DNA from: Candidatus Scalindua arabica | GTDB taxonomy: Bacteria > Planctomycetota > Brocadiia > Brocadiales > Scalinduaceae | DNA: 47,008 nucleotides | Reading direction: 5' to 3' | Assembly: GCA_018263435.1 (NCBI GenBank) | Contig: JAANXD010000027.1 | Location: 19,202 to 66,209, forward strand | Shown here: piece by piece, positions 1 through 47,008 of the stretch | Layout: every line of letters begins with the position of its first letter | Numbering within the stretch: position 1 is the first letter of the stretch | The notes under the pieces: generated by a model | The model's database searches: none | Told to the model about the DNA's origin: nothing | Seen by the model: the letters and a program-made list of their open reading frames with translations, nothing else | Position numbers and translations under genes: made by a program

Positions 1-1812
1 CTTACTCTTACTCATCAAATATACCATCAGTATTGAAATGTCAGCAGGTGACACTCCAGAAATACGTGAGGCCTGCCCTAATGAAACAGGTCTAAATCTG
101 TCCAGCTTCTGTTGGGCTTCTTTTCTTAATCCTGGTATACTGTCATAATGAAAATGTGGAGGCAGTGAAAGTTTTTCCATCTTTTTAAACTTTTCGATTT
201 GTTGTTTTTGTCTATTGATGTATCCTTCATATTTTGCCTCAATCTCCACCTGCTCCTGCACGGAAGCAGAAATATTTCTTTTCCTTAAATCATTGTCGAT
301 TGCCAGCAAATCATCAAAACACATGTTGGGGCGCTTTAACAGCTTTAACAATGAATCTTCCCCCTTTTTGTTGTATTCTAGGTATTCGATAGTTTCAGAA
401 ATACTTTTCTCTCTCTCCAATAACTCGGCCAATTGCTTCTTGTTAATCAAGCCGTACCTATCGCCATATTTCATCAGTCTCCTATCGGCGTTGTCATGCC
501 GTAGAACAAGTCTATACTCAGCTCTAGAAGTAAACATTCTATATGGTTCTTGTGTACCTTTTGTAACTAAGTCATCAATCAAAACACCGATATAAGCTTC
601 AGAACGGCCAAGGATAAATGGGTCGCATCCCTTGATCTTCAACACGGCATTAATTCCCGCCATTATTCCCTGTGCAGAGGCCTCTTCATAACCGGAAGTG
701 CCGTTTATCTGCCCAGCCAGGAAAACATTTTCAACATTCTTTGCTTCAAGTGAAGGCTTAATTTGAGTTGGTGGTACATAATCATATTCAATTGCATATC
801 CATAACGCGTAATATCTGCATTTTCTAATCCTTTTATCGAGTGAATCATTGCTTCCTGCACATCAAAAGGAGTACTTGTGGATATACCATTGCAATATAC
901 CTCTGAAGTGTCCAATCCTTCAGGTTCAAGAAATATTTGATGATGATCTTTATCTGGAAACCTGGTTACCTTGTCCTCAATGGAAGGACAATATCTTGGC
1001 CCTACTGCCTTAATCTGCCCAGTGAAATTTGGAGAACGATCTAGATTTGACCTGATAATTTCGTGTGTCAGGCTATTCGTATAAGTTATATAGCATTTGA
1101 TTTGAGGTCTCTGTATCTTTTCAGTAGAGAAAGAAAATGGAGTGGGATGATCATCACCAACTTGTTCCTGTAAAACGCCGTAATCAATACTGTTGCCATT
1201 AAGACGCGGCGGTGTTCCTGTCTTAAGCCTATCCAGTTCAAACCCCAAATTCTGTAAACTATTTGACAGTTTATCAGCCGATGGTTCGCTGGATCTGCCA
1301 CTCTTTGATTGACAGCTTCCAATATGGATTAATCCATTCAGGAAAGTACCAGTTGTGATAATTACAGCCTTTGCCCTGTAACTTGTACCGCTTTTACCGG
1401 CTAAAGCCAGTATTCCTCTATCTTGAACTACAATATCTTCAATGCTATCCTGTCTTAACGAAAGATTGGCTTGCTCTTCCAATTTTCCTTTCATCTTAAA
1501 CTGATACAGTTTCTTGTCTGCCTGTGCACGGGGTGATCGTACTGCATGCCCTTTGCTTGCATTGAGAAGTTTGAACTGAATACCTGTCGCATCAATCACC
1601 TTCCCCATTTCACCACCAAGGGCGTCCACCTCACGTACCAATTGGCCCTTTGCAAGTCCGCCAATCGCAGGGTTGCATGACATTTGAGCAATAGTATCAA
1701 GATTCATTGTCAGCAGTGCTGTCTGCATGCCCATTCTTGCAGAAACTAATGCGGCTTCACATCCGGCATGACCACCACCTACGACAATAACATCATAACT
1801 AATTTGCATCAT
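1..1812 (-). CDS. mnmG: tRNA uridine-5-carboxymethylaminomethyl modification enzyme MnmG (GidA), C-terminus cut by window edge
   Basis: MnmG is the FAD subunit that, with MnmE, installs the (carboxymethyl)aminomethyl group on wobble U34 of certain tRNAs. Translating the minus strand from 1812 gives the dinucleotide-binding start ISYDVIVVGGGHAGCEAA, then the family signature MSCNPAIGGLAKGQLVRE, the block PFSFSTEKIQRPQIKCYITY around 1081-1140, and near the edge SGVSPADISILMVYL. The frame is open to base 1, so about 604 residues are present and roughly 20 are missing compared with the usual 620-630. The start ATG at 1812 overlaps the rny stop as ATGA, so the two genes are translationally coupled; a second ATG lies directly after it. 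Identification is very secure. Confidence 0.96.
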   Translation of the reverse strand, partial: MMQISYDVIVVGGGHAGCEAALVSARMGMQTALLTMNLDTIAQMSCNPAIGGLAKGQLVREVDALGGEMGKVIDATGIQFKLLNASKGHAVRSPRAQADKKLYQFKMKGKLEEQANLSLRQDSIEDIVVQDRGILALAGKSGTSYRAKAVIITTGTFLNGLIHIGSCQSKSGRSSEPSADKLSNSLQNLGFELDRLKTGTPPRLNGNSIDYGVLQEQVGDDHPTPFSFSTEKIQRPQIKCYITYTNSLTHEIIRSNLDRSPNFTGQIKAVGPRYCPSIEDKVTRFPDKDHHQIFLEPEGLDTSEVYCNGISTSTPFDVQEAMIHSIKGLENADITRYGYAIEYDYVPPTQIKPSLEAKNVENVFLAGQINGTSGYEEASAQGIMAGINAVLKIKGCDPFILGRSEAYIGVLIDDLVTKGTQEPYRMFTSRAEYRLVLRHDNADRRLMKYGDRYGLINKKQLAELLEREKSISETIEYLEYNKKGEDSLLKLLKRPNMCFDDLLAIDNDLRKRNISASVQEQVEIEAKYEGYINRQKQQIEKFKKMEKLSLPPHFHYDSIPGLRKEAQQKLDRFRPVSLGQASRISGVSPADISILMVYLMSKSK

Positions 1813-3359
1813 TTTGCCTTCTGCACTACCCGTTTCTCTCTAATCACTGTAACAGTTACTTCTCCAGGATATTCAAGTTCTTCTTCTACTTCTTTTGCTA
1901 TGTCATAGCATATTTTTGATGCTGATTTATCACTAACTTTGTCTGGATGAACTATCACCCTTACTTCTCTGCCAGCCTGAATTGCGTAAGCACTTTCTAC
2001 ACCACCAAAAGACATTGCAACACTCTCCAACTTCTCCAAGCGTTTAACATATTTCTCAAGAGTTTCCCTCCTGGCCCCCGGCCTACTGGCAGAAATTGCG
2101 TCTGCCGCATTTATCAACACTGAATATACTGTCTCGGAAGGAACCTCTTCGTGATGTGAAGCAATTGCGTTTACAACCTCAGGCTTTTCGTCAAACCTTT
2201 TTGCAAAATCTGCCCCTACAATAGCGTGAGTGCCTTCAACCTCAGAACTGACGGCCTTGCCAATATCATGCAGGAGTCCACATCTTCTTGCCGTTTGAGC
2301 ATCCAGTTTTAATTCACCGGCCAGTATACCTGCCAAATTAGACACCTCTATAGAATGCTGAAGCTGATTCTGTCCATAGCTGGTACGATACCTTAAACGT
2401 CCTATTAAGTTGATAATTTCTGAATGCAGATCATGTATTCCCAGCTCAAAACTAGTCTGCTTACCGGTTTCCTGAATAATCTGTTGAATATCTTTCTCTG
2501 TTTCCTGCACTACTTCCTCAATACGTGCAGGGTGAATTCTTCCATCCAGGATCAATTTCTTCATTGCCAGTCTGGCAACCTCCCTGCGCACACCATCAAA
2601 ACCTGATAACACAATGATCCCCGGGGTATCATCAACAATTACATCTATACCTGTCGCCTTTTCAAACGCACGAATATTTCTACCTTCACGGCCAATAATC
2701 CTTCCCTTCATCTCATCACCAGGCAACTCAATCGTACTTACAACATTGTCGACTGCATTACTTGCTGCACAGCGCTGTATTGCAGTACACACTATTGAAG
2801 CCGCAGCTTTCTCGGCTTCATCTTTGGCCTTTTTTGTTTGTTTCTCTATTAAGTTAGCACACTCCTTATCGAGTTCTTTCTCCAGGCGACTCAACAATAA
2901 CTTTTCAGCTTCTTCTCCGGACAACCCTGAAACTTTATAAAGATTATTTTTTTCCTCCTGTATCAGTTCATCAAGCTGTGTTTTTTTCTGGCCAAGCTCT
3001 CTCTCCTTGTTTGACAGGTTTGAAGCCATGCTTTCAATGTATTTCTCCTTCTTTGTAAGTATATCAATCTTTCTCTCCAGATTGTCTTCTCTTTTGCTTA
3101 ATCGCTTTTCCAGCTGACGTAATTCATGCCTTGCTTCTTGTGACTCTTTCTCGATGCGCTCTTTTCTTTTGTATAAATCTTCTCTAGCTGTAATGTCAGC
3201 ATTTTTTAATATTCTCTCTGCCTCTAATTTTGCATCATTAATCACGCTCCTAGAGGCTCTCTCTCTGCTAACTTGACGTAATTTTAGAAACAAATAGCAT
3301 ATTAGAAAACCAAAAATTATACATATCGGTAATACAAATACATAAAACAATCTTGGCAA
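1809..3359 (-). CDS. rny: Ribonuclease Y (membrane-anchored endoribonuclease)
   Basis: RNase Y initiates mRNA decay at the inner face of the membrane. The 516-residue product has the standard order: one N-terminal membrane helix (about residues 4-26), a long charged coiled coil (about 30-180), a KH domain with GRIIGREGRNIRAFE (about 218-232), and an HD domain with HSIEVSNLAGILAGE and the catalytic pair in LLHDIGK. Length matches the family (about 510-525). The start used is TTG at 3359 because no in-frame ATG lies nearby after the upstream stop; no strong ribosome site is visible, so the exact start is uncertain. It is followed by mnmG with a 4-base overlap. Confidence 0.95.
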   Translation of the reverse strand: MPRLFYVFVLPICIIFGFLICYLFLKLRQVSRERASRSVINDAKLEAERILKNADITAREDLYKRKERIEKESQEARHELRQLEKRLSKREDNLERKIDILTKKEKYIESMASNLSNKERELGQKKTQLDELIQEEKNNLYKVSGLSGEEAEKLLLSRLEKELDKECANLIEKQTKKAKDEAEKAAASIVCTAIQRCAASNAVDNVVSTIELPGDEMKGRIIGREGRNIRAFEKATGIDVIVDDTPGIIVLSGFDGVRREVARLAMKKLILDGRIHPARIEEVVQETEKDIQQIIQETGKQTSFELGIHDLHSEIINLIGRLRYRTSYGQNQLQHSIEVSNLAGILAGELKLDAQTARRCGLLHDIGKAVSSEVEGTHAIVGADFAKRFDEKPEVVNAIASHHEEVPSETVYSVLINAADAISASRPGARRETLEKYVKRLEKLESVAMSFGGVESAYAIQAGREVRVIVHPDKVSDKSASKICYDIAKEVEEELEYPGEVTVTVIREKRVVQKAK

Positions 3360-4233
3360 TTCAGCGAAAATATGAATAGGTCATCACCGCCTTTTTAAAT
3401 ACTAAAAATAAAAAAATTCATGGAGATGCAACAGAAAATTCTAAAATCTCGAAGATTAAGAGGATTGAGGTTCGGAAGAAAACAAAAGTCAGTATTTATT
3501 TTCGTCTCTTGTGCTTTATCGAAAAGATTTCGACTTGTTGCGGCCTTAAGATTCCATTGAAATGATTCTGCTTAATGAAAATACACAATACTTATTGGTA
3601 TATACGGGACAGCTTTACATTAATCTTTTATAAACTTACACTATACGTAATATAAAGTTCCCTTTTTTATTATAAACATTCAAGACAAAAATTTAATCAA
3701 TATACCAACATACAGGATTTAAATCTTTTCATCTTTAATGGAATTCTTTTAGTAATCAATTAAAACACAATAAAAGACTGTTTCCATATCATAGTAAGTA
3801 CAGCTTCCTTACTCAATCTTCTTTCACATAAAACCAATCTATATAACAACTTAAACTAGCACCACCTTCATGCTTTAATGAATTTGTAGCAAAAATAACT
3901 GTTTCAAAATTGCGAAAAGAATGCACAAAGTTGCAGTACTAGATATATTCCTAGTGGAGCGTATGATTCTATATAACAAATTAACGGAAGTCAAGTAATT
4001 AAAAATAGTTAAATCAAAGAAATTTTAGGCTATTCCTCAAATTTTCCCAGTTAGCGATTTCCTTTTTTTGACTGCCACACTATTCTCATGTATTCAGCTT
4101 GCAAATAAGAATTCAATGAAAGCAAAAAAAATTGTAAATACCTCTACAAATGCTATCATAGGAAAGATTAGGTTCTTGAGCAGCTATCTTATTGCAATAT
4201 ATAAAACATCGCTACTGGTAGCAAAATAGTAAT
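3360..4233. other. Long AT-rich intergenic region (874 bp), divergent between rny and the prenyltransferase gene
   Basis: No open frame with a credible product is seen on either strand. The DNA is strongly AT-rich with many short A and T runs. A small perfect hairpin (TCGAAA-AGA-TTTCGA) lies near 3518-3532. A 43-codon basic frame begins at the ATG at about 3427 but has no recognisable features. The region should hold the divergent promoters for rny and the prenyltransferase; a small RNA is possible, but nothing diagnostic of a known class is visible. Confidence 0.5.
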
Positions 4234-5118
4234 ATGAACACAATACAGTCTGAACAAAACATTTTCACAAGGTTTTATACCATCCTTAAGCTAATAAAAT
4301 TCTCGCATACCATTTTTTCATTACCATTTGCCGTGATGAGTGCCTTCATTGCTGCAGATGGACTACCTGGAACAAGACAGCTTTTGTTAATACTTGGCGC
4401 ACTGGTAATGGCGCGCAGTTGCGCAATGACTTTTAATAGGCTTGTGGATGCCAGATATGATATTCACAATCCCAGAACATCCTATCGAATCCAGCTCCAG
4501 GGCATGATTGGAAAGACAAATCTCTGGTTTTTTACAATCTCCTGCTCACTTTTGTTTGTTGTTTTTGCTGGAATGTTAAATCTCCTCTGTTTGTTCATTT
4601 CTCCACTTGCTCTTCTGATAATTTTCGGATACTCATACACAAAGAGATTTACCAATTTGTCACATATTGTTCTAGGACTATCACTTGCCTTGTCTCCAAT
4701 AGGCGCCTGGATAGGTATAACAGGAGAAATTACAATTGCACCATTTATACTGGCACTTGCCGTACTACTATGGACTGCGGGATTTGATATTATTTATGCA
4801 TGTCAAGATTTACAGCATGACATAAAAACCGGGCTACATTCTATCCCCAGTAAAATAGGTATCAAGAACTCTCTCATACTTTCTTCAATACTGCATTTTC
4901 TTATGGTGATCGTACTATTTATTTTTATGTACTTTACGAAACTCCATTTTGTTTATTTTGGAGGGGTTTGTTTTGTTGGTTTAATGCTGATTTACGAACA
5001 CTCGCTGATAAAACCACATGACCTGTCAAAGATAAGCCTGGCTTTCTTTACAGTTAATGGCATTATAAGTATGATTTTGATGGCTGTAACGCTTGTAGAT
5101 ATTCTTATCTTTTGTTAA
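4234..5118 (+). CDS. UbiA-family polyprenyltransferase (4-hydroxybenzoate / futalosine-pathway type)
   Basis: The product is a polytopic membrane enzyme of 294 residues, the usual UbiA length, with about eight hydrophobic segments. It carries both Mg-diphosphate motifs: an N-xxx-D-xxx-D motif in NRLVDARYDIHNPRT (about residues 70-84) and a second aspartate-rich loop in YACQDLQHDIKTGLHSIPSKIG (about 188-209). Such enzymes attach a polyprenyl chain to an aromatic ring during quinone synthesis. The first motif is followed by SYRIQLQG where the family normally reads xxRPLPxG, a noticeable departure. The overall pattern resembles the UbiA branch used in futalosine-type menaquinone synthesis (MqnP-like), but no other quinone gene is nearby, so the substrate is unresolved. 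Its last 14 bases overlap the convergent DUF2905 gene. Confidence 0.85.
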   Translation: MNTIQSEQNIFTRFYTILKLIKFSHTIFSLPFAVMSAFIAADGLPGTRQLLLILGALVMARSCAMTFNRLVDARYDIHNPRTSYRIQLQGMIGKTNLWFFTISCSLLFVVFAGMLNLLCLFISPLALLIIFGYSYTKRFTNLSHIVLGLSLALSPIGAWIGITGEITIAPFILALAVLLWTAGFDIIYACQDLQHDIKTGLHSIPSKIGIKNSLILSSILHFLMVIVLFIFMYFTKLHFVYFGGVCFVGLMLIYEHSLIKPHDLSKISLAFFTVNGIISMILMAVTLVDILIFC

Positions 5119-5323
5119 AAAGCCATAAAACAAAGGATAATATTATACTGATAATAATGCATGTTGTAACGGGGAAGTAGAAATTGTAATTCTTTCTCTC
5201 AATTGCTATGTCGCCAGGTAGCTTGCCAATGAATGGCAGCTTGCTTCCCAACATGAAGATAAACCCTATCACAACCAGGAAGAGACCAATGTAAATTATT
5301 ATCTTACCAATATCACCTGCCAT
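5105..5323 (-). CDS. DUF2905 small membrane protein
   Basis: This 72-residue protein has two hydrophobic helices (about 8-27 and 48-68) separated by a conserved loop ending LPGDIAIERKNYNFYFP, the hallmark of the DUF2905 family. The function is unknown. It lies 9 bases after lptB and is probably the last gene of the lepA-lepB-lptB transcript. In many bacteria DUF2905 genes sit near ruvAB/queA; here the neighbours are envelope genes. The 3' end overlaps the convergent prenyltransferase gene by 14 bases. Confidence 0.85.
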   Translation of the reverse strand: MAGDIGKIIIYIGLFLVVIGFIFMLGSKLPFIGKLPGDIAIERKNYNFYFPVTTCIIISIILSFVLWLFNKR

Positions 5324-5332
5324 TATAATATC

Positions 5333-6163
5333 TCAAGATTCATTTAACCTTTTCCCAGAGCTTCCTTTTTTCTTATTGGTGCCACCCCCCTTATTCCCAT
5401 TATCTTCATAAGTACCAAAGGAATTCTTGGATCTTATATCACTACTAAGAAACTTTTCTCCGAAATACGACTTTCTTGCCAGTGGATCATCAAGCAGCTT
5501 CTCTGTCGTCCCGCTGGTTATAATATTTCCGGAACTCAAAATATAAGAATGATCAGTTATGCTTAACGCTTCCCTCACATTATGATCTGTCAACAATATC
5601 CCAATACCGGTTTCTTTCATACTTAAGACTATATCCTGAATCTCTGCAACGGCTATTGGATCAATAAATGAAAATGGCTCATCCAGAAGAATTAGTGATG
5701 GTGAGGTTGCCATTGCCCTTGCAATCTCAAGTCGCCTCCTTTCGCCGCCTGAAAGTGTAAATGCCATTTTCTTTGATAAATGTGTTAACCCCAATTCTCC
5801 TAAAACCTGATTCAACTTTTTAATTCGTTCTCTATAATTAAATTTAATAGTCTCTAACACTGCCAAAACATTTTCTTCGACAGTTAAACGTTGAAATATT
5901 GACGGATTCTGAGAAAGATATCCCATCCCCAGCCTTGCACGCATGTATATTGGCATTTCTGTAATATCCTCACCACGAAAGAAAACCTTCCCATGGTCCG
6001 GCTTAATCAAACCGATCACCATTGAGAATGCCGTACTCTTCCCAGCACCATTTTGTCCAAGAAGACCTGCAATCTCCCCGGAATGCACCTCAAAATTGAT
6101 ACGGTTTACAGCAGCTTTTTTACCGTAGGTCTTAGTTATTTCAACAGCCTGTATGAGTTTCAT
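5333..6163 (-). CDS. lptB: Lipopolysaccharide export ABC transporter ATPase LptB
   Basis: This is the cytoplasmic ATPase that powers LPS extraction through LptFG. The domain shows Walker A GQNGAGKS (about 37-44), the Q-loop region with YLSQNPSIFQRLTVEEN, the signature LSGGERRRLEIARA (about 139-152), Walker B LILLDEPFSFIDP and the H-loop in TDHNVREAL. PSIFQRLTVEEN and DEPFSFIDPIAV are characteristic of LptB rather than of amino-acid importers. At 276 residues it is about 35 longer than usual because of a Gly/Lys/Ser-rich tail after residue 240. It is 19 bases downstream of the signal peptidase gene. The presence of LptB implies an LPS-bearing outer membrane. Confidence 0.93.
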   Translation of the reverse strand: MKLIQAVEITKTYGKKAAVNRINFEVHSGEIAGLLGQNGAGKSTAFSMVIGLIKPDHGKVFFRGEDITEMPIYMRARLGMGYLSQNPSIFQRLTVEENVLAVLETIKFNYRERIKKLNQVLGELGLTHLSKKMAFTLSGGERRRLEIARAMATSPSLILLDEPFSFIDPIAVAEIQDIVLSMKETGIGILLTDHNVREALSITDHSYILSSGNIITSGTTEKLLDDPLARKSYFGEKFLSSDIRSKNSFGTYEDNGNKGGGTNKKKGSSGKRLNES

Positions 6164-6182
6164 CTTTCAGCCCTATAGTGCT

Positions 6183-7685
6183 CTACCTGACATATTTAAT
6201 TGTACTTGGTGGCCAGAATACCATAAAAGCCTTTCCCACCATATTACTCTCAGGAACTATCTTCCAGAACCTGCTATCGTTACTATTTCTACTATTATCA
6301 CCAAGAAAGAAATATTCACTATTACCTATCTTAATCGCTTTATGCGTTCCCCATTCTCCGGCATCGGTGTAATAAACATCTCGAAAGATGGAGATATTCT
6401 TAAATACTGCATCTGTATTTTCCCCACCAAACTTCAACTCACTGAATTTAGTATAATCCTTAAGGGATGATAAGTCAGTATCATATATATGAGAGAAAAC
6501 CACGGCATCATTAATTTTCAAGGTAACTTTATTATCAACATTTGCAAATCTTATATTATATTCTTTTCCGGGCTCAATGAAAACTTCAGCATCGTTTTTA
6601 ACAATCGAACCGTTTACTTTCATATATGATTTCTTTTTCCCTGTACCTGTACTGACAAAGGCCTCAATTTCTTTTTCATTCTCCTGCAGTATGACAGAAA
6701 TGCCTCCATTGTCCTCGGAAGCTGAAACATCAAAAATTATCATAATATCACCGTTTACTGCATCTGGCTCCTCGTTGTTATATACATTGTAATCAGTAAT
6801 TAATCTTTTAAATGTTATATACGATTTCTGCTCTACTCCCTCTGGTAATTCCAGATGTAACTGCTTTGTACTGACATCCCAGAATTCATCCTTTATGTCC
6901 CAATTCTGAACTATATCCTGCTTTGCCGGATAATTACTATTAAAAACCTGCACCCAAAGTGCATCCTGAACCTTTTCCGGCTTTCTCTCTATTTTGTCAT
7001 TAATATAAATATCACCATTCACAACCTGAAGTTTTTCGTCCGGCAGGCCAATCAATCGTTTTATATAATTCTTGCGAACAACATGAACATTTGTAGCGCC
7101 ACAGGAACTACAAAGAATAGCACCAACTTCATCACATGACTCGCACACTACTTTATGGTATTGGCCAACACCAAAAGAGCCTTTTATACTATTAACCTTA
7201 GCTTTAAAATAATTTTCCTTCTTTATAGTATTAGAACATTTTTCGCACATCATTGATTGGCTTGAAGAGAAACCGCATGACATGCATGTAACCTCATTAA
7301 ATGGGTATTTAAATACTGCAACATCCCATCTTTCAGGTTCTCCAAAATCGTAAATAAACTTATTTACGAGAATCCTGTTACCCCCCCTTCTTCTGTAATC
7401 AGATATGCGTATCTTATAGAAACAATTCGAACATTTCACATGATTTAAGCTGTAATTGGTTTTGAACTTCCATGCACAGTTTGGGCACTTGACTGACTTG
7501 TGCTGTCCCAACAGTGTTGGCGCCATTGATCCTGTAGGAATTTTAAACGCCTCTACCACAAAAATCCTTAACACAAACGCCAAAGCTACAGCAATAAGAA
7601 TCGATTCAATATTTTCGCGAAAAAACCCCTTTTTCTTATTGCCTTTCTTTTTTTCATTAATATCTTTTTGGTCTGCTTTACTCAT
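6183..7685 (-). CDS. lepB: Signal peptidase I with three zinc-ribbon motifs and a long beta-rich insertion
   Basis: This is a type I leader peptidase of 500 residues, about twice the usual minimal length. After a lysine-rich N-terminus and one membrane helix (about 28-46) comes the catalytic serine in PTGSMAPTL (Ser53). The catalytic lysine is in YIKRLIGLPDE (about Lys209), and the C-terminal box GDNSRNSNDSRFW is at about 462-474. Inserted are three CxxC-x(n)-CxxC pairs: Cys67/70/85/88, Cys134/137/147/150 and Cys181/184/192/195, each consistent with a zinc ribbon. A further insertion of about 200 residues between the lysine box and the C-terminal box resembles a beta-sandwich (DIMIIFDVSAS, EYNIRFANVDNKVTLKIND). 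It starts 5 bases after lepA, a pairing also common elsewhere. The enzyme class is certain; the role of the insertions is unknown. Confidence 0.94.
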   Translation of the reverse strand: MSKADQKDINEKKKGNKKKGFFRENIESILIAVALAFVLRIFVVEAFKIPTGSMAPTLLGQHKSVKCPNCAWKFKTNYSLNHVKCSNCFYKIRISDYRRRGGNRILVNKFIYDFGEPERWDVAVFKYPFNEVTCMSCGFSSSQSMMCEKCSNTIKKENYFKAKVNSIKGSFGVGQYHKVVCESCDEVGAILCSSCGATNVHVVRKNYIKRLIGLPDEKLQVVNGDIYINDKIERKPEKVQDALWVQVFNSNYPAKQDIVQNWDIKDEFWDVSTKQLHLELPEGVEQKSYITFKRLITDYNVYNNEEPDAVNGDIMIIFDVSASEDNGGISVILQENEKEIEAFVSTGTGKKKSYMKVNGSIVKNDAEVFIEPGKEYNIRFANVDNKVTLKINDAVVFSHIYDTDLSSLKDYTKFSELKFGGENTDAVFKNISIFRDVYYTDAGEWGTHKAIKIGNSEYFFLGDNSRNSNDSRFWKIVPESNMVGKAFMVFWPPSTIKYVR

Positions 7686-7690
7686 ATTCC

Positions 7691-9487
7691 TTATTTATCT
7701 GTTGACAATACTGATAAAAATGCACTTTGTGGAATCTCAACACTTCCGACATTCTTCATTCTCTTTTTTCCCTCTTTCTGTTTCTCAAGAAGCTTTCTTT
7801 TTCTGGTCACATCGCCTCCATAACATTTCGCCGTGACATTCTTTGACATTTGACGTATTGTTTCTCTTGCAATAACTCTGCCCCCAATAGCTGCCTGGAG
7901 TGGAATCTCAAACATATGCCTGGAAATGTCTTTCTTTAAATTCTGTACCAGCTTCCTACCCTTGGCCTCAGCCTTCTTTCGGTGAACGATACACGAAAGA
8001 GCATCTACTTTTTTTCCTGCAACCAATATATCTAATTTCACAAGGTTCTCAGGCCTGTATCCAATGAACTCATAGTCCAGCGTAGCAAACCCTCTCGTCA
8101 TGGATTTTAATTTATCATAAAAATCAAAGATAATTTCTCCCAGAGGAATCTCATACGTAAGTATGGCTCTCTTATCACTCAGGTATTCCGTACTTTTGTA
8201 TGTAGCCCTTCTATCATCAACTAATTGCATAATCGCCCCGATATACTCTGATGGAAGGATAATCTTGGCTTCAACTACCGGCTCACGAAATTCCTCTATT
8301 GTGCCCACTGAAGGTAATTTCTCAGGATTGTCAATATTTATCACATTGCCATCATGAGTTAATATTTCATATGTCACGGTTGGAGCAGTTTGCACTATAC
8401 CAACCTTACTCTCCCTCTCTAAACGTTCCTGAACAATTTCCATATGCAAAAGACCGAGAAAACCGCATCTGAAACCAAACCCAAGTGCCTGAGATGTTTC
8501 TGCCTCGAACGAAAACGAGGAATCATTTATCCATAATCTTTCAATCGCATCCCTCAAAGGCATGAAGCCTTTGTTATCAGTAGGATAGAGGCCACAGAAA
8601 ACCATAGGGAGAGGTTTACGATAACCCTGCAATGCGTCTGCGGATTTCCTTTTCGACAGAGTTACAGTATCACCTATGTGGACATCATGTATAGACTTGA
8701 TACTGGCAGTACAATAACCAACACTTCCGGCGCTTAATTCGTCTACTCGGGTCATCTCAGGCCTGAAAACTCCCAACTCAGTAACCTCAAACTTCATACC
8801 TGTTTTCATCATAAAAATACTATCACCAACCTTGACTGAACCATCAAAAACCCTTATATAAACAATCACACCACGGTAGTCATCATAAACTGAATCAAAG
8901 ATTAGAGCCCGTAACGGAACCTTAGCATCACCTTCAGGCGACGGCATTTTTGTTATTATAGCGTTGAAAATGCCTTCGATCCCCTGGCCTGTTTTTGCAC
9001 TCACACTCAGAACTTCATCATCCTTTACCCCAAGAATGTGAACTATCTCTTCACTTACCTCTTCCGGCCTGGCAGACTTAATATCAATTTTGCTGAGAAC
9101 CGGTATAATCTCAAGCTCCTTCTCCATTGCCATATACATGTTAGTTAATGTCTGCGCCTCTATTCCCTGTGCCGCATCTACCAGAAGCAAGGCTCCCTCA
9201 CAGGCACTGAGACTTCGGGAGACTTCATAACTGAAGTCAACATGCCCGGGAGTATCTATCAAATTTAATGAGTAAGTTTCTCCATCCTTAACATAATCCA
9301 AAGAGACTGCGCTAGCCTTTATTGTAATGCCCCGCTCTCTTTCCAGATCCATGCTGTCTAACATCTGGTCACGGAATTTTCTGGGACTAACCGCCTTTGC
9401 CTTTTTAAGCAGACAGTCAGCAAGCGTAGACTTGCCATGGTCGATATGAGCTATTATACAAAAGTTACGTATCAGCTTGATATTCAA
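7691..9487 (-). CDS. lepA: Elongation factor 4 (LepA) ribosome back-translocase GTPase
   Basis: The 598-residue protein has the EF4 architecture: G domain with AHIDHGKSTLADCLL (about 13-27), switch region with RERGITIKAS, DTPGHVDFSYEVSRS, then beta-barrel and EF-G-like domains and the LepA-specific C-terminal part with RKKAEAKGRKLVQNLK and YGGDVTRKRKLLEKQK. Length is normal for the family. The start is TTG at 9487; there is no in-frame ATG just upstream, and an AGAGGT site is spaced five bases before the TTG. It is immediately followed by lepB, five bases apart, forming the start of a lepA-lepB-lptB-DUF2905 unit. Confidence 0.97.
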   Translation of the reverse strand: MNIKLIRNFCIIAHIDHGKSTLADCLLKKAKAVSPRKFRDQMLDSMDLERERGITIKASAVSLDYVKDGETYSLNLIDTPGHVDFSYEVSRSLSACEGALLLVDAAQGIEAQTLTNMYMAMEKELEIIPVLSKIDIKSARPEEVSEEIVHILGVKDDEVLSVSAKTGQGIEGIFNAIITKMPSPEGDAKVPLRALIFDSVYDDYRGVIVYIRVFDGSVKVGDSIFMMKTGMKFEVTELGVFRPEMTRVDELSAGSVGYCTASIKSIHDVHIGDTVTLSKRKSADALQGYRKPLPMVFCGLYPTDNKGFMPLRDAIERLWINDSSFSFEAETSQALGFGFRCGFLGLLHMEIVQERLERESKVGIVQTAPTVTYEILTHDGNVINIDNPEKLPSVGTIEEFREPVVEAKIILPSEYIGAIMQLVDDRRATYKSTEYLSDKRAILTYEIPLGEIIFDFYDKLKSMTRGFATLDYEFIGYRPENLVKLDILVAGKKVDALSCIVHRKKAEAKGRKLVQNLKKDISRHMFEIPLQAAIGGRVIARETIRQMSKNVTAKCYGGDVTRKRKLLEKQKEGKKRMKNVGSVEIPQSAFLSVLSTDK

Positions 9488-9581
9488 ATGAAACCTCTAT
9501 TGCCTCCATTAACGGTTATTTGCCTTGGAAGACTCCCAGGTGGAAGCATGGGGGAAAATAAATCCAGATAACTACTACTTG

Positions 9582-9614
9582 GTTTCGTACAGGGTTTTTA
9601 ACCCTGTACGAAAC
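9582..9614. repeat. Perfect 15-bp inverted repeat with 3-base loop (possible terminator) downstream of the cytochrome gene
   Basis: The two arms GTTTCGTACAGGGTT and AACCCTGTACGAAAC are exact reverse complements separated by TTT. The structure sits 12 bases beyond the cytochrome c stop codon and before lepA on the minus strand. It would form a very stable RNA hairpin, but no run of U follows it in either direction, so it is an atypical terminator. A mobile palindromic repeat unit or an mRNA 3'-end stabiliser is an alternative. Confidence 0.75.
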
Positions 9615-9626
9615 ACTTTAAACAGT

Positions 9627-9965
9627 TTATTGTGCGAATGCCCTGACAACAGGAACCATCGCCTTAATCTCTTCTTCTGACAACATATCACCAAATGGTA
9701 AATAATTAGAGTTGTCAGGATTACCGTTTGTGATTGAGTTTACAAAGTCGTCATCAGTACGTGTACCCTGCCACTCTGCATCAGTAAAATCTTTAACTTC
9801 AAAATCAATACCTGTCGGTGTACCTTTACCATCTTCACCATGGCACAATGCACACTTTTCAGCATATATCGCAGCTGTGTCGATATCAGCAGCCAATGTG
9901 TTTGAAAGGCTTAAACAAAAAATTAAACCCGAAAATATAAAACATATTATTGCCTTGCTTCTCAA
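9627..9965 (-). CDS. Small periplasmic monohaem c-type cytochrome
   Basis: This is a 112-residue protein with a signal peptide (hydrophobic residues 5-25, likely cleaved after the LSNTLA segment), then one haem site CALCH (Cys38, Cys41, His42) followed by GEDGKGTP, typical of class I cytochromes c. The probable distal methionine is in LPFGDML near residue 94, before the C-terminal helix EEEIKAMVPVVRAF. It would carry electrons in a periplasm-like or anammoxosome-like compartment; its redox partner is not visible. The start is TTG at 9965, chosen because of GGAGAGG four bases upstream. It has its own promoter and a hairpin after its end, so it is probably monocistronic within the surrounding housekeeping block. 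Confidence 0.9.
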   Translation of the reverse strand: MRSKAIICFIFSGLIFCLSLSNTLAADIDTAAIYAEKCALCHGEDGKGTPTGIDFEVKDFTDAEWQGTRTDDDFVNSITNGNPDNSNYLPFGDMLSEEEIKAMVPVVRAFAQ

Positions 9966-9991
9966 TGTACCTCTCCTTTTCTAACAACTAA

Positions 9992-10021
9992 ATTATAAAA
10001 AAATAAAACCTGCACTTTCAA
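9992..10021 (-). promoter_or_regulatory. Sigma70-like promoter of the cytochrome c gene
   Basis: On the minus strand a TTGAAA box (10016-10021) is followed by an 18-base spacer and a perfect TATAAT (9992-9997). Transcription would begin about 20 bases before the cytochrome TTG start. It lies between rdgB and the cytochrome gene, arguing for separate expression of the cytochrome. Confidence 0.65.
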
Positions 10022-10032
10022 GCGTACAGTAC

Positions 10033-10638
10033 TTACCAGGTTAGCTCCTTCAGCCTTTCACTAAAAAGCTGCAAGGCTAAGGCTCTGTGGCTGATCCGGT
10101 TCTTCATTTCAGATCCTAATTCTGCCATAGTAAGTTCATGTTCAGGTACATAAAATATAGGATCATACCCAAAACCATTGCTCCCTTTAGGCTCATTACT
10201 AATAATGCCTTCACAACTTGCATTTACAACAAACTGTAATTTATCAGGCTCAGCAAGGGCAATTGCACAACGAAACCTTGCCGTCCTCTTTTCAAATGGA
10301 ACTCCTTTTAATTCTTCTAGCAACCTTGAACATTTTTCCTCATAACCGGTATCTTCACCACAATAACGGGATGATAAAATACCTGGGCGTTTATCCAGTG
10401 CGTCAATTTCTAATCCCGAATCATCCGCCATAACACACATTTTACAAAATCCGGCCAACTCGAGTGCCTTCTTTATCGCATTATCTTCAAAGGTAACACC
10501 ATCTTCAATAACATTAGGAGGATTCTCAAAAACTTCCAAATCCAGCAACCTTACTGGTATTCCGTTTAGAATCTTCCTGATCTCCGTTTTTTTATTATTA
10601 TTACAAGTCCCAATTACGATTTCTTTCAATTTCAACAT
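10033..10638 (-). CDS. rdgB: XTP/dITP diphosphatase (non-canonical purine NTP pyrophosphatase, RdgB/HAM1 family)
   Basis: The 201-residue enzyme hydrolyses dITP, ITP and XTP to keep deaminated purines out of nucleic acids. Family motifs are clear: TCNNNKKTEI near the N-terminus (substrate phosphate contacts), VMADDSGLEIDAL with the catalytic aspartates (about 70-82), RPGILSSRY, and GSNGFGYDPIFYVPE near residues 152-166, ending with ISHRALAL. The length is normal. It starts 11 bases after rph, an arrangement found widely, and is the last gene of the argB-argD-argF-rph-rdgB series. Confidence 0.96.
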   Translation of the reverse strand: MLKLKEIVIGTCNNNKKTEIRKILNGIPVRLLDLEVFENPPNVIEDGVTFEDNAIKKALELAGFCKMCVMADDSGLEIDALDKRPGILSSRYCGEDTGYEEKCSRLLEELKGVPFEKRTARFRCAIALAEPDKLQFVVNASCEGIISNEPKGSNGFGYDPIFYVPEHELTMAELGSEMKNRISHRALALQLFSERLKELTW

Positions 10639-10649
10639 AATTCGTTGCG

Positions 10650-11366
10650 CTATTTTCCCAATGCTTCTTTTTGCATTCGGGTTAATTCACTTATACCCTT
10701 CTTTGCCTGTCCGATCATAAGAGCAAGTTCTTCCTCTGTGAATGTCTGTTTTTCCGCAGTACCTTGCAATTCTATATACTCACCATCTCCTGTTAATACT
10801 ATATTCATATCAACACTTGCCGAAACGTCCTCTTCATAACACAGATCCAGTAAAGCCACACTATCTACTACACCAACACTTATAGCCGCCACGCTCCCCA
10901 GAAGAGGTTCGCCTGTAAGTTCATCATTTTTTCTCAGCCAGTTGATGGCATCAGCTAATGCAACGTATGCACCAGTAATAGATGCCACTCGTGTACCACC
11001 GTCAGCCTGAATCACATCACAATCTATCCATATTGTCCTCTCTCCAATTGCAGACAAATCTACTACGGCACGCATAGAGCGTCCTATCAATCTTTGGATC
11101 TCATGTGTACGTCCACCTACCTTACCCCGTGAGGATTCCCTTGAAACTCTTTTAGGTGTGGAACCGGGCAATAATGAATATTCCGCCGTAACCCATCCCT
11201 GACCTGTATTCCTCTTATGAGGAGGTACACCTTCGTCTACTGAAGCCGTACATATCACTCTGGTATCACCGACTTGTATAAGCACAGAACCATGTGCAAA
11301 TTTCGTATAATTTCTTTCTATCAGTACCGGACGCATTTCATCCGGTTTTCTTCCGTCTTTTCGCAT
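10650..11366 (-). CDS. rph: Ribonuclease PH (tRNA 3'-end processing phosphorolytic exonuclease)
   Basis: RNase PH trims tRNA 3' trailers using phosphate. The 238-residue sequence begins RKDGRKPDEMRPV and contains GSVLIQVGDTRVICTASV, PGSTPKRVSRES, GRTHEIQRLIGRSMRAVVDL with the phosphate-binding arginines, and DVIQADGGTRVASITGA, all hallmarks of the family. The length and start are normal. It sits 30 bases after argF and 11 before rdgB. Confidence 0.97.
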   Translation of the reverse strand: MRKDGRKPDEMRPVLIERNYTKFAHGSVLIQVGDTRVICTASVDEGVPPHKRNTGQGWVTAEYSLLPGSTPKRVSRESSRGKVGGRTHEIQRLIGRSMRAVVDLSAIGERTIWIDCDVIQADGGTRVASITGAYVALADAINWLRKNDELTGEPLLGSVAAISVGVVDSVALLDLCYEEDVSASVDMNIVLTGDGEYIELQGTAEKQTFTEEELALMIGQAKKGISELTRMQKEALGK

Positions 11367-11396
11367 TATTGACCTCTATGGAAAATCTCACTATTC

Positions 11397-12323
11397 CTAC
11401 TTACAAATAAGGAGCTTTAACAGCGCCTTCTGTACGTGCAACCTGTTTTCAGCCTGATCGTAAACTATGGAATTCTGACCATCAATTACATCATCTGTAA
11501 TTTCTTCACCACGATGAGCCGGCAGACAGTGCATCACCAGAGCATCACTCTTTGCATGAGACATCAAATCACTGTTAACCTGAAAACCTTTAAAATGATT
11601 ATGCTTTGTCTCAGCTTCTCCTTCTTCTCCCATACTGATCCACGTATCGGTATAGATAACGTCTGCATCTTTAACCGCCTCTTTTGGATCGCTAATCAGT
11701 TCAATGTATTTATTACTGTCTTCTGTTGTTTCAGCAACCTTTTCCAGAAACTCTGCTGTCAACTCATAATTTTCAGGTGATGCAGCAGTATATGAAACAT
11801 TGAGTTTTGCACATAAAAAGGCCAATGATCTGGCAACGTTATTTCCATCACCAACATATGCAATTTTAATTTTGTCAAAACTCCCTTTTTTCTCCCTTAT
11901 AGTATACAAATCTGTAAGGGCCTGACATGGGTGTGTATAGTCAGAAAGCGCATTGACTACAGGAACAGAGGAGCAATCAGCAAGCGCAACAACTGTTTCA
12001 TGGTCATAAGTTCTAATGGTAATACAATCTACATATCTGGACAAAACCTTAGCAACGTCCTTTATAGATTCACGCTCACCAAGGTTTATGTCATGCTTGG
12101 TCAAATATATTGCATGGCCTCCCATCTGCGTCATCGCAACTTCAAAGGAAACCCTTGTCCGCATCGAACTCTTCTCAAAGATCATAGCCAGTGTTTTACC
12201 TGCAAGACAATGATCAGCTTCACCTTTTTGAAGAGAAGCCTTCATCTCGGCCGTCAACTTAAACATATCATTAATATCTCCAATCTTCAGATCAGAGATT
12301 GAAACCAGATTTTCACACTGCAT
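11397..12323 (-). CDS. argF: Ornithine carbamoyltransferase
   Basis: This enzyme makes citrulline from ornithine and carbamoyl phosphate, the sixth step of arginine synthesis. The carbamoyl-phosphate loop is SSMRTRVSFE (the family usually has S-T-R-T-R; methionine replaces threonine here, a mild variant seen in this family). Further motifs are HPCQALTDL, VGDGNNVARSL and the ornithine/catalytic loop MHCLPAHRGEEI. The start at ATG 12323 is preferred over an in-frame TTG 18 bases upstream because AGGGA precedes the ATG and it gives the normal length of 308 residues. It is flanked by argD upstream and rph downstream. Confidence 0.96.
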   Translation of the reverse strand: MQCENLVSISDLKIGDINDMFKLTAEMKASLQKGEADHCLAGKTLAMIFEKSSMRTRVSFEVAMTQMGGHAIYLTKHDINLGERESIKDVAKVLSRYVDCITIRTYDHETVVALADCSSVPVVNALSDYTHPCQALTDLYTIREKKGSFDKIKIAYVGDGNNVARSLAFLCAKLNVSYTAASPENYELTAEFLEKVAETTEDSNKYIELISDPKEAVKDADVIYTDTWISMGEEGEAETKHNHFKGFQVNSDLMSHAKSDALVMHCLPAHRGEEITDDVIDGQNSIVYDQAENRLHVQKALLKLLICK

Positions 12324-12343
12324 ATTTTTCCCTGTAGTCAACG

Positions 12344-12387
12344 ACCACCGGCATAGCCTTATTTAGTCACCCCAGCATAGCTGGTGG
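12344..12387 (-). repeat. Pair of related small hairpin repeats between argD and argF
   Basis: Two related motifs occur in tandem: ACCACCGGCATAGCC (12344-12358) and CACCCCAGCATAGCTGGTGG (12368-12387). The second contains a perfect CCAGC-ATA-GCTGG stem, and the first has the same ATA loop with a GGC/GCC stem. They look like decayed copies of one palindromic unit (consensus stem CCACCGGC with ATA loop). They are in the transcribed argD-argF spacer, where they might attenuate or process the mRNA. Confidence 0.55.
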
Positions 12388-12419
12388 TTTACTGTACAGA
12401 TAAATTACTTAGTTATTAT

Positions 12420-13601
12420 TTAAACGGATTTCAAGATACCATTTAAAATTCCCAAACCCTCATCAATATGTTCCTTTTTCACATTGAGTTGAGGCATGAT
12501 CCTTATTACTGTATCATGAGTACAGTTCAACAGGAGCCCGGCTTCCATACACTTTTTAACAGTTTCGGCAGCAGGGATCTTAAGTTCAATGCCTATCATT
12601 AATCCAATACCTCTTACTTCTTTTATAACATTAAGCTCTTTAGCCATGTTTCCCAATTGATCAAAGATATAATCACCCATCTTAGCCGCTTTGTCCAATA
12701 AACCCTCTGCCTCGATTGTTTCAAATACTGCAGCCGATGCGGCACATGCAAGGGGATTACCTCCGAATGTAGAAGCATGACTGCCCGGCACAAGGCTTTT
12801 AGCGATCTCTTTAGTCGCTTCCATAGCACCAACTGCTGTACCGTTTCCAAGTGCTTTAGCAAGCGTCATAATATCTGGAGTTATGTCATAATGTTGATAA
12901 GCGAAATACCTACCTGTCCTTCCCATACCGCACTGAACTTCATCAAGAATCAGAAGAATATCGTTGTCATCACAAATTTTCCTCAACCCTGTCATATAAT
13001 CTTTGCTGGCCACATTAATTCCGCCTTCTCCCTGAACAGTTTCAAGCATTATTCCGCAGGTCTTGTCATCCACGGCATCTTCCACCTCACCAAGATTATT
13101 AAATGAAACATACGAAAAACCCTCAACAAGTGGAGCAAAACCTTTGTGATACTTTGGTTGTGCTGTTGCCGTAACGGTTGCCATGGTTCTTCCATGAAAG
13201 GAATCCTTCATCGTGATAAGCCTATATTTCCCTTTTGGAAAGCTGTGAATTCTTGCCAGCTTTATAGCCGCCTCATTTGCTTCCGCCCCGCTGTTGCAAA
13301 AAAAACATTGACCGTTAAATGAGTTTTCAGAAATATACTTTGCAAGACGTCCCTGCGGCTCAGAATAGAAAATATTGGGCACGTGCACCAGCGTTGCCGC
13401 CTGATCCTGTGTCGCCTTCGTCACATCAGGATGACAATGTCCCAGCGAACTGACCGCCCATCCAGAGAAAAGGTCCAGGTATCGCTTCCCGTTTTCATCC
13501 CACACATATACCCCTTCACCCTTAACAAGCACTATAGGGAGACGAGGATAATTTGGGATTACATAATTATCATAGTCCTCAATTATTTTACTTTTCTTCA
13601 T
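12420..13601 (-). CDS. argD: Acetylornithine aminotransferase
   Basis: This is a class III PLP aminotransferase of 393 residues that converts N-acetylglutamate semialdehyde to N-acetylornithine. Visible features are the N-terminal DLFSGWAVSSLGHCHP, the PLP region FCNSGAEANEAAIKLAR (about 101-117), SFHGRTMATVTATAQ, LETVQGEGG, LILDEVQCGMGRTG, and the Schiff-base lysine in TLAKALGNG. Being located between argB and argF supports the arginine assignment over related GABA or ornithine aminotransferases. The gap to argB is 128 bases and to argF about 96 bases, the latter holding the hairpin repeats. Confidence 0.96.
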   Translation of the reverse strand: MKKSKIIEDYDNYVIPNYPRLPIVLVKGEGVYVWDENGKRYLDLFSGWAVSSLGHCHPDVTKATQDQAATLVHVPNIFYSEPQGRLAKYISENSFNGQCFFCNSGAEANEAAIKLARIHSFPKGKYRLITMKDSFHGRTMATVTATAQPKYHKGFAPLVEGFSYVSFNNLGEVEDAVDDKTCGIMLETVQGEGGINVASKDYMTGLRKICDDNDILLILDEVQCGMGRTGRYFAYQHYDITPDIMTLAKALGNGTAVGAMEATKEIAKSLVPGSHASTFGGNPLACAASAAVFETIEAEGLLDKAAKMGDYIFDQLGNMAKELNVIKEVRGIGLMIGIELKIPAAETVKKCMEAGLLLNCTHDTVIRIMPQLNVKKEHIDEGLGILNGILKSV

Positions 13602-13729
13602 ATTTAAATTCCCTTAAGCGGATTTCCTGCGATGTGAGGAAACTGAAAAAAATGGAAGGGTTTAATTTTGTGTGCTCTTTTTGAAGTGGGTAAATACCAA
13701 AAAGACCAACTCTCAAAACATCTAATGAC

Positions 13730-14734
13730 CTAAACTATGATCTGGGTCCCAATCCCCTTGTCAGTAAATATTTCCAGTAACAGGGAATGGGGAATATGAC
13801 CGTCAATAATATGGGCTTTCCTTACGCCTTCCCTCAATGCTGCTATACAAGCTTTTGCCTTCGGTAGCATACCACCTCTTATAATCTCGCTTTCTATCAG
13901 CTTATTTACCTCATCCTCATGTAACGTAGACGTAAACGACTCCGGATCGGACGGGTCAGTTGATATCCCATGAGTATTAGAAATAAATACTAATTTCTCT
14001 GCCTTTAAGGAACCTGCAACAAAGGAGGCTACATTATCCGCATTTACATTAAAGTTCACCTCTCCAGCCCCTTCGGCAATCGGTGGTACAATTGGGATAT
14101 TATCACCTTCACATAAACTATTAAATCTTTCATGCTCTATCCCCGTAAGTTCTCCCACATAACCAAGATCATTTGACTCTGTCTTGTCCTCACTTTCGCA
14201 GACAAACTTTCTGGCCTTGATCGGACTCTTTTCCCTGTTCCACACACAAACGCCTTTTGCTCCCATTTCGTCAATTTGGTTTATAATTAATTTGCCAATC
14301 TGATTTACGAGTACATCAATAGCAATCTTTAATGTCTCTTCGTCAGTTACACGATATCCATGTATAAAAAGAGGCTTCTTTCCCCTCTTCTCCATCTCAC
14401 TGCTTATATGCGGACCACCACCATATACTATCACAGGCATCATACCGATAGTCTTCATAAAAACCATATCCTGAAGGATGCTTTGAAAGGTTTTTATATT
14501 GACCATAGCACTACCACCAAACTTTACCACAACCACTTTACCCTTGAATGATTGTATGTATGGTAATGCCTCTATCAATGCCCTGGATTTTCGAATTGCC
14601 TCTTCCATTGATATGTCCTTTGTGTAACCTCTTTTCAATTTTTCAGCATCAACTTCAGGAGGAAAAATACCCTCATACAGAATATCTGAAATTTCGCTTT
14701 TCTTCGTATTTTTGCTTGTTGCCTGCAAACTCAT
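13730..14734 (-). CDS. argB: Acetylglutamate kinase, arginine-inhibited type
   Basis: This kinase phosphorylates N-acetylglutamate, the controlling step of the cyclic/linear arginine pathway. The core begins KVVVVKFGGSAM (about 65-76), with VIVYGGGPHISSEMEKRG, NVNADNVASFVAGSLKAEK and a C-terminal GGMLPKAKAC segment. The stretch MEEAIRKSRALIEALPYIQSF just before the core matches the N-terminal helix typical of hexameric, arginine-feedback-inhibited enzymes. A further roughly 40 residues precede that helix, and an insert of about 15 residues (ARKFVCESEDKTESND) lies in the middle, making the protein 334 residues against the usual 290-300. It is the first gene after a strong promoter. Confidence 0.95.
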   Translation of the reverse strand: MSLQATSKNTKKSEISDILYEGIFPPEVDAEKLKRGYTKDISMEEAIRKSRALIEALPYIQSFKGKVVVVKFGGSAMVNIKTFQSILQDMVFMKTIGMMPVIVYGGGPHISSEMEKRGKKPLFIHGYRVTDEETLKIAIDVLVNQIGKLIINQIDEMGAKGVCVWNREKSPIKARKFVCESEDKTESNDLGYVGELTGIEHERFNSLCEGDNIPIVPPIAEGAGEVNFNVNADNVASFVAGSLKAEKLVFISNTHGISTDPSDPESFTSTLHEDEVNKLIESEIIRGGMLPKAKACIAALREGVRKAHIIDGHIPHSLLLEIFTDKGIGTQIIV

Positions 14735-14780
14735 ATTTCTCTTAATAGCTTTATATATAATAAATTACAACAAACTAAAA

Positions 14781-14808
14781 ATTATAGCTTCTAGTATATA
14801 TCTGTCAA
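14781..14808 (-). promoter_or_regulatory. Strong sigma70-like promoter of the argB operon
   Basis: On the minus strand a perfect TTGACA (14803-14808) is followed by a 16-base spacer and a perfect TATAAT (14781-14786), about 47 bases before the argB ATG. It starts just after the ruvC stop, so argB is likely transcribed separately from ruvC. No obvious arginine operator palindrome is visible around it. Confidence 0.75.
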
Positions 14809-14810
14809 GA

Positions 14811-15290
14811 CTAAATCATCGATTTGCCTCTATGACAATGACATATGGCCATTGCGAGAGCGTCAGAAGCATCATACTTTTTCGGCACCTCAGATAAGGC
14901 TAGTATAACCTTCACCATTTCACTGACCTGTCCTTTTTGAGCACTGCCTACACCAACAACTGCCCTCTTGACTACGGTAGGCGCATATTCAGCCATCGGG
15001 ACATCTGCTGAAGCCGCACACAAGATAGCTATGCCTCTGGCCTCACCTATCTTAATAGCCGATTTTACGCTTTTTCCATAAAACACTTCTTCTAATGCGA
15101 TATAGTCTGGCTTATATTCTTCTATAACTTTATTTAATCCCTCGAAAATCAATTTAAGCCTGTCCGGAAAAGAATCCTTCCTCTTGCCTTCAATTGTACC
15201 ATGAGTGACGTGAGACAACTTGCCATTGATATCATCAACAACACCATAACCGGTTATCATCGTTCCTGGATCTATTCCTAAAACTCGCAT
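14811..15290 (-). CDS. ruvC: Holliday junction endonuclease RuvC
   Basis: RuvC resolves recombination intermediates with RuvAB. The 159-residue RNase H-fold protein starts VLGIDPGTMITGYGVVD (first catalytic Asp7), has the acidic residue in ALEEVFYGKSVKSA (about Glu66-67) and the C-terminal acidic pair in YDASDALAMAICH. The length is typical. ruvA and ruvB are not adjacent here. It lies between the ZIP transporter gene and the argB promoter. Confidence 0.95.
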   Translation of the reverse strand: MRVLGIDPGTMITGYGVVDDINGKLSHVTHGTIEGKRKDSFPDRLKLIFEGLNKVIEEYKPDYIALEEVFYGKSVKSAIKIGEARGIAILCAASADVPMAEYAPTVVKRAVVGVGSAQKGQVSEMVKVILALSEVPKKYDASDALAMAICHCHRGKSMI

Positions 15291-15317
15291 AATAATAGTA
15301 AACGAAAGACCACATTC

Positions 15318-16034
15318 TTAAAATAAATACTTGCCGGCACCCATTAAAAGCAAACCAAACAATAGACAAGCCAGGTTATAATATTTTCTGGGATTGTGTT
15401 GATGAACAAATGGTAAAAGATCACTAATAGCAATATACAAAAAGGTTCCAGCTGATATCCCGATTGCCCATGCCAGAATATTTTCGTGCAGATTACTCAA
15501 GACAAAGAAAGCAATAACCGCTCCTATAGGCGTGGTTAACGCAAAGATTATGACGAGCTTAATAATCCTAGCTTTTTTATATCCCCCTTGAATAAGAATA
15601 CCGGTAAGGGAGAGGGCAGAAGGAAACTTGTGGATTACAATCGCAAGGAAAATCATTAAACCAATATCTTTTACTATGAAACCGGCTCCCATAGACAGGC
15701 CATCTAATAAACTGTGAAATGATATTCCCAGAAAGGCTGAAACACCGATTGTATGAAAGTCACAAACATCCTCTTCACAGGAATGCACCATTATGAATTT
15801 TTCCATTATATAAATAATAAAAAAACCTATTATTATGGGTATTCCAACATTACTGCCCAGAGACGGTGTAATTGCCGGCAGCATATGAAAAAAACAAGTC
15901 CCAAATAATACACCTGCGCCAAAACTGATTATCAACCTGAAACTATCTTTAGACCAGCTTTTTACCAATGGAAGCAGGCCACCAATAGTGGAAATTGCAA
16001 ATATAAGTAACAGGTACCAAAAAAACGTTGTCAT
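15318..16034 (-). CDS. ZIP-family divalent metal transporter
   Basis: This is a polytopic membrane protein of 238 residues with about eight hydrophobic segments and the ZIP metal-site helices HSLLDGLSMGAGF (helix IV, about 113-125) and HKFPSALSLTGILIQGG (helix V). A short loop with HSCEEDVCDFH may bind metal, taking the place of the usual His-rich cytoplasmic loop. It probably imports zinc or iron. The start at ATG 16034 is preferred over TTG 16055 because GGAG lies six bases before the ATG. It is followed after 27 bases by ruvC and diverges from pyrD. No Zur or Fur box could be recognised by eye. Confidence 0.87.
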   Translation of the reverse strand: MTTFFWYLLLIFAISTIGGLLPLVKSWSKDSFRLIISFGAGVLFGTCFFHMLPAITPSLGSNVGIPIIIGFFIIYIMEKFIMVHSCEEDVCDFHTIGVSAFLGISFHSLLDGLSMGAGFIVKDIGLMIFLAIVIHKFPSALSLTGILIQGGYKKARIIKLVIIFALTTPIGAVIAFFVLSNLHENILAWAIGISAGTFLYIAISDLLPFVHQHNPRKYYNLACLLFGLLLMGAGKYLF

Positions 16035-16273
16035 ACTATTCTCCATTTGAAACAAAGACTGGCATAGACGGCAATCTGTTCAATTCTGGAAAAGGCTGAA
16101 ATATTCTTTTTTCAATTGTAACTAAAAAACACATTTTCCATCAAAAGTCAATATTTTAAGAACAATCGAAAATATACCTTCAACAATCCCTTACCTTTTG
16201 GTATACTCCGAAAACTTTATTTACAAGATTTGTTGTTTTATTGTTTTATCCTGTAAATCCTGTCCAATATAAT

Positions 16274-17194
16274 ATGACTACTCCAAATCTCACCATTGAC
16301 CTGTGCGGGACCAAATTATCAAACCCAACCGTTCTGCCGTCCGGATTTTTAGGTACCTCTAAATCTCTGCTCAAACGGGTTGCCGATAGTGGTGCCGGTG
16401 CAGCTACCATAAAGTCGGTCAGTTTTGAAGCAAGAGAAGGACACAAAAACCCGACAGTTATCCCTTTTGAAGCTGGATTATTGAATGCAGTCGGGTACTC
16501 AAACCCCGGTGCGGAAGAGACAGCCAGGGAGTTCACAAATTTAGAAGACGTCTCAATCCCAGTAATAGCAAGCGTCATAGGCACAGAGGCGGGAGACTTC
16601 GTACGCGTTGTGGATAAGTTGTCAGCAAGTGGCTTCTCTGCCATAGAGCTACCACTCTCATGCCCTCACACACCCGGATTCGGCCTGCTGGCCGGGCAGG
16701 GAACGCCGGAAAGCACGAAGGACATAGTCTCTGCAGTCAGAAAGGCCACTAAACTGCCGATTTTCGTAAAATTATCACCTAACATACTAGAAATAGGGAA
16801 CTTAGCAAAAGCTGCCGAGGACGCGGGTGCCAATGCCATAACAGCCGTAAATACACTGGGTCCGGGGATGATTATAAACATAGAGGCGCGTAACCCTGTC
16901 CTATCCTACAGGGTTGGAGGGGTCTCAGGACAGGCCCTGAGACCGATTGCAACCCGATGTGTATATGATATCTACGAGGCTGTTAAAATTCCTATAATAG
17001 GCACAGGTGGGATATCCACAGGCAGGCATGCCATAGAGATGATTATGGCCGGAGCAGCCGCTATTGGAGTTGGTACCGGAATATACGAAAGGGGAATCGA
17101 CATCTTCAGTAAAATCTGCCGGGAAATGGAAACTTGGATGTCTGAGAACAATTTTAACAATATCAACGAAATGACAGGAATTGCCCATGAGTAA
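16274..17194 (+). CDS. pyrD: Dihydroorotate dehydrogenase, class 1B catalytic subunit
   Basis: This flavoenzyme oxidises dihydroorotate to orotate in pyrimidine synthesis. The sequence shows the TIM-barrel FMN features: NPTVLPSGFLG near the N-terminus, NAVGYSNPG, ELPLSCPHTPGFG (the catalytic region; class 1B normally has a cysteine in the equivalent NxSCPN loop, and here SCPH keeps the cysteine), FVKLSPN, AVNTLGPGM, GGVSGQALRP and PIIGTGGISTGRHA. It is directly followed by pyrK, which fits the heterotetrameric NAD-linked 1B type. ATG 16274 gives 306 residues, the family norm; an in-frame TTG at 16241 would add 11 residues. Confidence 0.95.
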   Translation: MTTPNLTIDLCGTKLSNPTVLPSGFLGTSKSLLKRVADSGAGAATIKSVSFEAREGHKNPTVIPFEAGLLNAVGYSNPGAEETAREFTNLEDVSIPVIASVIGTEAGDFVRVVDKLSASGFSAIELPLSCPHTPGFGLLAGQGTPESTKDIVSAVRKATKLPIFVKLSPNILEIGNLAKAAEDAGANAITAVNTLGPGMIINIEARNPVLSYRVGGVSGQALRPIATRCVYDIYEAVKIPIIGTGGISTGRHAIEMIMAGAAAIGVGTGIYERGIDIFSKICREMETWMSENNFNNINEMTGIAHE

Positions 17195-18008
17195 CGGTTT
17201 TGATCAACCGGTAATGATGAAGATTGACAAGATAATCAACGAATCTGATGACACAAAATCATTCATGTTCAGGCACAATCTTGATTACAAACCCGGACAA
17301 TTTATAATGGTCTGGCTACCCGGTATAGATGAGAAGCCGTTTGCCGTATCATATTACGGTGACGACTTTTTCGGAATCACAGTACTTGTGAGAGGTAAAT
17401 CTACAAAGTACATGCACAGCATGGGTGTGGGAGAACAGCTGGGCATAAGAGGCCCGTTCGGGCATGGATTCAGTATTACGGATAACATTAAGGACGGCAG
17501 TGGAAACGCATGTGTAATAGGAGGCGGATGCGGAATGGCGTCACTGACCGTGCTTATTGAAAGTTTGCAGGATAACAATACTACAATACTCACGGGGGCA
17601 ACTACAAAGACAACGCTATTATTTAAAAACCGTTATAAGGACATAACGATTTTTACTGACGATGGTAGTGAAGGAAGTAAGGGATATCCAACGGACGCCC
17701 TTGAAGACCTGCACAAGGAAAATAGTTACAGCATTATATACACCTGCGGTCCTGAGATTATGATGTCTAAGGTATACGAATTCTGCAAGAAACATAATAT
17801 ACAATGCGAGGCGTCACTGGAGAGATACATGAAATGCGGAATAGGCATTTGCGGGCAGTGTGTCTGCGACGGACAGATGGTGTGCAAAGACGGGCCGGTA
17901 TTTGACTCACAGGCGCTTGGCAAGATGAGTGACTTTGGAAATTATTCGCTCTTGAAAAGTGGACAGAAAGTTTCTATAAATGATTATGGGAAATGGAAAG
18001 AGGCGTAA
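17187..18008 (+). CDS. pyrK: Dihydroorotate dehydrogenase electron-transfer subunit PyrK
   Basis: PyrK passes electrons from PyrD to NAD through FAD and a 2Fe-2S cluster. The protein has an FAD-binding barrel at the N-terminus (KPGQFIMVWLPG, EKPFAVSYYG), an NAD-binding fold with VIGGGCGMASL, and a C-terminal cluster site in CGIGICGQCVCDGQ plus a later Cys in MVCKDGPVF, the four-cysteine PyrK pattern. ATG 17187 overlaps the end of pyrD by eight bases and gives 273 residues, which suggests translational coupling. Confidence 0.95.
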   Translation: MSNGFDQPVMMKIDKIINESDDTKSFMFRHNLDYKPGQFIMVWLPGIDEKPFAVSYYGDDFFGITVLVRGKSTKYMHSMGVGEQLGIRGPFGHGFSITDNIKDGSGNACVIGGGCGMASLTVLIESLQDNNTTILTGATTKTTLLFKNRYKDITIFTDDGSEGSKGYPTDALEDLHKENSYSIIYTCGPEIMMSKVYEFCKKHNIQCEASLERYMKCGIGICGQCVCDGQMVCKDGPVFDSQALGKMSDFGNYSLLKSGQKVSINDYGKWKEA

Positions 18009-18064
18009 AGCAGGGGAATGAAAGAGAGACGAAGGAAGAAGGAAGAGTGACGAGAGACGAGGAA
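18009..18064 (+). repeat. Purine-rich low-complexity tract
   Basis: This is a GA-rich stretch after pyrK with near-repeats of GACGAAGGA and GACGAGAGACGAGG on the plus strand. It resembles degenerate short direct repeats rather than coding sequence. It separates the pyrimidine genes from the toxin-antitoxin-like pair. Confidence 0.45.
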
Positions 18065-18124
18065 AGCTGATAATTAATTTACTGAACTTATTATTACTGA
18101 TAATTTAATTGAAAAGGAGCAAAC

Positions 18125-18352
18125 ATGCATAAATTGGACAGGGTTACTGTTAATCCCAAAGTCTTTCAAGGTCAACCTTGCATTAGAAACATGAGGATTC
18201 CAGTTTCTCTAATCGTAAAACTGGTTTCTATAGGAAAAACACCAGAAGATATTATTTCTGATTATCCGGAACTTAATAAGGAAGATATCAAACAATCACT
18301 TGAATTTGCCGCATGGATGACTTCTGAAAAGACACTCCCCTTAATAGGATAA
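18125..18352 (+). CDS. DUF433 antitoxin-like protein
   Basis: This is a 75-residue protein with the DUF433 pattern: RVTVNPKVFQGQPCIRNMRIPVSLIVKLVSIG followed by TPEDIISDYPELNKEDIKQSLEFA, a winged-helix-like DNA-binding fold common in VapB-like antitoxins. A good AAGGAG site precedes the ATG. The next gene, 7 bases on, is a DUF5615 PIN-like protein; DUF433-DUF5615 pairs are widespread and regarded as toxin-antitoxin modules. The functional pairing here is inferred from order and family only. Confidence 0.88.
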   Translation: MHKLDRVTVNPKVFQGQPCIRNMRIPVSLIVKLVSIGKTPEDIISDYPELNKEDIKQSLEFAAWMTSEKTLPLIG

Positions 18353-18359
18353 AAATAGG

Positions 18360-18728
18360 ATGAGATTTTTAGCGGACATGCCTATATCTCCAAAGACAGT
18401 AGAATTCTTAAACAATTTAGGACACGAAGCTGTTAGATTAACAGACATTGACATGATGCATGCGGAAGATGAAGATATCATTGAATACGCAAGAACAGAG
18501 AAATATGTTATTTTAACAATGGACTTAGATTTTGGTGAACTTCTTGCAATTAAGAGGTTATCAGAACCTTCTGTAATCATATTCAGACTTGAAAATCCCA
18601 CAGTAGTTCGCATCAATAATATATTAAACGATAATCTAAAACAGATAGAACAGGATTTAATGAACGGATCTATTGTTATCATTGAGAAGTCTCGGCTACG
18701 TATTAGAGAGTTACCTATCAAATCATAG
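18360..18728 (+). CDS. DUF5615 PIN-like toxin candidate
   Basis: This 122-residue protein belongs to the PIN-like DUF5615 group. It has the N-terminal strand and acidic residue in RFLADMPISP (Asp6), the middle GHEAVRLTDI, and the second acidic cluster LTMDLDFGELLA (about 58-69), which together form the expected metal-binding nuclease site. The family typically reads FLLDENLSP at the start; here M-P replaces E-N, so one acidic residue usual in the family is absent. It is the partner of the upstream DUF433 gene. Ribonuclease activity is a family-level inference. Confidence 0.85.
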   Translation: MRFLADMPISPKTVEFLNNLGHEAVRLTDIDMMHAEDEDIIEYARTEKYVILTMDLDFGELLAIKRLSEPSVIIFRLENPTVVRINNILNDNLKQIEQDLMNGSIVIIEKSRLRIRELPIKS

Positions 18729-18760
18729 AGAAATGTATTATTTTGAAAGAGATTTTTAAT

Positions 18761-19432
18761 ATGGAGACTCCAAAGTTTTCTACAGTTTTAATTATTACCA
18801 TAATATCTCTTGCGCTACTGATCCCTGGTGTCACTCAGCCCATGCTTACTCTGACCGGGACGATTAATAAAGCAAAGATGACTGAAACGGGGATAGATAT
18901 TATTGTCGATTCCATGGTTGAAAAGTCAATGAAGAGAGGTACAGGGAAGTCAGAAGAAGACGAAAGAGGTAAAGCCAAGCGAATGATAGGTATGATTACC
19001 GGAATGTTAGGGCTTAATAACATCAAAGGAGAGATTGAGGCCTACAGTAAGACAAGAAGTATATGGGGGACAGTCAAAGAGCTTTTCCGCTCCGGTAACG
19101 GTGTAGTCGGCTTCCTGGTGATGCTTTTCAGCATAATAATTCCGGTTACAAAGATCCTACTGATGTTGTTGGGTGCCTATTTTAATGCCTCAAAGAATAG
19201 CAGGAAAGCATTCCTGATAAGCAGTGTGATCAGCAAGTGGTCAATGGCTGACGTATTCGTAATAGCCATTGTTGTTGCATTCATGGCGGCCAATGCCTCT
19301 AATATGGGAGGGTTATTGAATCTGGGAGCCCAATTTGAACCTGGTTTCTATTTCTTCCTGGGATACTGTACTTTTTCAGTTCTATCTATGCAGGTACTTA
19401 CAAGAAATAATAAGGCCTTGAATGATGTATAA
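18761..19432 (+). CDS. Paraquat-inducible protein A (PqiA)-like membrane protein
   Basis: This 223-residue protein has an N-terminal membrane helix (about 7-27), a soluble loop, and three more helices with the PqiA-type motifs SIIIPVTKILLMLLGAYF, ISKWSMADVFVIAIVVAFM and PGFYFFLGYCTFSVLSM. PqiA proteins act in the envelope with MCE proteins in lipid trafficking, but no MCE gene is adjacent. It has one PqiA unit rather than the two of the E. coli protein, with a large polar insert of about 80 residues (38-115). ATG 18761 is preferred to TTG 18743 because GAAAGAGA precedes it at normal spacing. Confidence 0.8.
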   Translation: METPKFSTVLIITIISLALLIPGVTQPMLTLTGTINKAKMTETGIDIIVDSMVEKSMKRGTGKSEEDERGKAKRMIGMITGMLGLNNIKGEIEAYSKTRSIWGTVKELFRSGNGVVGFLVMLFSIIIPVTKILLMLLGAYFNASKNSRKAFLISSVISKWSMADVFVIAIVVAFMAANASNMGGLLNLGAQFEPGFYFFLGYCTFSVLSMQVLTRNNKALNDV

Positions 19433-19443
19433 ACCTGGATGCA

Positions 19444-19483
19444 CCTGCCTGCCCCTGCCTGTAGGCAGACAGGGGTAGGCAGG
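19444..19483. repeat. GC-rich imperfect palindrome between convergent genes (possible bidirectional terminator)
   Basis: Left arm CCTGCCTGCCCCTGCCTG and right arm CAGACAGGGGTAGGCAGG pair with two mismatches around a short central loop. It lies between the end of the PqiA-like gene and the end of the convergent nuclease gene, the right place for a bidirectional terminator. No U-run follows. The cctgcctg/ggcagg motif also marks the repeat elements near 21181 and 31826. Confidence 0.55.
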
Positions 19484-19539
19484 GATTTACACAAGTGAAA
19501 ACAGAGAACAAAGGAAGCTATGCCTTTTAGTGGCATCTT

Positions 19540-20085
19540 CTACTTCAAACGAGTGTTCGCATCTGGAACATTTAATTTCCACAATCCCCTCTTATCTTCC
19601 TCTGCTTCCTGATATGCTCTCGATAACCTATTCTTGTATTTAACGTTAGGCGGTACAGTCATAATACTGGCAAAACCAGCCTTTACAATCTCCTCATTTA
19701 ACATCTTACCATTTGATAGATAAACATAGCCTAACAGTCTTCCATACTTATCCCACTTCTGTACGTCAAACTCTATCGTTATCAAGTCTCCACGCTTAAC
19801 CAGGCCATTTACATACGCTTTTGACTGTTTACCCATTTCGATAATCGTCTTTATATTGTATTCGCTCATGTTTTCATCTTTTTTTGCCTGCCTGTTTACT
19901 CTAGTCTCAGGCGCATCTATGCCTAAAAGCCTTATCCTCTTTTCTACTCCCCCGTAGAGAGCTTGTATTGTGTCTCCCTCTATTACCCTTGTAACTGTGG
20001 TTCTCTGTTGGGCATGAGTAACAGTGGATAAAAAGAGGGATAAAACAACAAATAGGATTAATAGCTTTCTTGTTGTGGTATACAT
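19540..20085 (-). CDS. Secreted thermonuclease (staphylococcal nuclease-like)
   Basis: This 181-residue protein has a signal peptide (hydrophobic 8-24, cleavage near THAQQ) followed by an SNase domain. All catalytic residues are recognisable: Asp in VIEGDTI, Arg in KRIRLLGIDAPE with the Asp and Glu of that motif, and the second Arg in YGRLLGYVYL. The C-terminal part AYQEAEEDKRGLWKL is also typical. It would degrade DNA or RNA in the periplasm or outside the cell. It is followed upstream by a small unknown gene in the same direction. Confidence 0.9.
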   Translation of the reverse strand: MYTTTRKLLILFVVLSLFLSTVTHAQQRTTVTRVIEGDTIQALYGGVEKRIRLLGIDAPETRVNRQAKKDENMSEYNIKTIIEMGKQSKAYVNGLVKRGDLITIEFDVQKWDKYGRLLGYVYLSNGKMLNEEIVKAGFASIMTVPPNVKYKNRLSRAYQEAEEDKRGLWKLNVPDANTRLK

Positions 20086-20105
20086 ATCTTCACTGATGCC
20101 TGCTT

Positions 20106-20303
20106 CTAATTTACAGTATCTATTTCCGCGTGTGCTTTATTCAAAATATCTGAATACGTCTCAAATTTCAAGGCAACCTCTTTGTCTGTCCCTCTTAAAT
20201 CATCTGCCTTTAACCTGCAAATCTTACTAAGACAGGCAACAACTTCAGGTATATAGTATTCGTCAACAAAAAATTCAAGGCTTTCCATGTCGTTATCATT
20301 CAT
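20106..20303 (-). CDS. Small acidic protein of unknown function
   Basis: This 65-residue protein from ATG 20303 begins MNDNDMESLEFFVDEYY and has a short segment VVACLSKICRLKADDLRGTD. A GGGGAG site seven bases before this ATG decides the start over an in-frame ATG 15 bases upstream. I do not recognise a family. It is 20 bases upstream of the nuclease gene on the same strand and probably shares its transcript. Confidence 0.55.
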   Translation of the reverse strand: MNDNDMESLEFFVDEYYIPEVVACLSKICRLKADDLRGTDKEVALKFETYSDILNKAHAEIDTVN

Positions 20304-20429
20304 TTTTCTGCTCCCCATAAAAAGGTTAGAATTTCGCTCGTGTCATGTTCTTCGTTAACAACCATATTATACCACTTCAAGAATCAAAAAACCCTACTCA
20401 AAATGTGATTCTATACATAATGGATTTTA

Positions 20430-20463
20430 CCGCGGAAAACGCAGAGAACACAGAGAGAAGAAG
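20430..20463 (+). repeat. Short A/G-rich direct repeat (CGCAGAGAACACAGAGA type)
   Basis: The stretch contains CGCGGAAAAC, GCAGAGAAC and ACAGAGAGAAG in a row, a degenerate tandem of about 9 bases. Similar CGCAGAGAACGCAGAG-type strings are, from memory, common intergenic filler in several environmental genomes. It shows no coding potential. Confidence 0.4.
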
Positions 20464-20539
20464 AAAGAGTATAAAAGCAATGCACAATTCAAGTGAATTA
20501 ATCTTATTCGTTGTTGAATAAGAGATTGGTTATCAGGAT

Positions 20540-21147
20540 TCACAAAAAAGCCAGTCCCTTGGCGACCGCAAACAGCACCAGGCCGTGCATAATGATAAGA
20601 ATGATAAGCGGACACAGGATCCAGAGATGGGCTGTAACTACCTGATCGGACGGGCTTGAACCATTGTAGCTGGAAGTACGGTGCGGCATATAGAAATGAC
20701 CGGGTAAAATCCCCTGCATCAATTCATCGACAACGCACAGCGAAGCGCCGCATATGAAAACAAGTAAGAATACCCCTCTGCCCTTGTAATCAATAGAAAT
20801 GGCCTCAAACAGAATCCATGACATGACCACATACTCAGGTATGTGGATATATTTGTTAGGGTTGGGTTCTAAAGAAATAAGGCCCCAGGAGATGATCGTA
20901 CAGGAATTAGCAGTATCAGGGTTATTATATTCTCTTTCAGAACCATTACCAGAATAGAAAAAACAACCCCCATGACGATGATGATGGTTATGGGAACTTT
21001 TCCTGCAATTGCAGTTGAGAAGTGCTTCACAATAGCATTATAGACAACAATTAAATATGGAAGCACGAATGTATAGACTGCCACTAATGCCCACAACAAG
21101 ACTCGTAGTATGGAGCTAATTTCTTTATGTCTAGTTTGAGGGGTCAT
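20540..21147 (-). pseudogene. Frameshifted VanZ-like membrane protein gene
   Basis: Two short membrane-protein frames lie end to end. The upstream one (21147-20869) has three hydrophobic helices (WALVAVYTFVLPYLIVVY) and stops at 20869. The downstream one reads IPEYVVMSWILFEAISIDYKGRG and VFICGASLCVVDELMQGILPG (a VanZ-like DE-xxQ motif), then a last hydrophobic segment. The downstream frame stays open above its first ATG, through ISLEPNPNKYIHIPEY, across the end of the first frame, so a single indel near 20870-20920 would join them into one VanZ-like protein of about 200 residues. The C-terminal part after LPGHFYMPHR also departs from the family pattern, so there may be a second lesion. Two separate small proteins or a sequencing error are alternatives. 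Confidence 0.5.
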
Positions 21148-21180
21148 GTCTGTGCGATGGTTTCTTATGGATAAAAATGT

Positions 21181-21256
21181 CTACCCGCCCACCAGCCTGT
21201 CCGCCAGTTTGCTGGGCGGAGTTGTTAGACGGGAAGCTTGAAGTGAGCTAAAGTTG
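21181..21256. repeat. Dispersed palindromic repeat, copy A
   Basis: The segment carries CTGTCCGCCAGTTTGCTGGGCGG and ends in AAGTGAGCTAAAGTTG. Both parts recur at 31826-31958, as CTGTCTGCCAGTTTGCTAGGCG and, in reverse orientation, CAACTTTAGCTCACTT. The inner TCCGCCAGTTTGCTGGGCGGA is itself a hairpin. The stop codon of the small wHTH-like gene on the minus strand (21248-21250) falls inside this repeat. Confidence 0.65.
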
Positions 21257-21622
21257 TTTCGTTGAGTAAGTAGCATTATCACTGGAATCTGCAGGTTCAT
21301 GTTTGCAGATATCACCAGATTCAATCAGTTTACTCAAAATCCCCTTAACATGGTCAGGTTCTTTATCAAAGAAATGTGCTATCTCTGAAACAGTTACGTT
21401 TGCATGTTTTTCAACATATGCGTATATAACTTTTCTTATATTTGTTTCATAGTCTGTTGCTTTAAAATCGGTCTCTTGGATTGTATCTATGTCCTGATCC
21501 TCCTTTGAAGTGCCTGCCCTGGACCTTCGCGTTTTAGAGTCTTTCAAATCAGGATTTTTAGAAAATATGATTCTACCTCCAAAATTATATTTTTGTTTGT
21601 GGATGATAGAAGGTAGATACAC
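21248..21622 (-). CDS. Small protein with a winged-helix-like segment, unknown function
   Basis: This protein of up to 124 residues has a polar, low-complexity N-terminal half (KDSKTRRSRAGTSKEDQD) and a C-terminal half that looks like a winged helix: IRKVIYAYVEKHANVTVSEIAHFF, then HVKGILSKLIESGDI. This recalls HTH domains that sense by helix-turn-helix, but no family is recognised. The GTG at 21622 lacks a proper ribosome site; a GGAGGT occurs inside the frame near 21572, so the true start is uncertain. The final codons and stop are contributed by a dispersed repeat. Confidence 0.5.
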   Translation of the reverse strand: MYLPSIIHKQKYNFGGRIIFSKNPDLKDSKTRRSRAGTSKEDQDIDTIQETDFKATDYETNIRKVIYAYVEKHANVTVSEIAHFFDKEPDHVKGILSKLIESGDICKHEPADSSDNATYSTKQL

Positions 21623-21712
21623 CCTTTAGCTACATTACACAGTTACATATCTTCAGACAACATGCAGCTCAGGTTTATGAGTCAATTCTTTGTTCAAAAT
21701 TGAGATTGCCTA

Positions 21713-22015
21713 TTATTTCTTAGTTTTTGCTTTACTGGCAGTCTTCCTGGTCTTTGTTGTTTTTGGAGCTGCCTTTTTTACAGTTGTTGTCCTGGCGGCT
21801 AAAACCCGATCAAGTTTACTTGAAATCTCAGCTTGTTTCCTTTCGAGCCTATCTATAGAAGTCTGCATCTGTCTTCTTTTGCCTGCTTCTGAGAGTTCAG
21901 GCTTTTTTACTGGTTCTACGTTGTTTTTATCCTTTTCAGCCCGAATACGCCATGCGATTACTATAACACCTAAAACACCTAACATTAATATAATTGCGAG
22001 AAAATCGTGACTCAT
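21713..22015 (-). CDS. Small single-pass membrane protein with a Lys/Thr/Ala-rich tail
   Basis: This 100-residue protein has an N-terminal membrane helix (FLAIILMLGVLGVIVIAW, about 5-22), then a coiled-coil-like stretch (RRQMQTSIDRLERKQAEISSK) and a very basic repetitive tail (KKAAPKTTKTRKTASK) reminiscent of histone H1-like tails. The tail could bind nucleic acid or acidic polymers near the membrane. A GGAG-type site lies before the ATG (minus-strand AGGGAGGAGAAAA). No family is recognised. Confidence 0.65.
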   Translation of the reverse strand: MSHDFLAIILMLGVLGVIVIAWRIRAEKDKNNVEPVKKPELSEAGKRRQMQTSIDRLERKQAEISSKLDRVLAARTTTVKKAAPKTTKTRKTASKAKTKK

Positions 22016-22384
22016 TTTTCTCCTCCCTAAAAAAGGTTCCAGATCACATCAAAATAGGTATAAGAAATTATAGAATTTTAGGACTAATTTCTTGTCTATA
22101 ATGTTAAAACCCACCGAAAAACCCCAGTCCTCTGTTGATTTTATACAACAATAATCTGAAATGTCAAGCATTAAGTGTATGAAACGATACAGTTTATGAG
22201 ATTATATTCTCTAATCCGCCTATTCTAGTTCAATATTGTCCGTCTGGATGACAAAAAGATGCAGGCTGGCGATCCTGAACCATCAATTTAAGGCATTTAT
22301 TCCTTAGCTTCGCTCAATGACAAGCTTTGGGTCGGTTGGCGTGAGATTTTTAGTTCTGATAGCAGGCAAACCACTTACTGAACA
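22016..22384. other. Intergenic region without recognised features (369 bp)
   Basis: No credible frame, RNA gene or clear repeat is seen. There are only short AT-rich runs and a GC-richer patch near 22255-22290. It should contain the promoter for the small membrane protein gene that begins at 22015. Confidence 0.4.
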
Positions 22385-22585
22385 CTATATTTCCTGATTA
22401 CTGTCCTGTATAGCAAAGTTGGCACCGTCATCTGTTGCCGGTAAGTAGGCGCCTATAGGGCACAGCACTTTACTATCCTTATCGCAGCGTATAACAAGTT
22501 TCCACAATGCATCAAGGCTTTCTTTCTCATGTTCTGATTCTGGAATTAACTTGATCCTTGATTCGCTTTCAATTGAAATCTTCAT
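22385..22585 (-). CDS. Small protein of unknown function
   Basis: This 66-residue protein begins MKISIESESRIKLIPESEHEK and contains LDALWKLVIRCDKDSKVLCPIGAYLP. An ideal AAAGGAG site six bases before the ATG supports that it is translated. It is acidic and soluble, with two cysteines and no membrane segment. No family is recognised; the stretch SEHEKESLDALWKLV looks like a short helix that could be a protein-protein contact. Confidence 0.65.
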   Translation of the reverse strand: MKISIESESRIKLIPESEHEKESLDALWKLVIRCDKDSKVLCPIGAYLPATDDGANFAIQDSNQEI

Positions 22586-22739
22586 TAATAGCTCCTTTCA
22601 GCTTCTGTTCAGTACATTAGGGTTTATTTATCCTCCATTGGTAATTTATACATTTTACTGCAGATAACAATGATTTCAATTAAAATAATTGTACATGCAG
22701 ATTTCCGTGATGAGAAAAACAAATCTTGCCAGTATTATA

Positions 22740-22768
22740 TTGAAATATTTAATGATGAATGCTACTAT
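22740..22768 (+). promoter_or_regulatory. Sigma70-like promoter of the bactofilin gene
   Basis: TTGAAA (22740-22745), a 17-base spacer and TACTAT (22763-22768) lie 46 bases before the bactofilin ATG. Five of six bases match consensus in the -10 box and five of six in the -35 box. Confidence 0.55.
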
Positions 22769-22814
22769 TCAATACAGTCCTATTCAACCAACACTAATAT
22801 AAGTACCATAAATC

Positions 22815-23252
22815 ATGTTTAGAAAAAAGAAAGATAAAAAGTCGGTTCCATCAGTTCCAAAAAGCCTGGAAGTTCCTAAATCATCAGATGATAACCATAG
22901 AGGACTCAGAGAAGAAAATAAATTCAGAAAGGATGCAAATATGGCATATCAAACACCTGACTGTAAGATTACAGGTACAATCAGATTTAATGGGCCAATG
23001 AGGATTGATGGAAAGGTTGAAGGAAAAATAACAAGTGACACCGGAGAACTGGTTATTGGTGAAACGTGCACTGCCAATGCGACCATTAATACAAAAAGCG
23101 CCACTATTGAGGGTAAGGTTGAAGGAAATATCACAGCAACTGACCAAGTAGTACTTAAGAAAAAAGCACACCTTATCGGTGATCTACAGGCAAAAACGTT
23201 AGTTGTAGAAGAGGGAGTTGTTTTTGCCGGACGATGTAATGTCAAACCATGA
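22815..23252 (+). CDS. Bactofilin-family polymer-forming cytoskeletal protein
   Basis: Bactofilins form membrane-associated filaments through a right-handed beta helix. This 145-residue protein has a basic, disordered N-terminus (MFRKKKDKKSV, up to about residue 45) and then the repetitive core: GTIRFNGPMRIDGKVEGKI, GELVIGETCTANATI, SATIEGKVEGNITATDQVVLKKKAHLIGDL and KTLVVEEGVVFAGRC. The alternating hydrophobic-glycine rhythm and DGKVEGKI are diagnostic. It may help cell shape or septum placement, of interest in organisms with unusual division machinery. It is transcribed alone, convergent with the small membrane protein after uvrC. Confidence 0.93.
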   Translation: MFRKKKDKKSVPSVPKSLEVPKSSDDNHRGLREENKFRKDANMAYQTPDCKITGTIRFNGPMRIDGKVEGKITSDTGELVIGETCTANATINTKSATIEGKVEGNITATDQVVLKKKAHLIGDLQAKTLVVEEGVVFAGRCNVKP

Positions 23253-23264
23253 AGTAATTTCGCA

Positions 23265-23480
23265 TCAACTTTTTCCGCCCCTGATAAGATAGAATATTCC
23301 GCCTCCCAGCATACACACACTTACAATCAACGGCACAATGCATATTCCCATAAACAGTTCATTAAAAACCTGCAATGAAACCCCTACCCCTGAAACCCAA
23401 ATCGCCGTTGCAAAATACGGTATTGCAAATACGAAGGCTGAAATACCAATAAAAATAGCCCCTGTTGCCCTATTAGACAT
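23265..23480 (-). CDS. Small two-helix membrane protein coupled to uvrC
   Basis: This 71-residue protein from ATG 23480 has two or three hydrophobic segments (AIFIGISAFVFAIPYFATAIW and GICIVPLIVSVCMLGGGIFYLI). An AGGAGG site is formed by the last two sense codons of uvrC, five bases before the ATG, so translation is coupled to uvrC. A GTG at 23486 in frame would start too close to this site. No family is recognised. Confidence 0.65.
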   Translation of the reverse strand: MSNRATGAIFIGISAFVFAIPYFATAIWVSGVGVSLQVFNELFMGICIVPLIVSVCMLGGGIFYLIRGGKS

Positions 23481-23482
23481 AA

Positions 23483-25375
23483 TCACCTCCTAACTTTTAC
23501 AATGAAAAAATTATATATATTCTTTGCATCTTTAGCAGCAATACCTTTAACTTTATTCAACTCGTTTAATGAGGCATCCCTCACCTTCTGTGTGTCTCCA
23601 AAATGCTTTAATAGGTTTTTCTTCTTAACCTTCCCTATTCCAGTAATCTTATCAAGGGGCGATTCGTAATACTGTTCTTTCCTCAATTTCTTGTGATATG
23701 CCAAGGCAAATCTATGAGCCTCATCACGAATATTTACCAAAAGCCTTAGCTCAGGAGATTGCTGATTCAAAATAATCGGGTTGGCCCTGTCACATATAAA
23801 AACACGTTCATTCGATTTCTTCTTAGAACCATCATTTCCTGTATCCTTCGTCTTGCTTTTTGCAAGTGCTATAACATTTACTCTATCAACTCCAAGTTCA
23901 TCAAATACCTTCCTGGCCATACTCAGTTGTCCCTTACCACCATCAATTACCGCAAGATCAGGGAAGTCATCTTCCCTGAATGCCCTTGTATACCTCCTCG
24001 TTAAGACTTCGTACATCATTGCGTAATCATCAGATTTAGAAACCGTCTTAACCTTATACCTCTTATATCTACTCTTTACAGGCTTGCCATTTTCAAACGT
24101 AACCATTGAACCGACTGCCTGCTTTCCCCTGATATTGGATATATCAAAACACTCCATCCTCTTCGGTATATTTGTCAGTGACAAATGTTTCTTTAAAGAA
24201 GCCATAACCGCTTCTATATCGTCTGCTGTCCCCTGATGAATTTTAAACGCATTTTTAGCATTATTTGTTGCCATCTCCAGCAGCTTCAGCTTCTCTCCTC
24301 TCTTTGGGCATAGCACTTTTATCTTATGCCCTTTTTTCTCACTCAGCAGCTCTTCTAATATCACTTTATCTTCACTTTCAACTGGCATCACTACCTCATC
24401 CGGAATAAATCTTGTATGCCCGTAAAATTGATTAATAAAGGAACGGAATACGTTCTTTAACGTATTATTCATAGTCGAAAACTTGTATGATGCTATATCC
24501 TCAAGGTTACCATTTCTTATAAACATTGCCTGAATCTGTATACGATTCCCCTCTCCGAAATATCCAAAAACGTCCCTGTCCACAAATTTCATCATACTGA
24601 TCTTCTGTTTCTCCACGGTCTTCTCTATTGCCATTATACGGTCCCTGAACTTCGCCGCTTTTTCATATTTCATCACCTTTGCTGCCTCATCCATTTTCCT
24701 TCTCAGCACCTTCAACAACTCCACGTTTTTACCTTTGAGAACCAGTACAATCTCATTGATTAATTCCTTATATGCCTTCTCATCGATCATATCACAGCAC
24801 GGTGCCACGCATTTTCCTATCTGATGATACAGGCACGGCCTCACCCTGCTTTTAAACACATTGTTCGAACATTTCCTGATAGGAAATATACTATTTATAT
24901 ACCTCAAAGTATCACGTACTGCCCTTGCAGAAGAATAAGGCCCGAAGTAAAGAATGCCATTTCCTTTCCTCGACTTCTTACCTTTACCGGAAGACGGCTC
25001 AACCTGCCTGACAGTAACCGGAAATGGAAACTTCTGGTTCATATCCAGCTTAATGGATACAAATGTTTTGTCATCACGCAGATTAATGTTGAATCTAGGT
25101 TTGAATTGCTTAATCAGGTTGTTTTCGAGGATAAGAGCCTCTTTCTCTGTATCCGTCAAAACAAAGTCGATGTCAGCAATCCTCTTTACAAGGAATTTAA
25201 TAAACAACCTCTCATCCCCAGAACTCTGGAAGTAGCTCCGGACGCGGTTTCTAAGGTTCTTTGCCTTACCGACATATATAACTTCACTCTTTAAATCCTT
25301 CATCATATACACTCCCGTGCCTATTGGAATAATTTCCAGCTTCTTTAGTAGTTTCTTATTTTCAATCTTTATCAT
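23483..25375 (-). CDS. uvrC: Excinuclease ABC subunit C
   Basis: UvrC makes both incisions in nucleotide excision repair. The 630-residue protein has an N-terminal GIY-YIG nuclease (GVYMMKDLKSEVIYVGKAKNL, about 18-38), a cysteine cluster (CSNNVF, CLYHQIGKCVAPCC, about 168-194), a UVR helix pair (KYEKAAKFRDRIMAIE, about 236-251), the RNase H-like nuclease with RMECFDISNIRGKQAVGSMV and DLAVIDGGKGQL, and a C-terminal helix-hairpin-helix tandem (ITGIGKVKKKNLLKHFGD). The length is standard. It begins about 210 bases from the divergent murQ gene. Confidence 0.97.
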   Translation of the reverse strand: MIKIENKKLLKKLEIIPIGTGVYMMKDLKSEVIYVGKAKNLRNRVRSYFQSSGDERLFIKFLVKRIADIDFVLTDTEKEALILENNLIKQFKPRFNINLRDDKTFVSIKLDMNQKFPFPVTVRQVEPSSGKGKKSRKGNGILYFGPYSSARAVRDTLRYINSIFPIRKCSNNVFKSRVRPCLYHQIGKCVAPCCDMIDEKAYKELINEIVLVLKGKNVELLKVLRRKMDEAAKVMKYEKAAKFRDRIMAIEKTVEKQKISMMKFVDRDVFGYFGEGNRIQIQAMFIRNGNLEDIASYKFSTMNNTLKNVFRSFINQFYGHTRFIPDEVVMPVESEDKVILEELLSEKKGHKIKVLCPKRGEKLKLLEMATNNAKNAFKIHQGTADDIEAVMASLKKHLSLTNIPKRMECFDISNIRGKQAVGSMVTFENGKPVKSRYKRYKVKTVSKSDDYAMMYEVLTRRYTRAFREDDFPDLAVIDGGKGQLSMARKVFDELGVDRVNVIALAKSKTKDTGNDGSKKKSNERVFICDRANPIILNQQSPELRLLVNIRDEAHRFALAYHKKLRKEQYYESPLDKITGIGKVKKKNLLKHFGDTQKVRDASLNELNKVKGIAAKDAKNIYNFFIVKVRR

Positions 25376-25585
25376 TTCTACATTTTGTGACTGTACAAGA
25401 TGTAACGATGCAATTTAAAAGTATTTAATAATACCAGAATACTTTCCAACTACAAATCAGTTTTAATTCTTTAGACCATTGTTATAGGATTTACAAAATT
25501 TTTTATTCTTTTTTTAATGAATTATTTAATTTATAATTTACATATCTATTTATATCATTTAACCTTATCCTGTAATTCGCACTAA

Positions 25586-26482
25586 ATGAAGGATCGTTCA
25601 AAACTCATTACCGAACAAAGGAATCCAAAGACACTCGACATTGATAGTAAATCAACATCAGAGATTGTAGATATAATCAATACTGAGGATTCGAACGTAA
25701 TCGATGCCATTAATAAGGAACGCCAGAATATCACAAAGGCCGTAAACTTAATTGTTGTATCATTCCGAGCAGGAGGACGTCTGTTCTATGTAGGAGCCGG
25801 TACAAGCGGAAGGTTGGGTGTTCTCGATGCCTCTGAATGCCCTCCTACTTTCGGCACGGACCCTGAATTAGTTAAAGGTATAATTGCCGGGGGAAATGAT
25901 GCACTTACAAGATCGATTGAAGGAGCAGAGGACAGACATGAGGATGGTGAACAGGCTATCAGGGAATATGGCATATCAACCAATGATACCGTAGTCGGTA
26001 TTGCTACAGGCGGCACAACACCATTCGTTCACGGCGCTTTAGTCAGGGCAAAGAGTATTGGTGCAACTACCATATTCCTTTGCTGTAATCCTGACACCGA
26101 TCCCGCTATTGAGGTTGATGTTGTCATCAGGCCCATAACCGGGCCGGAGGTAATAACGGGTTCTACACGTATGAAGGCTGGCACTGCAACAAAGCTCATA
26201 CTTAATACGCTCACAACTGCATCAATGATAAAGATGGGGAAAGTATATGAGAACCTCATGATTGATCTTCAGGTAAAGAACGTAAAGCTCAAAGATCGTG
26301 CAGAAAGGATAATAATGACTCTTACAGATATTGACAGAGACTCTGCCGACAAACTCTTGACAAATGCAAACGGCAACGTGAAAACAGCCATCGTTATGCA
26401 CAAACTACAAACAGGATATGAAGAAGCCAGTAGGAAGCTTGAGGAACATAACGGTTTTGTGAGAAAGGTACTAAAAGGTTAA
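25586..26482 (+). CDS. murQ: N-acetylmuramic acid 6-phosphate etherase
   Basis: MurQ removes the lactyl ether from MurNAc-6-phosphate during peptidoglycan recycling. The 298-residue SIS-domain protein shows LITEQRNPKTLDIDS at the start, the sugar-phosphate site VGAGTSGRLGVLDASECPPTFG (read here as two overlapping motifs, about 71-91), EGAEDRHEDG, GIATGGTTPFVHGAL, and TGSTRMKAGTATKLILN, all diagnostic. The C-terminal small helical domain is also present. No amgK/murU or anmK partner is adjacent. It is followed two bases later by a MacA-like adaptor gene. Confidence 0.96.
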   Translation: MKDRSKLITEQRNPKTLDIDSKSTSEIVDIINTEDSNVIDAINKERQNITKAVNLIVVSFRAGGRLFYVGAGTSGRLGVLDASECPPTFGTDPELVKGIIAGGNDALTRSIEGAEDRHEDGEQAIREYGISTNDTVVGIATGGTTPFVHGALVRAKSIGATTIFLCCNPDTDPAIEVDVVIRPITGPEVITGSTRMKAGTATKLILNTLTTASMIKMGKVYENLMIDLQVKNVKLKDRAERIIMTLTDIDRDSADKLLTNANGNVKTAIVMHKLQTGYEEASRKLEEHNGFVRKVLKG

Positions 26483-26484
26483 GA

Positions 26485-27693
26485 ATGCTTAATTTCAAAA
26501 CTATATTAATTACCAGCATAATTTCGGTTTCAGCAATTGCCGGAATCACTGTTTTCTTTTTAAGTGGTAATGGGAGTGATACCGGAAGAAATAGAATCAA
26601 ATTTAAAGAGGTAATTGTTGAGAGAGGCACGTTCCAGATTATTGTTATGGCCAACGGCATTGTAAAGTCTATAGACAGAATCGAAATTAAATCAAAAGCG
26701 AGTGGAGAAATTGTAGAGTTACCTGTAGAAGAAGGAGATTTTATCAGCCAGGGAGATCTGATCGCACGACTGGACCAGAAAGATGAGCGTGCTGAAGTAG
26801 CACAGGCGCAGGCAGATTTTGATATAGCAAAGGCAGAACTCAAACAAGCCCAAAGTACGTTTGAGCGCCGCAATCAGTTGTTCCAGGACAACCTGATTTC
26901 AGAGGAAGAGCAAGGTCAAATAACACTTGATTTAGCAGTGGCAAAAGGAAAGGTTATTCAGGCATCTACTACCCTGGAACGCGCGCAAGAGAGGCTAAGC
27001 GAAGCTGTAGTTCGAGCCCCAATTGATGGGATAATACTGCAGAAATACGTTGAAGAGGGGCAGATTATTGCTTCCGGAGTGAGCACAGTCAGCGGCGGAA
27101 CTCCCATTGTTGATATAGCAGATATGAGCTCCGTATACATAGAAACCGGAATTGATGAAATTGATATCGGCAAAGTTCAAATTGGACATTCTGCTAAGGT
27201 GGTTGCAGACGCTTATCCTGAACTCGAATTTAACGGAAAAATTGTGCGCATCGCTCCGGAAGCCAGGATCGAACAGAATGTAACCCTTTTTGACCTGGTA
27301 GTGGAAGTGAAGAATAATGACGGTAAACTAAAGTCCGGTATGAATACCAGAGTAGAGATTGAAATAGTTAAGAAAGAAAACGTACTTTTAGCCCCCGCCA
27401 TTGCCATGCAAATTCCTGATGTTACAGATTTGGAAGACTACCAGAAAAAAGATGTTAACATGCGAAAGATTCTATTAAAACAGGGAGATAAGTTTGTACC
27501 GCAGATGATAGAAATCGGACTCTACAATTTTAAACAAGTGATCATTTTAGCTGGTGTTGAGGAAGGAAGTATTCTGGGCGTGCCAATGACATCACGATTG
27601 AAAGATGAAAGTGAACGACTTCAGGAGCGTATAAAGCGTATAAGAAGCAGTCGCAGTTTTGGATCTAAAAAGCGTTCATCCTCATCGAAATAG
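26485..27693 (+). CDS. MacA/HlyD-type periplasmic adaptor protein
   Basis: This 402-residue membrane-fusion protein has an N-terminal membrane anchor (TILITSIISVSAIAGITVFFL), a lipoyl half-motif (KSKASGEIVELPVEEGDFI), a helical hairpin (about 100-165, with ADFDIAKAELKQAQSTFERR), the second lipoyl half (RAPIDGIILQKYVEEGQII), a beta-barrel (DEIDIGKVQIGHSAKV) and a membrane-proximal domain. The tail is rich in Arg and Ser. It likely links the MacB-type permease and ATPase downstream to an outer-membrane channel, which is not encoded here. The start is 2 bases after murQ, so they may be co-transcribed. Confidence 0.9.
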   Translation: MLNFKTILITSIISVSAIAGITVFFLSGNGSDTGRNRIKFKEVIVERGTFQIIVMANGIVKSIDRIEIKSKASGEIVELPVEEGDFISQGDLIARLDQKDERAEVAQAQADFDIAKAELKQAQSTFERRNQLFQDNLISEEEQGQITLDLAVAKGKVIQASTTLERAQERLSEAVVRAPIDGIILQKYVEEGQIIASGVSTVSGGTPIVDIADMSSVYIETGIDEIDIGKVQIGHSAKVVADAYPELEFNGKIVRIAPEARIEQNVTLFDLVVEVKNNDGKLKSGMNTRVEIEIVKKENVLLAPAIAMQIPDVTDLEDYQKKDVNMRKILLKQGDKFVPQMIEIGLYNFKQVIILAGVEEGSILGVPMTSRLKDESERLQERIKRIRSSRSFGSKKRSSSSK

Positions 27694-27850
27694 AGAAATA
27701 GCCGTTAACAATGTGCTAAATGCAGCACAATTAACCTAAGGTTAGAATACACTTCCATACATAAATATCGTTTTAATATTAAATGTTGTTAGTTGTTTCT
27801 CCATCCTGATTACCTATAAATCGAATTTACTCACTTAACCTGGATTAATC

Positions 27851-29050
27851 ATGATCATTCTTGAGAATATTCAAATGGCTTTGCAAAGCCTCAAGACGAA
27901 CCCCCTGCGATCAGCATTAACGCTCACCGGTATTGCAGTGGGAATTGGTGCGGTACTCTATGTCGTTATTCTTGGAGAAATTACTCAACAAAGGATCAAT
28001 GAACGTTTAGAATCACTAGGATCAAACGTCTTGTTAATACGTCCCGGCTATTCCCGCTTGAGGGGAGTTCGAACTGCTGCAATTTATACCAATCTGAAAT
28101 GGGATGAAGCAAAAGAGATTAAAACGACATCGAATGTTATTACTCTTACCGTTCCAACATATACAGATCAGGGGGTTGCAGAATTCAAAGACCAGAATTG
28201 GAGCACCCGCATAACAGGAACAACACCAGAATACGAAACAATAAATAACGATCATCCCATAGAAGGGAGGTTTTTTTCTGAAGACGAGTTAAATAGAAAA
28301 TCGCGTGTATGTCTGTTGGGTGCCACAGTACACGAGAAGCTGTTTGGAAATCTTTCTCCAATAGGTGAATCAATCTTAATCAACTCAAAGAGATTCACTG
28401 TAATAGGATTGCTTGGTTCAAAAGGGGAAAGTTGGCATAATCCAGATAATCAGATTTTTATTCCTCTTACCACAGCACAAGAGCGCCTCTATGGAGCAGA
28501 CTACCTTACCAGCATCCTTGCACAAATGCGCTCTGCTGACGATTATGATGAGTCCCTTTTTGATATCGAAACGATCCTGAGACGAAACCACCGCTTGCGT
28601 CCTGATCAGGACAATGATTTCCGTGTTCGGAGACAGGATTTATACCTTTCAACAGTTCGGGAAACCAACATTGAAATAGCTAACTTTATCATTATTATTG
28701 CACTCGTATCTCTGATAGTCGGTGGCATAGGTGTTGCCAACGTGATGTTAGTAACTGTTACAGAACGCACTCGCGAGATAGGTATCAGGAGAGCAATTGG
28801 GGCAAAAAAGTTTCATATTCTTACTCAATTCCTTGTTGAAGCAATGATTCTAGGGATTATTGGCGGTATATTGGGAATAGTCGGATGTATGGGCTTTAAT
28901 TATTTCTTTACAGGTATTGGCTTGAACATTCCATTAGACTGGATCGGTTATAGTTTTATCATTTGTTTTGGAATCGGTAGTATCGCAGGTCTGTATCCTG
29001 CATTTCAAGCTGCCAACAAAAATGTTATTGATGCTCTCAGATATGAATAG
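27851..29050 (+). CDS. MacB-type ABC transporter permease
   Basis: This 399-residue protein has the MacB/FtsX layout: one N-terminal helix after the NPLRSALTLTGIAVGIGAVLYV motif (read in two parts, about 17-38), a large periplasmic domain (about 45-275) and three C-terminal helices with GGIGVANVMLVTVTERTREIG and RRAIGAKK, the FtsX signature. The ATPase is a separate gene 54 bases downstream, unlike E. coli MacB where both are fused. The substrate cannot be predicted: peptides, siderophores or lipoproteins are options for this superfamily. A 157-base spacer separates it from the adaptor gene. Confidence 0.92.
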   Translation: MIILENIQMALQSLKTNPLRSALTLTGIAVGIGAVLYVVILGEITQQRINERLESLGSNVLLIRPGYSRLRGVRTAAIYTNLKWDEAKEIKTTSNVITLTVPTYTDQGVAEFKDQNWSTRITGTTPEYETINNDHPIEGRFFSEDELNRKSRVCLLGATVHEKLFGNLSPIGESILINSKRFTVIGLLGSKGESWHNPDNQIFIPLTTAQERLYGADYLTSILAQMRSADDYDESLFDIETILRRNHRLRPDQDNDFRVRRQDLYLSTVRETNIEIANFIIIIALVSLIVGGIGVANVMLVTVTERTREIGIRRAIGAKKFHILTQFLVEAMILGIIGGILGIVGCMGFNYFFTGIGLNIPLDWIGYSFIICFGIGSIAGLYPAFQAANKNVIDALRYE

Positions 29051-29104
29051 GACAACAAAATCTTTTAGTATTAGAAAAATCACCGTTTAACAACCTGAAA
29101 CATA

Positions 29105-29785
29105 ATGACAATGCTTATAGAAATGAACAACGTATACAAAACGTATGTATTGGGAGAGGTAAAAGTACCTGCCCTGCATGCTATAAGTTTGGAGGTTGAA
29201 GACAATGAATATGTGGCTATCATGGGACCGTCTGGGTCTGGAAAATCTACATTGATGAATATTATGGGGTGTCTGGATACACCGACTTCTGGCTCATATA
29301 ATCTAGGCAGAAAAGATGTTGGCGGCTTGAACGACAACCAATTATCTGATATCAGGAATACAAAAATCGGATTTGTTTTTCAGACATTTAACTTGCTGCC
29401 TCGTACTACTGCCCTGCATAACGTCGAACTACCATTGATCTATTCCGGCATGTCATCCTTCAAAAGAAAACAATTAGCCATGGATGTTTTAGAGCGAGTC
29501 GGCCTGAGTGACCGCATAATGCACAAACCAAATGAGTTATCCGGAGGGGAAAGGCAAAGAGTTGCCATAGCCAGAGCTCTGGTAAACAAACCATCCTTGA
29601 TTTTAGCCGACGAACCTACCGGAAATCTTGACAGTAAGACCGGTGAAGAGATCATAGAAATCATGCAAAGTCTGTGCGAGCAAGGCAACACCATTATCTT
29701 AGTAACTCATGAAGAATATATTGCTAAACAAACCAATCGTATCATTCGACTACGTGACGGCATTATTGAGGGTGACGAGAATTAG
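29105..29785 (+). CDS. MacB/LolD-type ABC transporter ATPase
   Basis: This 226-residue ATPase contains Walker [10 protein letters not shown], the Q loop in [21 protein letters not shown], the signature [16 protein letters not shown], Walker [14 protein letters not shown] and the switch histidine in LVTHE. These are typical of the MacB/LolD clade. It is the partner of the preceding permease and adaptor. The start ATG at 29105 is followed by an in-frame ATG two codons later. Confidence 0.94.
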
Positions 29786-29809
29786 ATATAATAACAGCCA
29801 TGTTTAATT

Positions 29810-31123
29810 ATGAGAAATAATCTTGTAGTAGGTATTCTGCCTGAATCGAAGAATGAGTGGGAGCGTAGAACTTCATTAACTCCAAAAGACGTTTCGTGGC
29901 TGGTAAAGAGGAAGATTCCGGTAGAAGTTGCATCCAGTCCACTCCGCATCTATAAGGACTCTCAATATAAACGTTCCGGAGCTAAAATTGTTACAAAGTT
30001 TCAAAAAGCAAATCTCCTCATCGGCATTAAAGAACCTCCTACCGACACACTGATACATGATAGTGTTTATATGGTATTCTCTCACACCACTAATGGACAG
30101 GAATATAACCGGAATCTTCTTACTGCATTTCTAAAAAAGAAAATTACACTTATTGATTATGAACATATAACCGGCTCTCTAGGACAGAGACTTGTGCATT
30201 TTGGACGATATGCAGGTATATGCGGAATGATTGATACACTGCATGTGTTTGGTCAGAAGGCAAAACTACAGGGAGTTCCCAATCCATTCTCTGACTTAAA
30301 AAGTGCAGTTCAACATGGCAGTTATGTTTCTGCCAGGAAAGCTCTTGATCAGACAGCAGACAAAATACGAAGTAAAGGTTTTGACAAAAACATTACCCCT
30401 TTTGTAATCGGGATTCTGGGGCATGGTAATGTGTCACAAGGAGCACAGGAAGTGCTTGAACACTTGGGAGCCGTTGATATACATCCGAGGGATGTGAAAC
30501 ACCTAACTCGCAGCCTTACCTCCCACAAAAAAACAATCTATAAACTGCTTTTTCAGCGCGAGGAAAAACTCAAGGCTAAGAAGGGAAATAACTTTTATTT
30601 TGAAGAATATCTTAAACATCCGGATAGATTTGAATCAAACATGGGAAAGCATCTGCCGCTCCTCAATATAATCGTTAATGCCAGTTACTGGGACAAGCGT
30701 TATCCACGATTGATATCGGAGACAATGCTTCGAAAACTTTACCGTACCAGGCCCGATTTTCGTTTATCAGTAATTGGTGACCTATCTTGTGATATTAAGG
30801 GAACAATAGAGATTACGAAAAGAACGACATCATCATCAGAACCTGCTTTCATTTATGACCCTGTTTCGAGGAAAATCAGCAATGATTTGTCCGACAGTGG
30901 GATTGCCGTCATGGCCATTGATAATTTACCTTGTGAATTTCCTAAAGAATCCTCAATAGAATTTGCCGGTCAAGTCCGCGACTTTGTATATCAAATAGCA
31001 GCACATGGAATTACAGACGTTACCAATCATCACGCACTGCCTGATGTCATTCGAAACGCAGTAGTCACACAAAACGGCAGATTGACACAACAGTTTAAGT
31101 ATCTTAAGATGAACCGTTCGTAA
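29810..31123 (+). CDS. Lysine-ketoglutarate reductase-type (saccharopine-forming) dehydrogenase, alanine dehydrogenase/transhydrogenase fold
   Basis: This 437-residue protein has an N-terminal alanine-dehydrogenase-like domain (GILPESKNEWERRTSLTPKDV), the block FSHTTNGQEYNRNLL, IDYEHITGS and a Rossmann region with GILGHGNVSQGAQEVLEHLG. Further on are NASYWDKRYPRLI, GDLSCDIKGTIEITKRTT and PAFIYDP, signatures of the lysine-ketoglutarate reductase half of eukaryotic AASS and of NAD(P)-linked saccharopine dehydrogenases. The saccharopine-dehydrogenase second half of AASS is absent, so it is a single-activity enzyme or a divergent relative. It probably interconverts lysine and saccharopine, but the substrate is not proven. 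It lies between the ABC ATPase and msrA. Confidence 0.8.
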   Translation: MRNNLVVGILPESKNEWERRTSLTPKDVSWLVKRKIPVEVASSPLRIYKDSQYKRSGAKIVTKFQKANLLIGIKEPPTDTLIHDSVYMVFSHTTNGQEYNRNLLTAFLKKKITLIDYEHITGSLGQRLVHFGRYAGICGMIDTLHVFGQKAKLQGVPNPFSDLKSAVQHGSYVSARKALDQTADKIRSKGFDKNITPFVIGILGHGNVSQGAQEVLEHLGAVDIHPRDVKHLTRSLTSHKKTIYKLLFQREEKLKAKKGNNFYFEEYLKHPDRFESNMGKHLPLLNIIVNASYWDKRYPRLISETMLRKLYRTRPDFRLSVIGDLSCDIKGTIEITKRTTSSSEPAFIYDPVSRKISNDLSDSGIAVMAIDNLPCEFPKESSIEFAGQVRDFVYQIAAHGITDVTNHHALPDVIRNAVVTQNGRLTQQFKYLKMNRS

Positions 31124-31181
31124 CGAACTAATAAATACTGTCCATAACAAGAGCAAATTATCTTACAATTCACATGAAAAT

Positions 31182-31820
31182 ATGGTAATTTCCCTTATGA
31201 GATTTATCATAATTATTCTTCTAAGCCTGATCACTTTAACTCAAGTGTTTGTGGTGTTTGCTGATAATGAAAGTAAGGGTTCAAATATGAATAACAAATC
31301 AATAGAGAAGGCTACATTTGCAGGAGGATGCTTCTGGTGTATGCAGAATCCATATGACGAACTAAAGGGAGTTGTGTCAACCTCCGTTGGTTATACCGGT
31401 GGCCACAAAGATAACCCTACCTATGAAGAGGTGTGTGCCGGGAACACAGGACATGCTGAGGCCATTGAAGTATTGTATAATCCCTCACAAATTGCTTATG
31501 ATGAATTGCTCAATGTTTTCTGGAGGAATATAGATCCTACTACACTCAACAGACAATTTGCCGATGCGGGAACACAATATAGAACAGCCATTTTCTATCA
31601 TAACGAGGAACAGAAGCAATCAGCCGAATCATCAAAACAGAAAATGGAGCGATCAGGCATTTATGATGACCCAATCGTTACCGAAATCACCCCAGCCTCT
31701 ATGTTTTACAAGGCCGAGGACTACCATCAAAAATATTATGAGAAATGCCCTCTAAAGTATAAGATGTATAAGTCCGGATCAGGCAGAGAACAATACCTGG
31801 AAAACATGTGGGGCAAATAA
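31182..31820 (+). CDS. msrA: Peptide methionine sulfoxide reductase MsrA, exported form
   Basis: MsrA reduces the S-epimer of methionine sulfoxide. The catalytic core begins ATFAGGCFWCMQNPYDEL, with the nucleophilic Cys50 in GCFWC, followed by VGYTGGHKDNPTYEEVC, GHAEAIEVLYNP, and GTQYRTAIFYH. An N-terminal hydrophobic segment (about 8-27) looks like a signal peptide, suggesting a periplasmic enzyme. Length is 212, with no MsrB domain attached. The start could be at ATG 31182 or five codons later; neither has a strong ribosome site. Confidence 0.94.
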   Translation: MVISLMRFIIIILLSLITLTQVFVVFADNESKGSNMNNKSIEKATFAGGCFWCMQNPYDELKGVVSTSVGYTGGHKDNPTYEEVCAGNTGHAEAIEVLYNPSQIAYDELLNVFWRNIDPTTLNRQFADAGTQYRTAIFYHNEEQKQSAESSKQKMERSGIYDDPIVTEITPASMFYKAEDYHQKYYEKCPLKYKMYKSGSGREQYLENMWGK

Positions 31821-31825
31821 GTTTG

Positions 31826-31958
31826 AAGTGCCTTCCTGTCTGCCAGTTTGCTAGGCGAGAAGTGAACTAAAGTGCCTAAAGATAGAATAATGTTTTTCCA
31901 CAACTTTAGCTCACTTTAAACTTCCTGCCCGAATTGAATGGCAGGCGGGTAGGCACTT
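31826..31958. repeat. Terminal-inverted-repeat element, MITE-like (133 bp), copy B
   Basis: The element is bounded by AAGTGCCT (31826-31833) and its exact complement AGGCACTT (31951-31958). Inside, the left half has AAGTGAACTAAAGT and the right half has its partner ACTTTAGCTCACTT, so the whole can fold back on itself with interruptions. The core CAACTTTAGCTCACTT and the CTGTCTGCCAGTTTGCTAGGCG segment are shared with 21181-21256. No frame is encoded. It fills the msrA-serA spacer and ends 27 bases before the serA start. Confidence 0.7.
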
Positions 31959-31985
31959 TTAACTTTTTATTTGAAGGAGAAATGA

Positions 31986-33608
31986 TTGAAGGTCCTTATA
32001 TCTGATAAATTGTCTCAAGAAGGCATTGATGTTCTTGATAATGTCGATGGAATTCAGATAATTTACAAAACGAATCTGGAACCGGAGGATTTGAAAAAAG
32101 AAATCAGGGATGTTGAAGCTCTCATTGTACGTTCATCAACTCAAGTTACCAGGGAGGTTCTTTCAGAAGCTAAGAAATTAAAGATCATCGGTCGGGCTGG
32201 TATCGGTGTTGATAATATTGATTGTTCTGCCGCTACTGAACGTGGAGTTGTCGTTATTAATACACCCAGCGGCAACGCCACTACAACGGCTGAGCATACT
32301 GTTGCCATGCTCATGTCTCTATCCCGCCACATTCCTCAGGCCGACAAAAGCATGCATCAGGGAGCCTGGGAAAAATCAAAATTCACCGGGACGGAGATTA
32401 CGGGAAAAGTCCTGGGTATATTTGGATTTGGAAATATTGGCAAGATAGTTGCCGACCGCGCTCAGGGTCTCAGAATGAGAGTCCTGGTCAGTGATCCATT
32501 CCTGAATGAACAAATTGCTGCAAAACATGGAGTTGAGCTGGTTTCAAGAGAAACACTTTTCAAACGATCCGATTATATTTCGGTACACGTTCCTCTCAAT
32601 GATGCTACCCATAACTTGATTGACCATGAATCTATTCAGACAATGAAAACCGGCGTTCACATACTTAATTGTGCCCGCGGTGGAATTGTCAATGAATCTG
32701 CACTTCTGGATGGTTTGAACTCCGGAAAGATTGCCGGTGCGGCTATTGACGTATTCGTAGAAGAACCGCCTCAAAAGGATAATCCACTTTTAAAACATGA
32801 CAGAGTTATATGCACACCCCATTTAGGAGCGTCTACAGCAGAGGCGCAGGTCAACGTTGCTATTCAGGCGGCAGAACAGATTAGAGACTATCTTCAGACC
32901 GGAGAAATACGAAACGGGGTAAACTGCCCATCTATCAGTTCAGAAATGCTTAAGCTGCTCAACCCCTACCTGAAGATTTGTGATAAATTAGGCTCTTTTC
33001 AAGGACAAATCTATCGTGAAAATCAGGCTGAAGTCAGTAAATTAACAATCAGCTATTCAGGTTCAGTAACGGACTACGACACCGGAGTATTGACATCCGC
33101 GTTGGTACATGGATTCCTGAATACCATTCTGGATGCATCAGTTAATTTTGTAAATGCACTCAGTCTGGCTGAATCCAGAGGTATTGTGGTTGAAGAGAAC
33201 GTTGTGCATCACGTACAGGATTTTGCCAATCAGATAATCTTTTCAGTTTCTGATAGAAAACAGACTAATCTGATCGCAGGAACTGTATTTGGAAACAAAA
33301 ATTATCGATTTGTGAGATTTAACGACTTTTATCTGGAGGTCATACCGGATGGCTATCTCCTGGTTCTTCATAATTATGACAGGCCCGGGGTAATAGGAAA
33401 AGCCACTTCTATCCTTGGAGATCATAAAATTAATATTTCCCGCATGCAATTGACCCTGGAGAATTCCTTTCAACCCGGATCTGACATATCATGTCTACAG
33501 GAAGCCGTATCCTTTATTAACATTGATCAACCGGCCGATGAAACGGTACAAAAAGAACTTAAACAGTTAGAAAATATTATTGCTGTCCATCAAATCGACT
33601 TGAATTAG
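31986..33608 (+). CDS. serA: D-3-phosphoglycerate dehydrogenase
   Basis: This enzyme catalyses the first step of phosphorylated serine synthesis. The 540-residue long form has the substrate domain (IVRSSTQVT, RAGIGVDNID), the NAD fold with GIFGFGNIGKIVADRAQG (about 145-162), NCARGGIVNESALLDGL, the catalytic His in CTPHLGASTAEAQ, an intervening domain (about 320-450) and a C-terminal ACT domain (VLHNYDRPGVIGKATSIL). The ACT domain implies feedback control, probably by serine. The start is TTG at 31986, decided by AAGGAG at normal spacing; the nearby ATG at 31982 is out of frame. Confidence 0.96.
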   Translation: MKVLISDKLSQEGIDVLDNVDGIQIIYKTNLEPEDLKKEIRDVEALIVRSSTQVTREVLSEAKKLKIIGRAGIGVDNIDCSAATERGVVVINTPSGNATTTAEHTVAMLMSLSRHIPQADKSMHQGAWEKSKFTGTEITGKVLGIFGFGNIGKIVADRAQGLRMRVLVSDPFLNEQIAAKHGVELVSRETLFKRSDYISVHVPLNDATHNLIDHESIQTMKTGVHILNCARGGIVNESALLDGLNSGKIAGAAIDVFVEEPPQKDNPLLKHDRVICTPHLGASTAEAQVNVAIQAAEQIRDYLQTGEIRNGVNCPSISSEMLKLLNPYLKICDKLGSFQGQIYRENQAEVSKLTISYSGSVTDYDTGVLTSALVHGFLNTILDASVNFVNALSLAESRGIVVEENVVHHVQDFANQIIFSVSDRKQTNLIAGTVFGNKNYRFVRFNDFYLEVIPDGYLLVLHNYDRPGVIGKATSILGDHKINISRMQLTLENSFQPGSDISCLQEAVSFINIDQPADETVQKELKQLENIIAVHQIDLN

Positions 33609-33639
33609 ATTTATCAGATTTTCGAGTGTTTTAATTCGA

Positions 33640-34161
33640 ATGGCAAATCAAAATAAGAAACAAGAAAATAACACACGACCATCCTGGGATGATTACTTCA
33701 TGGAAGTAGCTAATGCTATTTCCAAGAGAGCAACTTGTGACCGTGGAAAAAGCGGCTGTGTAATTGCAAAAGACAGACAGCTCATTGTCTCAGGTTATGT
33801 AGGGTCTCCTACCGGTTTCCAGCATTGTGATGAAGCGGGACACCAGATCAAGAAGGTAACACATGAAGATGGTGAGGTTACTGAACACTGCATGCGTACA
33901 GTCCATGCCGAACAGAATGCAATCTGCCAGGCGGCAAGAATCGGAGTTTCAATATCAGGTGCTACTCTCTATACCAGAATGACCCCGTGCAGAACGTGTG
34001 CAATGCTTCTTATCAATTGCGGTATTAAAAGAGTCGTTTGTGAACGGAAATATCACCAGGGAGAAGATTCAGAGAAAATGTTCAAGGAAGCCGGTATCGA
34101 GCTGGTTTATAAATTCAATGAACACCAACAGTACTCAAACAAAAAGGAGAATAATTCATGA
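33640..34161 (+). CDS. dCMP deaminase-like zinc-dependent cytidine deaminase (ComEB type)
   Basis: This 173-residue protein has the deoxycytidylate deaminase pattern: [21 protein letters not shown] at the start, [17 protein letters not shown], then the zinc site [11 protein letters not shown] (His and catalytic Glu) and [15 protein letters not shown] (two Cys). The likely role is dCMP to dUMP for thymidylate synthesis. The downstream flavin-reductase-like gene starts by an ATGA overlap with its stop, suggesting a shared transcript, although no obvious functional link is known. Confidence 0.9.
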
Positions 34162-34748
34162 AGAAATCTTTAGGAGCAAAACCACTCGCCCTTCCAACAC
34201 CTGTCTGGATCGTCGGGACATATGATGCAGAAGGTAAACCAAATGTAATGACAGTTGCCTGGGGCGGGATTTGCTGTTCAAAGCCCGCATGTGTCAATGT
34301 ATCTCTGAGAAAGGCAACTTATACTTATGACAGTATTATTGAGCGTAAAGCCTTTACTGTAAATATTCCATCTGAAAAGCATGTTATTGAAGCCGATTAT
34401 TTCGGGATTGCCACAGGCAGAAAGACAGATAAATTTGCAGCGACAGGACTCACTCCTGTGAAGAGTAAACTTGTTGACGCCCCTTACGTGGATGAATTTC
34501 CGGTAGTATTAGAGTGCCGGATGACCCATAAGGTTGAAATCGGGTTACACATACAATTCATTGGTGAAATAATGGATGTTAAGGCTGAAGAATCTATACT
34601 TGGAGGAGAAAAAGGGCTTCCTGATATTGATAAGGCTATGCCTTTTCTTTACTCTACGGGAAGCCGTACATATCACGGAATTGGAAAACCCCTTGGCCAA
34701 GCATTCTCTATAGGAAAAAAGATACCAGGCTTTAAAGATGAATCTTAG
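34158..34748 (+). CDS. Flavin reductase-like FMN-binding protein
   Basis: This 196-residue protein of the flavin-reductase/DIM6-NTAB fold has the pattern [29 protein letters not shown] (read in parts, about 9-37), [28 protein letters not shown] and [19 protein letters not shown]. These proteins bind FMN and some reduce flavins or act on small aromatic compounds. The substrate is unknown. It overlaps the deaminase gene by 4 bases and is followed by the cupin gene. Confidence 0.87.
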
Positions 34749-34780
34749 GAATTATGGAATTGGAGAATCCAGAACTGGAA

Positions 34781-34798
34781 TCCTCCCGAAAGGGAGGA
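34781..34798 (+). promoter_or_regulatory. Shine-Dalgarno-sequestering hairpin with GAAA tetraloop before the cupin gene
   Basis: TCCTCCC, GAAA, GGGAGGA forms a seven-base-pair stem with a GNRA tetraloop. The 3' arm GGGAGGA (34792-34798) is the ribosome site for the ATG at 34807, spaced eight bases away, and the 5' arm is its exact complement. In RNA this would hide the site, so translation may require melting or ribosomes arriving from upstream. Confidence 0.6.
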
Positions 34799-34806
34799 CA
34801 CTAACC

Positions 34807-35148
34807 ATGGATACAAAAAACATATTTTCAGGCATTAAAAATCAATCACCTGAAGAGATATTTGAGACAATCATCAAGACAAATCAACTTAAAATAGAGC
34901 GAATTGTATCCCATGGACATGCTACTCGAAAAGGATATTGGTATGATCAAGATAACGACGAATGGGTGATCGTACTAAAGGGAAGCGCCGGTTTGATATT
35001 TGAAGGCAATCGCAAAGAAGTCATCATGAAACCTGGTGACTATGTCAACATACCTGCTCACCAGAAACATAGAGTAGAGTGGACTGATGCCAATGAAGAG
35101 ACTATATGGCTGGCCGTCCGCTACCAGAGCGAAACCTGTGAAGTATAA
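34807..35148 (+). CDS. Small cupin-domain protein
   Basis: This 113-residue single-domain cupin has the pattern YDQDNDEWVIVLKGSAGLIFEGN, MKPGDYVNIPAHQKHRVEWTD, giving the usual His/Glu metal-binding set (the first motif here is less complete; the second has PGDxxxIPAHxxHRV). The length and motifs resemble small cupins such as those linked to phosphohydrolases or sugar binding. The ATG at 34807 is chosen over an earlier in-frame ATG at 34738 because the ribosome site GGGAGGA precedes it. The hairpin described at 34781 covers that site. Confidence 0.87.
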   Translation: MDTKNIFSGIKNQSPEEIFETIIKTNQLKIERIVSHGHATRKGYWYDQDNDEWVIVLKGSAGLIFEGNRKEVIMKPGDYVNIPAHQKHRVEWTDANEETIWLAVRYQSETCEV

Positions 35149-35201
35149 CTCTTTTTGGATAGTTACAGATTAAATATAACTTATAAAGGTAGGCTGCTAT
35201 T

Positions 35202-35876
35202 ATGAGTATCAGAGTATTACTTGTATGCAGAGAAGGGATTGCACGTCAAAAGTACCTGGATGCATGCAAGGGATTGGAAGTCTCAATAGATATCGCATCA
35301 ACGTACCAGGAGCTTCTTGATTCAACTATAAACAATCCATACAATGGTATAATGATTGACGTACCAACCAAGCTTAAGGCCCTCAGTATGGATAAGGAAA
35401 GTGCCTCTAATATTTTTAATCTGTTTCCGACACTTCAACTTATTTATAATGAAGAATCCGGTCAGATAAGGACCATTTCCTCCGGACAGAGTAATTCTAT
35501 AGAGACATTTAAAGAGTTTATAACCAAGCGCTGTAATTCCACCAAGGCTAGAACCATCCGTTCAGAACGGAGAAAAGCTGTTGTCTTCAACGTAATCCTA
35601 TCTAAATGCAATGAAGTACGCCACGAAGATGACGAAAAAACTGTAATAATGAATATATCCAGGAGGGGTTGCTTCATATTTTCAAATCATAAATGGGAGA
35701 CAGGCTCCGATGCATGGTTTATAATCAAGGAATTAACAGACCAGACACCTATTCGGGGGCAGGTAAGATGGAGGATTGGTTGGGGTCAGAAAATGTCTGT
35801 ACCCGGCATAGGAATACAGTTTATAGATATTAGTGATAGTCAGTCTAAAGAGATTTGCGATATTGGCAGACTATAG
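35202..35876 (+). CDS. PilZ-domain protein with an N-terminal receiver-like region
   Basis: This 224-residue protein's C-terminal half has the c-di-GMP-binding PilZ pattern: the RxxxR-type SERRKAVVFNV (about 121-131) and NISRRGCFIFSN (D/NxSxxG, about 147-158), then QVRWRIGWGQ and PGIGIQFIDIS. The N-terminal 110 residues begin IRVLLVCREGIARQKYLDACK and resemble a receiver fold without the conserved phosphorylation aspartate cluster, so they may be a degenerate sensor. The protein may relay c-di-GMP status to an unknown target. It is convergent with the DUF3786 gene with a 28-base gap. Confidence 0.8.
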   Translation: MSIRVLLVCREGIARQKYLDACKGLEVSIDIASTYQELLDSTINNPYNGIMIDVPTKLKALSMDKESASNIFNLFPTLQLIYNEESGQIRTISSGQSNSIETFKEFITKRCNSTKARTIRSERRKAVVFNVILSKCNEVRHEDDEKTVIMNISRRGCFIFSNHKWETGSDAWFIIKELTDQTPIRGQVRWRIGWGQKMSVPGIGIQFIDISDSQSKEICDIGRL

Positions 35877-35904
35877 AACTGAATGTTGATATGACAACTC
35901 TTTA

Positions 35905-36726
35905 TCACTCAACAAATATTTTCACAAACCATTCGAGGAGATATGCAAGGTATTCTATATCGATGTATGCTTCAGCACTGCTGTCCACATGCAATTTACA
36001 ACTTGCCGGAAATTCTTCATCGGCCTCCCAAAAGCATATGTACATGGGCACACGTGGTAAAAGTTCAAATCCGCAAACATAATCTGCCTTAATTTCGCTT
36101 TGAACTTCTACTCCTTCCAGCTCTTTACAGCGATTCTTCAGTCCATTTATATCACTGTTAAATTTTTCTGCAATCTTACTTTCTGCTTTCTGTTGAAATG
36201 CCTTGGTATGGGAGGCTGCATCATGAAAGTGTCCCAGTGAAACCCAATCTCCCGTTAAAGAAATGTTTCCTTTTCTGCGAACATAGTCATAGATTATGAT
36301 CTTTGACCATGAGTCATGACAATATTGGTTGCCTTTGAACAAGCCTTCGTTACGTACCTCATACTCGTCATTCATCATTTTGAGCCTTATAACTCCCCCG
36401 CTATTCCCGACTGAGTCGGATCTAGAGCTAGCTGACAGGGTCGCCTCAGGAGACCCCTTATGGTAATTTCCACCAATGGCATCGGCAGCCTCTTTTAAGT
36501 CAACAAGCTTAATCTCTTCTTCTAATTCTTTACTTACACGCTTGTAATTATTCTCCATTGTAACTACAGACTCTTGAGTTAATGATTCCTCATCTTCATG
36601 CTTAACATAAGGACATTCTGACAACTTACGCTGTGCATTCTTCACTTTCAACGCGAACGCCATACACGTAGACTCTCCACATTCTCTACAATTAGTTCCC
36701 GGTAGTTTTTTATATATATCAATCAT
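35905..36726 (-). CDS. DUF3786 protein with N-terminal four-cysteine Fe-S motif
   Basis: This 273-residue protein from ATG 36726 opens with IDIYKKLPGTNCRECGESTCMAFA and LSECPYV, the four-cysteine (Fe-S) motif found in CdhC/AcsC-type corrinoid proteins and in many DUF3786 proteins. The central and C-terminal parts contain WSKIIIYDYVRRKGNISLTGDWVSLGHF and MYICFWEADEEFPASCKLHVDSSAEAYIDIE, matching DUF3786. The function is unknown; an iron- or cofactor-binding role is only suggested by the N-terminal motif. An upstream extension to 36765 runs into intron DNA, so the ATG at 36726 is preferred. A TGAGGA site lies about ten bases before it. Confidence 0.78.
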   Translation of the reverse strand: MIDIYKKLPGTNCRECGESTCMAFALKVKNAQRKLSECPYVKHEDEESLTQESVVTMENNYKRVSKELEEEIKLVDLKEAADAIGGNYHKGSPEATLSASSRSDSVGNSGGVIRLKMMNDEYEVRNEGLFKGNQYCHDSWSKIIIYDYVRRKGNISLTGDWVSLGHFHDAASHTKAFQQKAESKIAEKFNSDINGLKNRCKELEGVEVQSEIKADYVCGFELLPRVPMYICFWEADEEFPASCKLHVDSSAEAYIDIEYLAYLLEWFVKIFVE

Positions 36727-36755
36727 AAAATAACTAATCCTCACGCAAAGCCGCC

Positions 36756-36828
36756 GAGTAGGCAAGGGAGAGTTTCACTCCCAAGCCTCTCACAGAACCG
36801 TACGTGACAGTCTCCCGTCATACGGCTC
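36756..36828 (-). ncRNA. Group II intron domains V and VI (3' end of ribozyme)
   Basis: On the minus strand, domain V spans about 36828-36795: GAGCCGTATGACGG paired with CACGTACGGTTC, the catalytic hairpin of bacterial group II introns. Domain VI follows at about 36791-36756: GAGAGGC pairs with GCCT-A-CTC leaving one bulged A (complement of T36759), the expected branch-point adenosine, around an inner GGGAG/CTCCC stem. The intron end lies roughly 20 bases before the DUF3786 ATG. Only the 3' end of the intron remains. Confidence 0.85.
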
Positions 36829-36847
36829 GTGTTATTCTTGATATGCT

Positions 36848-37168
36848 TCAACTGTAGCCCACTTTCCAGTGATAAAACAACTCCGGGTTCGCTTGTCTTA
36901 TCGTTTTGAGTTTTGCCACTGCTTTTCGGTACCCAATCTTGTGCTTCTTCCCTAGCCACTTGACCAGTTTCCGATCTATCAACAGCAACGTGTTTCTCAG
37001 GCTCCTTTTGCTATACTTACCATAATACACTATCCACCCTCGAAGTTTGGCATTAAACAGTTTGGAAATTTCCGATATTTCAACCTTCGTATTACGCCAG
37101 ATATTCATCTCTCTTATCTCTGACCGTATTCTCTTCTGGTTGGATAGGCACATATGATCGATAAGCAA
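36848..37168 (-). pseudogene. C-terminal fragment of a group II intron reverse transcriptase/maturase
   Basis: The 106-residue frame reads SNQKRIRSEIREMNIWRNTK, then LFNAKLRGWIVYYGKYSKRSLRNT, LIDRKLVKWLGKKHKIGYRKA and a final NPELFYHWKVG. This is the maturase-specific domain X of group II intron proteins (RGW-xxYYG-K and the W...L-xx-W-x-K-K pattern). All seven reverse-transcriptase blocks upstream are missing. Its TTG start at 37168 is an artefact of the open frame. The DNA between this fragment and the ftsH promoter (about 40 bases) shows no further intron. Confidence 0.88.
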
Positions 37169-37207
37169 GGAGTCATAATCAACGACTTACCAACAACATT
37201 TATTGCT

Positions 37208-37236
37208 TTGACTTCATAATAATATTATCATATAAT
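37208..37236 (+). promoter_or_regulatory. Strong sigma70-like promoter of ftsH
   Basis: TTGACT (37208-37213), a 17-base spacer and perfect TATAAT (37231-37236) sit about 70 bases before the ftsH ATG, implying a leader of around 63 bases. A second TATAAT at 37274-37279 has no good -35 partner. Confidence 0.7.
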
Positions 37237-37306
37237 CTGTCTTTATGTCTTTATATGTCATATTTTTATAGACTATAATATGTACAATTATACCAGTAGC
37301 AATTAA

Positions 37307-39220
37307 ATGAAAAAAACAGACAAAAAATCACCTGGAAAACTATCCAAAAACTCAAAAACAAAGAAGACTGGTTTCTCAATAGGATATCTTCTCCTTTTTC
37401 TTGTGGTTTTATATATCATTCAGATGTTCATGTCTCCTAAAGCTGGAGAAATCCCTTATAGCCAATTCAGGACATACTTAAGTGAGGGGAAGATAATTGA
37501 TTGTTCTGTAGGAGAAAAAATAATCAGGGGACACTACGACAGCACATCATCTGGTAAAGACAAGCCAGTTGCCTTCGTAACTGTTCCGGTACATGACCCA
37601 GAGTTGGTTAACGAATTAGAAGCAAAAAACGTTAAGTTTAAGGGTGAAGTAGAGAATAACTTTCTCAGGAATATGTTAATGTGGTGGATTTTTCCATTTG
37701 CGATCATCGGCATAGCCTGGTTTTTCATATCTAAAAGAATTGGCGGAATGGGAAGCCCTTTTATGTCATTCGGAAAGGCAAAGATTAAATTATATGCAGA
37801 GGAAGATGCAAAGAAAACTACTTTTGCCGATGTTGCAGGGTGCGAAGAAGCTAAGGTGGAACTACAAGAAATAATAGAATTCTTAAAATACCCACAAAAA
37901 TTTCAGAAACTTGGCGGCAAGATTCCAAAAGGCGTTTTGCTTGTGGGACCGCCGGGAACCGGAAAAACACTTCTGGCAAAAGCGGTTGCAGGTGAATCAG
38001 GAGTGCCCTTTTTCTCAATAAGCGGGTCTGACTTTGTTGAAATGTTTGTAGGAATGGGAGCGGCAAGGGTACGTGATATGTTTGACCAGGCTAAGCAGAA
38101 AGCTCCTTGCATAGTCTTTATCGACGAACTTGATAGTGTAGGAAGGCAACGTGGCGCAGGTTTAGGCGGTGGCCACGATGAAAGAGAGCAAACACTTAAC
38201 CAGCTATTGGCTGAGATGGATGGTTTCACTTCAAATAGCGGCGTAATTATCATCGCAGCAACTAACAGGCCTGACGTCCTGGATTACGCATTGCTTCGTC
38301 CGGGGAGATTTGACAGACAAGTAACTGTAGACAGACCTGATCTAATAGGAAGAGAAGCTATCTTAAAGGTACATGTAAAGGACGTTAAGGTAGAACCGAA
38401 TGGTAACCTCAACACAATAGCAAAACGGACTCCCGGTTTCTCAGGCGCTGACCTGGCAAATGTTATTAACGAAGCTGCATTACTTGCAGCTCGACGTGAT
38501 AAAAAATTTGTCGAAATGGAGGAACTTGAAGAATCTATTGAAAGAGTTATTGCTGGTCCTGAAAGAAAAAGCAGGGTAATAAGTGATGAGGAAAAGAGCA
38601 TAGTGGCGTACCACGAATCAGGCCATACATTGGTAGCTGCAATATTGCCTAATACCGATCCGGTACACAAGGTATCAATTATAGCAAGAGGTGCTGCAGC
38701 GCTAGGCTATACATTACAGCTTCCTACCGAGGACAAATATTTAACCAAAGAATCTGAAATATTAGATACATTGTGCGTCCTTCTTGCCGGCCGTGCTGCT
38801 GAAGAAATAGCCTTTAATGAGTTCTCTACCGGCGCCCAAAACGATCTTGAAAGAGTAACAAAATTAGCTCGAAATTATGTATGTAAGTTTGGCATGAGTA
38901 AGATACTCGGCCCACAAACATTCGGGAGACAACAAGGAAATGTCTTTCTTGGACATGACCTGGTCCAGGAAAAAGAGTTCAGTGAAAAAACATCAATAGA
39001 AATTGATTCAGAAGTATCAAAAATAATCAAAGAATCTTACGCTAAAACCAAGTCTTTGATTGAAGAAAACAAAGACAAACTGGAGCTCCTTGCTAAGAAG
39101 CTTGAAGAAGAGGAAGTATTGGAAGCCGATAAAATTCTTGAGTTACTAAATATTAAAGAGGAAAAGAAAGGTAACAATGGAAATTCAGTAGCAGAGGAAG
39201 AGACTCGCCAAGCTGAATAA
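37307..39220 (+). CDS. ftsH: ATP-dependent zinc metalloprotease FtsH
   Basis: FtsH is the membrane AAA+ protease that removes damaged or misassembled membrane proteins. The 637-residue sequence has two membrane helices (about 23-43 and 124-145) with a periplasmic-type domain between them, the AAA module with GPPGTGKT Walker A (about 211-218), [15 protein letters not shown] Walker B, the second region of homology [21 protein letters not shown], and the HEXXH zinc site HESGH with the third ligand in the usual downstream region. The C-terminus is acidic. The N-terminal tail is lysine-rich. It is convergent with yebC, which ends 18 bases away. Confidence 0.97.
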
Positions 39221-39238
39221 GTTCCAGTTCCTGAAAAC

Positions 39239-39985
39239 TTATAATTTTGCCAGCAAGTCTTTCGGAAGTGTAAAATTAGCATAAACACTTTGAACATCAT
39301 CCTGATTCTCCAATTTTTCCATTAGAGAAACAACGCTTTTGCCCTTTGCCTCATCCAATTCGATAAAAGTGCTTGGAATCCAACTAATCTCAGCTAACTC
39401 TATATTAACACCCTCATCCTGTAACACCTTTCTAACATTATTAAAATCCTTTGTATCACAGTCAATCTGATACATTTCATCTATTGTTTGCAAATCTTCA
39501 CATCCTGCATCAAGAACAAGTGTCATCAACTTATCCTCGTCTATCACGTCAATATTGATACTTATCAATCCTTTCTTCTGAAACATCCATGAAACACAAC
39601 CGGACTCTCCCAGATTCCCTCCAGATCTTTCAAATATCTTCCTGATTTCTGCTGCAGTCCTGTTTTTATTGTCAGTTAATATCTCTATCAAAATAGCAAC
39701 ACCACCGGGGCCATAGCCTTCATAAAGGCATTCATAAAGTACGGCATCTCCACTTGATGCTCCCGTGCCCTTAAGTATTGCACGTTCAATATTGTCTTTG
39801 GGCATATTCTCAGATTTCGCTTTATCAATAGCATACTGCAACTTTAGATTCATTTCAGGGTCACCACCACCCTGCCTCGCGGCAGAAGTAATGGCTTTTG
39901 CAAGTTTGGAAAATATCTTCCCCCTCTTTGCATCCGCAGCGCCCTTCTTATGCTTTATAGTTGACCACTTGGAGTGTCCTGACAT
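39239..39985 (-). CDS. yebC: YebC/PmpR-family protein (translation or transcription regulator)
   Basis: This 248-residue protein has the hallmark N-terminus SGHSKWSTIKHKKGAADAKRGKIFSK, then GGGDPEMNLKLQYAIDKAKSENMPKDNIERAI and YEGYGPGGVAILIEILTDN and a three-domain length, all YebC. Family members are described as transcriptional regulators and, for some, as translation factors that relieve stalling at polyproline; which applies here is not clear. It starts 38 bases after the TPR gene on the same strand. Confidence 0.95.
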   Translation of the reverse strand: MSGHSKWSTIKHKKGAADAKRGKIFSKLAKAITSAARQGGGDPEMNLKLQYAIDKAKSENMPKDNIERAILKGTGASSGDAVLYECLYEGYGPGGVAILIEILTDNKNRTAAEIRKIFERSGGNLGESGCVSWMFQKKGLISINIDVIDEDKLMTLVLDAGCEDLQTIDEMYQIDCDTKDFNNVRKVLQDEGVNIELAEISWIPSTFIELDEAKGKSVVSLMEKLENQDDVQSVYANFTLPKDLLAKL

Positions 39986-40023
39986 TGTTCTCTACCCTCT
40001 ATTCTTTATACTAGCCCCTCTTG

Positions 40024-41616
40024 TTAGTTAGTAAGATTACGCACAACCCTTTCACCTGATTTCAACCTCTCCATTGAACTCTCCACCATCATCAGATGTT
40101 GAAGCTTTTCAAGTTTATTCTGGATCACTTCTCTGGCTTTTATCTCACGGGCAGTTTTATGCTTTAAAAGTGGAGATACCTCTGCTGCAGATTCTTCCCA
40201 TAACTTTAAGGCTACCTCCCATTGGCCTTGTGCTCTCTCCCAATAACCGAGAGAATAATACACATCTCCTATATGTCCCATAATTTCCGGGTCTTCGGCA
40301 TATTCCGATGCCTCGTTAAGTTTTTGCAATGCCAATGTTATCTTTTCATCATCGTCTTCTTCTGCCAGTTTATAATATGCCCAACCTAAACTATCAAGAT
40401 ATGCACCATTTTCAGGCTCTACACTTAAAGCCTTTTCTATCAACCCTAAAGCCTCGTCTAACTGTTCCCCTTTTTCTACAAAGAAATAACCTAGAAAGTT
40501 ACTTGCCTGATGGTAATCAGGATCTATCTGTAAAACCTTCTCTAATTCATTTACTACATGCTTATGATCATTCATCTCATAATATATGTTAGCCAGCATA
40601 AAACGAACTCCCTTCAGCGCCTCTTCATCTTCTTTTATCACACTCGAAATTGCAGTCCTCAGAGTATAAATTGCTTCCCTCTCTTCACCCCTCCTCTGGT
40701 ATATTTGGCTTAACGTAGTATACTCCCTCAAACTTTTACTTCCTTTGTTTACACTCTCTTTCAATATTACAAAGGCTTTTTCTCTCTCTAACTCTGCCTT
40801 CTCATATTGTTTTACCTTTTCATAAATATTCGACAAATTAATGCGCATAAGCCAGACATCAGGATCATATTCAATAAACGATTCTAACGTAGCAATTGCA
40901 TTATCGTAATCTTCCAACTCCTCGTAACACAAAGAAAGATAAAAAATTATAGGCTCAGAATGAGGGCTGGCTTCCCTGGCCTTGACAAACTCTTTTATTG
41001 CTGCATCCATTTTCTTTGCATCAGCATATATCTGGCCAAGCTTGTAGTGGATTTTTACAGGCTCATCTGCCAGTCCCTGTTCAAGTATTTTCTTATATAT
41101 ATTCGTTGCCTTTTCTATGTCACCATTTTCCATATAACTATTTGCCAGGCGATGCAACATGTCAGAAACAAAGACCGTATCAACTCCATCCATTACAGTA
41201 GAGTTAGCACGTTCGTATTCTGAAATAGCTGCTTTTCCATTACCTTCACTTGCATATATATTTCCAAGTGTATAATGAATACTGAAATCATCAGGTTTTA
41301 ATTGTGCGATTTTTTCAATATGAAGCAAAGCTTTTTCCTTTTTGTTCGACTGAAAGAAGCAAGTAGCTAAATAATTGTGTATTCTTTCAGCATTTGGATT
41401 TGTCTGTAATGTTTTCTCAAAAAACACTATTGCCTCTTCCCAACGATGATCCAACATTAGATAAAACCCCGTACAGAAATTCATATAAGCCTCTGTATCC
41501 TCATGCAACAAGAAGTTGTTTTTGCTGTTTTTGCGGGATCCGGCTGAAGTTATTTCACATAGGAATGCAAAAATGAATACAAAAGACAATAAAACTATAG
41601 TTTTTGTTTTCGACAT
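40024..41616 (-). CDS. Exported TPR-repeat protein
   Basis: This 530-residue protein has a signal peptide (about 5-22, ending near ITSAGS) followed by a long array of tetratricopeptide repeats, visible as repeated pairs such as YMNFCTGFYLMLDHRWEEAIVFFEKTLQTNPNA, IHYTLGNIYASEGNGKAAISEYERA and SIYEKV-type units, with about 10 to 12 repeats. TPR arrays are protein-interaction scaffolds; no enzymatic domain is present. ATG 41616 is preferred over an upstream in-frame TTG at 41628 because GAGG precedes it by six bases. It is co-directional with yebC, so they may share a transcript. The partner is unknown. Confidence 0.88.
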   Translation of the reverse strand: MSKTKTIVLLSFVFIFAFLCEITSAGSRKNSKNNFLLHEDTEAYMNFCTGFYLMLDHRWEEAIVFFEKTLQTNPNAERIHNYLATCFFQSNKKEKALLHIEKIAQLKPDDFSIHYTLGNIYASEGNGKAAISEYERANSTVMDGVDTVFVSDMLHRLANSYMENGDIEKATNIYKKILEQGLADEPVKIHYKLGQIYADAKKMDAAIKEFVKAREASPHSEPIIFYLSLCYEELEDYDNAIATLESFIEYDPDVWLMRINLSNIYEKVKQYEKAELEREKAFVILKESVNKGSKSLREYTTLSQIYQRRGEEREAIYTLRTAISSVIKEDEEALKGVRFMLANIYYEMNDHKHVVNELEKVLQIDPDYHQASNFLGYFFVEKGEQLDEALGLIEKALSVEPENGAYLDSLGWAYYKLAEEDDDEKITLALQKLNEASEYAEDPEIMGHIGDVYYSLGYWERAQGQWEVALKLWEESAAEVSPLLKHKTAREIKAREVIQNKLEKLQHLMMVESSMERLKSGERVVRNLTN

Positions 41617-41748
41617 GTTATGCCTCAATAGGTGTGTGTTTTTCTTATGAAAGACAGGATATAATACTCCTTCACAAGTTTTAAAACTATCAATTATTAT
41701 TTATGTATATCAGAACTTCTGTAAACAGAATAAGGGTTTTGAGCATAA

Positions 41749-42621
41749 CTAAAGTATAACCTTATTGAGTGGATATTCAATTATTCCTTCCGCACCAACC
41801 CGTTTCAGTTCAGGAATAATGTTTCTAACTACTGACTCGTCCAGTATTGTTTCTATAGCATACCCTGCATTTCCTGAAAGCTGAGAAATAGTAGGAGTTC
41901 GCAAAGCAGGCAACTTCTCTAATAAGGCATCCAACCCCTCATTTGAAATATTCATTTTCAAGCCAACTTTGTCACGCGCAATGATGGCTCCATGAAATAA
42001 TATTGCCAGATTTTCAATCTTTTGCCTCTTCCATGGATCTTCCCATGATTTATGGTTAGTAATGAATACTGTAGCAGATTCAGTTACTGTCTCAATAATA
42101 CGTAGTTTATTAGCCCTTAAGCTACTACCGGTTTCTGTCAACTCTACAATAGCGTCAACAAGGTCTGGTGCTTTGGCCTCTGTAGCACCATGTGAAAATT
42201 CAACCTCTGCATGTATACCCTTCTCCTCAAGATATTTCTTAGTAACATTAACCAACTCTGTTGAGATTCTCTTACCTTGAAGATCTTCCACTGATTTAAC
42301 AGGTGAATCCTCTGGAACAGCAAGTACCCAACGAACTTTTGTTAACTGCTGCTTCGCATATACCAGTTTCTCCACACACCTGACATCAGCACCGGCCTCT
42401 TCCACCCAGTCCTGCCCTGTCAGGCCAGCGTCTATAATCCCTTTCTCAATATAGCGAGCCATGTCCTGCGGACGGATTAACCTTACCGACATCTCATCGT
42501 CATCAATCGACGGATAGTATGATCTACTGCTTACATAAACCCTGTAGCCTGCATTCTTCATCATACCAATTGTAGATTCCTGCAAGCTTCCTTTTGGTAA
42601 GCCGAAACTCAACTTCTTCAT
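41749..42621 (-). CDS. hisG: ATP phosphoribosyltransferase, long form
   Basis: This enzyme starts histidine biosynthesis by joining ATP and PRPP. The 290-residue protein has the long-form pattern: [16 protein letters not shown] at the start, [15 protein letters not shown], and the PRPP-binding loop [22 protein letters not shown] (about 154-175). The extra C-terminal ACT-like regulatory domain (about 215-285, with [19 protein letters not shown]) is present, so no HisZ partner is required and histidine inhibition is expected. It follows rbfA by 28 bases at the end of the nusA operon, an unusual neighbour. Confidence 0.95.
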
Positions 42622-42649
42622 AATCTCCCTGCCTCTATTTTCTGCAATT

Positions 42650-42997
42650 TTATTTATCTTCAGTTACTGCTTTTTCTATTAATTGTAAAATATGGTTACT
42701 CTTCTTTTTTGTCTCATCCAGATAAAAAGTCAAAGACGGCGTGTTCTTCAATTTTAAATTTGAAGCCATTTCCGACTGTATAAATCCCTTTGCATGTCTC
42801 AGGGCATCTAGAGTTTTTTGTTGTGATCGTTCATCACACGGGATTGAAACATATACCTTTGCCATTCTAAGATCTGGAGAAGGATCTACTCTTGTTACTG
42901 TCACCAAGTCTATCCTGGGATCTTGCAACCGATACAAAATAATCTTACTGATCTCCTGCGCAATTACTCCTTTAACCTTTTCTAATCTTCTCGTCAT
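42650..42997 (-). CDS. rbfA: Ribosome-binding factor A
   Basis: RbfA assists maturation of 16S rRNA in the 30S subunit. The 115-residue protein reads [48 protein letters not shown] and [24 protein letters not shown], a full match to the family. It sits 12 bases after the DUF503 gene in the nusA-infB-DUF503-rbfA order conserved across bacteria. Confidence 0.95.
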
Positions 42998-43009
42998 GGC
43001 CCTGTATAA

Positions 43010-43291
43010 CTAAATCAAGTCCAATTCGTAATCAACTAACTCTGCCTGTGGAAAGAAACGGAAGGAGCTTATAATTGACGACAATTTACTATTAACATAT
43101 TGTCTGTCTGTTCCCACCATTGCCACACCAATCTTTGAGCACTTGTAATTATCTTGATCTTCTATTTCAGAAACCGAAACATTGAACTTATTCCTGGTCC
43201 TGTCTTTTAAGCTTTTAACTATACGCCGTTTGTCTTTTAAAGAATGTGAACTTCTCATTACAACTTTAATGCTTAATATTCCTACAACCAT
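43010..43291 (-). CDS. DUF503 (YlxP-like) protein
   Basis: This 93-residue protein from ATG 43291 starts MVVGILSIKVVMRSSHSLKDKRRIVKSLKDR, the DUF503 hallmark, and contains NVSVSEIEDQDNYKCSKIGVAMV. The function is unclear, but the gene is nearly always found between infB and rbfA, so it is thought to take part in translation or ribosome assembly. The longer frame up to 43330 adds 13 residues not typical of the family. No strong ribosome site is visible. Confidence 0.9.
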   Translation of the reverse strand: MVVGILSIKVVMRSSHSLKDKRRIVKSLKDRTRNKFNVSVSEIEDQDNYKCSKIGVAMVGTDRQYVNSKLSSIISSFRFFPQAELVDYELDLI

Positions 43292-43370
43292 GATATTTCG
43301 AAGCACTTTAAGCGCCAAAACTACCAACATGTTGTCGATGTTTTGTAAGTTCTTGAAGTTTCAATAGTTA

Positions 43371-43534
43371 AAATTCGAAATATGAATATCGAAATACGAA
43401 ACAAATCCAAAATTCAAATTTCTAAATGTCCAAAACCAAAAGATGTTTTGTGGACTTAAATTCTTTTGTTTCTAAAATTGGAATTTTGGTGATTTGAAAA
43501 TTGTTTCGAATTTTGGATTTCGTGCTTCGAATTT
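43371..43534. repeat. Large imperfect AT-rich palindrome between DUF503 and infB
   Basis: The left side has AAATTCGAAATATGAATATCGAAATACGAAAC and the right side, read in reverse, AAATTCGAAGCACGAAAT and TTCGAAACAATTTTC. The two sides are built from the same TTCGAAAT/ATTCGAA units and pair imperfectly over about 164 bp, around a central GTCCAAAACC/GTCCACAAAACA region. This looks like a decayed palindromic repeat. It lies in the 339-base transcribed spacer between infB and DUF503, which holds no gene. Confidence 0.6.
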
Positions 43535-43630
43535 ATTCATAAAAAAATATTTCCACTGAAAGTGGCTTCTTTTCTAAGCTCGTCTTTGAAATAAATTTAG
43601 TCTCTTTACTAATAACTTGCCCTGTGTGAG

Positions 43631-45841
43631 TCATTCCTTATTCAAGGTACGTGCAACATGCTGAATTTCATATGACTCTATTATATCATCTACTTTTATA
43701 TCATCAAATCCTGCAATCTTAATACCACATTCATACCCGGCCTTTACTTCTTTTGCATCGTCCTTTACAATTCTTAATGTAGCAATTTTACCATCGTATA
43801 AAACTACGCTGTCTCGTATCAGCCTTACCAGAGAATTGCGCAATACCTTGCCACTTTTCACATAACAGCCGGCAATATTACCTATCTTCGACACCTTGAA
43901 GACCTTTCTCACTTCAATACTTCCTAGAATTTGTTCAACTTTATCAGGAGTCAACATTCCCTCTAAAGCATCTTTAATATCGTTTGTAGCATCATAAATA
44001 ACTTTATATAAGCGCACATCTACCCCACACGTTTCAGCAAGGGTCCTCGCCCTATCTTCAGGAACAACATGGAAACCAATCACTACTGCATCAGAAGCAT
44101 CCGCGAGCAGGATATCAGTTTCTGTAATCCCACCAACACCACTATGTAAGATTTTAGTCCTGACTTCATTAGTCGAAATTTTTTCCAGTGATTTCTTAAG
44201 TACCTCTACAGAGCCTTTAAAATCAGCTTTCAAGATTATATTAATCTCTTTAACTTGCCCATCTTCTATCTTTTGATACAGATTATCCAATGTAACATGT
44301 TGACGGCCAGACAGAGACACTTCTCGAATCTTTCTTTCTCTTTTCGCCGCAATCTCTCTGGCCTTTTGAATATCCTTAATAACGTAAAATTTGTCGCCTG
44401 CCTCCGGACAGGTTGACAACCCTGATATCGCAACTGGCGTTGACGATCCGGCTTCTTTTATCACTTTTCCATGATCATTATATATCGCTCTCACCCTGCC
44501 AAATGCCTGACCACAAAGGATAATATCACCTTGCCGCAGTGTACCCTCTCTCACTAAAAGGTTTGCAATAACACCCCTACCTTCATGGACATGTGCCTCC
44601 AGAACGATACCCCTGGCCGGCTTCTTGAAAACAGCCTTTAACTCTAATACCTCCGCTTCCAATAATAACCCATCCAGAAGAGTATCAAGTCCTTGTTTAG
44701 TAACAACAGAGGTTTCTATCATTTGAACCTTCCCGCCCCATTCTTCAGGGTTCAACTCCAAAGCTGCCAGCTGCTGCTTTACCTTTTGCACGTTTGCCTC
44801 TGGTTTGTCTACCTTATTAATAGCCACTACAATCGGTACATTAGCCGCACGTGCATGGTTAATAGCTTCTTCTGTTTGCGGCATTACTCCATCATCAGCC
44901 GCAACTACCAACACAACCAGATCTGTAGCATTTGCCCCCCTTGCCCTCATAGCGGTAAAAGCTTCGTGTCCCGGAGTGTCCAGGAAAACAACAGATTTCC
45001 CATTTGTTTCAACTCGGTAAGCGCCTATGTGTTGCGTAATTCCACCGGATTCAGAAGCTGCGGTATCCGTCTTTCTAATACTATCGAGCAGAGAAGTCTT
45101 TCCATGGTCTACATGGCCAAGAAATGTTACTATGGGAGCCCTTGGCATTAAATCTTCTGCTCTGTCAACCTCCTCTTCAAGTGAGAATTCTTCTTCATCT
45201 TCTTTTGCCTGTTTCAGCTCAACCTCAACACCATACTCAATACCTATCATTTCAATGAGTTCACCATCTAAAGCTTGATTTATAGTAGCAAAAATATTAT
45301 GGCCAATCAGTAACTTTGATATTATATCTCCGGCTTTTACGCCCAAAGCCGCTGATACATCTTTAACTGTGGCAGGCAACTCTATCGTGACCTTTTCTTC
45401 CTTTTCCGTCGGCTGTACAGAAACTTTCTCTTTAGATACTACTTCTTTTGTACGTTTATCAAATCTTCTGGGTCTCTTTTGTTGCGAAACCTTTGTCACC
45501 TCTTTCCATCTCCCCTTGATTAATTCTTCTCTCGCCTTTTGCTTCCAGAGCGGGATTCGCCTCCGTGCAGTTGGTTCCGTTTCTTTAGAAACTTTCTTTA
45601 CGGAACCTTCATCTTTCTTTTCGGCACTTGCCTTTTTGGCCTTAGGAGTTTCAGGTTTCTCTTTAACGGCAACAGCTTGTTCTTCCCCTTTTACCAGTTT
45701 ATTGCGCAACAGATCTACCTGTTCATCTGTCAGAGCATTTGCATGGTGTTTAATATTTACAAAGCCATACTCTTGGCACTTTTCGATTAAAAGACTGCTT
45801 TTAAAACCCAAATCTTTTGCCAGTTTATTTATTCTTACCAT
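43631..45841 (-). CDS. infB: Translation initiation factor IF-2
   Basis: The 736-residue protein has an IF2N domain ([25 protein letters not shown]), a charged linker rich in Lys and Glu (about 60-150), a second IF2N-like helix set, the G domain with [18 protein letters not shown] and [16 protein letters not shown], and the C-terminal domains with [15 protein letters not shown]. Its length is at the short end, because the linker is modest. It starts 39 bases after nusA. Confidence 0.97.
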
Positions 45842-45880
45842 AACAAAAACAAAATTTCCTACGACATTTTTTACTTATGT

Positions 45881-46978
45881 CTATTTTTCTATCTCTTCGC
45901 TAGCAACATCTTTATTTGATGTTGTTTCTTCGGCCTCTTCGTCTCCAACTTCTTCATCTAACACTGCTTCCTCTGTTTCCTCTGTTTCCTCTGTTTCCTC
46001 CTCAGTTGTCCCACCGCCCTCCTCACGCTCGCGTTCACGTTCCAACTCTTCTTCTGTGATTATATCGATATCCCAACCTGCCAATTTTGATGCAAGTCTT
46101 ACATTCTGTCCTCTTTTGCCTATAGCCAATGAAAGCTGATCGTCCGGAACCACTACAGTTGCAACATTATTTTCTGGTGATAGCAAAATCCCCGTAACTT
46201 CTGCCGGCTTAAGAGTATTAGGCACAAAAACTTCCAAATCTTCATCCCAACGAATAATATCTATCTTCTCTCCGTTCAATTCATCTACAATGTTCTTGAT
46301 TCTTGTTCCTCTTACACCCACACATGCACCTACACAATCCACATTTGGTTCTTCCGAAAATACGGCAATCTTAGTCCTATAGCCGGCCTCCCTCACCAAA
46401 CCTTTTACTTCAACAATATTCTCAGGTATTTCCGGTACTTCCAGCTCAAAAAGCTGTCTTACAAAATTGGAATGGGTCCTCGAAAGTAAGATTTTAACTC
46501 TATGACCCACCTTTTTCACTTCTGTAACAATACATCTTACCCTTTCACCTGAGCGATGATATTCGTTGCTGATTTGCTCTGATTTTGGAAGATATCCTTC
46601 AGTCTTACCGAGATTTATAATTATGGTCGGCCCTTCAAAGCGTTGAACCATACCACTAACAATTGTGCCTTTTCTGTCTACATATTCATCATAAATAACA
46701 TCTCTTTCTGCTTCCTTAATTTTCTGAATTATCACCTGTTTGGCAGTCTGAGCATTTATTCTTCCCAGATCGGAAAGGTCTATTTCCTGCTCTCCCTGCA
46801 TTGCCGTAATCTCTCCTGTCTCCCTGTCAATCTCAATCGAAATCGGCTCGCTGGTTTTCAGATGTTTTCTCGCAGCAGATTCCAGAGCAGATTCAATACC
46901 CTGAAACACAATGTCCTTGTCGATATCTTTGTCTTTATGTAATATGTCTACTAACCTTAATAAGCTTTCTTTATCCAT
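45881..46978 (-). CDS. nusA: Transcription termination/antitermination factor NusA with acidic tail
   Basis: The 365-residue protein has the N-terminal domain, S1 (GTIVSGMVQRFEGPTIIINLGKTEGYLP, read in parts around 104-131) and two KH domains (GACVGVRGTRIKNIVDELNGEKIDII and VPDDQLSLAIGKRGQNVRLASKL). The helix-hairpin-helix tail of the E. coli form is missing; instead about 60 residues are nearly all Glu and Thr, including a 3-copy 9-base repeat at 45971-45997. It regulates pausing and termination and heads the infB operon. Confidence 0.96.
   Translation of the reverse strand: MDKESLLRLVDILHKDKDIDKDIVFQGIESALESAARKHLKTSEPISIEIDRETGEITAMQGEQEIDLSDLGRINAQTAKQVIIQKIKEAERDVIYDEYVDRKGTIVSGMVQRFEGPTIIINLGKTEGYLPKSEQISNEYHRSGERVRCIVTEVKKVGHRVKILLSRTHSNFVRQLFELEVPEIPENIVEVKGLVREAGYRTKIAVFSEEPNVDCVGACVGVRGTRIKNIVDELNGEKIDIIRWDEDLEVFVPNTLKPAEVTGILLSPENNVATVVVPDDQLSLAIGKRGQNVRLASKLAGWDIDIITEEELEREREREEGGGTTEEETEETEETEEAVLDEEVGDEEAEETTSNKDVASEEIEK
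45971..45997 (-). repeat. Three-copy 9-bp tandem repeat within nusA
   Basis: The unit CTCTGTTTC (plus strand) occurs three times in register at 45971, 45980 and 45989. It encodes Glu-Thr-Glu units in the acidic NusA tail. In-frame repeats like this can change copy number without breaking the frame. Confidence 0.7.
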
Positions 46979-47008
46979 TTAACATCCTTCTAATACTCTA
47001 AAAAAAAA

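Follow-up and report, generated by a model that had tools for sequence, protein, structure and literature searches.

The 47,008-nucleotide stretch of Candidatus Scalindua arabica DNA analyzed here (the window) carries a flavin reductase-like gene (FR) followed on the same strand by a short cupin gene, with a compact hairpin between the two (Table 1). A deaminase gene (PF00383) lies upstream of FR and overlaps it by 4 nt. As read from the sequence, seven base pairs join positions 34781–34787 (TCCTCCC) to 34792–34798 (GGGAGGA) around a GAAA loop (34788–34791). The stem begins 32 nt after the FR stop codon (TAG, 34746–34748), and its 3′ arm is itself the Shine-Dalgarno match of the cupin gene, separated from the ATG at 34807–34809 by the 8-nt spacer CACTAACC (34799–34806). 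A sequence-only reading of this DNA had described the GNRA-capped stem, the placement of the Shine-Dalgarno sequence and both distances, and all are confirmed; the hairpin ends at 34798, and 34807, where that reading closed its interval, is the A of the ATG. This ATG is likely to be the cupin start: the N-termini of related cupins (MDIKNIF-like) align from it, although in some of them translation could also begin two codons upstream. Within the window, the pattern TCCTCCCGAAAGGGAGGA, with up to three mismatches, occurs at one place, against 0.01 expected.

Table 1. Features at the junction of FR and the cupin gene (window coordinates)
Feature	Position	Strand	Evidence
Flavin reductase-like gene (FR)	34158..34748	+	Pfam PF01613, E 3.9e-33; element 3′ of FR in several relatives
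Intercistronic left flank of element	34749..34774	+	Alignable with relative G011
Unpaired repeat head CTGGAA	34775..34780	+	TGGA in 52/52 pattern-matched copies
Repeat hairpin, 7-bp stem and GAAA loop	34781..34798	+	GAAA in 51/52 genome copies
3′ arm GGGAGGA, Shine-Dalgarno-like sequence of cupin gene	34792..34798	+	Sequence
Spacer; VOC-loss junction within or adjoining	34799..34806	+	Alignment with G011
Cupin gene, 113 aa	34807..35148	+	Pfam PF07883, E 4.2e-9
Longer in-frame ORF, 136 aa, with ATG overlapping the FR stop end; would traverse hairpin	34738..35148	+	ORF reading

Folding predictions indicate a stable stem. The 18-nt hairpin alone is predicted at −13.0 kcal/mol, and folding of positions 34740–34830 (91 nt), a check proposed in the earlier reading, gave −25.5 kcal/mol (z −3.6; 0 of 200 shuffles were equally stable). 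Opening the Shine-Dalgarno sequence is predicted to cost 12.7 kcal/mol at 37 °C, rising to 15.4 kcal/mol at 25 °C. The inhibitory structure claimed by the sequence-only reading thus stands insofar as a predicted stable stem hides the Shine-Dalgarno sequence; it does not stand as a dedicated regulator of the cupin gene, as discussed below. The thermosensor offered in the same reading is unlikely on prediction, in which the arm stays closed: its mean unpaired probability climbs from 0.0016 at 25 °C through 0.0031 (37 °C) and 0.0085 (50 °C) to 0.06 at 80 °C. A G+C-rich hairpin 3′ of a stop codon might also be taken for an intrinsic transcription terminator after FR. We rejected this as extremely improbable: the hairpin has no T-run, and a scan of 33500–35300 found two terminator-like sites, both inside FR. 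No Rfam family matches the hairpin at gathering score. The sole such match in the window is a group II intron end (RF00029; 36753–36830, minus strand), adjoining a short ORF (36848–37168, minus strand) with a maturase-specific domain (PF08388); the interval 36753–37168 is apparently a broken group II intron between ftsH and a PilZ-domain gene (35202–35876, plus strand) that follows the cupin gene.

A dispersed repeat family in Scalindua

The window's own genome (G000) is a draft of 2.69 Mb in 102 contigs. The 91 nt around the hairpin match ten places in it, the window's included, over 23–51 nt. A search with the pattern CTGGAATCCTCNCGAAAGNGAGG, allowing up to three mismatches, found 52 places, of which 25 are forward and 27 reverse; the reversed pattern, used as a control, found none. 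The copies take the form of a TGGA head followed by a CCTNNC-GAAA-GNNAGG hairpin. TGGA is invariant over the 52 copies, in a search whose pattern contains TGGA and tolerates three mismatches, and all six inner pairs are kept in 50/52 copies when G-U pairs are allowed. Covariation is clearest at pair 11-18, which the search pattern leaves free: it is T-A in 33 copies, C-G in 13, A-T in three, and G-C in three, and is paired in 52/52 against a mean of 33.0 and a maximum of 41 in 2,000 shuffles. The next pair outward, 10-19, is C-G in 43 copies, T-A in seven, and G-C in one, with a single A-G mismatch (51/52 paired; mean 43.3 and maximum 47 in 2,000 shuffles). T34781–A34798, the pair at the outer end of the stem in the window, is not shared by the family as a whole (21/52 paired versus 22.1 expected).

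Inverted pairs hold 22 of the 52 copies, as nine tail-to-tail pairs with a spacing of 25 nt plus two pairs in facing orientation (C7:6468/6496 and C21:40173/40203). By a mechanical overlap test, made without annotation, 43/52 copies lie outside any ORF of at least 100 aa and nine lie inside one, among them the window copy with its 136-aa ORF. The 48-nt tail-to-tail pairs at five loci (L009, L011, L019, L020, and L030) often share more flanking sequence (agctatcattcgt...acatgatcag), which gives the pairs the look of a core within a longer miniature element. At L034 (691–720), the second hairpin of a pair contains a TCATGCCCGAGGCAGATCCGCCTGGGCGGA-like block of roughly 30 nt, with similar blocks at L002, L004, and L057; this block recurs at several sites.

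With up to two mismatches allowed, the repeat is present in 15 of 59 genomes, the window's own included. All 13 genomes of the genus have it (again counting G000), at 2 to 121 copies, as do two of the four in the rest of the family (G013 and G014), while none of the 42 in the rest of the order does; G015–G058 have no match at this threshold. The reversed-pattern control gave 0 matches in 58 genomes and one match in G003. In a scan of named genomes, among the matches listed (at least 80), 60 bear a Candidatus Scalindua or Brocadiaceae title; the other titles among the matches listed are Planctomycetota MAG (seven), uncultured bacterium (one), Clostridia (eight), Paceibacterota (three), and Alphaproteobacteria (one). 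Loci with the repeat under the last three titles are L106, L109, L113, L116, L144, L146, L147, L153, L162, L164, L167, and L179, and such matches may reflect horizontal transfer or mis-binned anammox contigs.

Probable loss of a gene upstream of cupin

G011, whose FR and cupin are closest to those of the window (89.2% DNA identity over 885 nt), carries the identical 23-mer 540 nt 5′ of its cupin gene, followed by an inverted partner and a gene of the VOC fold (PF00903). Its alignment to the window runs at 87% identity over query positions 1–159 (window 34640–34798), ends at the hairpin, and resumes at query position 169 (window 34808). The intercistronic flank aligns between the two genomes, which shows that they share the site of the element. 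A VOC gene stands downstream of FR in 9/12 FR loci (in G001 partially, at a contig end), and it precedes the cupin gene in G015 and G016. It is missing between FR and cupin in the window's genome and in G004. A whole-genome search recovered no VOC relative anywhere in G000, and the same query matched 10 of 17 genomes. Neither a cupin nor a VOC match was seen in G005, G006, and G007; in G007 the contig ends ~410 nt after FR, so that this locus is silent on the VOC gene. A tree of 12 genomes (with the cupin part missing for G001 and G007, and G015 and G016 left out) joins G000 with G011 (support 99) and G004 with G001 (96). Since both sisters have the VOC gene, its losses in G000 and G004 look separate, and by this sequence comparison the gene was probably lost twice.

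The hairpin does not accompany the cupin gene in relatives. It stands intact at the cupin start in 0/11 cupin-bearing relatives, a set from which two weak cupin matches, G021 and G052, are excluded; this outcome, which the sequence-only reading had named as one that would tell against its proposal, goes against a regulatory stem belonging to the gene. G004 has the repeat beside its cupin start, with both arms present but split by an insertion. A dedicated cupin leader, in which the Shine-Dalgarno sequence is opened by temperature or by a switch under protein or ligand control, would account for the stable stem, for the exact placement of that sequence in the 3′ arm at good spacing, and for a cupin gene that is probably still translated (dN/dS 0.36 between G000 and G011). 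It sits poorly with an element dispersed in 52 copies, with its absence from the starts of relatives, with the lack of predicted melting up to 80 °C, and with the lack of an Rfam family at gathering score. The comparison of relatives disfavors such a leader, and we consider it very unlikely.

Dispersal of the family, covariation among its copies, the shared site behind FR in the sister genome, and the absence of the VOC gene from the assembly are all evident at the level of sequence. We consider it highly probable that the hairpin is a copy of a dispersed repeat of the REP type, brought to the cupin start by gene loss. The repeat would first have sat behind FR, ahead of the VOC-fold gene and cupin; the VOC gene, together with the repeat's inverted partner, would then have been lost in the window lineage, a direction of change suggested by the tree, and with that loss the repeat came to abut the cupin start. 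Its 3′ arm would now double as the cupin Shine-Dalgarno sequence. Since the hairpin appears to be a scattered repeat copy that loss of a neighboring gene placed by the start, its position over that start most likely arose by accident as the genome changed, not as a switch built for the gene.

The junction comes from a draft assembly, and one might ask whether short reads fused FR to cupin through a repeat copy. The 102 contigs and the repeated nature of the element would allow this. A false join would, however, need a second copy directly before a cupin gene, an arrangement seen in no relative except, in split form, G004; no VOC gene turns up elsewhere in the assembly; and repeat matches of 23–51 nt are presumably short relative to usual reads. 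An artefact of this kind seems to us highly improbable.

The surroundings of the cupin gene vary on its other side as well. The start of a PilZ-domain gene also follows the cupin gene in G002, and G011 has no PilZ-like ORF at that place; the locus is therefore fluid to the left and to the right of cupin. Behind FR, the window's 23-mer recurs in G014, G009 and G008 have CCA/TGG for the window's CCC/GGG, and G001 has a degenerate repeat copy. REPs can protect mRNA, and the repeat might serve the upstream genes, as an intercistronic REP that shields the deaminase-FR message from 3′ exonucleases while its overlap with cupin is incidental. The presence of the element behind FR in G011, G009, G008, and G014, and its degenerate form in G001, would fit this role, and REPs lie mostly downstream of coding regions according to passages in Di Nocera 2013 (PMC3733652). 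The repeat is, however, unrecognized behind FR in G002, G003, and G012, and hence is not required there. This reading, compatible with placement of the repeat by gene loss, is possible but doubtful.

Predicted consequences for translation of cupin

A stem that covers a Shine-Dalgarno sequence should depress initiation by free ribosomes. It is plausible, on the folding model, that the repeat passively lowers cupin translation, by reducing de novo initiation, and cupin expression may then depend on read-through or re-initiation by ribosomes leaving FR. In G004, where the arms are split, freeing the Shine-Dalgarno sequence is predicted to cost 4.8 kcal/mol, against 12.2 kcal/mol for the window, both computed by one separate script. 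The 13-mer GGATCACCTCCTT, which we take to be the usual 16S 3′ tail, occurs once in G000. A Shine-Dalgarno-like tetramer precedes 12 of the 33 long ORFs in the window, compared to 6.1 expected by shuffling (4/1,000 shuffles reach 12). Such sites therefore appear to be used by some genes and not by most, and with only about a third of the long ORFs carrying one, hiding it may matter less.

Selection on the cupin gene speaks to its expression. Alongside the cupin value given above, the G000–G011 pair has a dN/dS of 0.20 for FR, and the G000–G004 pair 0.16 for cupin; dropped from this analysis were pairs with G002 and the FR pairs between the G000/G011 group and the G002/G004/G001 group, whose dN lay far above what the protein identities allow and was taken as frame-preserving misalignment at an indel. 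The cupin gene thus seems, by these sequence comparisons, to be under purifying selection, which makes some expression likely.

Translational coupling offers one route. FR ribosomes would re-initiate at the ATG at 34738 and read a 136-aa cupin, or their passage would open the stem for the ATG at 34807; on either course the repeat would merely exclude free ribosomes. The longer frame is open throughout; its ATG lies 8 nt before the FR stop, an overlap of 11 nt with FR. The deaminase gene overlaps FR as well, by 4 nt. In G011 the cupin ATG falls 4 nt after the VOC stop, and in seven relatives (G002, G003, and G008–G012) the aligned cupin start is at most 13 nt from the last VOC codon, a spacing that suggests that cupin was once coupled to the VOC gene. 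The two genes lie farther apart in G014, G015, and G016, where the wider spacing weighs against coupling. The ATG at 34738 also lies within the FR coding sequence of G011, where its frame stops after five codons, so it has not been selected as a start, and the cupins of relatives have no such N-terminal extension. Coupling, which can coexist with a repeat placed by gene loss, is in our view a tentative possibility and on balance rather unlikely.

We also asked of 272 distinct copies, which are not a random sample, where neighboring ORFs begin. ORFs that open with ATG and span 80 aa or more show no excess of starts at Shine-Dalgarno distance from the arm: in 10-nt bins starting 3 nt after it (3–12 nt first), the forward counts are 6, 6, 3, 16, 12, 8, 10, 8, 11, and 14, and the reverse counts 1, 4, 5, 4, 6, 6, 11, 5, 7, and 11. 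Allowing ATG, GTG, or TTG gives 12 starts: one among 66 own-genome copies (the cupin), 10 among 150 copies in named contigs, and one among 61 others. Several of the 12 (e.g., L120, L121, and L139) are not credible genes, as they begin inside a neighboring repeat copy; L005, a copy in the window's own genome with an ATG 13 nt away, was set aside too, for it has a better Shine-Dalgarno sequence and start just downstream. The repeat does stand at Shine-Dalgarno distance from a 4Fe-4S protein gene (L117, Scalindua sp. OFTM1) and from an RseC-like gene (L179, in a MAG labeled Clostridia). With these two, the window cupin, and the split-armed cupin of G004 as its cases, one could propose that spread of the TGGA repeat and deletion repeatedly give Scalindua-type genes a self-covered ribosome site that turns a gene down after operon break-up. 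Given the lack of enrichment at ORF starts, a selected general device of this kind is quite unlikely.

A candidate mover and comparison with known repeats

The window's genome has 18 matches to PF01797. One of these, at G000:C88:3103–3627, is assigned by NF047646 (103.5 bits against a cut-off of 80) to the REP-associated tyrosine transposases (RAYTs) and is bracketed by the repeat in both orientations within ~210 nt, plus and minus upstream and minus and plus downstream. In the coordinates of its extracted locus (L207), the copies lie at 1295(+), 1404(−), 2086(−, two mismatches), and 2150(+), around a gene match at 1501–2025. Across 48 transposase loci the repeat is close only at this gene (L051, the same as L207) and at one gene of G014 (L210), with L052 holding a repeat ~1.15 kb from its transposase match; a second, overlapping set of 30 transposase loci contained no further repeat-flanked gene (L283 is the same G014 gene). 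The C88 RAYT has no close relative in the other repeat-bearing genomes (best 39%, in G004), and as a query it finds no match in G005, G006, G011, and G012, four genus members with the repeat. From its bracketing we infer that the C88 RAYT is cognate to the repeat, which was probably spread by a RAYT; the mover may have been lost from most species. At L208 (G004:C18), a transposase gene of the same kind lies amid copies of another repeat, AAGTCTTCAGACTTTTAT-like, and the genus may therefore harbor several pairings of repeat and transposase.

What looked like a regulatory hairpin thereby becomes a dispersed repeat whose arrival on a ribosome site can be traced to the loss of an intervening gene. 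It also directs attention to an anammox repeat family whose head sequence belongs to neither of the tagged REP superfamilies. A limited literature search found nothing on repetitive extragenic palindromic sequences in Scalindua, and on that basis the family would be undescribed so far. The case also counsels caution: before a perfect hairpin over a Shine-Dalgarno sequence is named a switch, the whole genome should be searched for further copies of it.

Hairpins that sequester a Shine-Dalgarno sequence are known from the IS200 transposase mRNA and from the ROSE and fourU thermometers. The window's hairpin resembles them in that an anti-Shine-Dalgarno arm pairs with the Shine-Dalgarno sequence. 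Unlike theirs, its stem is perfect and G+C-rich, with no melting predicted, and it belongs to a dispersed repeat that is not conserved with the gene. For IS200 transposases, an effect on mRNA translation is mentioned in PMC3733652.

The closer comparison is with REP/BIME-RAYT systems. Sections of Nunvar 2010 (PMC2817692) describe REPs headed by GT(A/G)G, together with RAYT genes that have inverted copies on their flanks, and parts of Di Nocera 2013 (PMC3733652) place most REPs in the GTAG and CGTC superfamilies. Like these as so described, the Scalindua repeat is a short hairpin present in tens of copies, mostly outside ORFs, with compensatory changes in its stem, inverted pairs, and one bracketed RAYT gene. 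It differs in its head, which is TGGA where the superfamilies carry GT(A/G)G or CGTC (in the head region, 3/52 copies have GT(A/G)G and 0/52 have CGTC), in a moderate copy number of 52, and in a presumed RAYT that has no close relative in most carriers. As it shares the tested REP features except the tag, we regard the repeat as REP-like, a variant outside the tagged superfamilies. Portions of Di Nocera 2013 (PMC3733652) also treat REP copies at the 5′ ends of ORFs, for which post-transcriptional control was suggested. Like those copies, the window's repeat covers sequence immediately 5′ of what is likely the true start, and, as with them, the 136-aa ORF through it is probably not a real protein. 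Unlike the 5′-end REPs in that account, here the arm itself is the Shine-Dalgarno sequence, and the history of gene loss can be read from relatives.
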